DNA of 53,640 nucleotides. Source: Ktedonobacterales bacterium (lineage in GTDB: Bacteria; Chloroflexota; Ktedonobacteria; Ktedonobacterales; DATBGS01). Location of the stretch: contig DATBHW010000014.1 in assembly GCA_036557285.1 (NCBI GenBank), positions 1 to 53,640 of the forward strand, written 5' to 3'. Under the pieces are notes generated by a model. That model made no database searches, was not told where the DNA came from, and saw only the letters and a program-made list of their open reading frames with translations. Below are positions 1 through 53,640 of the stretch, piece by piece. How positions within the stretch are numbered: position 1 is the stretch's first letter; each line of letters starts with the position of its first letter. Made by a program: the position numbers and the translations under genes.

Positions 1-798
1 GAGACGGTGGTGATCGATGCCGCGCCAACCGGCGAGACGATGCGGCTCCTCAGTCTGCCGGAATCATTTCTCTGGTACGTGGGGCGCACCAGCGTCTTGC
101 AAAAGACGGCGGTAAACCTGGCGAGGCCGCTGCTGAAAGCGTTTGTACCCTCAACGGTCAATCTGGCGGAATCCTTCCAGCGGCTCAACGGGCGGGTGAA
201 GGCGCTGCGCGAGGTGCTGACGGACCCGGAAACCAGTTCCTACCGGCTGGTGGTCAATCCGGAGAAGATGGTGATTAAAGAAGCGCTGCGGGCAGAAACC
301 TATCTGGCGCTCTATAACTATCCCATCGATGGCGTTGTCTGCAACCGCGTTTTGCCGAAAGCGAACTATCACGACGTGTTTATGCAGCGCTTGTTTGAGT
401 CCCAGGAGCGCTATCGCCAGGAGATTTACAATACCTTCCAGCCGCTGCCCATCTGGGAAGGGCCGTATCTTTCTGAGGAGATTCTGGGCGTGGAGGCGCT
501 GGCAAAGCTGGCGCATACGATCTTTGGCGACGACGACCCGACGCAGGTCTTTTATCGCGGCGCGGTGCAGGAAGTCGTCAAAAACGGCCAGGGCTATATC
601 TTGCGTCTGCCGCTGCCCCATGTGGAACTGAATAAAGTCGTCCTGACGAAGAAAGGCGACGAGATGGTGGTGGAGGTCGGCAATTTCAAGCGCGAATTGA
701 CGCTGCCAGCCGTGCTGATCCCAATGGACGCCAAGGTGGCGCGCTTTGTCGAAAAGAACCTGGAGATTCATTTCGAACCGGCGGCAGTAGCATCTTAA
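1..798 (+). CDS. ArsA/GET3-like ATPase, C-terminal part (5' end outside window)
   Basis: The open frame runs in from the window edge, so the gene is 5'-truncated by the window and the Walker A loop is not visible. The visible part begins in the switch II segment VVIDAAPTGETMRLL, typical of ArsA/GET3 ATPases. It continues with VVNPEKMVIKEA and GVVCNRVLP, as in the second half of that fold. The last ~80 residues (LPLPHVELNKVVL, GNFKRELTLP) match the HSP20-like C-terminal domain found on many bacterial ArsA paralogues. Such proteins hydrolyse ATP in the cytosol; the cargo here is unknown and there is no ars gene nearby, so arsenite transport should not be assumed. It ends 68 bp before recG. Confidence 0.85.
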   Translation, partial: ETVVIDAAPTGETMRLLSLPESFLWYVGRTSVLQKTAVNLARPLLKAFVPSTVNLAESFQRLNGRVKALREVLTDPETSSYRLVVNPEKMVIKEALRAETYLALYNYPIDGVVCNRVLPKANYHDVFMQRLFESQERYRQEIYNTFQPLPIWEGPYLSEEILGVEALAKLAHTIFGDDDPTQVFYRGAVQEVVKNGQGYILRLPLPHVELNKVVLTKKGDEMVVEVGNFKRELTLPAVLIPMDAKVARFVEKNLEIHFEPAAVAS

Positions 799-866
799 GC
801 TGCCTGTACGTTTCCCATCCAATCCGCTGGCGACGCGGCTAGAAGTGCGAGAAAGGGGATGCGCGC

Positions 867-3680
867 GTGCTACCACCTGTCATTGAGAAGGCTCGGAAGA
901 TTCTCCTCCATGAGCAGCGGCTGGGGCATACCGATCAAACCGTCCGCCCTGGCGGCTTAGAAGCCTTTGTAGCACGTTGGATCGAGGAAGTGGAAAAACT
1001 GCGGCTGGCCGGTGAATTGAAAGAAACCACTGGCGCGCCGCCGGTTGAGCAGGCCATTCAGCACTTATTGCAAGATTATCGCGCGCTTGATCCCATGCAG
1101 CGCGCGGCGCGGGTGCGTGCCGCGCTCGCCAAACTCGGTGGGCAGACGGCTGAGGCGCCCAAAGCAGCGGCATCGGCTGCGCAGCCTGCGTCTCGCCCGG
1201 CGGCTGCGTCTTCAGGGCCGCGCACGCTGCCAGCGACGGATGCGAGCAGGCGCGCGCCGGAAGCCCGATCTACGCCCATCAGGAGCAGCCCTCCCCAGGA
1301 AGCCGCGCCCGCCTTTGTTCCATCTGATGTGGCGCAGGAAGCTGCGCCCTGGGATGTGCAGCCCGCGCGCGGGCCGGTGTCCTCGCCGGTGATTCGCAGC
1401 AGCCATCTGGTGGATTTATCGAATCAACTCGATGAAACGGCGTTCGCCGCGCCGTCAGCATCGGACGATGAGCAAGAAGCCTTGCACCCGGAGATCGAAG
1501 ACGGCCAGGCGGCAGTAGACGGCCATTTTCTGCTGGAGGCGCGGGTGACAGCCGTTCCTGGAGTTGGTCCATCGCAGGCGGCGAAGCTGCACCGCCTGGG
1601 CATCCAGACGGTGCAGGATTTGCTGACGTATTTCCCGCGCGAGCACCACGATTACAGCAAGCTCGAAAAGATTGCGACGATTCCGCTGGAGCAGGTGGTG
1701 ACGATCATGGGGATGATCTGGGAGGTGCAGAACGTGCGCAGCGCCAGCGGCAGGGTGCGCACCGTCGCCAGAGTCTCGGACGAGACGGGGCAGATTCGCG
1801 CCACCTGGTTTAACCAGCCCTATCTGCTCAAGCAGTTGACGCGCGGCAGCTATATCGTCCTGACCGGCGTGAAGCAGCGCTTTGGCAACAAAGTGGAATT
1901 CAATGTGCGCAGCCACGAGTTACCGGAGCAGGGCGATCTCGTGAATACCGGGCGGCTGGTCCCCATCTATACATTGACCGAAGGGCTAAACGCCAAGGCG
2001 CTGCGCCGCTACACCAAATGGGCGGTAGATCGCTGCGCCGAACTGCTGCCGGAGTTCCTGCCTGCGACGATTCGCGCGCGGGTCGGGCTACCTTCTTTGC
2101 CCCAGGCGGTGAGCCAGTACCACTACCCTGAGAATGAATCTCGATTAGTCAGCGCCAGACGCCGCCTGGCATTTGATGAACTCTTTCTGATTCAGCTAGG
2201 GATGCTGGCTCGTCGGGCAGAGTGGAGCAGTAAGGTTGAGGGGCTTGCGCTGAAGGTTGATCTGAAGCAGATTTTTGAGACGGTGGAAGCGAGCGAAGCA
2301 TCTCCAGAAAGTACGAGCCTTGCTTCTGTCGGGGAACGACCTCCAGGGCCGGGATTGTGGCCGGTTTCGATTGATACACCGCTTGAAACGACGCTGCCGT
2401 TCCGTTTCACAGGCGCGCAGCGGCGCGTGATCAGAGAGATTCTGGCGGACCTGAGCCGCGCGCAGCCGATGTGCCGCCTGTTGCAAGGCGATGTGGGATC
2501 GGGCAAGACAGTGGTGGCGGCGGCGGCGCTCTTGACGGCGGCAGCCAACGGCCTGCAAGGCGCGCTGTTGGCCCCCACCGAAATCCTGGCCGAGCAGCAC
2601 TATCGCACCGTTTCGCGCCTGCTGGAGCCGTTTGGCATCCGAGTCGCTCTGCTGATCGGGAGCCAGCGCCAGCGCGAACGCGCCGCTATGCTGGCTGCGG
2701 TTGAATCGGGCGAGGCAATGGTGGTGGTGGGTACGCACGCGCTGATACAGGAAGGGGTCACGTTTGCGCGGCTGGGGTTGGCAGTGGTGGACGAACAGCA
2801 TCGCTTTGGTGTCGAGCAGCGCGATGCCCTGCGCCAGAAGGGCTACAATCCGCATATGCTGGTGATGACAGCCACCCCTATTCCGCGCACGCTAGCCTTG
2901 ACACTCTATGGCGATCTGGATATTTCGACGCTGGATGAAATGCCGCTGGGCCGCCAGCAAATCATCACGCGCTGGCGTTCCGGCACGCGGCGTGCGGAAG
3001 CCTACCATGTGATTGCCGAACAGGTGGAGCAGGGACACCAGGCGTATGTCATCTGCCCGCTGATCGAGGAATCGGAAACGCTGGAGGATGTGAAAGCCGC
3101 CGTCGTTGAGTACGAGCGCCTGCGCAGCCAGGTTTTCCCGACGCTCCGGCTGGGGCTGGTGCATGGCGCTCTGAAGGGCAGCGAAAAGGAGCAGGTGATG
3201 CGGCGCTTCCGCGATGGCGAACTGGATGTGCTGGTCGCTACCGCAGTGGTCGAGGTCGGCGTTGATGTCCCCAACGCAACGGTGATGGCGATTGAGGATG
3301 CAGACCGCTTTGGTTTGTCGCAGCTCCACCAGTTTCGCGGGCGCGTCGGGCGCGGCGAATATCAATCCTTTTGCTATGTGCTGAGCGAGGGGTCCGGGCC
3401 GCAAGCCCAGGAGCGCCTGAGCGTGATTGAGCGCACCACCAACGGCTTTACGTTGGCCGAAGAAGACTTGAAGCTGCGCGGCCCTGGAGACTTTTTTGGT
3501 ACACGCCAGAGCGGGCTGCCGGAGCTTCGTGTTGCTAACCTGGCGGATACGCGGCTGCTGGAGGTGGCGCGGGCGCAGGCCGAATGGCTCTGGTCCAGCG
3601 ATGCATACCTGCAAAAAAACGAGCATCGGCGGCTGCGTGAGCGAGTAGCCACCTTCTGGAGCCGTTTTGTCGGCCATTGA
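867..3680 (+). CDS. recG: ATP-dependent DNA helicase RecG with long N-terminal extension
   Basis: RecG remodels stalled replication forks and branch-migrates Holliday junctions. GTG start with GAAAGGGGA just upstream. Residues 1-80 are a helical segment, about 90-210 are Ala/Pro-rich low complexity, and 224-255 carry a helix-hairpin-helix (VPGVGPSQAAKLHRLG). The OB-fold wedge follows. The helicase core has Walker A GDVGSGKT (~541-548), DEQH box (~642), the ATPIPRTLALTLYGD motif and motif VI RGRVGRGEY (~823). At 937 residues it is about 240 longer than E. coli-type RecG. The extension resembles the N-terminal helical region known from thermophile RecG, enlarged by disordered sequence. The helicase assignment is secure; the extension's function is unknown. 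Confidence 0.97.
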   Translation: MLPPVIEKARKILLHEQRLGHTDQTVRPGGLEAFVARWIEEVEKLRLAGELKETTGAPPVEQAIQHLLQDYRALDPMQRAARVRAALAKLGGQTAEAPKAAASAAQPASRPAAASSGPRTLPATDASRRAPEARSTPIRSSPPQEAAPAFVPSDVAQEAAPWDVQPARGPVSSPVIRSSHLVDLSNQLDETAFAAPSASDDEQEALHPEIEDGQAAVDGHFLLEARVTAVPGVGPSQAAKLHRLGIQTVQDLLTYFPREHHDYSKLEKIATIPLEQVVTIMGMIWEVQNVRSASGRVRTVARVSDETGQIRATWFNQPYLLKQLTRGSYIVLTGVKQRFGNKVEFNVRSHELPEQGDLVNTGRLVPIYTLTEGLNAKALRRYTKWAVDRCAELLPEFLPATIRARVGLPSLPQAVSQYHYPENESRLVSARRRLAFDELFLIQLGMLARRAEWSSKVEGLALKVDLKQIFETVEASEASPESTSLASVGERPPGPGLWPVSIDTPLETTLPFRFTGAQRRVIREILADLSRAQPMCRLLQGDVGSGKTVVAAAALLTAAANGLQGALLAPTEILAEQHYRTVSRLLEPFGIRVALLIGSQRQRERAAMLAAVESGEAMVVVGTHALIQEGVTFARLGLAVVDEQHRFGVEQRDALRQKGYNPHMLVMTATPIPRTLALTLYGDLDISTLDEMPLGRQQIITRWRSGTRRAEAYHVIAEQVEQGHQAYVICPLIEESETLEDVKAAVVEYERLRSQVFPTLRLGLVHGALKGSEKEQVMRRFRDGELDVLVATAVVEVGVDVPNATVMAIEDADRFGLSQLHQFRGRVGRGEYQSFCYVLSEGSGPQAQERLSVIERTTNGFTLAEEDLKLRGPGDFFGTRQSGLPELRVANLADTRLLEVARAQAEWLWSSDAYLQKNEHRRLRERVATFWSRFVGH

Positions 3681-3895
3681 GGCGCTTATTGCAGAGGGTA
3701 CCTACGCGCTGATCCTTGCGTTTGCAGGCGCTATCAGTCCCCTGGAAAGATGATAGACAGGCAGCAGACCATATGGTTTAATAGGGGCCAGAGCAAGATT
3801 CCCGGTGGACCTGGCCGGGCGCGTTGGGGAATCGCGTGTAGAAACCGTTCACAGGATTTCCTGGCTATTCTCGCGTATCCTTGACTATCCTGCGT

Positions 3896-3924
3896 TTGAC
3901 ATAGCATTATGCTAGCGGTATAAT
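3896..3924 (+). promoter_or_regulatory. Perfect sigma-70 promoter of the RHH-tnpB unit
   Basis: TTGACA (3896-3901), exactly 17 bp, then TATAAT (3919-3924). The expected transcription start lies about 7 bp after the -10 box, that is at or next to the ATG at 3931, so the messenger would be leaderless. No Shine-Dalgarno is present before that ATG. Confidence 0.85.
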
Positions 3925-3933
3925 AATGCTATG
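3900..3933. promoter_or_regulatory. 11-bp inverted repeat overlapping promoter and start codon (probable RHH operator)
   Basis: CATAGCATTAT (3900-3910) and ATAATGCTATG (3923-3933) are exact reverse complements separated by 12 bp. The left arm overlaps the -35 box. The right arm overlaps the -10 box and includes the ATG of the RHH gene. This layout suits repression by the ribbon-helix-helix protein encoded immediately downstream. The repeat is seen directly; the binding is inferred. Confidence 0.7.
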
Positions 3934-4113
3934 GAACACCAGAGCAAACCACAACGCATGTCGGTCTATTTCCCGCCCGACTTGTTGGAGCGGGTGCGCC
4001 AGCACGCGACCCAAGAGAGACGGTCCTTGAACAAGGATGTGCTCTGGCTCTTGGAGCGGGCCTTGGAGGCAGAGGATGCAGCTCGTCGAACAACACGTCA
4101 TCAAGCACAGTGA
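3931..4113 (+). CDS. Small ribbon-helix-helix DNA-binding protein
   Basis: 60 residues. The segment QRMSVYFPPDLLERVRQHATQERRSLNKDVLWLLERAL fits a ribbon-helix-helix (Arc/CopG) fold: a short beta strand (RMSVYFP), then two helices with SLNK between them. RHH dimers bind palindromic operators. A perfect 11-bp inverted repeat overlaps this gene's own promoter and start codon, so autorepression is the simplest reading. The stop lies 38 bp inside tnpB, which has its own ribosome site, so the two are co-transcribed and probably coupled. An antitoxin-like role is possible, but no toxin is present. Fold is likely; regulation of the neighbouring nuclease is inferred. Confidence 0.75.
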   Translation: MEHQSKPQRMSVYFPPDLLERVRQHATQERRSLNKDVLWLLERALEAEDAARRTTRHQAQ

Positions 4114-5350
4114 TAGCCGCTTTGCGCCCATTGACGCCGCTGCTTTCGCCGCCAAAAATCTGTATAATGCCGCGCTCTATGAGGTGCGGCAAACCTACAT
4201 CTTTGAACACCGCTACCTTGGAAACTCAGAAGTCTATCATCGGATGAAGCCCACGCCCGCTTATCGTGCCCTGCCGCGCAAAGTTGGAAACTCCATCCTG
4301 CGGCAGTTGGATACGAACTGGCGGGCCTTCTTCGCTGCGCTGGAAGCCTGGAAGGAAGCCCCCGGCAAGTTCCTGGGCCGCCCGAAGCTGCCCAAATACA
4401 AGCACAAAACCAGGGGCCGCTTCCTTTTGATCTATGACCTCCAGGCTCTTTCCCGTCGGGCGCTTGCTCGTGGGCGCCTCCGGCCTTCGGGTCTGGACAT
4501 TGAAGTGCAGACGGGCCACAAAACCGTCAAGCAGGCCCGCATTGTCCCGCGTGCGGGCTACTATGTCGTCGAAATCGTCTATGAACAGGCAGAAGCCGCC
4601 CCGTCCGGCAACCCAGCCCTGGTGGCCTCGGTAGACATTGGCGTGGACAATCTCGCGGCGCTAACCTCAAACAAGCCGGGCTTTGTCCCCCGACTCGTTA
4701 ACGGGCGTCCGATCAAATCCACTAACCACTACTACAATAAGCGGCGGGCGGCATTGCAGGAAGCCTTGAGCCATCTGGGGATAACGGCGCGGATGGCCCG
4801 TCTGACCACCAGGCGGACCCGACGCATCAATCACTACTTGCATACGGCGAGCAAAGCGATTATTGCCCTGCTGGCGCAAGAGGGGATAGGCACGCTCATT
4901 GTCGGCAAGAACGCTGGTTGGAAGCAAGAAGCCGAGCTAGGTCGGGTCAATAATCAGCACTTTGTCGGACTGCCGCATGCCCGCTTTATCCAGATGCTGG
5001 CATATAAAGCGAAGTTGGCAGGCATGCGGTTTGTGCTTCAGGAAGAGAGCTACACCAGCCGCGCCAGTGCGCTTGACAGCGATGCCATGCCCCTCTACGA
5101 TCCGAAGCGGGCAGGCAAGCCCGTCTTCAGCGGCAAGCGCATCAAGCGCGGCTTGTATCAGGCCAGGGACGGGCGCACCGTGAATGCGGACGTGAATGGG
5201 TCCGCCAACATTTTGCGGAAAGCACTCCCAAACGCCTTTGAGGCCGATGGGATAGAGGCCGTTGCAGTTCGGCCCGTCTGGTTAACGTTTGCCTGGTCAG
5301 TCCAGCCCAGGGCGCTGGCGGCAGCGCCAGCCATACCAACCAGTCAATAG
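4076..5350 (+). CDS. tnpB: TnpB-family RNA-guided nuclease (IS605/IS1341 family)
   Basis: 424 residues from the ATG at 4076, which has GGAGGCAGAGG upstream; the longer frame from 4037 has no better site. TnpB proteins are RuvC nucleases guided by an RNA made from the element's 3' end. RuvC motifs are intact: SVDIGVDNLAALT (Asp ~187), LQEESYTSRAS (Glu ~324) and NADVNGSANILRK (Asp ~372). The stretch between the second and third motifs, normally a four-cysteine zinc ribbon, contains no cysteine here; it reads LYDPKRAGKPVFSGKRIKRG. This corresponds to a known zinc-less TnpB branch rather than an obvious knock-out. The frame is uninterrupted, so it may be active. Confidence 0.93.
   Translation: MQLVEQHVIKHSDSRFAPIDAAAFAAKNLYNAALYEVRQTYIFEHRYLGNSEVYHRMKPTPAYRALPRKVGNSILRQLDTNWRAFFAALEAWKEAPGKFLGRPKLPKYKHKTRGRFLLIYDLQALSRRALARGRLRPSGLDIEVQTGHKTVKQARIVPRAGYYVVEIVYEQAEAAPSGNPALVASVDIGVDNLAALTSNKPGFVPRLVNGRPIKSTNHYYNKRRAALQEALSHLGITARMARLTTRRTRRINHYLHTASKAIIALLAQEGIGTLIVGKNAGWKQEAELGRVNNQHFVGLPHARFIQMLAYKAKLAGMRFVLQEESYTSRASALDSDAMPLYDPKRAGKPVFSGKRIKRGLYQARDGRTVNADVNGSANILRKALPNAFEADGIEAVAVRPVWLTFAWSVQPRALAAAPAIPTSQ
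5311..5328 (+). other. Hairpin at the 3' end of tnpB (candidate guide-RNA scaffold / right end)
   Basis: GGCGCTG (5311-5317) pairs with CAGCGCC (5322-5328) across a 4-nt loop, 20 bp before the tnpB stop. In this family the omega RNA is processed from the tnpB 3' end and right end, with the guide lying outside the element, here towards coaD. The assignment is positional only. Confidence 0.4.
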
Positions 5351-5407
5351 TTCACTAACGGCTGTGATACTGTATGCTCAATACGCTGTGAAAAAGAGAG
5401 GGCTTGT

Positions 5408-5917
5408 GTGAGCGCAGGCGCTTCCAGGCGGCCACTGATTGCCGTCTATCCTGGGTCGTTTGATCCGCTGACGAACGGGCATCTGGACATTGCTATCCGC
5501 GCGGCTCGGGTGGTAGATGAGTTGATTATTGGGGTGTTTACGACGCCCTCGAAGAATCTGCTCTTTACAACTGAGGAGCGCGTGCAGCTCTGGCAGGAGA
5601 CGATTGCCGAAAAAAAGCTTCACAATGTCCGGGTTGAATCGTTTGAGGGGCTGACAGTGGAATATGTGCGCCAGGTTGGCGCGCGCTTGATCGTGAAGGG
5701 GCTGCGTGCCGTTCAGGATTTTGAGGCCGAATTTCAGCAGGCGCTGATGAACCGCAATCTGGCGCCAGAGATCGAAGTGATGCTGATGGTGACGGAGCCA
5801 CGCTATCTCTTCCTGAGTTCCAGTCTGCTGAAAGAGGTAGCAAAATTAGGGGGCGACCCGAATGGTCTGGTGCCTGCGGGGGTGGCACAGGCATTGCAAC
5901 GGAAGTTTGCCCGATGA
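5408..5917 (+). CDS. coaD: Phosphopantetheine adenylyltransferase
   Basis: Transfers AMP from ATP to 4'-phosphopantetheine to give dephospho-CoA, the fourth step of CoA synthesis. 169 residues, normal length. The nucleotidyltransferase signature is AVYPGSFDPLTNGHLD with T22-x-G-H25. KGLRAVQDFEAEFQ and the FLSSSLLKEVAKLGG segment are family hallmarks. GTG start at 5408, preceded by a purine-rich AAAAAGAGAGGG. The insertion element ends only about 50 bp upstream, so it may have displaced the original promoter. The next genes (coiled-coil protein, DUF177, rpmF) follow as in many Firmicutes/Chloroflexota genomes. Confidence 0.96.
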   Translation: MSAGASRRPLIAVYPGSFDPLTNGHLDIAIRAARVVDELIIGVFTTPSKNLLFTTEERVQLWQETIAEKKLHNVRVESFEGLTVEYVRQVGARLIVKGLRAVQDFEAEFQQALMNRNLAPEIEVMLMVTEPRYLFLSSSLLKEVAKLGGDPNGLVPAGVAQALQRKFAR

Positions 5918-5997
5918 GTGCTTTTCCAGTTTTCTAGTATAGCGGGCAGTCAGCAGATGTATCCGCTGCTCCCCGGCAGGCGCCAAGGAGGGTCAGT

Positions 5998-6708
5998 ATG
6001 GATATTCTCTTTCTGGTGGATCGCCTTGAAAACCTTATCACCAGCAGCCAACGGATGCCAATGACCAATCGGGTGCTGGTGCGCGAGCAAGAGGTGCTTC
6101 AGATCATCGATCAGATGCGCGCGGCGGTACCCGAAGAAGTCAAGCAGGCCCGCCGACTGAACCAGGAACGCGAGCGGCTGCTGGCCCAGGCCCAGGCAGA
6201 AGGCAGCCGTATTATTGCTGCTGCCCGCGAGGAAGCTGATCGGCTCATCAATGATGAGAAGATGGTGCAACTGGCGAGCGAGCGTTCGGCTGAGATTCAG
6301 CGCGAAGCAGAGGAACGCGCCCGCCAGCTTCGCGATGGGGCCGACGCCTATGCTGCTGAAACGCTGCGTGGGTTGGAAGAACAACTCAGCGGCTTGCAGG
6401 TCCAGCTCGAACAGACAATGCTCAGTATTCATATGGGCCTGGAGACCCTGGCCGTCCGCGCTGAGGAAGGCGAAGAGGAGGAGCCAGAGGAGACGCTTGT
6501 TCAGCGCGAGGAGGAGACGACAGAAGCGGAGACCACATGGAAAGAAAAAGGTGTGGCGCGTATGGTTCACAGGCGGGCAATGCGCGAAGAGTTTCCGCCT
6601 CAGCCGCCTGCTTTCCCCCGACGCTCTTCAGCCCCGCTGGAGCCGCCTGCTCCTGAAGAACCGTCTCGTGTGAGCGAGTCTAGAACCTTCCCGCCGCGCA
6701 AACATTAA
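5998..6708 (+). CDS. Coiled-coil protein resembling ATP-synthase subunit b/H-type stalks
   Basis: 236 residues with AAGGAGGG before the ATG. The N-terminus (MDILFLVDRLENLITSSQRMP, then EVLQIIDQMRAAVPEEVKQAR) matches a conserved protein usually encoded right after coaD in Chloroflexota and relatives, often annotated as ATPase or DivIVA-like. About residues 50-150 are a charged, heptad-like helix (RERLLAQAQAEGSRIIAAAREEADRLI). The C-terminal third is acidic and then Pro/Arg-rich, probably disordered. There is no membrane segment, so it is not a true F0 subunit b. Its function is not established; the context hints at cell-envelope or division scaffolding. Confidence 0.7.
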   Translation: MDILFLVDRLENLITSSQRMPMTNRVLVREQEVLQIIDQMRAAVPEEVKQARRLNQERERLLAQAQAEGSRIIAAAREEADRLINDEKMVQLASERSAEIQREAEERARQLRDGADAYAAETLRGLEEQLSGLQVQLEQTMLSIHMGLETLAVRAEEGEEEEPEETLVQREEETTEAETTWKEKGVARMVHRRAMREEFPPQPPAFPRRSSAPLEPPAPEEPSRVSESRTFPPRKH

Positions 6709-6808
6709 CGAGATCGCTTGCTTCTCTGTATGATTCTGTTGCCCGGTTGCCTGCCCGTTGCTCGAAGCGCCAGACCTGTGCTGGAGCGCACTCTTAGCGC
6801 CCCGGCGC

Positions 6809-6838
6809 TTGACAGCGCCTGTTGAGAACGGGTATAAT
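6809..6838 (+). promoter_or_regulatory. Consensus promoter of the DUF177 gene
   Basis: TTGACA (6809-6814), 18 bp, TATAAT (6833-6838). A possible ATG at 6822 lies inside the spacer and so cannot be the translation start; this supports the ATG at 6894. Confidence 0.85.
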
Positions 6839-6893
6839 AAGCAGGCATTTGCTTGCTCCTGATGGCTCTCCTGTAGAGATGGGAGGGAAGAGG

Positions 6894-7445
6894 ATGATAT
6901 ATAACGTTGCGCAACTCTTAAAAGCCCAGGTGGGCGCTACCCAGGTTGTTGAACTTGATAATGCGGACACCTTGTATCTGGAGGATGAATCGGTCAGGCT
7001 GGCTGGCCCAATCAGCGGGCGCTTGCGCATGCGCCGCACGAATCAGGGCATTCTGGTTGATGGCCCAATTGAGGCGCAGGTTGAATTAAGCTGCGTGCGC
7101 TGCCTGGACCCTTTTACCCTGCCGGTATCCTTTGATCTGGAGGAACAGTTTTATCCTACTATTGATGTGATTACCGGCCTTTCGCTGCCGGAAAGTGATA
7201 ATGAGCTCATCTTCCCCATTGACCAGAACCATCAGCTTGATCTGCGCGAGGCGCTGCGCCAGAACCTGCTGCTGGCGCTGCCAATGCAGCCTATCTGCAA
7301 GGAGACCTGCGCAGGTCTGTGTCCGCAGTGTGGGAAAAATCTGAATGAGGGTCCGTGTGATTGCCAGCCCCCGATTGATGAGCGTTTAAGCGTGCTGGGC
7401 GATCTGCTCAAGGAGTCTTTACAGCCAGAGCAGCCGCAGCGATAG
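6894..7445 (+). CDS. yceD: DUF177/YceD family protein with C-terminal cysteine cluster
   Basis: 183 residues from the ATG at 6894 (GGGAGGGAAGAGG upstream); an in-frame ATG at 6822 falls between the promoter boxes. YceD proteins are linked to 23S rRNA and large-subunit maturation and are almost always encoded just before rpmF, as here. Seen: ELSCVRCLDPF (CxxC), then KETCAGLCPQCGKNLNEGPCDCQ near the C-terminus, the Cys-rich motif typical of this family. Gene order DUF177-rpmF-fab links ribosome assembly with fatty-acid synthesis. Confidence 0.9.
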   Translation: MIYNVAQLLKAQVGATQVVELDNADTLYLEDESVRLAGPISGRLRMRRTNQGILVDGPIEAQVELSCVRCLDPFTLPVSFDLEEQFYPTIDVITGLSLPESDNELIFPIDQNHQLDLREALRQNLLLALPMQPICKETCAGLCPQCGKNLNEGPCDCQPPIDERLSVLGDLLKESLQPEQPQR

Positions 7446-7477
7446 CGCGCGGCTTTTTTGGCGCGAGGCTCTCTTTG

Positions 7478-7486
7478 TGATACAAT
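7478..7486 (+). promoter_or_regulatory. Extended -10 promoter upstream of rpmF
   Basis: TGA-TACAAT (7478-7486) is an extended -10 element with no convincing -35. Transcription from here would give a ~200-nt leader that contains the 16-bp repeat array before rpmF. Confidence 0.6.
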
Positions 7487-7562
7487 GGGCGGGCGCTGCT
7501 GCCCAGGAGCAGCGCAGGGTCTACCTGTGCTGCGGTTCCAGCGGGCAATCGCTGCTATGCCT

Positions 7563-7674
7563 ATAATTCAAGCTAGCCATAGTTCAGGCTAGTCATAGTT
7601 CAAGCCAGATATAGTTCAAGCCAGTTCTAGTTCAAGCTAGCCATAGTTCAAGCTAGTCATAATCCAAGCCAGGT
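7563..7674 (+). repeat. Seven tandem 16-bp repeats in the rpmF leader
   Basis: Seven consecutive units of exactly 16 bp (starts 7563, 7579, 7595, 7611, 7627, 7643, 7659), consensus ATAGTTCAAGCYAGYC, with one to four differences per unit. The last unit runs directly into ATAGAGGAGAAAG, the rpmF ribosome-binding region. The array is non-coding and much more AT-rich than its surroundings. Confidence 0.95.
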
Positions 7675-7690
7675 ATAGAGGAGAAAGATC

Positions 7691-7891
7691 GTGGGCGCTC
7701 TACCGAAGCGAAAAGTGACCAAGGCCGCCAAGGCAAAGCGGCGTAGTCATCATCATCTCAAGCTTCCGCAGTTGATTAATTGTCCACAGTGCCACCAACC
7801 GCGTCTCTCGCATCATGTCTGCCCCAATTGTGGGACATATCGCGGGCGCCAGGTGCTGCCGATTAAAGAGAAACGCGCTGCCGGGCAATAA
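7691..7891 (+). CDS. rpmF: Ribosomal protein bL32
   Basis: 66 residues with GAGGAGAAAGATC before a GTG start. Basic N-terminus (GALPKRKVTKAAKAKRRSHH) and a CPQC...CPNC zinc ribbon (CxxC-x9-CxxC), typical of zinc-binding bL32. It is a 50S subunit protein near the peptide exit region. Placed between DUF177 and fabD, as in many bacteria. Its leader carries the 16-bp repeat array. Confidence 0.96.
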   Translation: MGALPKRKVTKAAKAKRRSHHHLKLPQLINCPQCHQPRLSHHVCPNCGTYRGRQVLPIKEKRAAGQ

Positions 7892-7967
7892 GCTGAAAAG
7901 CACGCGCGCTGGCGAAGCCTGCTTCCCAGTATTGGAAAGCCAGCGAGCCAATTGAGGGAGATCAGGC

Positions 7968-8990
7968 GTGAGCGAGCCTATCGCTTTTATTTTTCCCGGC
8001 CAGGGGAGTCAGGCCGTTGGGATGGGGGCGGATGTTGCCGCTGCCTCTCCGGCGGCTCGCGCTGTGTTTGAGCGCGCTGATCGCTGCCTGGGATTCGCGC
8101 TCTCTGCTCTCTGTTTCCAGGGGCCAGAAGAAACGCTCAAGGAGACTATCAACGCTCAACCTGCTATCGTGGTGGTCAGCATGGCATTGCTCGCTGCGCT
8201 TGAGGAGCATCTAGCTGCCGGGGGCGCTCGTGAACGGCTTCAGCCTGCTTATGTGGCCGGTCACAGTGTTGGAGAGTACGCCGCGCTGGCCGCCAGCGGC
8301 GCGCTGAACCTGGAAGCGGCGCTGGCGCTGGTACGCGAACGAGGGCGATTGATGCACGAGGAGGGGACGGTCTGCCCTGGCGGGATGGCGGCAGTGCTTG
8401 GCCTGGATGATGCTGTGCTGCAAGAAGTCTGCGCGCAGGCCACCGAAGAAATGCTCGCCGCGTCGGGGACGCAGGCCAGCCGACATCCAGGAATGGGCCG
8501 GGTGGTCGTGGCGAATTATAATTCTCCTGGTCAGATCGTTATTTCTGGCGAGCAGCAGGCGTTAGCGCGCGCGATGGAGTTGGCTTCGGCGCGTGGCGCA
8601 AAGCGCGTCGTGGCCCTGGCGGTGAGCAGCGCTTTTCACTCGCCAGTGATGGAACCGGCCTCAGCCGGGCTGGCGCGGGCGGTGGCTGAGGCGCGGCTGG
8701 GCGACGCGACGATCCCTCTCGTCTCGAACATCAGTGCGCGGCCCGTTATTGAGGCCGCCGCGCTGCGCACAGAACTGGCCCGCCAGATTGTTTCGCCAGT
8801 TCAGTGGATCAAGACGGTTGAGTTTCTGGCTGCCCAGGGAGTTTCGCTCTTTGTGGAGATCGGGCCAGGCCAGGTTCTTTCTGGATTGGTCAGGCGCATT
8901 GTGAAGGGGGCCACTACGCTCAACGTCAGCGCCGCTGCCGATGTCGCGCGCGTGGCCGATGATCTGCTTTCACGGTTGAAGGATGCGTGA
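7968..8990 (+). CDS. fabD: Malonyl-CoA:ACP transacylase
   Basis: Moves malonyl from CoA to acyl carrier protein for type II fatty-acid synthesis. GTG start, AGGGAGATCAGGC upstream. 340 residues, slightly longer than the usual ~310. [14 protein letters not shown] at the N-terminus, nucleophile in [11 protein letters not shown] (Ser100), catalytic His in SSAFHSPVM (~223). It heads the local fab cluster (fabD-fabG-...-acpP), but fabH, fabF and plsX are not in this window. Confidence 0.96.
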
Positions 8991-9023
8991 GGCAGAAAAA
9001 TATTTGCTTTTGGGAGGCCAGAT

Positions 9024-9812
9024 GTGATGGAGCAGGGCAAACGAGGTTCCACCGGCCAGCCATCACCAACCACGCTTGCTGGAAAGACGGCCCTGGTTAC
9101 AGGGGGTTCACGCGGCATTGGGCGCGCTACCGCGCTGGAGCTTGCCCGTTTAGGGGCGAATGTGGTGGTCAACTACCGGGGGAACGCGGAGGCTGCCCGC
9201 GAAGTCCAGGCGCTGATTGAGGAGCAGGGCGGCAAAGCTCTTGCTATAAGGGCTGATGTCAGCCAGAGCGCGGAGATTGATCGGCTGTTTGCGACCATTG
9301 CCGAGACCTTTGGCGCTGTCGAGATTCTGGTGAATAACGCGGGGCTGACTCGTGATAATTTGCTGATGCGTATCAGCGAGGCCGATTGGGATGCCGTATT
9401 AACCACCAATCTCAAATCAACCTATCTCTGTGCGAGGGCCGCGCTGCGCGGCATGCTGAAGGCGCGCTGGGGGCGAATCGTCAATGTGTCTTCGGTTGTG
9501 GGCATTGCTGGTAACGCCGGGCAGGCCAATTACGCGGCGGCCAAGGCCGGGGTGATTGCCCTGACCAAAAGTCTGGCGCAGGAGGTTGGCTCGCGCAACA
9601 TTACGGTGAATGCAGTGGCTCCGGGCTTTATTGAAACGGAGATGACTGCCCATCTGCCAGAGGCGCTGCGCCAGCGGATGCTGGACCATGTGGCGTTGGG
9701 CCGGGTGGGAACGCCAGAAGACGTGTCAGCGGTGATTAGCTTTCTCTGTACCCCGGCGGCGGGCTATGTCACCGGGCAGGTGCTGGTGATTGATGGTGGG
9801 ATGGGGCTTTAA
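9024..9812 (+). CDS. fabG: 3-oxoacyl-ACP reductase
   Basis: NADPH-dependent reduction of 3-oxoacyl-ACP. A short-chain dehydrogenase with TGGSRGIG cofactor loop, LVNNAG, catalytic Ser in VNVSSVVG and Y-x3-K in NYAAAKAG, ending in the standard [12 protein letters not shown]. The start is GTG 9024 or the adjacent ATG 9027, both served by TGGGAGG (9011-9017). 262 residues including an ~18-residue N-terminal tail longer than typical FabG. The next gene begins 16-19 bp downstream. Confidence 0.95.
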
Positions 9813-9831
9813 GGAAGAGGAGCGCCGTGTG

Positions 9832-10170
9832 ATGGAAACGGAAACCGAACAACTGGGCGCGGTACGCATTGCCAAACAGGTGCTGGAGACGATTATTGAG
9901 ATGGCTGCGCTCAAGGAGCCAGGGGTAGTCCGGCTGGCTTCGGTTGGTGGGCATTTCTCGCGTTTGCTGGATCGTGAAGCGCCCCGTCGCGGGATCGCTT
10001 TGACGCTGGCCGATCAGGAGGTGGGCGTCGCGCTCTATCTGGTGGTGGAGTCTGGCAGCAATATGGTCCAGGTAGCCACAGCGGTGCAGGATGCCGTTGG
10101 CGCCGCTATTGAACATATGGTTGGTTTGACGGTGAAAGAAATTAACGTTTACATTCAAGATGTGGCCTGA
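9832..10170 (+). CDS. Asp23/Gls24 (YqhY-like) envelope stress protein
   Basis: 112 residues from ATG 9832 (GTG 9829 is an alternative; AAGGAAGAGGA lies at 9811-9821). [27 protein letters not shown] and the end [13 protein letters not shown] are diagnostic of the Asp23 family. YqhY-type members sit beside the acc genes and nusB in Firmicutes and are linked to control of acetyl-CoA carboxylase. Here it lies between fabG and nusB, in keeping with a role tied to fatty-acid synthesis; the exact role is inferred. Confidence 0.92.
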
Positions 10171-10193
10171 CCCAGGTCGGGGACGAGGATGAG

Positions 10194-10640
10194 ATGCCAG
10201 TCGGTGTGCGCAGGCAGGGGCGAATGATTGCCTTGCAGACTCTTTACGAATACGATACATCTCATCATGGCATTGACGTTGTTTTAGAGCGGCATGCCGC
10301 GCAGCGCCATCTTCCGCCCCGTGTGGTAGACTTTGCCAAAGAATTAGTGCAAGGGGTTCTCGCTCATTTGTCTGCGATTGATGGAGAGATTGAGAAGGCG
10401 GCGCAGGAATGGCCGTTGCAGCAGATGGCAAAGATTGATAAAAACATCTTGAGGCTTGCAATCTACGAGATTCTGTTCAATAATACTGTACCAGCTAAGG
10501 CCGCCATCAACGAGGCCGTGGAGCTAGCCAAAACCTTTGGTAGTGATACCTCCAGCCGATTCGTCAATGGGGTTCTGGGTACAATTTTCAGCCGGACTCA
10601 AGGTTTGCCCATGTCCGGTGCGGAAAGCGAGGTGAGATGA
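10194..10640 (+). CDS. nusB: Transcription antitermination factor NusB
   Basis: NusB binds boxA RNA with S10 (NusE) in rRNA antitermination. 148 residues with [16 protein letters not shown] at the N-terminus and [42 protein letters not shown] and FVNGVLGTI, all family hallmarks. GGGGACGAGGATGAG lies before the ATG. Its stop overlaps the acpP start (ATGA at 10637), implying translational coupling. Confidence 0.96.
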
Positions 10641-10882
10641 TGTCATCCAACACCGTGTTCGACCGACTAAGAAAGATTATTGTCGATCAACTGGGCGTGG
10701 ACGAATCTGAGGTAGTTCCTGCCGCATCGTTCGTCGATGACCTGAATGCTGATTCGCTTGATCTAGTTGAGTTGATTATGTCCTTGGAAGAGGAGTTCAA
10801 GCTGCAAATCTCGGATGCAGATGCCGAGAAGATCACGACTGTCGGCGAAGCGCAGGACTACATCGAGGAACACCTCCACTAA
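10637..10882 (+). CDS. acpP: Acyl carrier protein
   Basis: 81 residues, acidic. The phosphopantetheine attachment Ser40 lies in [15 protein letters not shown]. It carries growing acyl chains for the fab enzymes encoded upstream. Starts in an ATGA overlap with nusB; a second ATG follows at once (10640). Followed by a strong hairpin that closes the operon. Confidence 0.97.
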
Positions 10883-10903
10883 GTCTCAGCACCATATCTC
10901 ACC

Positions 10904-10940
10904 AGGGGAGCAGAACCTCGGCAAGAGGTTCTGCTCCCCT
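10904..10940 (+). terminator. Strong hairpin terminator after acpP
   Basis: A perfect 16-bp stem (10904-10919 with 10925-10940) and a 5-nt loop GGCAA, 21 bp after the acpP stop. The T-rich tract (CTCTTTTCTTT) begins about 10 nt later, so it is not a textbook rho-independent terminator, but the stem is strong. Confidence 0.8.
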
Positions 10941-11191
10941 GTAGGGAATGCCTCTTTTCTTTGCATCTCCTCCATCAGATAGACTCACCTGATCGGGGCT
11001 TGCGGCTTCTTCTATCCATTTGCATGAATTTCTCGATGATCCAATGGTGACTTTTCTGTGTAGTAGAAGATGTACTATGCTCCATCTGTTGGATGGGTTC
11101 TGGATGAGGAGATGGTTGAAACACCCTGGCATGGAGCTTCTGCCACGCATTGTCAGATTATTGGGGTAATCCTGGTCCTTTCAGATGGGTA
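10941..11191. other. Gap between the acpP terminator and the tatA promoter
   Basis: No gene, RNA or repeat recognised. The short open frames here (such as 11150-11347) lack a ribosome site and family features. The stretch is locally AT-richer than its neighbours. Confidence 0.5.
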
Positions 11192-11200
11192 TGGTATAAT
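11192..11200 (+). promoter_or_regulatory. Extended -10 promoter of tatAC
   Basis: TGG-TATAAT at 11192-11200, a perfect extended -10 with no good -35. The predicted leader to tatA is about 60 nt. Confidence 0.7.
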
Positions 11201-11267
11201 CTTCAAGAAAGAGACCCTAAGCCAGTGACGTTTCAATGCCACTGGTCCCCTGAAAGTGAGGCACGCC

Positions 11268-11540
11268 ATGTTTGGATTCCATGCGTGGGATTTGCTGATC
11301 GTTCTGCTGATTGCCCTGGTCATCTTTGGCCCTCGCAAACTGCCTGAGATTGGCGGCGCGGTCGGTAAGAGTATTCGTGAGTTTAAGAAGGCGACCAACG
11401 AGATTGTCGATCAGGTTAAATCGCCTGAGCCAAAGCAGATTACTTCAACCTCGAACAAGGCGGTCAGCCCGGAGGTGAAGGAATCGCTTACTGCGCCTGC
11501 CGCCAGCGTTGAGAAGCCTCAAGAAGTCGAAGTCGAATAG
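11268..11540 (+). CDS. tatA: Sec-independent translocase subunit TatA
   Basis: 90 residues from ATG 11268; GTGAGG six bases upstream serves as ribosome site, although GTG 11256 could also start. A single N-terminal membrane helix (WDLLIVLLIALVIFGPRKLPEIG) carries the FGPRKLPE hinge, followed by an amphipathic helix (GKSIREFKKATNE) and a polar tail. TatA oligomers form the pore-like assembly that passes folded twin-arginine substrates. tatC follows after 2 bp. Confidence 0.95.
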   Translation: MFGFHAWDLLIVLLIALVIFGPRKLPEIGGAVGKSIREFKKATNEIVDQVKSPEPKQITSTSNKAVSPEVKESLTAPAASVEKPQEVEVE

Positions 11541-11542
11541 CT

Positions 11543-12349
11543 ATGGCTACCAGCGAACTGGACCAGGATCAGGTCATTGGCCTCGACGAGCCAGAGCCAC
11601 CGGAAGAAGAAGAGGAAACCGGCGGTACGATGTCGCTGGTGGACCACCTGGAAGAGCTGCGCAGGCGTATCATCATTTGCGCGGTCACCATTGTTCTGGG
11701 GAGTATCGTCGGCTTCATCTTCTGGCAGCCTATTATGAACTTCCTGATGCTCCCGCTGCCTGTGGCGGCAAATCCGCTCGTCCAGGGGCCTGGCGGAGCA
11801 ACGAGGTTGACGACGACAGAGATTGGCGGAGCCTTTTCGGTGGTTCTCAAGCTCTCTGTGGCGGTGGGCATTGGCCTGGGGTCGCCGATGCTTCTCTATC
11901 AGATCTGGGCTTTTGTGGCTCCTGGTCTGACACGCCGCGAGCGGCGCTGGGCTGGCCCGTTTGTGCTGATCGGGGTGGTTCTCTTCCTGGCGGGGCTGGC
12001 CGTTGGGTTCCTGACCTTGCGCTTTCCGGTCAACTTTCTGATTAGTTTTGGCAAGGATAACTTCCTTGAGTTGATCACTGCCAACAGCTACTTTACGTTT
12101 GTCGCCTTCTTCATGCTGGCGTTCGGGATTGTCTTTGAGCTGCCGCTGGTGCTGACCTTCCTGGCGCAGATCGGCATCCTGTCTTCGCAGACCCTGCGGC
12201 GCAAACGGGCATTGGCTCTGGTTATCCTGTGGATTCTCTCCACAGTCATAACGCCTGGCACCGACCCTTACAGCCCAATTGTCCTGGGTCTTGCCATGAC
12301 GATGTTGTATGAGTTGAGCATTATCCTGATTCGGGTAACGAAAAAGTAG
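11543..12349 (+). CDS. tatC: Sec-independent translocase subunit TatC
   Basis: 268 residues, six membrane helices expected, receptor for twin-arginine signal peptides. The acidic N-terminal tail (about 28 residues, EPPEEEEE) is longer than usual, then SLVDHLEELRRRIIICAVTI, FVAPGLTRRERRWAGPF and FELPLVLTFLAQIG match the family. Only 2 bp separate it from tatA, so the two form a minimal TatAC system (no tatB seen). A symmetric terminator follows. Confidence 0.96.
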   Translation: MATSELDQDQVIGLDEPEPPEEEEETGGTMSLVDHLEELRRRIIICAVTIVLGSIVGFIFWQPIMNFLMLPLPVAANPLVQGPGGATRLTTTEIGGAFSVVLKLSVAVGIGLGSPMLLYQIWAFVAPGLTRRERRWAGPFVLIGVVLFLAGLAVGFLTLRFPVNFLISFGKDNFLELITANSYFTFVAFFMLAFGIVFELPLVLTFLAQIGILSSQTLRRKRALALVILWILSTVITPGTDPYSPIVLGLAMTMLYELSIILIRVTKK

Positions 12350-12373
12350 CGTATAGCCCACGAAGAAGCCCAT

Positions 12374-12422
12374 AAGCAGAGCAGGGGATGCGGGTACCAG
12401 GCCCGTATCCCCTGCTCTGCTT
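12374..12422. terminator. Bidirectional terminator between convergent tatC and membrane gene
   Basis: A 21-bp stem (12374-12394 with 12402-12422, one G-T pair) around a 7-nt loop, between genes that run towards each other. T residues follow on the plus side (TTTGTT). Confidence 0.8.
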
Positions 12423-12441
12423 TGTTAGTCTCTCGAACGTG

Positions 12442-12924
12442 TTAGCGGCGTCCGGCTTTGGCCTCACGCGGTTTGCCTTTGGTGTCGCGCGGCTTGGGGA
12501 AGTATTCCAGCAGGCGCGCGTTGCGCAGGTAGTCCTGGCGCTCCTCGGGATATTTGACGATGAGGTAGAAAAGCAGGCGGGCTGTCACTTCCACGACCCA
12601 GATGAGCCAGAGATAGCGCCAGAAGCGCCAGGCCAGCGGGGTGCTGTCCAGCAGGCCGCGAGCGCCGATCAGGGGCCAGCCGACCAGGGCAATGATCACC
12701 CATTTGTTCATGTATTTATCCATGAGCCGTTTGTTCAGAACGTTCTTCTTGAAGAAGCGTTTGCGACCTTCGACCCAATAGTAAAATGGCACGAGCAGCC
12801 CCAGCGCGCAGAAAATGATCCAGGGAAGAAAAAAGTGGAATAGTTCAGAACCGTCAGGCCCTTGTCCGTGGCCGCCCCCAGCGGCGCCAGGGTCCGTGAA
12901 GAGCCATTGAATGATTGCCCCCAT
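12442..12924 (-). CDS. Uncharacterised three-helix membrane protein
   Basis: 160 residues from the ATG at 12924, preceded on the minus strand by GGGAGGAG; the longer frame to 13041 has no better site. Membrane segments: FFLPWIIFCALGLLVPFYYW, WVIIALVGWPLIGARG and FWRYLWLIWVVEVTARLLFYLI. Between them lies a basic stretch (EGRKRFFKKNVLNKRLMDKYMNKW), and the C-terminus is Lys/Arg-rich. No known domain was recognised. It lies alone between the tatC terminator and the PLP enzyme gene. Confidence 0.65.
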   Translation of the reverse strand: MGAIIQWLFTDPGAAGGGHGQGPDGSELFHFFLPWIIFCALGLLVPFYYWVEGRKRFFKKNVLNKRLMDKYMNKWVIIALVGWPLIGARGLLDSTPLAWRFWRYLWLIWVVEVTARLLFYLIVKYPEERQDYLRNARLLEYFPKPRDTKGKPREAKAGRR

Positions 12925-13097
12925 GAGTGCTTGATACTCCTCCCAGCGCCCGCGCGCGCGGGCGAAGCGCATAGTTCGCCAGCCCACTGACTGGTGATGC
13001 GGGCTGGCTTCATGATACCAGATTAGAAACGCGCAGGTCAAATCTCTCTTTTTCTCATCCTCGCCTCACGTTTCCCAAGGCGAGGAGGCTGCGCCTT

Positions 13098-14234
<1,137 letters not shown>

Positions 14235-14291
14235 AGTATTGATCCTGCTTTTCTCTGATGCTACGCTGTGACTGCTTTGTCATTGGCAGCT

Positions 14292-14300
14292 ATTATACCA
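14292..14300 (-). promoter_or_regulatory. Extended -10 promoter of the PLP enzyme gene
   Basis: On the minus strand TGG-TATAAT (14300 to 14292), ~58 bp before the ATG; no clear -35. Identical in form to the tatA and mutY promoters. Confidence 0.65.
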
Positions 14301-14419
14301 CCCTGATTCAATCGCCCTCTTGCTTAAATGCGCTGCTTTGCAAAAAAGTTCATGGCATTTCACGGAACTCGTGGAGGCGGCTGAGGCTGTCTTAAAAAGC
14401 CGGGCGAAACCTCAGCGTA

Positions 14420-14428
14420 TGGTATAAT
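14420..14428 (+). promoter_or_regulatory. Extended -10 promoter upstream of mutY
   Basis: TGG-TATAAT at 14420-14428, within ATGGTATAATGG; no good -35. The 14235-14563 gap otherwise holds only this and the divergent promoter. The ~130-nt leader shows no recognised regulatory RNA. Confidence 0.65.
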
Positions 14429-14563
14429 GGCTGCGCCAGGGCTGGTAAGCCCGTTCTTTATGTTTTTCCTGGAGTGTTTTTCCTGAGCCAATGACTGGTT
14501 CCTGGTTATCTGTAGCGCCGGTGTGGGTGGGCGCCTGTCGAGACCATAGAGATTGATACGTGC

Positions 14564-15667
14564 ATGACTGATATAACCCTTCCTGATACTGAGCGCCTGG
14601 GGCTGGCCCATCGCCTCTTGCTGGAATGGTATGAGCGCGCTGGCCGCAAACTGCCCTGGCGCGAGACGAATGACCCCTATGCTATTCTGGTTTCGGAGAT
14701 GATGCTCCAACAAACCCAGGTGGATCGCGTGCTTCCCAAGTATCGAGAGTTTTTAGCGCGCTTCCCCACGCTGGCGGCGCTGGCCGAGGCTCCGACGGCT
14801 GAGGTGATTCGCGCCTGGTCGCCGCTGGGATATAATATGCGCGCAGTGCGTTTGCAAGCCATCGCGCGTCAGGTGATGGCTGAGTATCAGGGGCAGATTC
14901 CAGCAAAAGTGGAGGAACTCTGCACGCTCAAGGGCGTGGGGCGCTATACCGCAGGGGCTATCGCGTGCTTTGCGTATCATCAACAGGCGCCAACTGTTGA
15001 TACCAATATCCGGCGCGTGCTGTATCGCCTCTTCGTTGGCATTGAAAAGCTGGAAGCCCCTGTGCGCGATGAGGCGGTCTGGAAGTTGGCGGAGGCCGCC
15101 TTGCCATCCGGCGAGGCATATCGCTGGAATCAGGCGCTAATGGACCTGGGCGCGACGGTCTGCACAGCAGCGACTCCAGCGTGTGAAAATTGTCCTATGC
15201 AGCAGGTTTGCTGCGCGTATGAAGAGGTGGGCCAGCATACGCTGTTTCCATCGGGCAAGGGATTGCAGGCGCTGCTTCAGCAAGGAAGGGCAGACGCAGC
15301 CTTGCGGAAACGGACGCTGACAAAGGGTGTGGATGGCCTTGCCGATGCCGGGCGAGCAAATAGGTCTCTGGGCAAGGTGGCGGAAACGCCCGCAGCCTAT
15401 AAGGCCCAACCATTTACCAGCACGACGCGCTATTTTCGCGGGCGTATTGTGGATGCCCTGCGGTTGCTGGCGCCAGGGGAACGCTTGAATTTGATGGACC
15501 TTGGGCCGCAGGTGAAGCCAGATTTTTCTGCGGTTGATCTGGCCTGGTTGTATGGCCTTACGCGACGATTGGCGCACGATGGCTTGATTGCGCTGCACGG
15601 CGAGCCAGATAAGCTTGCTGATCACGAGGCACAGAACTATGCGGCGCTGCTGGTCTCGCTGCCCTAA
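14564..15667 (+). CDS. mutY: A/G-specific adenine DNA glycosylase, short-C-terminus type
   Basis: Removes adenine mispaired with 8-oxoguanine. Helix-hairpin-helix LKGVGRYTAGAIACFA; catalytic Glu in LVSEMMLQQTQV; Asp in PTVDTNIRRVL; 4Fe-4S ligands C-x6-C-x2-C-x5-C (CTAATPACENCPMQQVC). After the cluster there is a ~65-residue linker, then TSTTRYFRGRIVDALRLL and a winged-helix-like end. The E. coli NUDIX-like 8-oxoG domain is missing; the ending resembles that of actinobacterial MutY. 367 residues. Confidence 0.95.
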   Translation: MTDITLPDTERLGLAHRLLLEWYERAGRKLPWRETNDPYAILVSEMMLQQTQVDRVLPKYREFLARFPTLAALAEAPTAEVIRAWSPLGYNMRAVRLQAIARQVMAEYQGQIPAKVEELCTLKGVGRYTAGAIACFAYHQQAPTVDTNIRRVLYRLFVGIEKLEAPVRDEAVWKLAEAALPSGEAYRWNQALMDLGATVCTAATPACENCPMQQVCCAYEEVGQHTLFPSGKGLQALLQQGRADAALRKRTLTKGVDGLADAGRANRSLGKVAETPAAYKAQPFTSTTRYFRGRIVDALRLLAPGERLNLMDLGPQVKPDFSAVDLAWLYGLTRRLAHDGLIALHGEPDKLADHEAQNYAALLVSLP

Positions 15668-15682
15668 CATGAGGAGCTGTCC

Positions 15683-16183
15683 TTGTCTGATCTAAGGTTA
15701 TCGAAAGATAAAGATGAAGTCGGTGGATTAAATGATCGCAGCGATTATCAGCGTTGTTTTGTGTGTGGGGTGCGCAATGCCTCTGGGATGCGGGTTGAGT
15801 TTCGGCGCGAAGGCGAATGTATCCTGGCCGATTTCTTGCCGGAAGAAGCTTTTCAGGGGTTCCCTGGAGTGGTGCATGGTGGGGTTCTGGCGTCGCTGCT
15901 TGATGAGGCGCTCTCGCGCACGGCGCTGCTCCACGGAGAGTGGGTGATGACGGGGCGTCTGGAGATTCGTTATCGCCAGCCGGCAGTGGTAGGGCAGTTA
16001 CTGCGGGTGAGTGCTGAAATTGAACAGCGCCGCGCTCGTATGGTCATTGCGCGCGGGGCAATTGCCCTGGCTGCTGATCCGGCAGTGGTCATTGCCGAGG
16101 CCAGAGGGACGTTTCTCCCTTATCCTGAGCAGCTTCGCCAGCAGGCGCTGCAAACCTATCCAGGGCTGGATCGCTGGTTCTAG
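15683..16183 (+). CDS. Hotdog-fold thioesterase (PaaI/YbgC-type)
   Basis: 166 residues from a TTG start 6 bp after GAGGAG. Core signature FPGVVHGGVLASLLDEALSRTA matches the HGG motif and catalytic acidic residue of PaaI-type thioesterases. RLEIRYRQPAVVGQLLRVSAEI is the typical second strand pair. Probably hydrolyses an acyl-CoA; substrate unknown. An N-terminal CFVCGVRNASGMRV (CxxCG) motif is common in one subgroup. It follows mutY by 15 bp, same transcript. Confidence 0.88.
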   Translation: MSDLRLSKDKDEVGGLNDRSDYQRCFVCGVRNASGMRVEFRREGECILADFLPEEAFQGFPGVVHGGVLASLLDEALSRTALLHGEWVMTGRLEIRYRQPAVVGQLLRVSAEIEQRRARMVIARGAIALAADPAVVIAEARGTFLPYPEQLRQQALQTYPGLDRWF

Positions 16184-16234
16184 TTTTCAATATTGCGCCA
16201 GGGGCATCAGACGGCAGAGTACCAACGATTCAGC

Positions 16235-16264
16235 TTGACATCGTTTAGAAAACTTCAGTATCAT
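16235..16264 (+). promoter_or_regulatory. Promoter before the acidic protein gene
   Basis: TTGACA (16235-16240), 18 bp, TATCAT (16259-16264). The ATG at 16263 overlaps the -10 box, so translation must start further down (16413). Confidence 0.75.
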
Positions 16265-16412
16265 GGCATGCGAGGTAGGCGCTACGAGCAAGAAGTGGTG
16301 TGCTTCTGTTGGGCAGGTGTCCGACAAGGCTGATCCTTTTGCTTCAGTGGTCTATCGAAGCGTTGTCAGGGACAAAAAATCAAAGCTGCACGTTGATGAG
16401 CAAGGTGGAATG

Positions 16413-16970
16413 ATGGCAAGAAAAGACCTTGAAAAGGAAACAGAACGACCACGCTATTACTCGCAGTTCTGGCTGGATGTGGCAGCCGGACGCCGAGTGA
16501 TTGGCGGGGGAAAAGGCGCTCAGGAAGGTGAAGAGGCCGAGGAGAGTGAGGCGGAGAGCGCATCAGAGATGAGTGCCAAAGCCGGGAAAGCGCCGAAAGG
16601 CCCAGCGACGCCGCCAGTGGTCGAGGCAGAGCCTGCTAGCCGCCGGGCGTCAGCGCCGCCGCTTCGATTGAGCGGCGCTGAGTCGCTGGCTGATCTGGCC
16701 GCTGCGGCTGGTCTCATTGATATGGAGTCTAGTGAGGGCAGTTCCAGGCTAGAGGAGGAAGACGTTATCGAAGATCTGGAACCCTTGCCGGAGGCTGAGG
16801 AGGCCAATCTGCAAGCGGAACCAGAAGAAGAGTCCTATAGTTATGATAGCCTCTACGATGAGGAGGACGAGGAGGAGGAGGAGGGAGATGGTTGGTCTTC
16901 TTCCCGTCGAGGAAAGAAACACAAGAAAACGGAAAAGCCGCGCAGGCGTGAGAAAGGTCGAGACTTCTAG
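16413..16970 (+). CDS. Acidic low-complexity protein, lineage-specific
   Basis: 185 residues from ATG 16413 (AAGGTGG 16402-16408). The first ~30 residues (RPRYYSQFWLDVAAGRRVIGG) are the only globular-looking part. The rest is acidic (EDEEEEEGDGW and similar) or Ala/Pro-rich, and it ends in a Lys/Arg tail (SSRRGKKHKKTEKPRRREKGRDF). Acidic region plus basic tail resembles nucleic-acid or histone-chaperone-like tails, but no domain was recognised. It precedes another unrecognised gene and rsmD on the same strand. Confidence 0.6.
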   Translation: MARKDLEKETERPRYYSQFWLDVAAGRRVIGGGKGAQEGEEAEESEAESASEMSAKAGKAPKGPATPPVVEAEPASRRASAPPLRLSGAESLADLAAAAGLIDMESSEGSSRLEEEDVIEDLEPLPEAEEANLQAEPEEESYSYDSLYDEEDEEEEEGDGWSSSRRGKKHKKTEKPRRREKGRDF

Positions 16971-17005
16971 CGTCATTGATAGGCAGCTTGTCGAAATGTC
17001 CTTGC

Positions 17006-17047
17006 AGAGCCATGACGGGACCAGCATGCTGGTCCCGTCATGGCTCT
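17006..17047. repeat. Perfect 42-bp palindrome in an operon spacer
   Basis: Bases 17006-17026 are the exact reverse complement of 17027-17047 with no spacer (centre AGCATGCT). In RNA this folds to a ~19-bp hairpin that ends 8 nt before the GGAGG of the next gene. No T-run follows on either side, so it is not a normal terminator. Confidence 0.95.
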
Positions 17048-17068
17048 TGGAGATTGGAGGGCTATGTG

Positions 17069-18253
17069 ATGGGACCGCAGGATGCGTCGGATCGTATCTG
17101 GCTGAAACAGTCGGTACAATTTTCAGTCGCTGGGCAGGTGCGCACCATCGAGATTGCTCTGCCGGTGCGGCCAGACGCCTCGGCAGAGGAAATCGAGCGC
17201 CTGCTGCGGCAGGCTGACGCTGGCCTCGATCAGATGACCCAACATCTGAACAGCAAGGTGAACAAGTTGCTGGATCAGGGGAAGACGCAGAAGACCCCGG
17301 TGGCTGCCGACTCATCGAGGAGAAACCCCCGCGATATGCGGGGTCTGGAAGAATCGGCGTCTGCTGTCGAAGGAAGTGGGGCGGGCGCCAGGCCGACTGG
17401 TTCAGGCGCGCCGCCAACTATGGCTGGCGCTGTCTCAGAGGGGGCTGATTGGTCTGCTCCAGGGCCAACAGAGGCTTTGCCCGCCGCTGGCTCCGCGCTT
17501 GATCGCAAGCAATTTATCGCGGAGATCGCTGTGCTGGGGTTAAATCCGCGCCAGGCGATGGAGCGGCTGGGCGTGCGTACCCTGGATGGGGTGAATTTGC
17601 GGCAGGCGCTGGAGCAGCTACGGCTTCAGCTTCTTCACGAGCGCCCTGCATCAACTGGCGCTCGTGCAGCAGTTGAGGATTCTGGCAGCTCCTCAGCAGA
17701 GGGATCGCTGACACGAGGCGTCTCTTCGCCTCCAGCGTCTGGCTCGCCTCATCGCCAGGCGCCTGAATTGAAGTATACCTCGCTGCTCTCGCAGGCTGCC
17801 CCTGTCGAGCAGACGATCTTGCGCCCGCTGCCGGAGGGTGGCTTGCTGATAGGTGATGAAGAACAGCCCTCCGCTGATGTGGCCGCGCAGGAAAGAAATG
17901 AACACCTGCGCGTGCGCGAACGGCCTCGCACCCCTATTCCGATTCGTGGAGAGCGAAATCTGAACTCTTTGCAGGAGCAAGCGCGGGCGCGGACCCTGCT
18001 GGAGCGGCTGCGTCGGCTGCGTGGACGGCTGAACCCACCCAGCAGCGACAATCTGAAGGCTTTTCGCTATGTGGTGGAGGATCAGATCGGGGCGGAAAAA
18101 ACGGCGGCGCTGTTGCAGGCCATCTGGAGTGTGTCTCTGCCGGAACGATTAAGCCCAGATCAGGTGGCTGAATGTATCCGCTGGGGCAAAGACGATCATT
18201 TTGAAGAGGAAGTTGATATGCTGCTCAGACTGACAGCGGCAGAGGAATCGTAA
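17069..18253 (+). CDS. Uncharacterised multi-segment protein upstream of rsmD
   Basis: 394 residues from ATG 17069 (GTG 17066 also possible; GGAGGG at 17056-17061). Three conserved-looking islands: ~1-65 (VQFSVAGQVRTIEIALPVRP, then RQADAGLDQMTQHLNSKVNKLL), ~150-190 (IAEIAVLGLNPRQAMERLGVRTLDGVNLRQALEQL) and the last ~90 residues (helical, ALLQAIWSVSLPERLSPDQV). They are joined by Ser/Gly/Pro-rich linkers. No family recognised. The stop directly abuts the rsmD start (TAA-GTG), so the two are translationally linked. Confidence 0.65.
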   Translation: MGPQDASDRIWLKQSVQFSVAGQVRTIEIALPVRPDASAEEIERLLRQADAGLDQMTQHLNSKVNKLLDQGKTQKTPVAADSSRRNPRDMRGLEESASAVEGSGAGARPTGSGAPPTMAGAVSEGADWSAPGPTEALPAAGSALDRKQFIAEIAVLGLNPRQAMERLGVRTLDGVNLRQALEQLRLQLLHERPASTGARAAVEDSGSSSAEGSLTRGVSSPPASGSPHRQAPELKYTSLLSQAAPVEQTILRPLPEGGLLIGDEEQPSADVAAQERNEHLRVRERPRTPIPIRGERNLNSLQEQARARTLLERLRRLRGRLNPPSSDNLKAFRYVVEDQIGAEKTAALLQAIWSVSLPERLSPDQVAECIRWGKDDHFEEEVDMLLRLTAAEES

Positions 18254-18823
18254 GTGCGCATTGTTGGTGGTGAGGCGAAAGGTCGGCGGCTCAAGCACCC
18301 GAAGACAGCCGGGACACGCCCGGTGATTGATCGTGTCAAGACGGCGCTGTTTGATATTTTAGGCGTGCGGGTTCTTGATGCGCGCTTTCTCGATCTCTTC
18401 GCCGGAACAGGGGCCGTTGGGCTGGAGGCGTTGAGCCGGGGCGCGGCGCACGCGACGTTTATCGAGTTGAGCCAGCAGGTGACGGCAGTATTACGCGAGA
18501 ATCTGCGGACAACTGGCCTGGCAGACCGCGCCGAGGTGGTTCGGGGAGACGCCTTTCGTTTTCTGGACCTGGCAGCCTCCCAGGGGCGGCGGTATGATAT
18601 GGTATATATAGCGCCTCCGCAATATCAGCAACTGGCGGCAAAGGCGCTGGCTCAGGTAGAGCGCCTGCCGTTGACAGATGCCGGGGCGCTGGCGATTGTG
18701 CAGATTTTTCCCAAAGAGCGGGTGGACCTCGATCACCTGCCACTGCGTAAGTTTCGCCAGGTAGATGAGCGGCGCTATGGCAGCACGCTGCTGCTTTTCT
18801 ATGAGCACCAGTTAAAAAGCTAG
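18254..18823 (+). CDS. rsmD: 16S rRNA (guanine-N2)-methyltransferase, RsmD family
   Basis: Methylates G966 of 16S rRNA in E. coli. 189 residues. MRIVGGEAKGRRL, TRPVIDRVKTALFDIL and LDLFAGTGAVGLEALSRGA are diagnostic. Motif IV, normally DPPY, reads APPQY (residues 120-124): the usual acidic residue is Ala and Gln is inserted. I recall this variant from Chloroflexota RsmD, so it may be a lineage form rather than a loss. GTG start immediately after the preceding stop. coaD, its common neighbour, is ~12 kb upstream here. Confidence 0.9.
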   Translation: MRIVGGEAKGRRLKHPKTAGTRPVIDRVKTALFDILGVRVLDARFLDLFAGTGAVGLEALSRGAAHATFIELSQQVTAVLRENLRTTGLADRAEVVRGDAFRFLDLAASQGRRYDMVYIAPPQYQQLAAKALAQVERLPLTDAGALAIVQIFPKERVDLDHLPLRKFRQVDERRYGSTLLLFYEHQLKS

Positions 18824-18843
18824 TGCCAGGAGGGAACGCCACG

Positions 18844-19302
18844 ATGTCAAAGCCAGCCAGCCGATTTGCTTTTATTGATGATAGCGAGGCGCTTCGTCGG
18901 TTGGGGGTTGATCGCAAGACGCTGGAGCAGTTCATTCGAGAGAAGCGCTTGCGGGCGTATGGGGGCGTCGGCAAAGACGCTTTTTTTAAGGCGAATGAGG
19001 TCGAGGCGCTTTATGCCGCGCTCCATCCGGCGGCTGAAGCCGCAGAACCGGAGGAGGCGCCAGCCGAGGAGAAAAAGGCCGGGCCGCCGCGCCATGATCC
19101 GGCGATGCGGGTGCATCTGCGGCTTCAGGCGGACCTCAAGTGGTTTGATATTAGCGACGGCGATATTGATAGCTGGTTTCGTGAACTGCGGCCCGACGGC
19201 TATCAGCGTCAGCGCAGCAATATTCTGGAAGTGATGCGCAAGCTGCAACGCATGCTCGATCTGATTGACGCCAACAGCGCCGCTCCAGAAGATCAGCCTT
19301 GA
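18844..19302 (+). CDS. Excisionase/MerR-like winged-HTH protein
   Basis: 152 residues; AGGAGGGAACGCCACG before ATG 18844. The first ~55 residues (IDDSEALRRLGVDRKTLEQFIREKRLRAYGG, then FFKANEVEALYAAL) fit a MerR/excisionase-type winged helix for DNA binding. An acidic linker follows, then a C-terminal region (MRVHLRLQADLKWFDISDGDIDSWFRELRPDGYQRQRSNILEVM) of unknown fold. Last gene of the rsmD unit; the target is unknown. Confidence 0.65.
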   Translation: MSKPASRFAFIDDSEALRRLGVDRKTLEQFIREKRLRAYGGVGKDAFFKANEVEALYAALHPAAEAAEPEEAPAEEKKAGPPRHDPAMRVHLRLQADLKWFDISDGDIDSWFRELRPDGYQRQRSNILEVMRKLQRMLDLIDANSAAPEDQP

Positions 19303-19411
19303 GGGCGCTGAAGCGACGCTGTTGATGCTTTGTCGCGCTCCCCTGGCGCTTGCGCCAGCGCGGTCTGATGGTAGCGATGGATGGTCCTGGTAGGCGGCCA
19401 GGTGGCGCGCG

Positions 19412-20401
19412 TTACTGGTTCCTGGGCCTGCGCGATGGAAAGAATGCGGTGAGTCGCTGGCGCGTGGCCTCTCCACTTTGGGGCGTAAAGAGCGCGGCCC
19501 AGACAGCGCCTGCCGTCATGCCAAGCGTGAAATTGCGGCTGAACTTCCACCCCGACTTGATGCCCTTGCCTGTTCTGGCTGCTCCACTTGCGACGCCCTG
19601 CCTGACCTGCGCCAGACTCTCCTGGGTCTTGCCGATAGCCTGGGCGGTGGTTGCTCGCGTAGTCCTTCTAAGAGAGCTTCTCACGGAACTTAGAGCGTCT
19701 CCGAAGGAACCCATTTGACCGCCAGCCTGCCGGGAGAGGTTGGTCAGTTGGCGCCGGGTCTGCTTCAGCCATTTGGTGATGGTTTTCTGTCGCTGGCGTG
19801 GCATGCGGCTCAGGGGTACTCCCTGTGTACGGCTGGCAAGGCGGCTGAGTTGATTCTGCGCCTGCCTGGTGATCATATCTGCCCGCCTGCGTACTCTGCC
19901 TGCTCGTCTGGTAGGCTTACCAATCTGCCCGGTGAACCGACTGACCTGTTCGGTAAGCCTGCCTGTCTGGCCGCTCAATTGGTTGGACCATTGGTTGAGG
20001 AAGTTTTGCGCGCGCCACAGGGCTGTTCGCCGTCGCCGGGCGTTGCGATTTCTTATCAAGAGCGCAGCGCCGACAGCCAGGGCTATTCCACCTGCCAGGC
20101 TTGCTCCCAGGTAGAGCCAGCGCGAGCGATACCAGGGTGAACCTGCCTCCAGGTCAGCCGTCCCAAGGATGGCATCTTCCGGTGAGAGGGCGCTTTCCTG
20201 ATCAGGCAGCCTGCCAGTTTCCACAAAGAGTATGGCATCCTCTCCCTGGCCTGGGGTGGCCGACCCTGGTGGGATCCGCCCTGCCGCTTGCTCGCGCGCC
20301 AGATCGGCTGCAAGCTCTGCGCTACCGGGTTCTTCTTTATCGTTTGGGAGATGCTCAGGGAGGTCGCTCGCATCGCTCATCCCTGTAATATCTTGCTCCA
20401 T
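19412..20401 (-). CDS. YtxH-like membrane protein with Arg/Gln-rich coiled region
   Basis: 329 residues from ATG 20401 (GAAGAGGGATACA upstream on the minus strand). An acidic N-terminus of ~90 residues is followed by one membrane helix (WLYLGASLAGGIALAVGAALLI) and a cluster NRNARRRRT. Next come repeated T-G-R-L-T/R-F-T-G-Q segments, probably amphipathic. The C-terminus FTLGMTAGAVWAALFTPQSGEATRQRL matches the YtxH motif of general-stress membrane proteins. Likely a cytoplasm-facing membrane stress protein; function not known. Convergent with the HTH gene. Confidence 0.65.
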   Translation of the reverse strand: MEQDITGMSDASDLPEHLPNDKEEPGSAELAADLAREQAAGRIPPGSATPGQGEDAILFVETGRLPDQESALSPEDAILGTADLEAGSPWYRSRWLYLGASLAGGIALAVGAALLIRNRNARRRRTALWRAQNFLNQWSNQLSGQTGRLTEQVSRFTGQIGKPTRRAGRVRRRADMITRQAQNQLSRLASRTQGVPLSRMPRQRQKTITKWLKQTRRQLTNLSRQAGGQMGSFGDALSSVRSSLRRTTRATTAQAIGKTQESLAQVRQGVASGAARTGKGIKSGWKFSRNFTLGMTAGAVWAALFTPQSGEATRQRLTAFFPSRRPRNQ

Positions 20402-20523
20402 TGTATCCCTCTTCTCTTCATACCAGGACGGCAATAAGGCGCCGATGCCAGGCGCTCGGCCAGACGCCTTGCGTCAAGAGAACCGTGCATATTCTATGCC
20501 AACTCTGCCTGGGGGGAACCTAC

Positions 20524-20552
20524 AAAAAAAGAACCGGAAATATCCGGTTCTT
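20524..20552 (-). terminator. Intrinsic terminator of tRNA-Gln
   Basis: Minus strand: AAGAACCGGA pairs with TCCGGTTCTT around TATT, followed by a run of T. It starts 8 bp after the tRNA 3' end; textbook rho-independent form. Confidence 0.95.
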
Positions 20553-20560
20553 CAACGAGG

Positions 20561-20631
20561 CTGGGGTACTAGGATTCGAACCTAGACAACGTGATCCAGA
20601 GTCACGGGTCCTACCGTTAGACGATACCCCA
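20561..20631 (-). tRNA. tRNA-Gln (anticodon CTG)
   Basis: The minus strand folds into a full cloverleaf. Acceptor TGGGGTA/TACCCCA, discriminator G, D-arm with GGTAGG, anticodon stem CGTGA/TCACG with loop CTCTGGA (anticodon CTG, reads CAG), and T-loop GGTTCGAATCC. The first 15 bases match the E. coli glutamine tRNA almost exactly. The 3' CCA is not fully encoded (CCT). It is a free-standing gene with its own promoter and terminator. Confidence 0.97.
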
Positions 20632-20645
20632 AAGCAGACATCTCT

Positions 20646-20675
20646 AATATACCCTATGGGACTGAGCCATGTCAA
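20646..20675 (-). promoter_or_regulatory. Promoter of tRNA-Gln
   Basis: Minus strand TTGACA (20675-20670), 18 bp, TATATT (20651-20646), placed about 15 bp before the tRNA 5' end. Confidence 0.9.
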
Positions 20676-20728
20676 GCGGTTTTCTATGGTGGGTTCTCCC
20701 AAATCTGAGGTGTTGGCAAGCGAGGCGT

Positions 20729-20927
20729 GTTACTGGGAGCGCCGCCTCCCTTCGGGAAGGGCCGCTTGCCTCGGCTATGCCTCGTCGAGCGAGAGGTCCT
20801 CGCTCCCGTTGGTCGCTCGCGCGTCCCTTCTTGGCGGCCAGCGGTGGCCTGCTGGTCCGCTGGCCTGGAGGGCGAACGCTCGCCAGGGCGCAGCGGTGGC
20901 CGCCTGGAAGGCGGCGCTACCAGTGAC
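20729..20927. repeat. ~200-bp structured element with terminal inverted repeats (MITE-like)
   Basis: Terminal 18-bp inverted repeats (20729-20746 and 20910-20927, 16 of 18 matching), outer part GTTACTGG/CCAGTGAC. Inside are further fold-backs: CCTCCCTTCGGGAAGG, and GGCCAGCGG with CCGCTGGCC around a 12-bp loop. No coding potential or RNA family recognised. Lies alone between the tRNA and hemC promoters. Confidence 0.75.
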
Positions 20928-20999
20928 CCCCGATCATTGGTGGAACCTCTATGGTGGAAGCTGCGCAGACGCTCGCTGCCTGCACGATGGATAAGAATT

Positions 21000-21008
21000 T
21001 GCTATAAT
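21000..21008 (+). promoter_or_regulatory. Extended -10 promoter of the hem operon
   Basis: TGC-TATAAT (21000-21008), ~87 bp before the hemC ATG; weak or no -35. Confidence 0.65.
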
Positions 21009-21094
21009 AGAGTGGCGTTTTAGAGACTGAGAGGGTATGGCCTTGCACTGTTTTCTGCAACTGGTTGCAAGGGCGCTACCAGGAGCATCGCATT

Positions 21095-22165
21095 ATGGCA
21101 GGCAATATGTTATCAGACCCTGGGGAGGGTCTTGAGGTTATCGTAGGGACGCGTGGCAGCGCGCTGGCGATGTGGCAAACGGAAGCGGTCATTGGCCTGC
21201 TCCGGGCGGAGCATCCTGCTGTGCGCTTCGCTGTCCAGACGATCAAAACCCAGGGCGACAAAACTCAGGCGCTGGCGATTCCGCTGGCCCAGCTTGGGGA
21301 TAAGGGTCTGTTTGTGGCCGAACTGGAGCAGGCGCTCCTGGCCGGGCAATTGGATATAGCTGTCGAGCCGCTGAACGATCATCTGCTGGTGGAGCATGAG
21401 CGACGGGTGACAGAGACACGCCAGCCGATTGATGCCGCTGTGCATAGCCTGAAGGATTTGCCGGGGCAGCTTTCCGCTGGCCTGACCCTTGCCGCCATCA
21501 CAGAACGGGCCGATGCGCGCGATGTGCTGGTTTCGCGTCATGGCTGCACGCTTGAGCAACTTCCGCCAGGAGCGCGAGTGGCAACCAGCAGCTTGCGCCG
21601 CCGGGCGCAAATCCTGCATCGGCGGCCTGATCTCCAGATCGTGGAGATTCGCGGCAATATAGATACACGCCTGCGCAAGGCGCTGGCGTCTGATGGCCCC
21701 GATGCGATTATCCTGGCTGCTGCTGGTCTGGCGCGTCTGGGGCTGTCCGAGTGGATCACGGAGTATCTGTCGCTGGAGGTGATGCTTCCGGCTGCCGGAC
21801 AGGGCGCGCTGGCTGTGGAGGTGCGCGCGGCTGATGAGCGCCTGGTGCGCCTGGTGGCGGCAGCCGATCACGGGCCAACGCGCCGGGCAGTATCTGCGGA
21901 GCGGGCGCTGCTGGATACGCTTGGCGGTGGCTGCCAGGTTCCCATCGGTGTCTATACCTCGGTTGAGGGCGAGGCGGGCAGCGAATACCTCTGGCTGCGC
22001 GCGATGGTCGCCAGCCCTGATGGCGCGCATCTGCTGCGCCGCGAGGCGCGTGGCCCGCTGGATGCTCCAGAGGAGTTGGGCCGCTCGGTGGCGCAGGCGC
22101 TTCTGGCTGCGGGCGCGGGTGAACTTCTGGCCGAGAGCCGCGCTCGTCCGGTAGGCAGCGAATAG
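21095..22165 (+). CDS. hemC: Porphobilinogen deaminase (hydroxymethylbilane synthase)
   Basis: Joins four porphobilinogens into hydroxymethylbilane for tetrapyrrole synthesis. 356 residues from ATG 21095 with AGGAG nine bases upstream; the longer frame from TTG 21065 is not needed. EVIVGTRGSALAMWQTEAV, VHSLKDLP, RADARDVLVSR, VATSSLRRRAQ and GNIDTRLRK are standard. The dipyrromethane cofactor Cys lies in LGGGCQVPIG. A small insertion follows VAELEQALLAGQLDIAV, carrying NDHLLVEHERRVTETRQPID. hemD follows after 13 bp. Confidence 0.96.
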   Translation: MAGNMLSDPGEGLEVIVGTRGSALAMWQTEAVIGLLRAEHPAVRFAVQTIKTQGDKTQALAIPLAQLGDKGLFVAELEQALLAGQLDIAVEPLNDHLLVEHERRVTETRQPIDAAVHSLKDLPGQLSAGLTLAAITERADARDVLVSRHGCTLEQLPPGARVATSSLRRRAQILHRRPDLQIVEIRGNIDTRLRKALASDGPDAIILAAAGLARLGLSEWITEYLSLEVMLPAAGQGALAVEVRAADERLVRLVAAADHGPTRRAVSAERALLDTLGGGCQVPIGVYTSVEGEAGSEYLWLRAMVASPDGAHLLRREARGPLDAPEELGRSVAQALLAAGAGELLAESRARPVGSE

Positions 22166-22178
22166 GAAAACGAGGCAT

Positions 22179-23300
22179 ATGATGGCCCGCAGCCGTCCAG
22201 AACCAACTGAGGCAAAGGCTCCTCTTGCCTGGGAGAACCTGCCAACAACTGCTGATTCTCTGCTCTTGCTGGTGGACAGAGGGACGCTCTCTGGGGCCGT
22301 CGCGGAACTGACCCGACGGGGGCGAGCGCCAGAGACGCCCGCTGCCGTTATCCGCTGGGGAGCGATGATGCGGCAGGAATATATAGCTGGGACGCTTGCC
22401 CATATTGCTGCCCGCGCGGAGGCCGCCGGGATCACGCCGCCCGTCATGCTGATTGTGGGCGAGGGCGCCAGGCTGCGCCGGGTCGATCTGCGCCCGCTTG
22501 TGGGAAAACGCATCCTGATCACACGCGCCGCAGAGCAGGCGGAGGGGCTTCGCGCGCTGCTGGAAGCGGAGGGGGCAGAAGTAACGACGCTCTCGGCGAT
22601 CAGCATCGAGCCTGCCGCCGATACTGCCGCGTTTGATCGAGCCATTGGGCGCATCGAGCGTTATCATTGGGTGATCTTTACCAGCGTGAATGGCGTGCGG
22701 GCGTTCGTCGAGCGGCTGCATCGGGCCGAGATGGACTGGCGGGCGCTCAAGGGCGTGCGGCTGGGCGCGATTGGTCCGGCGACGGCGGAGGCGCTGCGTA
22801 ATTCCGGGGTAAGCCCCGATTTCGTGCCTGATGAGTATGTGGCCGAGGCGATCATCGCGGGCATCGGTGATGTGGTCGGGCAGCGTATCTTACTGCCACG
22901 CGCCGATATTGCCCGCGAGGCGCTGGTGGTTGAACTGCGCCGCCTGGGCGCTGAGGTAGAGGAGATTGCCGCCTATCGAACGGTGGCGCGGCCTCTGGAT
23001 GCGCAGACGGTGATAGCAGCCCTGGCAGCGCGCCCCGCTGCGATCACCTTCACCAGTTCGTCTACGGTGCGCGGCTTTCTGGCGGCGCTGCATGGGCTGA
23101 GTCTGGCGGATGCGCTGAGCGGTGTGGCGGTGGCCTGCATCGGCCCCATCACGGCGCAGACCGCGCGCGAGGCTGGCCTGGTGCCACAGATTGTTGCTGA
23201 AGAATATACGATGCCTGGCCTGACGCGGGCGATTGTCTCGTATTTTGCGGCTCCCCAGGCGCAAAGGGCGGCGCATCGATCTAAGGAGACACATGTATGA
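22179..23300 (+). CDS. hemD: Uroporphyrinogen-III synthase with N-terminal SUMT C-terminal remnant
   Basis: 373 residues. Residues ~110-360 are HemD: GKRILITRAAEQAEGLRALLEAEGAEV, WVIFTSVNGVRAFVERL, GAIGPATAEALR and ITFTSSSTVRGFL. It closes and flips the D ring of hydroxymethylbilane. Residues ~25-108 (LLLLVDRGTLSGAVAELTRRGR, PETPAAVIRWGAMMRQEYIAGTLAHIA, LIVGEGARLR) correspond to the C-terminal third of uroporphyrinogen-III methyltransferase (SUMT/CobA). The SAM-binding N-terminal two thirds are absent, and hemC ends 13 bp upstream, leaving no room for them. Methylation activity is therefore not expected. ATGATG start; stop overlaps the next gene (ATGA). Confidence 0.93.
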   Translation: MMARSRPEPTEAKAPLAWENLPTTADSLLLLVDRGTLSGAVAELTRRGRAPETPAAVIRWGAMMRQEYIAGTLAHIAARAEAAGITPPVMLIVGEGARLRRVDLRPLVGKRILITRAAEQAEGLRALLEAEGAEVTTLSAISIEPAADTAAFDRAIGRIERYHWVIFTSVNGVRAFVERLHRAEMDWRALKGVRLGAIGPATAEALRNSGVSPDFVPDEYVAEAIIAGIGDVVGQRILLPRADIAREALVVELRRLGAEVEEIAAYRTVARPLDAQTVIAALAARPAAITFTSSSTVRGFLAALHGLSLADALSGVAVACIGPITAQTAREAGLVPQIVAEEYTMPGLTRAIVSYFAAPQAQRAAHRSKETHV

Positions 23301-24061
23301 GTGCTGATGGGGTACTTGCCACGCTCACGGCTGTGCTGAGCTTGATTGCCGCTATCTTTGTCCTCGATCAGTACCTCCATCGCCCCAAAGCCTATAAGCT
23401 GCTCTGGCTGCTTGGCCTGGTGGCCTATGGCATTGCTGCTGCCGTTGAGGCTGTCGGCGCGGCTGAGGGTCATTGGAACCTGGGGATTTATCGCGCGTGG
23501 TACTTCTTTGGCGGCCTGCTGGTTGCCGCTTATCTTGGCATGGGTACGGCATATCTGATGCTGCCGCGCCGCGTGGCGCATGTAATTATGGCTGTTCTGG
23601 CGCTGGCGACTATTTATGGCGCGGCGCGCGTCTTTACGGCGTCGATCTCCGCTGAGAATCTTCACAAGCTGCTTAGCTCTACACCTCAGCAGGTGGTTGA
23701 TGTCTCCAACTTCACTATTATGCCGCTGGATATAGAAATCCTGGCGCCGATCATGAATATCAGCGGCGCGGCGTTTCTCTTTGGCGGCGCGCTCTGGACG
23801 GCGTGGGTCTTCTGGCGCAAGCGCATCATGCCCTATCGGGTTCTCTCCAACGTACTGATTGCCATTGGCGCGCTGGCCCCAACTATCCTTACCGGATTAG
23901 TCCGGCTGGGTTTTACCAGCGGCTTCTTCCTGGGGCAATTGATTGGCGCGGCTTTTATTCTGGCGGGCTTCCTGGTCAGTATCGAGATATTTAGTGTATT
24001 TCGCGTACCCTTTACCAACGTGATCCTGCGCCAGCGCGCCAGCGCCCAGACTAAGAGCTAG
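23297..24061 (+). CDS. Seven-helix membrane protein of unknown function in the hem operon
   Basis: 254 residues, ATG overlapping the hemD stop (ATGA). About seven membrane helices, including VLATLTAVLSLIAAIFVLDQYL, LLWLLGLVAYGIAAAVEAVG, AWYFFGGLLVAAYLGMGTAYL and LIGAAFILAGFLVSIEIFSVF. Scattered acidic residues in helix 2-3 loops; no heme-binding HxxH or histidine-kinase output seen. Tight coupling to hemD suggests a tetrapyrrole or respiratory link, but this is only context. Not recognised as CcsA/HemX. Confidence 0.65.
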   Translation: MSADGVLATLTAVLSLIAAIFVLDQYLHRPKAYKLLWLLGLVAYGIAAAVEAVGAAEGHWNLGIYRAWYFFGGLLVAAYLGMGTAYLMLPRRVAHVIMAVLALATIYGAARVFTASISAENLHKLLSSTPQQVVDVSNFTIMPLDIEILAPIMNISGAAFLFGGALWTAWVFWRKRIMPYRVLSNVLIAIGALAPTILTGLVRLGFTSGFFLGQLIGAAFILAGFLVSIEIFSVFRVPFTNVILRQRASAQTKS

Positions 24062-24277
24062 CCAGGACAACGCATCACCTCTTCTTCTTACCTCTCCTCT
24101 CAAGCGCCTTGCTTTGCCTTCCGCCAAGCGCCTGCCGAGCTTGTCTTGATAGGCTGCTTCTTCGGCATAGGTTTTGCGGAGGTGGGCGCGCAACGAAACT
24201 CAGGACAGAAAGCGACCGGGTAGTGGTATGCTTGATCTGCGTCTGCAATCGCTGCTTTATTTCAGCAGAAAGAGAAG

Positions 24278-26626
24278 ATGGCTATGGCAGAGCAAGAACC
24301 GAAGGTAACGCCGATCATTCGCCTGCCGCAGATTCGAGCAGGAAGAGAGGCGTCGGCTGGCAAGGCCGCTGGATTGACTCCAGAGCAGGGAATGAGAGAG
24401 CCAGGGGTGGGTGGAGAAGAAGAGGCGGAGGCTGAGGAACTTCTGGAGGAGGAAGCACTCCAGCCCCTTTGGAAATCCCAGATTTCGGGTGATCAAACGA
24501 AGCTTTCGGGTGATACTGCCGCGTTGCGCGCTGGTGTCTCCAGCTTATTGAGGCGCGCGCTGCTCAATTTTGCCGAGCAGGAGCGCCAGCGCGCCCGGTT
24601 GGTGACGGTCTTGCTGGCGGCGCAGGCGGTGATCCTGCTTGCGGTTTTGCCTGGCTATCTCTTCGGCCATTTCCAGCTTGCCGGAGTGCTGGTGGCGCTG
24701 GGCGGGCTGGCGTTCTTCGGCATTGTCTGGCTCTTGAACTGGATGGGGAGAATTGCTGAAGCCAGCTATTTGCTGGTGGTTGGCGGTGGGGCGCTGGTGG
24801 TACTGGATTTGCTCTTGAGTGCTGCCCATCTGCTCTCGCTGGAGACGCTGCATATTTCACTGCTCTTTCTTCTGGTGATTCTGAGCGGCGGCATTCTTTT
24901 CTCACCTGAGACGGCCTTAATTCTCTCCATCATTTCCGCGCTCTTCACAGCTATTGTCTTGCTGCTCTTTCATCCCTCCACTTCGCTTGGGGCGGTTTTC
25001 ACCGCGCAGGGGCGTTATCTCTCGCTGATTTATCTGGTGCTGGTTCAGGTTTGTGTAGGTGTGGTGGCCTGGCTTTTCGGGCGGCAGATGCAAGAAAGCG
25101 TGCATCTGATTACCTATGTCTCCGGGCTGCAAATTAGCAACAAGCGTCTACATAAGCGTTTACGCGAGACGGCTGAGAAAAAGCGTCACCTGGAGGCTGG
25201 CCTGGCGATCATCCAGCAAACGCACGCGCGCGTGGCTGCGGGGGATTATTCGGCGCGCGCCCATGTAGAAGGCGATCTGCTGCCGCTGGCGGTGAGTCTG
25301 AATCTGATGTTGGAGCGTGTCGAAAGCTTTGTGCATGGCGAGCATGAGCGCGAACGGATGGAGACTGCCGTTGCCGGACTGGCTGAACTGGCCGGGCGCG
25401 TCGGCCAGGACAGCCTGGGCCGACTCCCGGTGCTGACAGGTACGGCGCTTGACGGCCTTTCTATCGCTATTAAACAGATGCAAACCAATGTCAATCAGCG
25501 CCTGGCACGGGTGCAGCAATCGACGGCGGCACTGATGGCAACGGTTGGTCGCTGTCAGGATGGACTCTTGCCGGTGGCTGAAGTGCTGCAAGAGCATTTA
25601 CGCAGCGTGGATGCGCTGGTGATCGCCGCCGATAATATCATGAACAGCGCCCAGCGCCAGGTGGAGTTTGCAACCCAGGCCGAGCAATTGCTGCTGACCG
25701 CTGCTCCAGCAGGGGTTGATCTGAAGCCAGTGGAAGAGAATCTCAATCAGCGTGTAGGGACTTCGGCCTTGAGCCTGGCTGATGAAATGGAGCGGCGCGC
25801 AGCCCTGGCAAACAGCATGGCCGAGCCTGCTGCTTCGCAAGAGGCAGCCACTGCGCAGCAAGAAGCCTCATCTGAGCCAGAAGCGCCCGCTGAGCCAGAA
25901 GTGCCTCCGGTTGAGGAGCAAGCTGCGCTGCCGGAAGCGCAGGCAGATATAAAGCAAGCGGAGGGAGAAAAAGCGCCTCAGTCGGAGGAGCCAGCCTCTC
26001 AACCAGCAGAACAGGCAGCGCAGCCAACCGCAGATGGAGAAGAGGCGTCGCAAGAAGCTTCTGCGGCTGGCGAGGAGTCGAAGCTTGAAACAGAACAGGA
26101 GGCTGATGATGTGGCAGCGGCAGAAGGAGAGACTCAGCCGCCTGCTGCTGCGGCGATTCTTGAGCAGGCCGAAGGGGAGTCTCCTGGGAATGCCGAAGCA
26201 GAGGCAGCCGTTGACGATGCCGCAGCCGTTGGCGGCGCCGCTGACCTGGCTGTTGATGAAAACAAAAAACTGACGCTGGCCGATGTAGACCGTGAGGCTG
26301 CTGAAGCCGAGGCCCAGGTTCAAGAACCGGCCTGGAATGTGGGACAACTGCGCGAACTGGTCGGAGTGCTTTCCACTATGGCTGGCGAGGCAACCCAGCA
26401 AGAGCGTAACGCGCGCACACTGACCTTTAAGCTGCGCGCGATGTTGCAGGGTATGCCGAATACGCGGCGCGTTGACATGATGGCTGCCTGGCTGCGAACC
26501 GCGCTAGATGCTGTTACGCAGTCGGCGACGCAGGTGCAGCAGGCGAGCAAAACGATTCCGGCCAGTGCTTTTCAGGCCGCGCGCAAGGAGCGCGCTGACA
26601 CGCTCAGAGAGGAGGGGGAGGATTAG
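24278..26626 (+). CDS. Large membrane protein with HAMP-like region and acidic low-complexity segment
   Basis: 782 residues; ATG 24278 (ATG 24284 has better spacing from AGAAAGAGAAG). Six membrane helices (~105-270), then a coiled coil and a HAMP-like stretch (IIQQTHARVAAGDYSARAHVEGDLLPLAVSLNLMLERVES). A helical region of ~150 residues with receptor-like QMQTNVNQRLARVQQSTAALM follows. Residues ~500-675 are Glu/Ala/Pro-rich and disordered, and a helical C-terminal domain ends the protein. No MCP signalling hairpin, kinase or GGDEF motif is present, so the output is unknown. Its stop overlaps the convergent MetE-like stop (TTAG at 26623-26626). Confidence 0.65.
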   Translation: MAMAEQEPKVTPIIRLPQIRAGREASAGKAAGLTPEQGMREPGVGGEEEAEAEELLEEEALQPLWKSQISGDQTKLSGDTAALRAGVSSLLRRALLNFAEQERQRARLVTVLLAAQAVILLAVLPGYLFGHFQLAGVLVALGGLAFFGIVWLLNWMGRIAEASYLLVVGGGALVVLDLLLSAAHLLSLETLHISLLFLLVILSGGILFSPETALILSIISALFTAIVLLLFHPSTSLGAVFTAQGRYLSLIYLVLVQVCVGVVAWLFGRQMQESVHLITYVSGLQISNKRLHKRLRETAEKKRHLEAGLAIIQQTHARVAAGDYSARAHVEGDLLPLAVSLNLMLERVESFVHGEHERERMETAVAGLAELAGRVGQDSLGRLPVLTGTALDGLSIAIKQMQTNVNQRLARVQQSTAALMATVGRCQDGLLPVAEVLQEHLRSVDALVIAADNIMNSAQRQVEFATQAEQLLLTAAPAGVDLKPVEENLNQRVGTSALSLADEMERRAALANSMAEPAASQEAATAQQEASSEPEAPAEPEVPPVEEQAALPEAQADIKQAEGEKAPQSEEPASQPAEQAAQPTADGEEASQEASAAGEESKLETEQEADDVAAAEGETQPPAAAAILEQAEGESPGNAEAEAAVDDAAAVGGAADLAVDENKKLTLADVDREAAEAEAQVQEPAWNVGQLRELVGVLSTMAGEATQQERNARTLTFKLRAMLQGMPNTRRVDMMAAWLRTALDAVTQSATQVQQASKTIPASAFQAARKERADTLREEGED

Positions 26627-27546
26627 GCGTCCAGACGCGCGCGAACGGCTTGCGCGGCATCGGCGAGTTCGCTGAGTATCTCCTGGGCGTCTTCGCGGCT
26701 GTGCAGGCGCAGCCCACAATCGGGCGAGAGCCAGAGCCGCTCAGCCCCAAGCCGATTAACGGCTCGCTCGATACGTGTCTGGATGACCTGGCGTGCCTCT
26801 GGCGCTGGGGCCTGGGTGTTGACACAGCCATAGACGAGTCGGAAGCCAGCACTCTCCAGGTCGTCGGCCTCGATGGCGCTCAGCGTGTCAATTTGCGAAC
26901 CCGCGACATTGAGCGCGGCAATAGGCATGGCGAGCAGTTCATAGGTGATGGGGCGCACATCGGCGCAGATATGCAGCATGGGGAACGGAATGATGGCCGT
27001 CACCTCGCGCAGCGCCTGTTCCGCCAGATCGATCTCCAGCCCATTGTGGATAGCGCCCGGCAACATTGGCTCATCTATTTGCACGATCTCTGCCCCTGCC
27101 GCTACGAGCGCCGCTGCTTCGCGGGCCAGAATACCTGCCAGGCGCAAGAGGAGTTGCCGGTCGCTGTTTCCGTTGTAGGGAGTGCCAGGCGTCAGGCGTG
27201 TAGAGAGCGCCAGCGTAACAGGTCCGGTGATGACCCCTTTGACGGTTGCTCGGCCCCTTGCCAGCAGGCGCGCCAGCAAATAATCGCCAGCGACCAGGGG
27301 TTCGCTGGGCAGGTCCGGGGGCGCTTCCAGTTCCCAGACGCCATCTGGGGCCTGCCGAAAACCAGGGATGCCAGCGGCAAAGAGGCTGATGATGTCGGCG
27401 CGAACCTGCCCATCGCTAATCAGGTCAATGCCCGCTGCAATCTGGTCTTCTACGGCGCGCTGGACCGCCCGCTTCGGGGGAAGGTCGCCTGGTGGGTAAC
27501 TGCCTGCGGCAGTAGTGAGCAAGGGTATGGCGCTCCAGTGGGCCAT
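26623..27546 (-). CDS. Core MetE-like (methionine synthase C-terminal domain) protein
   Basis: 307 residues, the size of a stand-alone catalytic barrel rather than ~750-residue MetE. Zinc-ligand motifs of the MetE barrel are visible: His and Cys in MLHICADV, a second Cys in LSPDCGLRL, and the acidic IDEPML. LTTAAGSYP at the N-terminus and VTGPVTLA-type GVITGPVTLALSTRL are family features. Stand-alone core MetEs use methyl donors other than triglutamyl-folate, such as corrinoid proteins; the donor here is unknown. GAGGAGTCCTTT precedes the ATG. Confidence 0.85.
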   Translation of the reverse strand: MAHWSAIPLLTTAAGSYPPGDLPPKRAVQRAVEDQIAAGIDLISDGQVRADIISLFAAGIPGFRQAPDGVWELEAPPDLPSEPLVAGDYLLARLLARGRATVKGVITGPVTLALSTRLTPGTPYNGNSDRQLLLRLAGILAREAAALVAAGAEIVQIDEPMLPGAIHNGLEIDLAEQALREVTAIIPFPMLHICADVRPITYELLAMPIAALNVAGSQIDTLSAIEADDLESAGFRLVYGCVNTQAPAPEARQVIQTRIERAVNRLGAERLWLSPDCGLRLHSREDAQEILSELADAAQAVRARLDA

Positions 27547-27660
27547 AAAGGACTCCTCTATCGCGTATCTCGTTCAGAAATAGTATCACATCCCCTTGAA
27601 TAGGTGTTGGTTCTGGTAGCGCCCGTGGTATCTGCAAGCCGGTTACTTTGCCGGGTTGAT

Positions 27661-27689
27661 TTGACCTGTGCTTTCTACTTCGCTATACT
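27661..27689 (+). promoter_or_regulatory. Promoter of the TlpA-like gene
   Basis: TTGACC (27661-27666), 17 bp, TATACT (27684-27689), ~70 bp before the ATG. Confidence 0.8.
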
Positions 27690-27760
27690 TTTCTGTTGAA
27701 AGAATTGCACATACAATTATTCACAGGCGATCATTAAGAGATAGCGGCAAGGAATGATCT

Positions 27761-28342
27761 ATGTCAACAGACGTTCAAGCGCCAAAGCGTCGTGGCTTTT
27801 TGCCCATCAGCGGGCGGGCGCTCTTTTTTGGTGGATTGGTTCTGCTCATCGTATTGGTAGGTGGATTCGCCTGGCTTTTGTTTCAGCCCAGCAAAGATAC
27901 CGCGCCAGTTGGTGGCATTGGCATTGGGCAGGCAGCGCCTGATTTCACGCTTACGGGTGTTGATGGGCATCCGGTGACGCTGAGCAGCTTTCGCGGGCAT
28001 CCGGTGATTATTAACTTCTGGGCCAGCTATTGCCAGCCCTGCCAGGATGAAATGCCCTTGCTCAATAGTTTTTATCAGGAGCATCAGGCGGAGGGTCTGG
28101 TGATTCTGGGCATCAACGAGGGCGAGCCAATGGCTACGATCAATGATTACGCCCAGCGGTATAAGATTACGTATCAGGTTCTCTCCGACCCGCGATATGA
28201 GTTTAACTCTGACTCCAGCTATAAGCCGGTGTCGCTCCCGCGCACTTATTTTGTGGATAAGCAGGGGATTGTGCGCGCCGTCTTCAATCAGGAGTTGAAT
28301 CCCGATACGCTGCAAGCGGATTATCAGAGTATCAGCGCGTAG
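27761..28342 (+). CDS. Membrane-anchored TlpA/ResA-type thiol-disulfide oxidoreductase
   Basis: 193 residues. One N-terminal membrane helix (ALFFGGLVLLIVLVGGFAWLL) anchors a thioredoxin-like domain outside the membrane. Active-site CQPC (C91/C94) in INFWASYCQPCQDEMP, cis-Pro in SLPRTYFVD. The GxAAPDFTLTGVDG start is typical of the AhpC/TSA-Redoxin group. Likely reduces extracytoplasmic disulfides, as ResA does for cytochrome c; the partner is not in the window. Own consensus-like promoter. The following anti-sigma gene runs towards it, 4 bp away. Confidence 0.92.
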   Translation: MSTDVQAPKRRGFLPISGRALFFGGLVLLIVLVGGFAWLLFQPSKDTAPVGGIGIGQAAPDFTLTGVDGHPVTLSSFRGHPVIINFWASYCQPCQDEMPLLNSFYQEHQAEGLVILGINEGEPMATINDYAQRYKITYQVLSDPRYEFNSDSSYKPVSLPRTYFVDKQGIVRAVFNQELNPDTLQADYQSISA

Positions 28343-28346
28343 AGCG

Positions 28347-29075
28347 TTACAGGCGACGGCGTATCACCCAGGCTACGACGAAGCCGCAAACGCTCAGCAG
28401 CAGCAGAATGACTCCCACGCTGGTGAGAGAGATAAGTGGCCCGGAGGATGGGTGGGAAGAAGCGTCTGTCGCTTTGTCCGAGTTTGGCTGCTTCGCATCC
28501 CTCTCTGGCGTGGCGGTTGGCGTCTCCTGTGCCAGGACCGGCGTGCCTACGCTTGGCTGTGTGTTGGGGGTGCGAGGCGATGGGGTTGAGGAGTTTCCTA
28601 ATTGACCAGCGCTCTCTGGCGCTTGAGAGGTGTTTGCAGCGGTTGATGCATTCCTGAACGATGGACTTGAGAAGACGCTGGAGAGCAAGAGGGCAATGCC
28701 CAGTACAGCAGCGATTGTGCTGAACCATTGCAGCGCCCGCACCGGGCGGCGCCGGTTCGTAATCCTGGCAGGCGTGACCCTGGCGGGCCTGCGCTCTGAG
28801 CCAGAGGCCAGACGTGGCGTTGAGGCGGCTTGCTGAGGCATGGCTTGCGCCCGTGATGCTTCGGGAAGAAGGGCAAAGCTGCGGGGGAGAGCTGGCTGGG
28901 GGAGCGCGCGCACGAGCGCCCTGCCGCGCCGCAGGCTCGCCAGTTCGGCGCGACAATTGGCGCAGGTTTGCAGATGCGCCTCCAGTTCAGCGCGATCCTG
29001 TTCCGCCAGTTCATTGTCCAACAGCGCCGAAAGCTGCTCGCGCTGTCGGTCCCAATCGTGTTCCAGATACCCCAA
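28347..29075 (-). CDS. Transmembrane zinc-finger anti-sigma factor
   Basis: 242 residues. N-terminal zinc-binding anti-sigma domain with H34-x3-C38-x2-C41 in LEAHLQTCANCRAELASL. A hydrophobic helix (FSTIAAVLGIALLLSSVFS) follows, then a Ser/Thr/Pro-rich extracytoplasmic-type stretch and a C-terminal helix (SVGVILLLLSVCGFVVAWVIRRRL). It is encoded 39 bp after the ECF sigma gene on the same strand, so it probably sequesters that factor at the membrane until a signal arrives. Confidence 0.9.
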   Translation of the reverse strand: MGYLEHDWDRQREQLSALLDNELAEQDRAELEAHLQTCANCRAELASLRRGRALVRALPQPALPRSFALLPEASRAQAMPQQAASTPRLASGSERRPARVTPARITNRRRPVRALQWFSTIAAVLGIALLLSSVFSSPSFRNASTAANTSQAPESAGQLGNSSTPSPRTPNTQPSVGTPVLAQETPTATPERDAKQPNSDKATDASSHPSSGPLISLTSVGVILLLLSVCGFVVAWVIRRRL

Positions 29076-29114
29076 CGTGGTCTCTCCCCAGCGTTCTTTG
29101 CAAACAGCGTGTGG

Positions 29115-29819
29115 TTAGCCGGTTTCCCGGCCCTTCTCTTCTCTTAAACGGTAGTTGCGCGGCAAAAGTTCCACATGCCGTTGCAGGTAGTCGCGCAACT
29201 GCGCCCGGCCCCGCGCAATCCGCGATTTTACGGTTCCCAGTGAGGCGCCGGTGGCGCTGGCGATCTCCTCGTAAGAAAGCCCCTGAATGTCGCTCAAGAT
29301 GACTGCCAGGCGCTGTTCCAGAGGCAGGTAGACCAGTCCTTCCTGAATCAGTTCCTGCAACTCGACGCGCAGGGCCAGCGTCTCAGGGTTCCAGCGCTCA
29401 TCGGCGGCGAATTGCTGCGCCAGTCCTTCGTCGTGTCCCTCGCTTTGTCCGCTGAGCGCCTCCAGGGAATCGCCCGGATGCCGTCGGCTGCGCCGCCAAT
29501 AATCGCAGCAGGCGTTGCTGGCGATACGCAGCAGCCAGGAGCGAAATGAGCCGCCGCGAAAGCTGGCAATGGCTCGATAGGCGGAGAAGAGCGCCTCCTG
29601 GGTGACATCAGCGGCGTTGTCCGGGTCGCCAAGCATGCGGTAGGCGAGGGTGTAAACGGCCTGTTGATGGAGGAGGATCAACTGATCAAAGGCAGCGGTA
29701 TCCCCGCGACGGCTGCGCGCAATGAAGAGCGCCTCCGCGTCGCCTGAATCTTCCGGGCGCTGAGGGAAAGGCTGTTCCATATTCCCGTTGCTGCCCTGGG
29801 CGCCTTTGCCAAAGCTCAT
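29115..29819 (-). CDS. ECF-family RNA polymerase sigma factor
   Basis: 234 residues. Region 2: AFDQLILLHQQAVYTLAYRMLGDPDNAADVTQEALFSAYRAIASFRGG. Region 4: LPLEQRLAVILSDIQGLSYEEIASATGASLGTVKSRIARGRAQLRDYL. GAGGAAGTAGCCAC before the ATG. Regions 2 and 4 are joined by an acidic linker. Paired with the downstream membrane anti-sigma; it would direct an envelope-signal regulon that is not identifiable here. Confidence 0.95.
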   Translation of the reverse strand: MSFGKGAQGSNGNMEQPFPQRPEDSGDAEALFIARSRRGDTAAFDQLILLHQQAVYTLAYRMLGDPDNAADVTQEALFSAYRAIASFRGGSFRSWLLRIASNACCDYWRRSRRHPGDSLEALSGQSEGHDEGLAQQFAADERWNPETLALRVELQELIQEGLVYLPLEQRLAVILSDIQGLSYEEIASATGASLGTVKSRIARGRAQLRDYLQRHVELLPRNYRLREEKGRETG

Positions 29820-30039
29820 GTGGCTACTTCCTCATCCTGCAATTGTGCGCTCGTAGTGTACCAGTTCTGGCCGCTCTTTGGTAGAGGAGGCGGAGGCTTC
29901 CTGCGATGAACGAGCAATTGCTGCTATCATTCTCTCCAAAAGACGTTTGAGGAAGTCCGTTTTACTACAAAGCAAGCCACAATGACTACAGGCTGTTCTG
30001 GCAGCGAATGTGGCTGAAGGGAAGCGCCGCTTTCCTGGC

Positions 30040-31047
30040 TCATTTGACCCAGATGGGCATTTCGTCATGGTCAATGCCGAAGTGGTGCGCCAGTTCGTGC
30101 AGGACGGTTCTGCGCACCTGATCGCGGATGCGGTCGGGATCACCCTGGCAATAGGTTTCGATAGCCTGCTGAAAGATAGTGATGTGCTCCAAACCACCGC
30201 CAGCAATGCCCTGCACGGTGAGCGGCACGCCCTGATAGAGTCCGAGCAAGATGTGCCCCTCTTTGACGCCGACACGCTCCAGCGTTTCTTCGTCTGGCTC
30301 TTGTTCCACCAGCACGACCACGTTCTGCATCTGCTCCTGAAACTCGTCGGGAAGGGTTTCCAGTGCTTCCTCCACCAGCGCCTCGAAGGCGCTTTGTACC
30401 TCATCAGACTTCTCATCTTCTTCACGCACTCTGGCTTGTTCGGCCTTTTCGCGCGCCTGGCGGAATGGTTTCGGCTCGCTCTCCATCCAGGAGTTGACCA
30501 GGCGGTTGAGAGGGCTGTCCTCTTGCAGAAACAGCAGACCCACGATGCCAAAGATCAGTAGCCCGATGAGCAAGAACGAGCCAGTGAGCATGCCGGGCTG
30601 GCGGCCCAGCAGCAGCCCCAGGCAGCCGAGCGCGATTAGAAAGCACAGGAGGGCAAAGAAGAAGCCAGCGCCGTTCTTATCCTCATTTTGGATGATTGAT
30701 GGGGCAGGCGCGGCAAAGCCTGGGGGTACTATCGAGGAGTGGTACATACCTGGCATTGGACGCCAGGTATGTCCGTCATTGTCAATAACCCCCACTAGGG
30801 TACGCCGCTCGTCGTACTGGAGCCGCAGCGTGGAGTTGCCCAGCACGTGATAGGCGCGGGTAAGCTGCTTCATACGGCGCTCGGCCAGCAGGCGCTCTTT
30901 CTCGGCGGCGTGGAGGAAGCGATCTGGATGCCATTTTTTTGCCAGCGTGTAATAGCGATGGCGAATCTCTTCCTCGTCGGCTTCTTCAGCTATCCCCAGG
31001 ACTTCATAGTAATCGTGTTGTTCGTCGTCCGGCTCCAGTTCAGGCAT
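30040..31047 (-). CDS. J-domain / two-helix membrane / zincin metallopeptidase fusion
   Basis: 335 residues. Residues ~12-80 are a J-domain (YYEVLGIAEEADEEEIRHRYYTLAKKWHPDRF with HPD). A linker leads to two membrane helices (FFFALLCFLIALGCLGLLLG and LTGSFLLIGLLIFGIVGLLFL). Residues ~215-335 match the small zincin_1/minimal metalloprotease-like family: FEALVEEALETLPDEF, LLGLYQGVPLT, and HELAHHFGIDHDEM (HExxH-x2-G-x2-H). J-domains recruit DnaK; the peptidase is usually a stand-alone protein. CAGGAGGCGCAGC precedes the ATG. A single uninterrupted frame argues against a sequencing fusion. Confidence 0.88.
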   Translation of the reverse strand: MPELEPDDEQHDYYEVLGIAEEADEEEIRHRYYTLAKKWHPDRFLHAAEKERLLAERRMKQLTRAYHVLGNSTLRLQYDERRTLVGVIDNDGHTWRPMPGMYHSSIVPPGFAAPAPSIIQNEDKNGAGFFFALLCFLIALGCLGLLLGRQPGMLTGSFLLIGLLIFGIVGLLFLQEDSPLNRLVNSWMESEPKPFRQAREKAEQARVREEDEKSDEVQSAFEALVEEALETLPDEFQEQMQNVVVLVEQEPDEETLERVGVKEGHILLGLYQGVPLTVQGIAGGGLEHITIFQQAIETYCQGDPDRIRDQVRRTVLHELAHHFGIDHDEMPIWVK

Positions 31048-31115
31048 GCTGCGCCTCCTGGCCTGATTTCTCCGCTGTATCTTGCCCTATCTGTATTGTA
31101 CCAGAGCGGCGCGGG

Positions 31116-32390
31116 CTATTTCCCGATACACTGCTGTCCACCCATATAGGGCTGAAGCGCGGCGGGAATGCGCACTGTGCCGTCGGCCTGCTGGTGTGTT
31201 TCCAGCAAGGCGATGATGGTCCGTGTTGAGGCCAGCGCGGTGTTGTTCAACGTATGGACATAACGCACCGTCCCGTCCTGGTCGCGGTAGCGAATGTTGG
31301 CGCGGCGGGCCTGGTAGTCGTGAAAGTATGAACACGAGTGCGTCTCGCGGTAGCGCCCCTCTGAAGGCAGCCAGCACTCGATGTCGTACTTCTTGACCTG
31401 CCCATCGCCCAGGTCGCCGGTACAGACGACGACGACGTGATAGGGGAGTTCGAGCGCCTGAGTTAGTTCTTCGGCGTTTGCCAGCAGGGCTTCGTGCCAG
31501 CGCACCGATTCTTCGTGGTCGTTGCGGCAGATGACATATTGCTCGACTTTGCTGAACTGGTGAACGCGCAAGATGCCGCGCGTGTCTTTGCCATACGTGC
31601 CAGCCTCGCGCCGGAAACAGGGCGAATAAGCCACAAAGCGCCGGGGCAGTTCATTGCCAGGCAGAATCTCGTTAGCGAACATGCCGGTGATGCTGACTTC
31701 AGCGGTGCCAACCAGGAAAAGTTCATCTTTTTCCAGCGCGTAGACTTGCTCGCGGCCACGCGGGAACTGGGCGTTGCCAATGAAGCAGAACTCTTTCGCC
31801 ATTGCGGGTACGGTCAGCGGAGTAAAGCCCTTGCGGCTGATGCGGTCCAGCGCAAACATCATCAGCGCCAATTCCAGCCGCGCGGCGTCGTTCTTGAGGA
31901 CATAGCTGCGGCTGCCCGCAACCTTTGCCCCACGCTCCAGGTCCAGCAGATCGAGCCGCTGCATCAACGTGACGTGATCCAACGGCTCGAAATCGAAGCG
32001 CGTCGGCTCGCCCCAGCGTTTGATTTCGATGTTATCGTCTTCGTCGCGGCCATCGGGAACGCTGGCATCGGGGATATTAGGGACGAGCAGCAGTTGTTCC
32101 TGAAGCTGCGCCTCCAGTTCGCGCAGGCGCGGCTCCAGTTCTTTGAGCGCGACAGCCTCTGCGCGGCCCTCGGCAATCAATTGCTCGCGGGCGGCCTTGT
32201 CGCTGCCCACCTCGCGCATCTGCTTTGAGAGACGGTTTTGCGCGGCGCGGCGCATCTCGGTTTCGTGGCGCACGTCCTGCACGCGCGCGTCCAGCGCCAG
32301 CAGCGCGTCAATGTCGGTGTCAACGCGCTTGCGCCGCGCCGCGTCTTTGACGACATCGGGGTTGGCGCGAATGAATGCCAGATCAAGCAT
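31116..32390 (-). CDS. serS: Seryl-tRNA synthetase
   Basis: 424 residues, the usual length. N-terminal coiled-coil arm (~30-105), then the class II core: GTAEVSITGMFANEIL, motif 2 SPCFRREAGTYGKDTRGILRVHQF, and motif 3 with NTALASTRTIIALLE. Charges serine to tRNA-Ser. AAAGGAGGGTGAG before the ATG. Expression is controlled by a T-box leader whose terminator lies ~75 bp upstream of the start. Confidence 0.98.
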   Translation of the reverse strand: MLDLAFIRANPDVVKDAARRKRVDTDIDALLALDARVQDVRHETEMRRAAQNRLSKQMREVGSDKAAREQLIAEGRAEAVALKELEPRLRELEAQLQEQLLLVPNIPDASVPDGRDEDDNIEIKRWGEPTRFDFEPLDHVTLMQRLDLLDLERGAKVAGSRSYVLKNDAARLELALMMFALDRISRKGFTPLTVPAMAKEFCFIGNAQFPRGREQVYALEKDELFLVGTAEVSITGMFANEILPGNELPRRFVAYSPCFRREAGTYGKDTRGILRVHQFSKVEQYVICRNDHEESVRWHEALLANAEELTQALELPYHVVVVCTGDLGDGQVKKYDIECWLPSEGRYRETHSCSYFHDYQARRANIRYRDQDGTVRYVHTLNNTALASTRTIIALLETHQQADGTVRIPAALQPYMGGQQCIGK

Positions 32391-32464
32391 AGTGACTCAC
32401 CCTCCTTTGAGCGGTTACAGGTTAATTGAGAAGGTACGTGTTTGGGGTTCACCAGGAAAAACCA

Positions 32465-32737
32465 CAAAAAAACGCCGCCCATCCCAAGGACGGACAGCGG
32501 ATGCCGTGGTGCCACCTTTGTTCACAACCGGCCAGATAGCTCTACAAGCGCCTGTGGCTGGCTGGCGGTTGTCTTATGCGCCTGCTAACGAGGGCTGACC
32601 GGCTCGTCTTACTGGGCCAGAGCGTTCTGGCCGTTGGGCGGGCTGCTCACGAGGGGATTTCTGCCGCGCCTGTCGCTGCGTCGCACCTTCCCGCAGTTCT
32701 CTGATGGCTGGCCTGGCGTACTTATCTCGATCAATGC
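32465..32737 (-). promoter_or_regulatory. T-box riboswitch of serS
   Basis: The minus strand shows the conserved T-box AAAGGTGGCACCACGG (32519-32504). It is followed by a terminator stem CGCTGTCC.../...GGGCGGCG and a run of seven T. Upstream, a Stem I distal hairpin (CTGCG-GGAAGGTGCGA-CGCAG) and a loop-E-like AGUA/GAA pair bracket a probable specifier UCC (serine) at 32657-32655. Uncharged tRNA-Ser would stabilise the antiterminator. Confidence 0.93.
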
Positions 32738-32743
32738 GATCTT

Positions 32744-32773
32744 AGTATAGCATAGCCACGCTTGCATTGCCAG
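32744..32773 (-). promoter_or_regulatory. Promoter of the serS leader
   Basis: Minus strand CTGGCA (32773-32768), 18 bp, TATACT (32749-32744) with extended TGC. It overlaps the divergent promoter for the SDR gene. Confidence 0.65.
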
Positions 32774-32790
32774 GGTTGTCAGCGTATACT
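32762..32790 (+). promoter_or_regulatory. Probable promoter of the SDR gene
   Basis: TTGCAT (32762-32767), 17 bp, TATACT (32785-32790). Overlaps the serS promoter on the other strand, so the two may compete for polymerase. Confidence 0.5.
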
Positions 32791-32853
32791 TGGCGGCAAG
32801 AACTTACCGATTGCTTCCCCCATGTTGGTTTCCTGCTTAAGAGGAGCGCGGCG

Positions 32854-33684
32854 ATGATCGACACCGGATTGCAAGGCAAGGTGGCGTTGGTGACGGGCGC
32901 GAATCATGGCATTGGCGCGGCGACGGCCAGGGCGCTTGCTGCCCAGGGGGCTAGCGTGTTTGTTCACTATTTGCGGCTTCCGCTCAGCGATGAGTCCGGC
33001 GCTGCCCAGCGGGCGCTGGACGCCGCTGGAGTTGTCCAGGCAATTCGGGCGCGGGGTGGTCAGGCCGAGGCGTGGGAAGCTGATCTTGCCGGCCCTGCGG
33101 TTGTTCCGCAGTTATTTGATCAGGCCGAAGCGGCGTTTGGGCCAGTAGAGGCGCTGGTCAATAACGCGGCGGTTGGCGGCGCGCCAAAAGATACGTTTGC
33201 TCCTTTGCCAGAGGAGGCGCTTGATCGCTTCAAGCGCCCTCTGTACACCATAACTGCCGCGAGCCATGATCGGCATTTCGCGGTGAACAGCCGGGCAGTG
33301 GCTTTGATGATGGCTGAGTATGCCCGCCGTCATGTAGCGCGTGGCGCGACCTGGGGACGGATTATCAATATCAGTACCGATGGCGCGTATTGCTTTCCAC
33401 AGGAGGTTTCCTATGGCGCGAGCAAAGCGGCGCTGGAAGCATATAGTCGTTCGTCAGCCAGGGAGCTAAGCGGTTATGGCATCACTGTCAACATCGTTTC
33501 GCCGGGGCCAATCCAGACGGGCTGGATGACCCCGGAAATGGAGACGAGCATCGTTCCCAGTATTCCTCTGGGGCGTGTGGGCCAGCCTGAAGATGTGGCT
33601 GATGTGATCGTGTTTCTGGCGTCGGAGCAGGCACGCTGGCTCACCGGGCAGTGTCTCCATGTTGGGGGCGGGCACAGAATGTGA
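32854..33684 (+). CDS. Short-chain dehydrogenase/reductase
   Basis: 276 residues from ATG 32854 (GAGGAG seven bases upstream). Cofactor loop TGANHGIG, LVNNAAVGG, catalytic Ser/Tyr/Lys as NISTDGAY and SYGASKAALEAYSRS, closing with LTGQCLHVGGGHRM. The N-terminal half has an extra ~20 residues after strand 2 (RLPLSDESGAAQRALDAAGVV) compared with FabG. The substrate cannot be told; antibiotic or polyketide-type reductases share this look. Confidence 0.88.
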   Translation: MIDTGLQGKVALVTGANHGIGAATARALAAQGASVFVHYLRLPLSDESGAAQRALDAAGVVQAIRARGGQAEAWEADLAGPAVVPQLFDQAEAAFGPVEALVNNAAVGGAPKDTFAPLPEEALDRFKRPLYTITAASHDRHFAVNSRAVALMMAEYARRHVARGATWGRIINISTDGAYCFPQEVSYGASKAALEAYSRSSARELSGYGITVNIVSPGPIQTGWMTPEMETSIVPSIPLGRVGQPEDVADVIVFLASEQARWLTGQCLHVGGGHRM

Positions 33685-33777
33685 GCCGGAGCAAGATTCA
33701 GCGCTGAGGAAGCGGTGGAAATCGGGCACTGACCCTGAAGGAATGCTCAGGCAACGGTGCCATGAGGAAGGTGTGCA

Positions 33778-34698
33778 ATGGCTATGTCACCACAGGCATC
33801 CCAGGCGGTGGTCATTCTGAATCCGGCGGCGAATCACGGGCGCGCCACGCGCATCCGCCCACTGGTGGAGCGCGCTTTGGCTGGCGGGCGTGGTGAACTG
33901 GCCCTGACGGAGCGCCCGCATCATGGCGAGCACATCGCGCGCGAGGCAGCGCAAAGTGGTCGGCCCGTCGTTGTGGTTGGCGGCGATGGGACACTGGCCG
34001 AGGCGGCCAATGGCATCCTTTCTGCGCAGCAACCGGCAGCAGTGCCGCTGGGGCTGGTCGCGGCTGGTAACGGCAATGACTACGCCTGGAATACGCTCAA
34101 ACTGCCGCGTGATCCCGCCGAGGCGCTGGAGGTGGCGCTGGCGGGCGAGATTACAGCGGTGGATGTTGGGGTGGTCAACGGGCGCTACTTCGTGAACTCG
34201 CTGGGCATTGGAATTGATGCGAATATCGCCGCAGCGGCTGATGAACTGAAGCGCTTTGCTTTCCTCCAGGGGCCAACGCTCTATTGGGCCGCCAGTCTGC
34301 GCGAAATTATCTTTCACTATGATCGCTGTCCCTGGCTGAAGATTTATCCTGATGAGGAAGAGACGGACGGGCGGCTCTATGCTCTCTCAGCCGTCAGCGT
34401 GGGGCCAACCTATGGCGGAGGCTTCCGTATCAATCCGCAGGCGGATATACATGATGGCCTGTTCGATGTTTGCATGATTGTGAAGCCCTCCAAGCTGCGA
34501 GCGTTGCGTTTGCTGGGTATGGTCAATAAAGGGCAGCATGCCAGTCAGCCCGAAGTGCATATGCGCCGTGTGCGTTCCATTGTGCTGGAGAGCCAGGAGC
34601 CGGTCTTTGCTCACCTGGATGGCGAGGTCATCAAAGCTTCGCGTTTCGAGGCAAAGGCGCTGCTAGGCGCTCTGCAAGTGCGCGTGTCAAAGACATGA
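33778..34698 (+). CDS. Diacylglycerol/lipid kinase (DagK/YegS family)
   Basis: 306 residues. GGDGT motif at 68-72 (VVVVGGDGTLAEAANGIL), NPAANHG near the N-terminus, PLGLVAAGNGNDYAW and NSLGIGIDANI: the NAD-kinase-like catalytic fold with ATP and lipid sites. Phosphorylates diacylglycerol or related lipids; suits a phospholipid context with pssA/psd on the opposite strand. The stop overlaps the next gene's start (ATGA at 34695). Confidence 0.92.
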   Translation: MAMSPQASQAVVILNPAANHGRATRIRPLVERALAGGRGELALTERPHHGEHIAREAAQSGRPVVVVGGDGTLAEAANGILSAQQPAAVPLGLVAAGNGNDYAWNTLKLPRDPAEALEVALAGEITAVDVGVVNGRYFVNSLGIGIDANIAAAADELKRFAFLQGPTLYWAASLREIIFHYDRCPWLKIYPDEEETDGRLYALSAVSVGPTYGGGFRINPQADIHDGLFDVCMIVKPSKLRALRLLGMVNKGQHASQPEVHMRRVRSIVLESQEPVFAHLDGEVIKASRFEAKALLGALQVRVSKT

Positions 34699-35381
34699 GC
34701 GAGCTTCTTGTCTGGTTTATCAGGCACGCGGAGAGCGAGAGTAACGCCGGATTGGCGATCAAGGATACGGCGCTTACGTCGCTCACTCCTAAAGGTATTG
34801 AGCAGGCGCGGCGGCTGGCCCAGGTGTTTCTTGGGCCGCCGTCCCTGGTGGTGACTTCGGTGTATAGGCGGAGCCAGGAAACGGCGCAAGCGACGGTTGA
34901 GCGGTTTCCTGGTGTGCGCCAGGAGGTGTGGCCGGTACATGAGTTTACGTATCTGGCCCGCTTTCGTGGGCAACTCACGACTCTCCAGCAGCGGAAGCCG
35001 ACGGCTGAAGCCTACTGGCGTCGCTGCGATCCGTTCTATCGAGGAGGGGAGGGGGCAGAGTCCTTTGCCGATCTGGTGCAGCGTATACAAGCGACATTAG
35101 AACGGCTGCGGCAGCAGGAGCAGGGCTTCGTGGCAGTTTTCGGTCATGGGGCCTTTATGCGGGTGATGTTCTGGGTGTTGTTTACTGGCTCGTTCGAGGT
35201 CAACGCTGAACGGATGCGGCAATTTAGCGCGATAGGGCCTCTGTTCACTGTGCCTAATACCGCGATGATCAAGCTCCGCTTTAATTCGGAAGGGTTATGG
35301 TTCAGCCAGATCATTAGCGCGCATCTGGCAGATAGGGCGGCGCATGCTCAGCATGATGTTGAGACCCTTGAAGCTGAATGA
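34695..35381 (+). CDS. Histidine phosphatase superfamily protein
   Basis: 228 residues. RHAES signature (R10-H11) at the N-terminus, LTPKGIEQARRLA, SVYRRSQETA and FGHGAFMRVMFW with the second catalytic His. Phosphoglycerate-mutase-like fold; substrate unknown. Coupled to the lipid kinase by an ATGA overlap. The last 34 bp overlap the 3' end of the convergent SRPBCC gene. Confidence 0.9.
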   Translation: MSELLVWFIRHAESESNAGLAIKDTALTSLTPKGIEQARRLAQVFLGPPSLVVTSVYRRSQETAQATVERFPGVRQEVWPVHEFTYLARFRGQLTTLQQRKPTAEAYWRRCDPFYRGGEGAESFADLVQRIQATLERLRQQEQGFVAVFGHGAFMRVMFWVLFTGSFEVNAERMRQFSAIGPLFTVPNTAMIKLRFNSEGLWFSQIISAHLADRAAHAQHDVETLEAE

Positions 35382-35824
35382 CTTTGTAACTCCTCGGCGG
35401 CGGCGGCGATGCCACGCAGGGTCTGGCTGGCGATGTAGGACACGAACGCATCGCACATGACCCAGGCGGCCAGTGGCCCGATGATCGGCCAGGGCAAGAG
35501 GATGTCGTGAGTGATACGCGCGCGGGCGCCGCCGCTGGTGGGTACAATTGTCCACTCCACGTCCATGCCGGTCGTTGCGCCGCCAATATGCTTGTAGACG
35601 ATGCGGTGTTCTGCTGGATAACATCGCTGAATGGAGCGCCACCAGACGGGAATGCGATCACGCCGGGCGGCCATTTCCACAATACATTCATCTGGCCCGC
35701 GTGTCTCTAAAACGTACACCCAGCGGTAGTGCGGCAGGATTTCCGGCCATCGCTCTACATCTGCTGCCAGGCGATAAACGACATCTGGTGTGCTGGCAAT
35801 GGCAATTGTATCAACGGTATGCAT
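35348..35824 (-). CDS. SRPBCC (cyclase/dehydrase-like) protein
   Basis: 158 residues from ATG 35824 (AAGGAGAG at -3 to -11 on the minus strand). TVDTIAIASTPDVVYRLAADVERWPEILPHYRWV is the START/polyketide-cyclase opening; VEWTIVPTSGGARARITHD continues the beta sheet of a lipid-binding cavity. Probably binds or modifies a hydrophobic ligand. Encoded 36 bp after a methyltransferase and psd-pssA, so it may act on a membrane lipid; this is inference. Confidence 0.85.
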   Translation of the reverse strand: MHTVDTIAIASTPDVVYRLAADVERWPEILPHYRWVYVLETRGPDECIVEMAARRDRIPVWWRSIQRCYPAEHRIVYKHIGGATTGMDVEWTIVPTSGGARARITHDILLPWPIIGPLAAWVMCDAFVSYIASQTLRGIAAAAEELQSHSASRVSTSC

Positions 35825-35860
35825 GGACTCTCCTTGCAAAAAGATGCAGAGCTTCTGAAA

Positions 35861-36580
35861 TCAACAGGCCGGAGATGTGCGCTCCCAGAGCAAGATTTGC
35901 CGAAAAGGAAAGACTATTCTTATAGCCGCAGAATGCAGCCCTGCCTGATCTGCCAGGGCGCGAGCCTCGCGGGCGGTATAGGCCCGGCGCACCGAAGCAG
36001 GCGCATCATGGCGAGTCAGCCGGTTGGGCATCAGAGTATGTGTGAGCAGCCAGGCTCCCAGATAGGCTGGAAAGCTGCGCTGAAGGTCACTGACGATGAC
36101 AGCGCGCCGACTTATCCGCGCTAGCTCGCGCAGCAGCATGGGCGCATCGTCAGGGGCAAAGTGATGAAGCGCCATCGAACACAATACGAGATCAAACGAT
36201 TGATCTGCATACGAGAGCGACAGCGCGTTTTGCTGCTCCACGTGGATTTCGGGAAAGTCGGCGCAGTTTGTTCGCGCCGAGGCGAGCACCTGCTCGCTGA
36301 TGTCGGTGGCGACGATTTTTGTCTGAAGCTGCTGGCGCTGTGCCCAGCGGGCAATGGCTTTGGGAATATCCGCTGAGCCGGTGGCGACATCTAGCAATGA
36401 GAAGGTTTGAAGCTGCTGGCGCGCCACCGTCTGCGCTACCTGGCTCAAGGCCAGGCTTGTCCAGCCGAGCAGCAGGTTGATGCGGCGAATGTCACGAAGG
36501 TTACGCGCCAGCAGCCCTTGATCGGTTACTGGCGCATCAAGCAATTCTTCAATAGTGTTGTCGCGCTTGCTGAGGTTCAT
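35861..36580 (-). CDS. Class I SAM-dependent methyltransferase
   Basis: 239 residues. SAM motif I SLLDVATGSADIP (61-73), motif with VATDISEQVLASAR, and SFDLVLCSMALHHF. Starts 9 bp after the psd stop, in the same operon. Its C-terminal part (RLTRHDAPASVRRAYTAREARALADQAGL) is typical of methyltransferases near lipid or polyketide genes. Phosphatidylethanolamine N-methylation is an attractive idea from context, but PmtA-specific motifs were not identified. Confidence 0.82.
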   Translation of the reverse strand: MNLSKRDNTIEELLDAPVTDQGLLARNLRDIRRINLLLGWTSLALSQVAQTVARQQLQTFSLLDVATGSADIPKAIARWAQRQQLQTKIVATDISEQVLASARTNCADFPEIHVEQQNALSLSYADQSFDLVLCSMALHHFAPDDAPMLLRELARISRRAVIVSDLQRSFPAYLGAWLLTHTLMPNRLTRHDAPASVRRAYTAREARALADQAGLHSAAIRIVFPFRQILLWERTSPAC

Positions 36581-36589
36581 GCAGTTTTT

Positions 36590-37309
36590 TTACTCGCCGG
36601 ATGTGTTGTAACGGGCAATAGGCGTGATGCCAGCACGCACTTGCTGGCCTGGCTTGACCATTACCTCTATCGTGCCATGTGGGGCCAGCACGTCGGTGCG
36701 CGAACTGAATTTAATCATGCCAAACTTCTGGCCGGCGCGCAGGTGTTCACCCTCGCCAGCCCAGCAGACGATGCGCCGAGCCAGCAGCCCGGCAATCTGC
36801 GCCACTGTGATCCTGCCGTGAGGACCATTGATAGCAACCATGTTGCGTTCGTTAGCCTCAGATTTCTCAAAGTTCATGGCGTTAGCGAATGTGCCAGATT
36901 TCCACCGGAGCTTTATGATTTCGCCCGCCACCGGGCTGCGATTCACGTGAACGTTGAAGACGGAGAGAAAAGTCACGATGCGAGTGGCAGGCCCACCAAT
37001 GAACCAATCCTCATCCACTTGATCAACCGCCATGATCGTGCCGTCAGCCGCTGCATAGATACATGCATCGTCCTGCGGATATGGACGCGGAGGATCGCGG
37101 AAAAAGAAGAGCAGCATGGCCGGAACAAGCCAGAAGAACTTGCCCAGCCAGGGGAGGAGTTTGTTGATGATGAGTGTGGCGACGAGCGCCCCGCCAATAT
37201 AGGGGAGACCTTCTTTGAGCGCGCCCAGTGCGGGCGTGTCAGACTCGATGCGCGCCAGCATCTCTCCAGGAAACTGCGCGGGCTGATTTTTCGCTCCTTC
37301 CAGGCTCAA
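36590..37309 (-). CDS. psd: Phosphatidylserine decarboxylase, short (archaeal-type), with Ser-Ser cleavage site
   Basis: Makes phosphatidylethanolamine from phosphatidylserine. 239 residues from TTG 37309, which overlaps the pssA stop as TTGA; an in-frame TTG at 37330 is the alternative. Membrane helices (GGALVATLIINKLLP, FFWLVPAMLLFFF), FRDPPRPYP, AADGTIMAVD and NVHVNRSPVAGEI are family features. The self-cleavage site, normally FGSR, reads FSSRTDV (codons AGT TCG, 36706-36701), so the residue before the pyruvoyl-forming Ser is Ser, not Gly. Confidence 0.92.
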   Translation of the reverse strand: MSLEGAKNQPAQFPGEMLARIESDTPALGALKEGLPYIGGALVATLIINKLLPWLGKFFWLVPAMLLFFFRDPPRPYPQDDACIYAAADGTIMAVDQVDEDWFIGGPATRIVTFLSVFNVHVNRSPVAGEIIKLRWKSGTFANAMNFEKSEANERNMVAINGPHGRITVAQIAGLLARRIVCWAGEGEHLRAGQKFGMIKFSSRTDVLAPHGTIEVMVKPGQQVRAGITPIARYNTSGE

Positions 37310-38244
37310 GGCTCGTCCTCGCTCTCCCAATCATCATCCCAATCCTCTTCGGCCTCTTCTTCGTCGTCGTCATCGTCCTCATCGTCGGTAACGGTGATGG
37401 TGGTGATCCCGGCGAACTGTGCGCCTGCCGGGCCGGACATCAGGCCAACTGCCGCCGCTGGCATCGCCCGGCGGAAGCGTCGTCGGACGGCGCGCTCGGT
37501 GGACCAGACCAGCGCGTAGAAGGCATAGCCCACGATGATGAGGCTGAGCAGCCGCGCCTGGAAGGGTACCAGCGCCACGACAATTGCCAGCAGAAGCGTC
37601 CATTTCAGCATGAATGGCGCTCGCCCAAAGACCTGACCCAATTTGGGAAACTGGATGTGGCTGCTCATCAGGATGGCCGTCACCAGCACCGCAGCGGCAG
37701 CGGCAACAGGTGGCAGGGTGACACCCCAGAAAGCCAGGCTGGCGATAAACGCTCCGCCAGCCGTCGTGGGTAGACCCTCGAAAAAGCGTGGATTGTATTC
37801 TTTTGTGGCGAAGCGGGCCAGGCGGAAGGCGTTGGAGAAGACAAATGATGACGCGATGGCGATAGCAACGAAGCCCGGCGTAGGTAGCTCGCGCAAAAAG
37901 AGTTGATAAATCATGAAAGCAGGCGCGACGCCAAAGGCAACCAGATCAGCGAACGAATCAAAGTTTTCGCCGAATTTAGAACACGCGCCCAGCGCGCGCG
38001 CCACGCGCCCATCAATGCCATCGCAAAAGACCGCTAACCCTACCAGCAGTGGAATATACACGAAACGATTTGGCTCGCTGGGGTCGGCAGCAAGGACTAT
38101 CCCGACAAAACCCGCTACCAATGCGATAGTCGTAATGGCGCTGGGAAGCCAGATCAGTGCGCCTGGATGGCTGTGGACACCATCCATAGATGCATCTATA
38201 GGCGTTGCAAATGGTTCTTCAGGTGGCGTGCTATGCCCTCTCAC
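37306..38244 (-). CDS. pssA: CDP-diacylglycerol-serine O-phosphatidyltransferase
   Basis: 312 residues from GTG 38244 (AAAGGGAGAG upstream); TTG 38268 is possible. CDP-alcohol phosphatidyltransferase motif D-G-x2-A-R-x8-G-x3-D-x3-D at ~78-100 (DGRVARALGACSKFG). Six or more membrane helices. The C-terminal ~30 residues are unusually acidic (DDEDDDDDEEEAEEDWDDDW) and would lie in the cytosol. Produces phosphatidylserine for Psd, with which it overlaps by 4 bp. First gene of the operon pssA-psd-methyltransferase-SRPBCC. Confidence 0.94.
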   Translation of the reverse strand: MRGHSTPPEEPFATPIDASMDGVHSHPGALIWLPSAITTIALVAGFVGIVLAADPSEPNRFVYIPLLVGLAVFCDGIDGRVARALGACSKFGENFDSFADLVAFGVAPAFMIYQLFLRELPTPGFVAIAIASSFVFSNAFRLARFATKEYNPRFFEGLPTTAGGAFIASLAFWGVTLPPVAAAAAVLVTAILMSSHIQFPKLGQVFGRAPFMLKWTLLLAIVVALVPFQARLLSLIIVGYAFYALVWSTERAVRRRFRRAMPAAAVGLMSGPAGAQFAGITTITVTDDEDDDDDEEEAEEDWDDDWESEDEP

Positions 38245-38363
38245 CTGTGGTCTCTCCCTTTCCGGCAAAAATCTCGCTCTCGCCTTGACTTGAGGATCAA
38301 GAGGCTACAGGCGTGTGCTACAGGTGTGAGTCAAGGCTGGCCTGGAGCAGCGGTTGGCGCGAG

Positions 38364-38391
38364 TGTATAGCACGTCCCTCAAGCTTGTCAA
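38364..38391 (-). promoter_or_regulatory. Promoter of the pssA operon
   Basis: Minus strand TTGACA (38391-38386), 16 bp, TATACA (38369-38364) with an extended TGC. Predicted leader ~115 nt. Confidence 0.8.
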
Positions 38392-38512
38392 TAGCCTCTC
38401 CCCTGGCATCGGAGCATATCTACCCTGGTATCAAGGCGCCAGGTGAATACTTCATTTCTTTCATTATATGATATGCGCTGCACCCCCGGACGCTTGAGTT
38501 GGCTCAGGCGTT

Positions 38513-39796
38513 TCAGGGCGTTTCTATTTCTGTGTGGAGTTCCCGCAGTACGGCAATCAGCCGATCAATTTCCTCGGTGGTGTTGTAATGCGCCAGCCCG
38601 ATGCGCAGCGCGCCCTGTTCGCCCAGGCCCAGGCGTTCCATCAAGGCCATCGCGTAGTAATTGCCGTCCCAGGTGAAGATGCCGTGTTCGCCCAGTTCGC
38701 GGGCCATATCACGAGGGGTATGGCGATTGCTGATACAGGCAACAGTGGGTACGCGGCGGGGCAGGTCTTCGGGGTGTGTCAGCCCCAACAGGCTGAGGCC
38801 AACGATGCTGCTGAGGCAGTCGAGGAGATAGGCGACTAATCCACGCTCATATTCCTGGATGGCGCGCATTGCCAGCTTGAGCGCGCGGCGGCGTCCGCTC
38901 CAGTCGGGATACGTTTCGGGATAGAGGTCGGCATGATCCCGGCCAAGCATTGCCAGATAATCGAGCGCGCCGAGCAACCCTGCAATGCCTTCGTGGTTCA
39001 GTGTGCCGGTCTCGAACTTTCCTGGTGGTTCATTGGGGGCTGGACGCACTTTATAGGCCATCAGTTGTTCCAGCAGCGGGCGCTTGCCATAAAGGATGCC
39101 CAGGTGGGGGCCAAAAAACTTGTAGGCCGAACAGACCAGGAAATCGCAATCCAGCGCGCGAACATCTATGGGGCCGTGTGGCGCGTACTGAACGGCATCA
39201 ACAAAGACCAGCGCCCCGATCTCGCGCGCCCATTTGATAATCGTTGGCAGATCGTTGATAGTGCCTACCGCGTTGGAGGCATAGCCTACTGCGACGAGCT
39301 TGGTGCGCGGCGAGAGCTTGCTGCGGAGATCATCCATATCCAATGTGCAGGTGGCCGGTTGAAACTCTGCGGTTTGGATGACGACATCACTTTCACGGAG
39401 GGCCAGCCAGGGGGCAATATTGGCATCGTGATCCAGTCTGGTTACAAGGATTTCATCGCCCGGTTGGAATGCCTGCCCCAGCGCCCGGCTGATGGCGAAG
39501 GTGAGCGTGGTCATATTCGCGCCGAAGATGATCTCATCCGCGTCGGCGTTAAGGAAATCGGCCATTGCGGCGCGAGCTTCGGCGATAATGGCGTCAGTGC
39601 GGCGGCTGGTGGCAAAGGCGCCGCCGGTGTTGGCATTGGCCCGCGTAAGATAGGCGGTCATCGCGTCAAGGACGGTTGAGGGAACCTGGGTACCGCCGGG
39701 GTTATCGAAAAAGACAAGAGGGTGTTCCTGGATGGTCTGATTGAGGGCAGGGAAGAAGCGGCGATAGGCTTGCAGATCAGGTGAAGGGGCCTGCAT
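38513..39796 (-). CDS. Class V aminotransferase, cysteine-desulfurase-like
   Basis: 427 residues. FFDNPGGTQVP, the PLP lysine in CSAYKFFGPHLGILYG (~235), and the ending RIGLAHYNTTEEIDRLI are typical of the SufS-related cysteine desulfurase-like subfamily. The conserved active-site Cys loop of true SufS is not obvious, so sulfur transfer is uncertain. AGGAGGACACAC before the ATG. No suf genes are beside it. Confidence 0.88.
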   Translation of the reverse strand: MQAPSPDLQAYRRFFPALNQTIQEHPLVFFDNPGGTQVPSTVLDAMTAYLTRANANTGGAFATSRRTDAIIAEARAAMADFLNADADEIIFGANMTTLTFAISRALGQAFQPGDEILVTRLDHDANIAPWLALRESDVVIQTAEFQPATCTLDMDDLRSKLSPRTKLVAVGYASNAVGTINDLPTIIKWAREIGALVFVDAVQYAPHGPIDVRALDCDFLVCSAYKFFGPHLGILYGKRPLLEQLMAYKVRPAPNEPPGKFETGTLNHEGIAGLLGALDYLAMLGRDHADLYPETYPDWSGRRRALKLAMRAIQEYERGLVAYLLDCLSSIVGLSLLGLTHPEDLPRRVPTVACISNRHTPRDMARELGEHGIFTWDGNYYAMALMERLGLGEQGALRIGLAHYNTTEEIDRLIAVLRELHTEIETP

Positions 39797-39888
39797 GTGT
39801 GTCCTCCTGGGGTCGAGCCGTTTTGATGGGTGTTTTTGGCTTCCCCTATTATGACACGATTGCCCGGCAATGCGGTAGGGGGTCTGTG

Positions 39889-40482
39889 CTAGCGCCAGCC
39901 CTGCGGCAGCCTGTTACGTATGCGCTGACGCCAGTGCGAGCGAACCTCGCTCCCCGCCAATACCAGGGTGATGCAGACGCCCAGAAGTATCCAGAGCAGC
40001 CAGACAAACAAGCCCATGATTCCAGCATCTGGCGATATGAGGAATTGCAGCCCGGCCAGCACCGGCCCCACCAGCGGATTCACACTCTTGACCAACCCAT
40101 TGCGCAAGACTGGCTGAAACAGCACGAAGCTGATGACTACGATGGTTGCCAGCATGGAAGAGAGTATCAGGTCTTGCATGGTTGGCCGGAAGCCTGCCCG
40201 ATGGCTTGCTCGTTGCCGGAGCTTGCGTGTTTCGGCTGGCAACTTCTCTGGAGCCTGGGCGGTTGTTTCGGCGATGCGCGCCATGATCGCTTCAGTGAGC
40301 CAGGCTGGTTCGGTGATGTTGCTCAGGCTGTGTATGTCTGCAAGCAAATCTTCAAGCTGCGTCCACTCGAAGCGACAGGCGGCGCAATGAGCCAGGTGGC
40401 GCTCCAAAGCGCGCGTGTGTGACAGACTGAGGCGGTGATCGATATAGAGTTGCAGCAGGCGCTGTGCTCGTGAGCAGATCAT
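39889..40482 (-). CDS. Zinc-finger anti-sigma factor with membrane helices
   Basis: 197 residues. Zinc motif H29-x3-C33-x2-C36 (RHLAHCAACRFEW). Membrane segments LILSSMLATIVVISFVLFQPVL and IMGLFVWLLWILLGVCITLVLAG. Starts in an ATGA overlap with the sigma gene upstream (40479-40482), strong support for a sigma/anti-sigma pair made in fixed ratio. Confidence 0.88.
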   Translation of the reverse strand: MICSRAQRLLQLYIDHRLSLSHTRALERHLAHCAACRFEWTQLEDLLADIHSLSNITEPAWLTEAIMARIAETTAQAPEKLPAETRKLRQRASHRAGFRPTMQDLILSSMLATIVVISFVLFQPVLRNGLVKSVNPLVGPVLAGLQFLISPDAGIMGLFVWLLWILLGVCITLVLAGSEVRSHWRQRIRNRLPQGWR

Positions 40483-41327
40483 GATCTCTCACTCCTTCCT
40501 CGCTCGCCTGCTGATTCCAGGCGCAGGAATGGAGAGGCAAAACGGGCAAGAAGTGAGGGCGCGGGCTTCTCAGAAGCTGGTAGAGGCTGGGGGGCGTTTG
40601 GATGAGTCGGAGATGGAGACGAGGACTCTTCATGCTCCAGCAATTGGAGGCGTTCTTTCAAGAGGTTGCGCGCGCGGAACAGATGGGTTTTGATGGTTCC
40701 CACCGGAAGGCTGAGCGCCTGGGCAATCTCCTCATAGGTCAGTTCTTGCAGATGGCGCAAGATCAAGACGGCGCGATACTTCCCAGGCAGTTCCTGGATA
40801 GCTTGCCGAATAGTCTTCTGGCGCTCTCGGTCAGCGACCAGGGCTTGAATTTCCTGGCCTGATTCCAGGGCCGCCTGATGTTCGGCCTGGGCTGTCGCTG
40901 CATCCAGATCGCGCGTATTACGGCGGCGCTGCTCCAGCATGCGCAGGCAGCAGTGATAAACGACGCGATAGAGCCAGGTGGAGAAGCGCGCTTCGCCTCG
41001 GAAGGTATGTAAGCCCTGCCAGGCCGCCAGAAAAGCTTCCTGAACTGCCTCAGCGGCTTCTTCGTTGTCATTCAACATGCGGAACGCCAGAATAAAGGCC
41101 CGGCGCTGATGGTTGCGTACCAGCACGGCGAAGGCGTCCTGGTCCCCCTGGCATGATCGGCGCACGAACTCCTTTTCGCGTTCAGCCTCCTCGGTGGCCG
41201 ACTGAGTTTGAGGAATGGCCGGGGAATAGGACTCAAAGGCCCGCGCGGAGAGTGGCATCTGCTCGTCATTCATATCCTGTTTGAGCAGAAGCCAGTCTAA
41301 AAAGTTTCGTGAACCATTATGGCTCAT
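40479..41327 (-). CDS. ECF-family RNA polymerase sigma factor
   Basis: 282 residues. Region 2: DAFAVLVRNHQRRAFILAFRMLNDNEEAAEAVQEAFLAAWQGLHTFRGEARFSTWLYRV. Region 4: LPGKYRAVLILRHLQELTYEEIAQALSLPVGTIKTHLFRARNLLKERL. A Ser/Pro-rich C-terminal tail of ~50 residues after region 4 is longer than usual. Coupled to a membrane anti-sigma. Divergent from a membrane gene whose product may belong to its response. Confidence 0.94.
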   Translation of the reverse strand: MSHNGSRNFLDWLLLKQDMNDEQMPLSARAFESYSPAIPQTQSATEEAEREKEFVRRSCQGDQDAFAVLVRNHQRRAFILAFRMLNDNEEAAEAVQEAFLAAWQGLHTFRGEARFSTWLYRVVYHCCLRMLEQRRRNTRDLDAATAQAEHQAALESGQEIQALVADRERQKTIRQAIQELPGKYRAVLILRHLQELTYEEIAQALSLPVGTIKTHLFRARNLLKERLQLLEHEESSSPSPTHPNAPQPLPASEKPAPSLLARFASPFLRLESAGERGRSERS

Positions 41328-41418
41328 ACGGCTCCTCAGCGATCAGTAGTGGTGCGCGAGCATTGCCAGGGCTTTCTTGCCAGCGCGGCGTTCTGCTTGA
41401 GCCAGCTTTCTTTGTCCC

Positions 41419-41447
41419 ATATAATAACACGAAACAAAATATTGCAA
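41419..41447 (-). promoter_or_regulatory. Possible promoter of the ECF sigma operon
   Basis: Minus strand TTGCAA (41447-41442), 17 bp, TTATAT (41424-41419) in an AT-rich stretch. The fit is moderate; an ECF-type promoter was not recognised. Confidence 0.4.
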
Positions 41448-41480
41448 CATATGCTCTTACTCCAGAAGCCATATGGTAGA

Positions 41481-41489
41481 TGGTAAGAT
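41481..41489 (+). promoter_or_regulatory. Possible extended -10 promoter of the DUF6249-like gene
   Basis: TGG-TAAGAT (41481-41489), ~39 bp before the ATG at 41528; no clear -35. Confidence 0.45.
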
Positions 41490-41527
41490 AGAGACCAGAC
41501 GCAGATTGGTTGCCAGGAAAGAAAACG

Positions 41528-42130
41528 ATGAATGATCTCCTTGTGCTTGCTTTGGGCTGGTTGCTCGTCTTAATTGTTTTTCTGAGCTTTCTCTCGCTGC
41601 GGCGCTATCTGGAACACCGCGAGCGTATGGCAATGATTGCGCGTGGCATTACCCCACCCGATAAACGGCGCAACACATTGCCGAAGCCCTTGCTCATCAG
41701 GCGAGCGGGAGTCCTTCATGGTGGCCTGATTACCGCGATGGTTGGTCTGGCGTTGACGTTGGGCCTCTACCCCATTGGTTTTTACATGCCGCCGTCGTTA
41801 GTCAGTCCATACCATCTTGGCCCCTGGCTGCTGGCCGGGCTGATTCCGCTGGCCGTTGGCTGCGCGCTTATCCTGGGGCATTATCTTACGCCTGGTCGCC
41901 CGATGGAACTGCCACCTGCCGCGCGAACCGATCATTCAGAGGGCCTGGCCCATATCCGCCAGACAGAGGCAGACCCACTCGATGCTCCTTCGCCGAGGGC
42001 TGAGCCGATTGCGCTGCCGGAGTCACGGCGCTGGACGCTTTATCGCCGGGCGCCCGGTGAATCTGCTGGACCAGTGGGGCGTGATGGAGAAGATGCCGAC
42101 GATGGACCACTTCCAAAAGTCGAAGCCTGA
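41528..42130 (+). CDS. Small membrane protein, DUF6249-like
   Basis: 200 residues from ATG 41528 (AGGAAAG upstream). Membrane helices LLVLALGWLLVLIVFLSFLSL, GGLITAMVGLALTLGLYPIGFY and LGPWLLAGLIPLAVGCALILGHYL. Between the first two sits a conserved-looking EHRERMAMIARGITPPDKRR, as in DUF6249 proteins that often accompany ECF sigma factors. The C-terminal 60 residues are polar. Divergent from the sigma/anti-sigma pair, so it may be part of that stress module. Confidence 0.65.
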   Translation: MNDLLVLALGWLLVLIVFLSFLSLRRYLEHRERMAMIARGITPPDKRRNTLPKPLLIRRAGVLHGGLITAMVGLALTLGLYPIGFYMPPSLVSPYHLGPWLLAGLIPLAVGCALILGHYLTPGRPMELPPAARTDHSEGLAHIRQTEADPLDAPSPRAEPIALPESRRWTLYRRAPGESAGPVGRDGEDADDGPLPKVEA

Positions 42131-42163
42131 TGGGGCCAGCAGCACTGCTATGGAGCCTGCTGG

Positions 42164-43279
42164 CTATTCCCCCAGCCAGAGGTGATTGTATGTCTGCCAG
42201 TCGCTCTCGGTAGTCAGCCAGAGCGGATAGATAGCGATGCCGCCGAAGTGGCTGGTATCTTCCCCGCTGTTGAGGCCAGCCGTCACGCCGCGCAGGCCAC
42301 TGAACATATTCTCGGCTGAGTCGTGGAAGCCTGGCCCATTATCATGATAGGTGGGGATGCCAATCAGCACCTGGGCTGGGTGCTGAGCGTGGCTGTTGGC
42401 GTCCAGGATATGCGCTGTCTCCTGTTTGACCAACGTTTCATAGAGGTCGGCTGTTGGCAGCGCGGTGTTGTACATCATCACTACCAACTGATCGATGTGA
42501 GAGCTGACGATGAGAAAATAATAGGTGGTCCACCAGGCCGTCCCTCGCCCGGAGATGGCCTGGACGAAGGGGATAACGCGCGCGGCTGGCGCCCATTTGG
42601 GTGCTGATATGGAAAGGACTTTGCTGGAACCGATGGCGGCGCGTGTCTCATCGAGTAGATCGATAAAATGGGGGTTAAGGTTGTGAACCGGCTCGATGTC
42701 GTAATGGATGCCATCAAAGCCGAGAGCCTGGGTAAAGCGCCGGGCCTCGGCAGCGATATTGGCGCGCGTTTGCGCGTTGGACATGTCAAGAGGTCCGCCG
42801 CCATCTTTCTCGATCTGTCCTATCCAGGCCAGGATTTTGAGATTGGGCAGGCGTGACTTCATCTCGCGGACAAAAGCAGCGGCGTTGGGGTAGAGGTCCA
42901 ATGGAATGGTCCCGTCGCCATTAAGCGGGCCGACGTGGGGAAAGAGGTAGCCAATCTGTTCCTGTCTGAGCAGGGCTGCCAGGTCATCATATTCCTGGGG
43001 CGTGTGCGATTCTCCAACCCAGGCATGCTCCGCCCAGACGGCGTTTTGCTCCTGGTTGAAGTGCGCGCCGCTGAAATTGGTCTCGGTGGCATTGAGCCGC
43101 CACCAGAGAAACCCGACCAGCACCGTCAAGAGCGCCAGGGCAATACCTGCTGCCCGCAAGAGCCGCCAGTACCAGCGCGTCGTATTGGGAAATGTATCAG
43201 CCGACTTTTCGAGCTTCGGTTTCCGTATCGTTTGCAAGGCGTTCACCTGCGCCAGAAAGAGTACTCTTTCTGGCTGCAA
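42164..43279 (-). CDS. Membrane-anchored GH18-like glycoside hydrolase homologue
   Basis: 371 residues from TTG 43279; GTG 43246 is an alternative, and neither has a strong ribosome site. One N-terminal membrane helix (AAGIALALLTVLVGFLWWRL) then a TIM-barrel-like domain with DGIHYDIEP (189-197), recalling the DxxDxDxE active strand of GH18 chitinases with Glu195 as the likely acid. VVMMYN and AIYPLWLTTESDW fit late barrel strands. It may act on cell-wall or extracellular glycans. A 24-bp palindrome overlaps its 5' end. Confidence 0.72.
   Translation of the reverse strand: MQPERVLFLAQVNALQTIRKPKLEKSADTFPNTTRWYWRLLRAAGIALALLTVLVGFLWWRLNATETNFSGAHFNQEQNAVWAEHAWVGESHTPQEYDDLAALLRQEQIGYLFPHVGPLNGDGTIPLDLYPNAAAFVREMKSRLPNLKILAWIGQIEKDGGGPLDMSNAQTRANIAAEARRFTQALGFDGIHYDIEPVHNLNPHFIDLLDETRAAIGSSKVLSISAPKWAPAARVIPFVQAISGRGTAWWTTYYFLIVSSHIDQLVVMMYNTALPTADLYETLVKQETAHILDANSHAQHPAQVLIGIPTYHDNGPGFHDSAENMFSGLRGVTAGLNSGEDTSHFGGIAIYPLWLTTESDWQTYNHLWLGE
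43251..43274. repeat. 24-bp perfect palindrome at the 5' end of the GH18-like gene
   Basis: GCCAGAAAGAGT followed directly by its reverse complement (43251-43274). It lies between the two possible start codons (TTG 43279 and GTG 43246), so it is either a coding-overlap operator or a leader hairpin that would occlude the start region. Confidence 0.9.
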
Positions 43280-43417
43280 TCTCTGTGCCTGATGTCATGT
43301 CGCTATTGTAGCATGCAAATCTGATTGGTTCGTGGTCGTAGCTCACATTTTCCCAAATGCAGGAGATGGTTCAGGGCATATTGAGCCATCAGGCGCTTGA
43401 AAGTGGGGTGCATTGGA

Positions 43418-43834
43418 TCAGGCGCCAGCATCCATTGCCGCGTTGGCAAGAGTGTCGGCGCGACGATTCTGGCTGCGGGGGACGTGCGCAAACTGCACTG
43501 CTGGCAGCCGCGCTGCCAGTTGTTTTACTTGCTGATAGAGCGGAAGCAGGCGGGCACCTTTTACTTGATAGCGTCCGTTCATCTGGTGGACGACCAGTTC
43601 GCTATCCAGGAAGACTTGCACAGCTACCGGCTGATAGCGTGTCACCGCTTGCAACCCAAGTATGAGGGCATGGTATTCCGCCTGATTATTCGTCATCTGC
43701 CCTAGAAACTTGCGCCCCTGGGCAAGCGGTTTGCCTTCCGCGTTCTCAATGACTATACCCGCGCCGGCAGGGCCAGGATTGCCACGCGAGCCACCATCGG
43801 TGCGCAGGATGAGTCGTTGGCCTGGCTCGATCAT
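43418..43834 (-). CDS. rnhA: Ribonuclease HI-type
   Basis: Degrades RNA of RNA-DNA hybrids. 138 residues, with all four carboxylates present: D13 (RTDGGSRGNPGPAG), E53 (NNQAEYHALILGL), D77 (VFLDSELVVHQMNG) and D127 (NRRADTLAN). The short form without a hybrid-binding domain. AGGAGGCTCC just before the ATG. Follows the zinc-ribbon gene by 89 bp, an arrangement common in Chloroflexota and Actinobacteria. Confidence 0.95.
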   Translation of the reverse strand: MIEPGQRLILRTDGGSRGNPGPAGAGIVIENAEGKPLAQGRKFLGQMTNNQAEYHALILGLQAVTRYQPVAVQVFLDSELVVHQMNGRYQVKGARLLPLYQQVKQLAARLPAVQFAHVPRSQNRRADTLANAAMDAGA

Positions 43835-43923
43835 GGAGCCTCCTTTCTGAGTATATGAGAAGCCAGAAACCTGCCTGCATGAGCGCCTACCTGCTTACTG
43901 CTTGACAAGCTCTTGCTGGTTGT

Positions 43924-44634
43924 TTAAGGGAGGTACAGGATTCGCCCGCAGTTGCCGCAAGTCGTTATATCCGCGCTGCTGCGCAGATGCTGCATATCGC
44001 TGGCCGTCAGGACGACACGGCATCCCTGGCATGTGCCGCCTTCGGCTATCGCCACCGCCTTGCCGCCGCGAGTGCGACGAATCTGCTCATAGCGCCGAAT
44101 CAGCGAGGGATCGCCGCTTTCGGCCAGGCTTTGTCGTCGCTGACGCAGTTCCGCCAGTTTTGCCTCCACCTGACGCTGACGCTCGCCAAGCGCGGTCTGT
44201 TCCTGCTGGCGTGTCTTTTCAGCCGCTTCGTGCCTGGCCCTCCTGCTCTCTGCGAGCGCCTGAGCGTCCTCTGCCGCTGCCATTGCTTCCAGAACCCGAT
44301 CTTCCTGGGTGTTGTGAAGTTCGCGCAGATGTTGTACCTCTTGTTGCAGCGATCCTAATTCACGCGGATTCGTGACAGCGCCGCTGTAGAGGCGGTCGTT
44401 GTGGCCCTTGATACGAGCCGCCAGGTCGGCCAGTTCTTGTTCGGCTGCGCGCTGCGCTTGCTGCCGCTGTCGCAAGGAATGCTGCGCTGATTCAAGTTCT
44501 TGCTGCGCCTGGCGTAACGCTGAGTCGTCCTGTAACGCGACGTTGATCGCCTGGCTCTCAGCAGCGACACGCTCGATTTCTCCGTCAAGCTGCTGTAACT
44601 GGTAGAGGAAAGCCGCCTGTGTTGCTCTGCTCAT
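43924..44634 (-). CDS. Coiled-coil hairpin / C4 zinc-ribbon protein
   Basis: 236 residues from ATG 44634 (AAGGAGCGGCGCT upstream on the minus strand). Residues ~10-180 form a long antiparallel coiled coil with AVTNPRELGSLQQEVQHLR at the turn. The C-terminus is a four-cysteine ribbon: GTCQGC ... TTCGNCGRILYL. Widely conserved beside RNase H genes; suggested to bind nucleic acids, but its function is unproven. Confidence 0.9.
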   Translation of the reverse strand: MSRATQAAFLYQLQQLDGEIERVAAESQAINVALQDDSALRQAQQELESAQHSLRQRQQAQRAAEQELADLAARIKGHNDRLYSGAVTNPRELGSLQQEVQHLRELHNTQEDRVLEAMAAAEDAQALAESRRARHEAAEKTRQQEQTALGERQRQVEAKLAELRQRRQSLAESGDPSLIRRYEQIRRTRGGKAVAIAEGGTCQGCRVVLTASDMQHLRSSADITTCGNCGRILYLP

Positions 44635-44733
44635 AGCGCCGCTCCTTGCTGCAAGACTGGATAGCATGATCATTCTACTCCTGACCTGGCAACAGCGACA
44701 AGAGCCGAGAAACGGCCAGGCGGCTCTGATTAT

Positions 44734-44762
44734 TTGTCAAGGCATTTTCAGTAGGATACAAT
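44734..44762 (+). promoter_or_regulatory. Promoter of yajQ
   Basis: TTGTCA (44734-44739), 17 bp, TACAAT (44757-44762); each box differs from consensus at one position. Confidence 0.82.
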
Positions 44763-44834
44763 AGGGCTTGCTATATCCTTCGCTATGTATTCTTTTGATG
44801 CTTCAGCCGCTTTGCAGCAAAGAGGATGAGTGAG

Positions 44835-45332
44835 ATGGCCGGAGAAAACTCTTTTGATGTCGTGTCTCAGTTTGAAGAACAGGAACTGGTCAATGCGCTC
44901 GATCAGACGCGGCGCGAGGTGAAGACACGCTTTGATCTAAAAGATACGAAAACGGATATTCGCTATGAGGCCAGGAAAAGCATAACCATTACGACCAACA
45001 GCGAATTCACGCTGAAAAGTATCCGCGATGTGTTGGAGAGCAAGCTGATCCGCCGCAGCCTTTCTCTGAAGATTTTGAAGCCAGGAAAGATTGAAACGGC
45101 GGCGGGCAGCCAGGTGCGGCAGATGTTTGAGCTACAACAGGGCATCTCGCCGGAGCTTGGACGCGAGATCTCCAAGCTGATTCGTGACCAGCACCCTAAG
45201 GTGCGCCCACAGATTCAGGGCGATGCTGTCCGTGTGGTGGGCAAAAGCCGCGATGACCTTCAGGCCGTGATAGCGACCCTCAAGAAACAGGATTATTCGG
45301 TTGAGTTGCAATTTATCAATTATCGGAGCTAG
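44835..45332 (+). CDS. yajQ: YajQ family cyclic-di-GMP-binding/nucleotide-binding protein
   Basis: 165 residues from ATG 44835, nine bases after AGAGG; ATG 44826 is too close to that site. NSFDVVSQFEEQELVNALDQTRREVKTRFDLKDTK, SLSLKILKPGKIETAAGSQVRQ and the end VELQFINYRS are diagnostic. Homologues bind c-di-GMP or tRNA/ribosomal RNA; the role here is open. Single gene with its own promoter. Confidence 0.94.
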   Translation: MAGENSFDVVSQFEEQELVNALDQTRREVKTRFDLKDTKTDIRYEARKSITITTNSEFTLKSIRDVLESKLIRRSLSLKILKPGKIETAAGSQVRQMFELQQGISPELGREISKLIRDQHPKVRPQIQGDAVRVVGKSRDDLQAVIATLKKQDYSVELQFINYRS

Positions 45333-45722
45333 CTCTGGCGCCGCCGCCAGAACGGCGCTGGAGAAGCGGCTAGAGCAGAAAAACGGTCAGAAAATTGCTA
45401 AGCAGGATAGCAAAGCCGCGAACTGAGCTACTGAGTTCTTGCTAGTACCTTAGTACCACAGCATAGAAAGGCGCTCACACGCTCCAGCACTGCTCCGGTA
45501 AGCGATATAGTAAACGATCAGGCAGGCTATATGGGTTGTCAAGCCGGAGAGGATTGTCGCTGTATGTTATACTAGGCGCGAGTGAGGCATGGCTGGATGC
45601 GGTCAGATGCGGCCAGAACTGGCCTGCTGGCGCATGAGTGGGCAAACTTCCAGCATGAACCTGGCGCGGCGCGGCGATAAGATGACCAGCGTAGGGAATG
45701 CGCTCAAAAGGGGTCTGAGTTC
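45333..45722. other. Intergenic region with a promoter for the TPR gene
   Basis: 390 bp without a credible gene. An extended -10 box TGT-TATACT lies at 45565-45573, about 150 bp before the TPR start. The rest shows no regulatory RNA I recognise; a c-di-AMP (ydaO) motif was looked for and not found. Confidence 0.55.
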
Positions 45723-48700
45723 ATGCCAGGGAATCGGGAGATGTTTGCTGCGGCCATGAGCCAGGCCGATAGTTTCCGCTGGGATCGCCAGTGGGCTGAG
45801 GCAGCCAGGCAATATCAGCGGGCGCTGGCAGAGTTCCCTGCTGATCCAGGCGCGCGGCGTGGGCTGGGCTTCTGCTATATGCAGACCAGACAATGGGAGG
45901 CGGCGCTGGCGGAATATCTCCGCGTGCTGGAGCAGGATGCGCGCAATAGTATTGCGCTGGGAAAGGTTGCTGAACTCTATGTTATTCTTCAGCGTCGCGG
46001 CGACGCTTTTCATGCGTATCTCGCGTTAGGCGATTACTATGCAGAATCCGCTCAGGCAGCGCGTGCCGAGGCCGCCTGGCAGAAAGCTGCGCAGCTATCG
46101 CCTGAGGAGCCAGGACCGCACGAGCGGCTTGCTGAGCATTTTCGCGGTAAGAGCGATTTTTCTTCTGCGCTCCGAGAACATCTCGCTGCGGCGCGGGGAT
46201 ATGCCCAGCAAGGCGAGTTGGCACACGCCAGGCAGCATTGTGAAGCAGCGCTGCGGGAGGATCCTGAGAACGAGCAGGCCAGGAAAATGCTTGCTCGCCT
46301 TTCAGATAGCCCACCTGACTCCTCGGCAACAAGAAAGGCGATACGTGAGGAACTAGCCACCTATATGGTTTTGGCGGAGCCTGATCTGAGTGATGGTGGG
46401 GTTCCGCTCTGGACCGGGCCACTCGCGGGACTTCAGGCGAGTTCGTCCACCGGCAAATTCTCTGTTCCCTCGGCGATAACGCCGGGGATGGTCTCTGATC
46501 CGGCGGCGCGGGATGCTCCCGCCGAACCAGAGGCGTTGAGTGCAGACATCATGGGCAGGACGGGGAACAGCATGGCGAAGAAAGGCACACCATCGGCGCA
46601 GGGGGGAGGCAAGGGGGCAGGAAATGCTGGCCGAGCAGGATCAAGCGAGCAAAACGGGCGCAAGCGCATGACTGCTGCGCAGGTTGCCAGCGCGTTGCGC
46701 CAGGCGCAGACGGCCCAGACGGAGGGGCGAATTGCCGAGGCGATTGATCTCTGCGAGCAGATTATCAGTAGTGGATTTGATCGACCTGACGCCCGCTATT
46801 TTCTTGGGTGGCTCTATCAAGAGCAGGAGCGCTGGCAGGAGGCTATTGAGCAGTTTGGTGAACTGCTCAACGATCCCGATTACGCGCTCTCTTGCTTTTA
46901 TGCGCTGGGGCAGTGCTATCGAGCGATGGGGGATCTGAACTCCGCTGCGCAACATTTCGATGAGGCAGTGGATCGCGTGAATCTGGACGCGCTGACGCTG
47001 GAAGAATCAGATCAGTTGATCCAACTGTGCCATGAAGCCGCTGAAGCGCATCGGGCGCTGGGTGAATTGGATCAGACCGAGACGGTGTATAATGCGCTGC
47101 TTGGCTTCCTGCGCAGCCGGAGTTGGCAAGATCAAATTGCTGAGGTTGAGCAGATGATGGCCGAAGGCGAAATGCACGGAGGCGCGGCATCGCCAGCATC
47201 GCCACATCAACCGGAGCCGCCAACAATTACCTTCGGCCAGCGTGGTGGATCCTCGCCCAGTCAACCGAATATTGCCGACCCGGCCACCATCTCGTTTGCC
47301 CAGCCTGGTGAACCCCCCACCATCTCTTTGGGGAATAACGCAGGAGGGCAGGGTTTCTCCGGGGCTTCCAATGATGACTGGCTCTCCAGCCCTGCTCCGG
47401 CGAGCGCGCATCAGGCTCAGATGTCCGGTTCCTTGCAGTCGCTGGGTGCGCTGGCCGGTCAGTCGGCTTCACAGCCAGGGGCGATGCCTCCGGGTTCTTT
47501 CCAGGATGGGGGTATTGCTTCTGATCCCCTTGCTTCGCTGGCGTATGGAGCAGCGCCCACTGGAGCCGCTGTTGCTGGCACCGCATCTGACCCGCTCAAG
47601 GCGCTTCTTGGCGCGGCTGGAGCAGGTTCGGGGGAGCTGCGTTCGCAGAGTGGGATGTTAGGCCCGACGCCAAGTGGGATTCCTCCGCTGCCTGAGCCGC
47701 TGCGCTCGCAGGTGATTGCTTCTGTTCGTGATATTGACAAGTATGTCGCGCATGGCTTGCTTACTGCCGCTATCGAGGAGTGTCTGCGTGTCATTGAGAT
47801 GGCGCCCCAGTACCTCGATGTTCATCTGATGCTGGGCGAAATCTATGTCAAACAGGGGAAAACAGAGCAGGCGATTACCAAATATACTATTTTGATCGAT
47901 ACTTATCTGGTACACGGGCGTGTGGATGATGCGATTGCTACCTACCGGCGCATTCTGGAGCTTGAGCCGAATAATTTGCCCTATCGCGTTCGCCTGATTA
48001 ACCTGCTCTCGTCTCATGGCCGCGCTGAGGAATTGATGCGCGAGCGCATGACCGCTGCTGAGTCGTATTTGCGTATGGGCTATGCTGATAAAGCGATTCA
48101 GGAGTATGAGCAGGCTCTTCAGGAGAACCCGAATCATGTGCCGATGCGCCTGAATTATGCGCTGGCACTGATGAAAGCTGGCCGCGGCGCTCAGGCAGTT
48201 GGCGAATACCAACGGGTGCTGCAATTGGACCCGCGCAATGCGATGGCGCTGGTGCGCTGGCAGATTGCGGTGGCAACGGGGGTTGGGACCAGCGCGACAC
48301 CAGGTTCCGTAGGAACGATGGGGGCTGGGGCAAATCGTGTTGCTGCTCTGGATGTGCTGGGACGCCTGCTCAAAGCGCTGCGTGGTGACGGCCAGCGTTA
48401 TTATGAGGTGGTGGTGCGTGAATATGCCCAGGTGGTGGACGCATCACCTTCCAATGTGGACCTGCGCTATAGCTTTGGGCAAATTCAGCAGCAGGCCGGG
48501 CGATTCAGTGAAGCCATTATGAGCTACCAGAAGGCGATGAATGGGCCGGGGATGGAAGTCCTCTGCCGTTACGCTATCGCCAAGTGCTATCTGGATCAGG
48601 GCGGCGCGACCAACGCGATGAATGCTGCTCGCGAGTTGGAGGAGGCGGCCATTGCGGCGCGGCGTTCACCTCTTGATCCCTCTGCCTGGGGGGCGCGCCC

Positions 48701-49541
48701 GCGTGAAAATAACGAGGAGCATCACGCGCCAGATGTGGAGATCTCGCTGCTGCTGGCGAAAGCCTACCAGCAAGCGGGGCAGCTTGAGAAGGCGCAGCAA
48801 ATAGCTCAACAGGTGAAGCAAGTCTTGCCAGCCCAGGAGGCTGTCTATTCATCGTCGCCAGCCTCATCCTTGCAGAGCGCGGAGATGCCAAAGAGCCTGC
48901 AAGAATACGCGCAACTGGTCAAGTACTACCGCGCGAATAAGCAGGTGGAGATGGCGATTGATGTGCTGAAAAAGATGTGCTCTATGGCTCCCCAGGAGCC
49001 AGCCCCCCACGCAGAACTTGGCGATATTTATGTTGGCTGGGGATTGCTTGATGAAGGGCTGAGCGAACTGCGCGTGGCGGTGGAGCTTCATTTGCATACC
49101 GGGCAGAGCGCCGAGGCGGCGAAAATACTCCAGCGGATTGCTTCGATTTATTGGGATATGGGGAGCCGAGAAGAGGCGCTGAGCGCCTTCCGTCAGGTGG
49201 TACAATTGATCCCTGATAATGTGCAGGCGCGCATGGAGATAGTCCAATATTGCCTCCAGGCCGGGCGGCGTGACGAGGCGGCGCAGCATCAGTCTATGAT
49301 TGCCCGCCATTATTTTGCCAGCCATGAGACTAAAGAGGCGGTTGCTGCGCTGCAACAACTTATTGCTATGGACAAAAGCAACTTTGAGGCGTATGATTTA
49401 CTTGGGCAGACCTACTCGGAGGTTGGCGAATACGAACAGGCGGTGCGTGTCTACCGCAACCTTGCCAAAGTGGACCCGAATAATACGATTGCCTTTGAGC
49501 GCATGCGGCAGTTGCAAGAACTGCAAGCACGACGGGCCTAG
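45723..49541 (+). CDS. Giant tetratricopeptide-repeat protein
   Basis: 1272 residues; AAAGGGG nine bases before the ATG. TPR arrays at ~10-200, ~310-480, ~665-860, ~920-1000 and ~1060-1265; typical units include AARQYQRALAEFPADPGARRGLGF and AIATYRRILELEPNNLPYRVRL. Linkers at ~200-300 and ~485-650 are Gly/Ser/Pro-rich, and one repeats an (A/P)TISF/L-G/A-Q/N motif three times. No signal peptide or membrane helix, so it is a cytosolic scaffold. Partners unknown; cdaA follows 150 bp later on the same strand. Confidence 0.9.
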   Translation: MPGNREMFAAAMSQADSFRWDRQWAEAARQYQRALAEFPADPGARRGLGFCYMQTRQWEAALAEYLRVLEQDARNSIALGKVAELYVILQRRGDAFHAYLALGDYYAESAQAARAEAAWQKAAQLSPEEPGPHERLAEHFRGKSDFSSALREHLAAARGYAQQGELAHARQHCEAALREDPENEQARKMLARLSDSPPDSSATRKAIREELATYMVLAEPDLSDGGVPLWTGPLAGLQASSSTGKFSVPSAITPGMVSDPAARDAPAEPEALSADIMGRTGNSMAKKGTPSAQGGGKGAGNAGRAGSSEQNGRKRMTAAQVASALRQAQTAQTEGRIAEAIDLCEQIISSGFDRPDARYFLGWLYQEQERWQEAIEQFGELLNDPDYALSCFYALGQCYRAMGDLNSAAQHFDEAVDRVNLDALTLEESDQLIQLCHEAAEAHRALGELDQTETVYNALLGFLRSRSWQDQIAEVEQMMAEGEMHGGAASPASPHQPEPPTITFGQRGGSSPSQPNIADPATISFAQPGEPPTISLGNNAGGQGFSGASNDDWLSSPAPASAHQAQMSGSLQSLGALAGQSASQPGAMPPGSFQDGGIASDPLASLAYGAAPTGAAVAGTASDPLKALLGAAGAGSGELRSQSGMLGPTPSGIPPLPEPLRSQVIASVRDIDKYVAHGLLTAAIEECLRVIEMAPQYLDVHLMLGEIYVKQGKTEQAITKYTILIDTYLVHGRVDDAIATYRRILELEPNNLPYRVRLINLLSSHGRAEELMRERMTAAESYLRMGYADKAIQEYEQALQENPNHVPMRLNYALALMKAGRGAQAVGEYQRVLQLDPRNAMALVRWQIAVATGVGTSATPGSVGTMGAGANRVAALDVLGRLLKALRGDGQRYYEVVVREYAQVVDASPSNVDLRYSFGQIQQQAGRFSEAIMSYQKAMNGPGMEVLCRYAIAKCYLDQGGATNAMNAARELEEAAIAARRSPLDPSAWGARPRENNEEHHAPDVEISLLLAKAYQQAGQLEKAQQIAQQVKQVLPAQEAVYSSSPASSLQSAEMPKSLQEYAQLVKYYRANKQVEMAIDVLKKMCSMAPQEPAPHAELGDIYVGWGLLDEGLSELRVAVELHLHTGQSAEAAKILQRIASIYWDMGSREEALSAFRQVVQLIPDNVQARMEIVQYCLQAGRRDEAAQHQSMIARHYFASHETKEAVAALQQLIAMDKSNFEAYDLLGQTYSEVGEYEQAVRVYRNLAKVDPNNTIAFERMRQLQELQARRA

Positions 49542-49691
49542 ATCGACGGGGCAAGATGTGGCAGAGCACGCCTGGATACAGGTATCCTGGAGCTTTGCTG
49601 TGCGGGGTATACGAACCAACAAGCTATCTTGTCATGGGGTGTTCTTCTCTGTGGCGTGTCCCCTGGTTGTGAGGCAGCGGGGAGGAGTGGT

Positions 49692-50570
49692 ATGAGTTCC
49701 TTCCTTCATTTGCTGTTTGATCGCCTGACCTGGGTTGATGCGTTAGACATTCTGATCGTGACCCTGGTTATCTACAGCATCCTTGTGCTGGTGCGGGGAA
49801 CTCGCGCCGATCAGATTCTGCAAGGGCTGGTTATTGTCCTGGTGGCTGGTATCCTTATCAGTTCGGTCTTTCACCTGACCCTGCTCAACTGGCTCTTGCG
49901 CTACTCCATTCCTGCGGCCTTGATTGCGCTGCCGGTGATCTTTCAGCCGGAGTTACGACGCCTGTTAGAATACCTGGGGCGCAGCAGCAAAGTGATGAAT
50001 CGCCCTCGCACGAGTTTTTCACGCGGAACCGAGCGTACTGTTGACGAGATTTGTCAGGCGTCAACACGCCTGAAAGATCGTCGGCAGCCGGGCGCTTTGA
50101 TTTGTATTGAACGCAGTACGGGTCTGGAAGATTATGCGGCTACCGGAGTGCGGATGGATGCGCTGGTCAGCGCCGAGTTGTTGTTGACGATCTTCTACCC
50201 GAATTCGCCGCTGCATGATGGCGCTGTGATTATTCGCGGTGATCGATTGATTGCTGCTGCGGTGCTGCTCCCTCTTTCAGATGCGATGCATGCGTATGCC
50301 GATATGGGGACACGCCATCGCGCGGCCCTTGGCCTGACGGAACAAACGGATGCGATTGCCATCATTATTTCAGAAGAGTCTGGCACGATTTCGCTGGCTG
50401 AGCATGGGCGGCTAATACGGAATGTAAGCGAAGATCGTCTGCGACGGATGCTGGTATCCCTGCGCTCACCTGGACGGCGGATGCGCCGACCTGCGACTTC
50501 GGGGCGTATCCCTTTGGGAGCTACTGGCGGCTTTGCGCGCGATAAATTGAAGGCTGGAGATCGGCCATGA
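49692..50570 (+). CDS. cdaA: Diadenylate cyclase CdaA
   Basis: Makes c-di-AMP from two ATP at the membrane. 292 residues from ATG 49692 (GGGGAGGAG upstream). Three N-terminal membrane helices (~18-85), then the DAC domain with LHDGAVII (DGA 176-178) and GTRHRAALG (206-214), both catalytic. RPRTSFSRGTERTVDEI is the usual linker to the DAC fold. A basic C-terminal tail of ~50 residues follows. Next to its regulator cdaR, as in Firmicutes. Confidence 0.97.
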   Translation: MSSFLHLLFDRLTWVDALDILIVTLVIYSILVLVRGTRADQILQGLVIVLVAGILISSVFHLTLLNWLLRYSIPAALIALPVIFQPELRRLLEYLGRSSKVMNRPRTSFSRGTERTVDEICQASTRLKDRRQPGALICIERSTGLEDYAATGVRMDALVSAELLLTIFYPNSPLHDGAVIIRGDRLIAAAVLLPLSDAMHAYADMGTRHRAALGLTEQTDAIAIIISEESGTISLAEHGRLIRNVSEDRLRRMLVSLRSPGRRMRRPATSGRIPLGATGGFARDKLKAGDRP

Positions 50571-50586
50571 GGATCGGGCTTGAGGT

Positions 50587-51321
50587 ATGCTATCCAAAGA
50601 GAATTCACCAACCCACAACCTGAGTTCCCGCGTGACCAGGGGATTGCGAGCCGGCGCGCGTTTTATCTTCCACACCTTGGGGCTGCGTTTTCTGCTGGCG
50701 CTGGTTTCTACCTTTGCGCTGTGGTGGTATGTGGTTCCTGATAGCAAGACGGGTAATACGCCTGCTCTGGCAACTGGTTCCTATCGGACGGTCTCGGTAG
50801 TGCCGCAGCTTCACGGCAACCCTGGCGATGGCTATGCCGTGACAAGTGTGCTGGTGGCCCCCCCTTCGATTACGATTCAGGGGACAGTGCCTGGGCTTGG
50901 AGACGCCAATTCTATCAACACCAAACCAATTGATATTGCGGGAGCAATCAGAACGCTTACTCGCGTGATTGGGCTTGATCTTCCATTAGGGATTTCGAGT
51001 ACTTCCATTTCGACGGTGACTGTTTCAATCTATATTGCGCCATTGCAGGGCAAAGTAACGGCAAGCGCGCCCGTGACCCTGAAGAATCTGCCGCCAAATC
51101 TGACAGGGACCATCACCCCGCCTTCGGTGTCTGTGACTCTGCAAGGGCCGTTGCCTGAACTCAATGCGGTAGAACTCACCCCAGTAGTGGATGTCGGTGG
51201 CCTGGGTCCGGGGAGTTATGTGCTGCCGGTTCAGGTGACGGTGTCTGCTGATATTAGCGAGCAGACGACGCCTGCTGATGTGACGGTAACGCTCACGCCG
51301 ATACCGCGAACTACTTCATAG
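50587..51321 (+). CDS. cdaR: CdaA regulatory protein CdaR (YbbR-domain)
   Basis: 244 residues. One N-terminal membrane helix (LGLRFLLALVSTFALWWYVV) with the remainder outside. Two YbbR-type beta domains: YAVTSVLVAPPSITIQGTVPGLGDANSINTKPIDIAG and NLPPNLTGTITPPSVSVTLQGPLPELNAVELTPVVDVGG. CdaR modulates CdaA activity from outside the membrane. It starts 16 bp after cdaA. Firmicutes carry four or so YbbR domains, so this is a short form. Confidence 0.93.
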   Translation: MLSKENSPTHNLSSRVTRGLRAGARFIFHTLGLRFLLALVSTFALWWYVVPDSKTGNTPALATGSYRTVSVVPQLHGNPGDGYAVTSVLVAPPSITIQGTVPGLGDANSINTKPIDIAGAIRTLTRVIGLDLPLGISSTSISTVTVSIYIAPLQGKVTASAPVTLKNLPPNLTGTITPPSVSVTLQGPLPELNAVELTPVVDVGGLGPGSYVLPVQVTVSADISEQTTPADVTVTLTPIPRTTS

Positions 51322-51351
51322 CAAGGGCCAATCTGCGCCAGATTTAGGGGC

Positions 51352-51380
51352 TTGGCAAAGTTTCCGTATTACGGTATCCT
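51352..51380 (+). promoter_or_regulatory. Promoter of the glmS transcript
   Basis: TTGGCA (51352-51357), 17 bp, TATCCT (51375-51380). Places the start about 30 nt before the ribozyme cleavage site. Confidence 0.7.
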
Positions 51381-51414
51381 TTAATGAGGATATGGTGAAA
51401 TGTAACGGCTCAGT

Positions 51415-51601
51415 AGCGCATGGGCTGGGAGGAGGAGGCTCCCAGTTGACGAGGAGGAGGCGTATCGAACCGACTTGTTGGGCTGGCTCGTTCAGAGTTG
51501 GCACTTATGAGCGGGAAATCAGCGGATGCCTCCAGGGAGTAGCCGACCCCTACGAAGGCTTCGACAAAACCGGCAGGCGACTGCCGGGCCAAAACGAAGT
51601 C
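51415..51601 (+). ncRNA. glmS ribozyme (GlcN6P-activated self-cleaving riboswitch)
   Basis: Conserved core pieces are in order. Predicted cleavage between A51415 and G51416 (A|GCGCA). P2 stem CTGGGAG/CTCCCAG (51425-51431/51439-51445). GTTGACGAGG-AGGAGG-CGTATCGAAC (51445-51470). GCGGATGCCTCC (51522-51533) pairs with the GGAGG run. A P4 segment follows as AAAACCGGCAGGCGACTGCCGG, then AAAACG. With glucosamine-6-phosphate bound it cleaves the message and lowers glmS expression. The P3 region is longer than in Bacillus. Confidence 0.93.
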
Positions 51602-51656
51602 AGCGGTATGAATACAGATTGTTTGCCTTCTGGATTCAAGGGAGGAGTCTATTCCC

Positions 51657-53522
51657 ATGTGCGGAATTGTTGGCTATGTTGGCGCGCAGCAGGCAACCCC
51701 CATCTTACTCGATGGCCTGCGGCGCTTAGAGTATCGCGGCTATGACTCGGCGGGGATTGCGGTGCTGGGGAATGATGGTAGGGTGGCAGTGCGCAAGCGC
51801 GCGGGCAAACTCGCCAATCTGGTTGGCGTCATTCAAGATGATGGCCCCCTTGGCTCGGTAGGGATTGGGCATACCCGCTGGGCAACACACGGTCGGCCAA
51901 ATGATGATAATGCCCATCCCCACAGCGATTGCCAGGGTGAGATTTCGGTGGTGCATAATGGCATCATTGAGAATTACGCCGAACTGCGCGAGGAACTGCG
52001 CAGCCAGGGGCATCAGTTTCTCTCTGAGACTGATACGGAGGTTCTGGCGCACCTGATTGAGTCGCACTATGCCAGGACCAATGGCGATCTGCTCAAAGCG
52101 GTACGCCTTGCGTTGGGTCGGGTAACTGGCACGTATTCTATTGCGGTAGTCAGCCAGCGTCACCCGGATATGTTGATCGGCGCGCGTTATGCTGGCCCAC
52201 TGATTGTCGGACTGGGTGAGCATGAGCAATTCCTGGCTTCGGATATTCCTGCTTTGCTGAAGCACACACGCCAGGTCATCATTCTGGAAGAAGGCGAGTT
52301 GGTGGCGCTTCGACCAGAGAGCGTGGAACTCTGTGATCTGGCGGGGAATCGCATTGTGCGCGAGCCGCTTACGATTGAGTGGGATGTGGAGGCAGCAGAG
52401 AAGGGCGGCTACGACCACTTCATGCTCAAAGAGGTTCACGAGCAGCCGGAGGCCATTCGCCGCGCGTTGCTGGGTCGCCTGATCGAAACGCCGTCCGGGC
52501 TGGAGCTTCGCCTGCCGGAATTGGGCGCACTGGAAGTCCAGGGCGTGCTGCACCGCATTCAGCGGGTGGTGGTGGTGGCCTGTGGCACGTCCTTATATGC
52601 CGGGTTGATTGCAAAATACATGCTGGAGCAGTGGGCACGTATCCCGGTGGAGGTGATATCGGCTTCTGAGTTTCGCTACAGTGATCCTGTGGTTGGGGCG
52701 GAGGTCTTGTGCCTTCCCATTACCCAGTCTGGAGAGACGGCTGATACGCTGGCCGGAGTGCGCCAGGCACGTGATGGTGGCGCGCCGGTCATTTCGCTGA
52801 CGAACACCGTGGGCAGCGCGATCACGCGCCTCTCAGATGCGGTGCTCTATCTCCAGGCCGGGCCGGAGATCTGTGTCGTGGGCACCAAGACGTTCGTGAC
52901 GTCGGTCACGGTGCTGGCGCTGCTGTCGCTCCACCTGGGGTGCCTGCGCGGGACGCTGAGCGCCGATGAACTGGCGCGGGTGCTCGCTGGCCTCGAGGCG
53001 ATCCCGGGGCAGATGCAGCAGATCCTGGACCGGGCGGACCGTGGGGAGGACCACCTTCAGGCAGTGGCGCGCAAGCTCTCCACCTGCTCGAGCTTCATGT
53101 TCATCGGCCGCGGCGCGGGCTACCCGATCGCGCTGGAGGGGGCGCTGAAGCTCAAAGAAGTTTCGTACATTCACGCGGAGGGCTATCCTGCTGGTGAATT
53201 GAAGCATGGACCTATTGCACTGCTGGACCCCGATACGCCGCTGCTGGCGATTGCTACTGCCAGTAAAACGTATGATAAGGTTATCAGCAATATTCAAGAG
53301 GTTCGTGCCCGTGATGCGCGCGTCGTGGCGGTGGCCACCGAAGGAGACGCGGCCATCGCGCAGCACGCCCACGACGTGTTCTACGTCCCCTCCGCGCACG
53401 AGCTACTCGCGCCCCTGCTGCAGGTGATCCCGCTCCAGCTGTTCGCCTATCACGCGGCGATCGCGCGCGAATGCAGCATCGATCAGCCGCGGAATCTGGC
53501 CAAATCGGTAACAGTCGAGTAA
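51657..53522 (+). CDS. glmS: Glutamine-fructose-6-phosphate aminotransferase
   Basis: Makes glucosamine-6-phosphate from fructose-6-phosphate and glutamine, the entry to peptidoglycan precursors. 621 residues; AGGGAGGAG before the ATG. N-terminal nucleophile Cys2 (MCGIVGYVG), GIGHTRWATHG and the glutaminase half end near residue 240. Then two SIS domains (CGTSLYAGLIAKY, ITQSGETADTLAGVRQA, TKTFVTSV) and the C-terminal QPRNLAKSVTVE. The 3' part switches between very GC-rich codons (~52860-53150 and ~53305-53500) and normal ones. Followed at once by transposon-end-like repeats. Confidence 0.98.
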   Translation: MCGIVGYVGAQQATPILLDGLRRLEYRGYDSAGIAVLGNDGRVAVRKRAGKLANLVGVIQDDGPLGSVGIGHTRWATHGRPNDDNAHPHSDCQGEISVVHNGIIENYAELREELRSQGHQFLSETDTEVLAHLIESHYARTNGDLLKAVRLALGRVTGTYSIAVVSQRHPDMLIGARYAGPLIVGLGEHEQFLASDIPALLKHTRQVIILEEGELVALRPESVELCDLAGNRIVREPLTIEWDVEAAEKGGYDHFMLKEVHEQPEAIRRALLGRLIETPSGLELRLPELGALEVQGVLHRIQRVVVVACGTSLYAGLIAKYMLEQWARIPVEVISASEFRYSDPVVGAEVLCLPITQSGETADTLAGVRQARDGGAPVISLTNTVGSAITRLSDAVLYLQAGPEICVVGTKTFVTSVTVLALLSLHLGCLRGTLSADELARVLAGLEAIPGQMQQILDRADRGEDHLQAVARKLSTCSSFMFIGRGAGYPIALEGALKLKEVSYIHAEGYPAGELKHGPIALLDPDTPLLAIATASKTYDKVISNIQEVRARDARVVAVATEGDAAIAQHAHDVFYVPSAHELLAPLLQVIPLQLFAYHAAIARECSIDQPRNLAKSVTVE

Positions 53523-53533
53523 GCTTGCTCGGG

Positions 53534-53640
53534 TGTTGTGAGAGTTGTCCCTTTAGAATAGTGTTGTGCGCTTTAGAATAAAGTTCTGTGCTTTAGAATA
53601 AAGTATTGCACAATCCGTCCCTAAAGAAGCGGGCTTTGTT
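53534..53640. mobile_element. Candidate end of a Tn7-like transposon downstream of glmS (continues beyond window)
   Basis: 11 bp after the glmS stop comes TGTTGTGA, then three direct 20-bp units (53541-53560, 53561-53580, 53581-53600). Each ends in CTTTAGAATA, and a fourth, degenerate start follows (AAGTATTG). An 8-bp terminus beginning TGT followed by ~20-22-bp repeats is the build of Tn7-type ends (TnsB sites), and the 3' side of glmS is the classical attTn7. Also, AGAATAAAGT resembles Tn7's own ACAATAAAGT. Transposase genes would be outside the window, so this is a candidate only. Confidence 0.5.

Follow-up and report, generated by a model that had tools for sequence, protein, structure and literature searches.

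The final 95 bp of the window (the whole stretch of DNA analyzed here, i.e., the complete contig C14 of genome G000, 53,640 nucleotides long) very probably represent one end, the right one next to glmS, of a Tn7-family transposon located at attTn7, with its tip at position 53546. These 95 bp are the readable part of the putative element. The following features, all on the forward strand, were identified at the end of the contig.

51657 to 53522, forward: glmS (glutamine--fructose-6-phosphate transaminase), an open reading frame (ORF) of 621 amino acids matching NCBIfam TIGR01135 (E value of 4.3e-240)
53484 to 53519, forward: TnsD-binding region of attTn7 (last 36 bp, within the glmS coding sequence)
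53541 to 53545, forward: copy next to glmS of the predicted 5-bp target duplication (AGAGT), immediately outside the TGT at 53546
53546 to 53556, forward: putative transposon tip, TGT plus 8 nt (TGTCCCTTTAG), spaced as in the reference right ends
53555 to 53574, forward: TnsB-binding-like site 1 (AGAATAGTGTTGTGCGCTTT), first of an array with a 20-bp period
53575 to 53594, forward: TnsB-binding-like site 2 (AGAATAAAGTTCTGTGCTTT) of the same 20-bp array, with the core AATAAAGT in common with the right end of Tn7 (Tn7R)
53595 to 53614, forward: TnsB-binding-like site 3 (AGAATAAAGTATTGCACAAT) of the same 20-bp array
53615 to 53640, forward: first bases of the putative element interior, up to the end of the contig

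Anatomy of the end beside glmS

The sequence-only reading had proposed a Tn7-type end at this position, and its alignment with right ends of known Tn7-family elements supports the proposal. The references were those of E. coli Tn7 (TGTGGGCGGACAATAAAG), Staphylococcus pLEW6932 (TGTAGGTTTGAAATAAAG), and Peribacillus (TGTAGATTTGAAATAAAG), the last two of which sit immediately upstream of tnsA. The spacing at the tip is common to the window end, Tn7R (TGTGGGCGGAC), Staphylococcus (TGTAGGTTTGA), and Peribacillus (TGTAGATTTGA), the reference right ends having AATA exactly 11 nt downstream from the first base of the TGT. At the end of glmS, only the TGT at 53546 (TGTCCCTTTAGAATAGTG) shows this spacing, and it is followed by AATA at 53557 and, in exact 20-bp steps, at 53577 and 53597, that is, at +20 and +40 past the first one. 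The TGT at 53534, originally taken as the tip, is indeed present (TGTTGTGA), but both this one and the TGT at 53537 have the wrong spacing to the first AATA and were discarded. Moving the tip to 53546 has two consequences. The distance to the glmS stop (53522) becomes 23 nt, close to the 25 nt found in E. coli and Paenibacillus, so that the previous reservation about a gap of only 11 bp falls away. In addition, the predicted target duplication is AGAGT instead of TCGGG, following the rule that the duplication is formed by the five bases outside the TGT, which in E. coli Tn7 gives GCGGG on both sides.

The location also agrees with what is known of Tn7, whose right end lies about 20 bp after the glmS stop and whose TnsD-binding sequence corresponds to the last 36 bp of the gene (PMC2918618). 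In the window, 31 of these 36 nucleotides are identical to those of E. coli, and the end nearest to glmS has the features of a right end.

Tn7-like ends are defined by arrays of TnsB sites (PMC8649781). The three repeats described in the sequence-only reading were recovered with the exact period that had been given, since CTTTAGAATA appears at 53551, 53571, and 53591, precisely 20 bp apart, and Tandem Repeats Finder reported a period of 20 between 53551 and 53604 (score of 80). Allowing one mismatch, 0.91 copies of CTTTAGAATA would be expected by chance, against the three found. The first site (AATAGTG) deviates from the AATAAAG core. To assess the rarity of the complete Tn7R-type anatomy, we scanned for the pattern TGT-N8-AATA-N15..17-AATA-N15..17-AATA. 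The window yielded a single match and 200,000 Markov simulations of the contig tail yielded none. In 0.96 Mb of other DNA, the pattern was found only beside the glmS of one relative, G037, and at one locus of another, G033 (each counted several times because of overlapping loci). Repeats scattered over many unrelated loci had been named as a result that would speak against a transposon end, but the pair of CTTTAGAATA-type units has no other copy in the 5.1-Mb genome. Nor were the last 17 bases of the contig repeated exactly anywhere else in the genome. Far from glmS, at positions 7562 to 7672, the window contains a further tandem repeat, with a 16-bp unit (ATAGTTCAAGCTAGTC) present about seven times.

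While the anatomy of the end and the site of insertion can be read from the DNA, the protein steps are taken by analogy from Tn7. TnsD would have bound the conserved 3' end of glmS (as described for Tn7 in PMC2918618) and recruited TnsC, which would act as a bridge to the TnsA/TnsB transposase bound at the right-end sites spaced by 20 bp. TnsA/TnsB would then have inserted the element about 23 bp past the stop codon, in the orientation of Tn7, with the right end nearest to glmS and leaving the gene intact.

Insertions downstream of glmS in related genomes

To evaluate how widespread these ends are, we examined a sample of 47 genomes of the class for the end of glmS followed, after 15 to 45 nt, by TGT-N8-AATAAAG. 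The exact pattern was present at 8 sites in 7 of the 47 genomes, and the reversed pattern at none. When up to one mismatch was allowed, the motif appeared after 10 of 35 glmS loci, nine of them at 22 to 28 nt past the stop. Among 377 control stops only three matched, all of which turned out to be glmS itself, leaving 0 matches in 374 other gene ends. Such an association of the motif with glmS gives further support to a Tn7-type end at attTn7.

These figures also bear on the origin of the repeats from a different kind of mobile element. Elements of the IS21 type likewise have TG..CA tips, and a related transposase recognises their internal repeats, so that the window might contain the terminus of an IS21-family element, or of another one with multiple subterminal repeats, located beside glmS by chance. 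We consider this hardly credible, given that the distance from the glmS stop is fixed at 22 to 28 nt in nine of the ten relatives, always in the Tn7R orientation, that the motif is missing from the 374 other gene ends, and that the spacing is the same as in Tn7-family right ends adjoining tnsA.

Three of the relatives carry inverted partner ends. In G036, assembled as one contig of 8.9 Mb, an inverted and a direct Tn7-type end abut 4.7 kb after glmS (L043, about 5020 to 5060) as ...TTTGCTTCCACA-CCTCT-TGTGGAAGCAAA..., separated by exactly 5 bp (CCTCT), the arrangement left by successive or tandem Tn7 insertions, and with no tns genes in 18 kb. G045 has a right end at position 25 and an inverted left end at 2691, i.e., 2.7 kb apart, with CTGAG outside both ends, although on the right the register is shifted by one base. 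G046, too, has an inverted end adjoining a direct one, six bases apart. Furthermore, the distance from glmS to the next conserved gene was 266, 2,818, 4,004, and 12,792 nt in four genomes of one related genus. An interval that varies from 0.27 to 12.8 kb within a single genus indicates that the site downstream of glmS takes inserts.

In those genomes carrying such ends in long contigs, profiles of TnsA, TnsB, TnsC, and TnsD gave nothing convincing within about 18 kb downstream of glmS, and the TnsA family matches of the class were located elsewhere in the genomes, away from this gene. We observed strong hairpins directly after the orphan ends downstream of glmS at loci L015, L021, L025, L013, and L019, and at L025 the orphan end itself is part of a terminator-like hairpin. 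Both the lack of tns genes nearby and the hairpins, which in G001 have the motif built into them, would also fit a host sequence, the repeats being simply the native 3' untranslated region or terminator of glmS. However, the motif is missing at the glmS of most relatives, the downstream intervals differ by kilobases within one genus, and inverted partner ends are found in G036, G045, and G046. Searches of the window end against Rfam, for phages, and for terminators also gave no matches, neither an RNA family nor a terminator call. Altogether, a host origin of the repeats seems very unlikely, and a transposon end remains the preferred interpretation.

A more general proposal is that the Tn7-type ends present at attTn7 in this class, some in tandem and without tns genes nearby, would be either nonautonomous elements mobilised in trans by distant tns genes or relics retained for a host function, for example, in the termination of glmS transcription; at present, we regard it as an unlikely one.

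Transposition genes and a candidate partner contig

The sequence-only reading had suggested that tnsABCD and cargo might lie in the kilobases following the end. Our search of the assembly (96.9% complete) did not confirm this, as the contig ends at 53640 and there was no TnsA family match and no canonical TnsB. A truncated tnsD is located near a Tn7-type end on another contig, C4 (see below). The TnsB profile did find a TnsA-TnsB fusion on contig C25, indicating that it would have detected a canonical TnsB as well. A Mu-C match on contig C34 was rejected as TnsB, being a weak domain match in a 403-amino-acid ORF with no similarity to TnsB, TnsC, or TnsD. Since canonical TnsA and TnsB are missing from an assembly that is ca. 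97% complete, and since tns genes are likewise missing around glmS in the relatives with such ends, the copy in the window is probably decayed or nonautonomous rather than complete, and it is quite possibly a leftover. A CRISPR-associated transposon (CAST) had also been suggested, but nothing points to one; the interior of the element lies outside the assembly.

The fusion found on C25 belongs to a second Tn7-like element (positions 35901 to 42285, L042:3101-9485), which contains TniQ, the TnsA-TnsB fusion (883 amino acids), TnsC, and a second TniQ/TnsD, and in which no cas genes were noticed. It is located about 20 nt 3' of a tRNA-Pro gene and has end repeats (TTACATGAATCTTAGACCAT) with a 20-bp period. 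Its different repeats and different target (tRNA-Pro) led us to reject this element as the source of the window end.

Contig C4 (53,651 bp) ends inside another would-be Tn7 element (51757 to 53651, L080:17758-19652). The TGT at 51757 starts a Tn7-type end (TGTAGCCGGACAATAAAGTTGGGTCTCGGACAATAAAGTTGGGTCT) containing two perfect 20-bp sites (GGACAATAAAGTTGGGTCTC). Farther inside, a partial tnsD whose product matches PF15978 (E value of 4.7e-62) points at this end. The gene is missing about 200 N-terminal residues and has a stop codon upstream, and also upstream of it, at the very end of the contig, is the start of an IS701-like transposase (weak match), by which the gene is apparently interrupted. 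The nearest relatives of this TnsD are plasmid-borne proteins of Calothrix (31%) and Staphylococcus (28%), with none detected in the genomes of the class or in the genome-contig database. A 276-amino-acid ORF reads across the transposon end on C4, and the last 98 bases of this contig are present only once in the assembly.

The ends of C14 and C4 might belong to one element, composed of the right end described here, tnsABC in an assembly gap, a tnsD broken by an IS701-like insertion, and a left end running inwards from 51757. This would be a special case of the Tn7 right end. Both contigs break inside a would-be element, the partial TnsD is directed at a Tn7-type end whose orientation fits a left end, and insertion sequences such as the one suggested by the IS701 transposase-like start are a usual cause of contig breaks. 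Nevertheless, the C4 end is flanked on the outside by GGAGC (joined orientation) instead of AGAGT, the tails of the sites differ between both contigs (AAGTTCTGTGC versus AAGTTGGGTCT), no other contig carries a canonical TnsA or TnsB, and a search for synteny between C4 and the regions downstream of glmS in relatives gave none. A left end with AGAGT outside was not found in the assembly, C4 and its GGAGC being the sole candidate. Joining C14 and C4 into one element thus appears rather doubtful.

Comparison with known Tn7-family elements

The results indicate that attTn7 beside glmS is a hot spot of insertion in this branch, probably of the Chloroflexota, just as in Proteobacteria and Firmicutes. 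They also indicate that short end signatures are enough to detect such insertions at the ends of contigs. The genome is probably Ktedonobacteria-like, and its glmS has as nearest named relative, at 56%, that of an uncultured Chloroflexi MAG. As Tn7-related elements had already been reported in Chloroflexi (PMC8649781), what is gained is mainly a wider range and the pattern of ends lacking transposase genes.

Compared to E. coli Tn7, the window end has the same TGT followed by 8 nt and the first site, the same site spacing of about 20 bp, the AATAAAGT core, and the proximity to glmS. It differs in that three sites are visible, with other tails, whereas Tn7R has four, and in that E. coli Tn7 has tnsABCDE whereas the contig ends without reaching a transposon gene. 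The right end of Paenibacillus sp. ACRRX (L136; TGTAGCTTTAAAATAATG), situated 25 nt past glmS, belongs to the same 25-nt distance class and presents the same spacing, with a site ATTTAGAACAAAGTTTGAT that resembles CTTTAGAATAAAGTTCTGTG, but there the end is directly followed by matches to tnsA, tnsB, and tnsD. A three-site Tn7R-like array was also observed 28 nt past the glmS stop of Clostridium bovifaecis (L174), and the 10 kb after it gave no match to TnsA, TnsB, or TnsD. The glmS ends of the class (G036, G045, G046, and others) share TGT-N8-AATAAAG, mostly 22 to 28 nt after the gene, although most have one or two sites, and their surroundings lack tns genes over about 18 kb. Within the same genome, the C25 element is also of the Tn7 family and has 20-bp end repeats, but it differs from the window end in the target, the repeats, and the fusion of TnsA and TnsB. 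Its TnsAB/TniQ/TnsD core resembles that of CAST I-D, a system homing to a tRNA gene. Among these systems, the window end is a fairly ordinary further member of the known Tn7 family.
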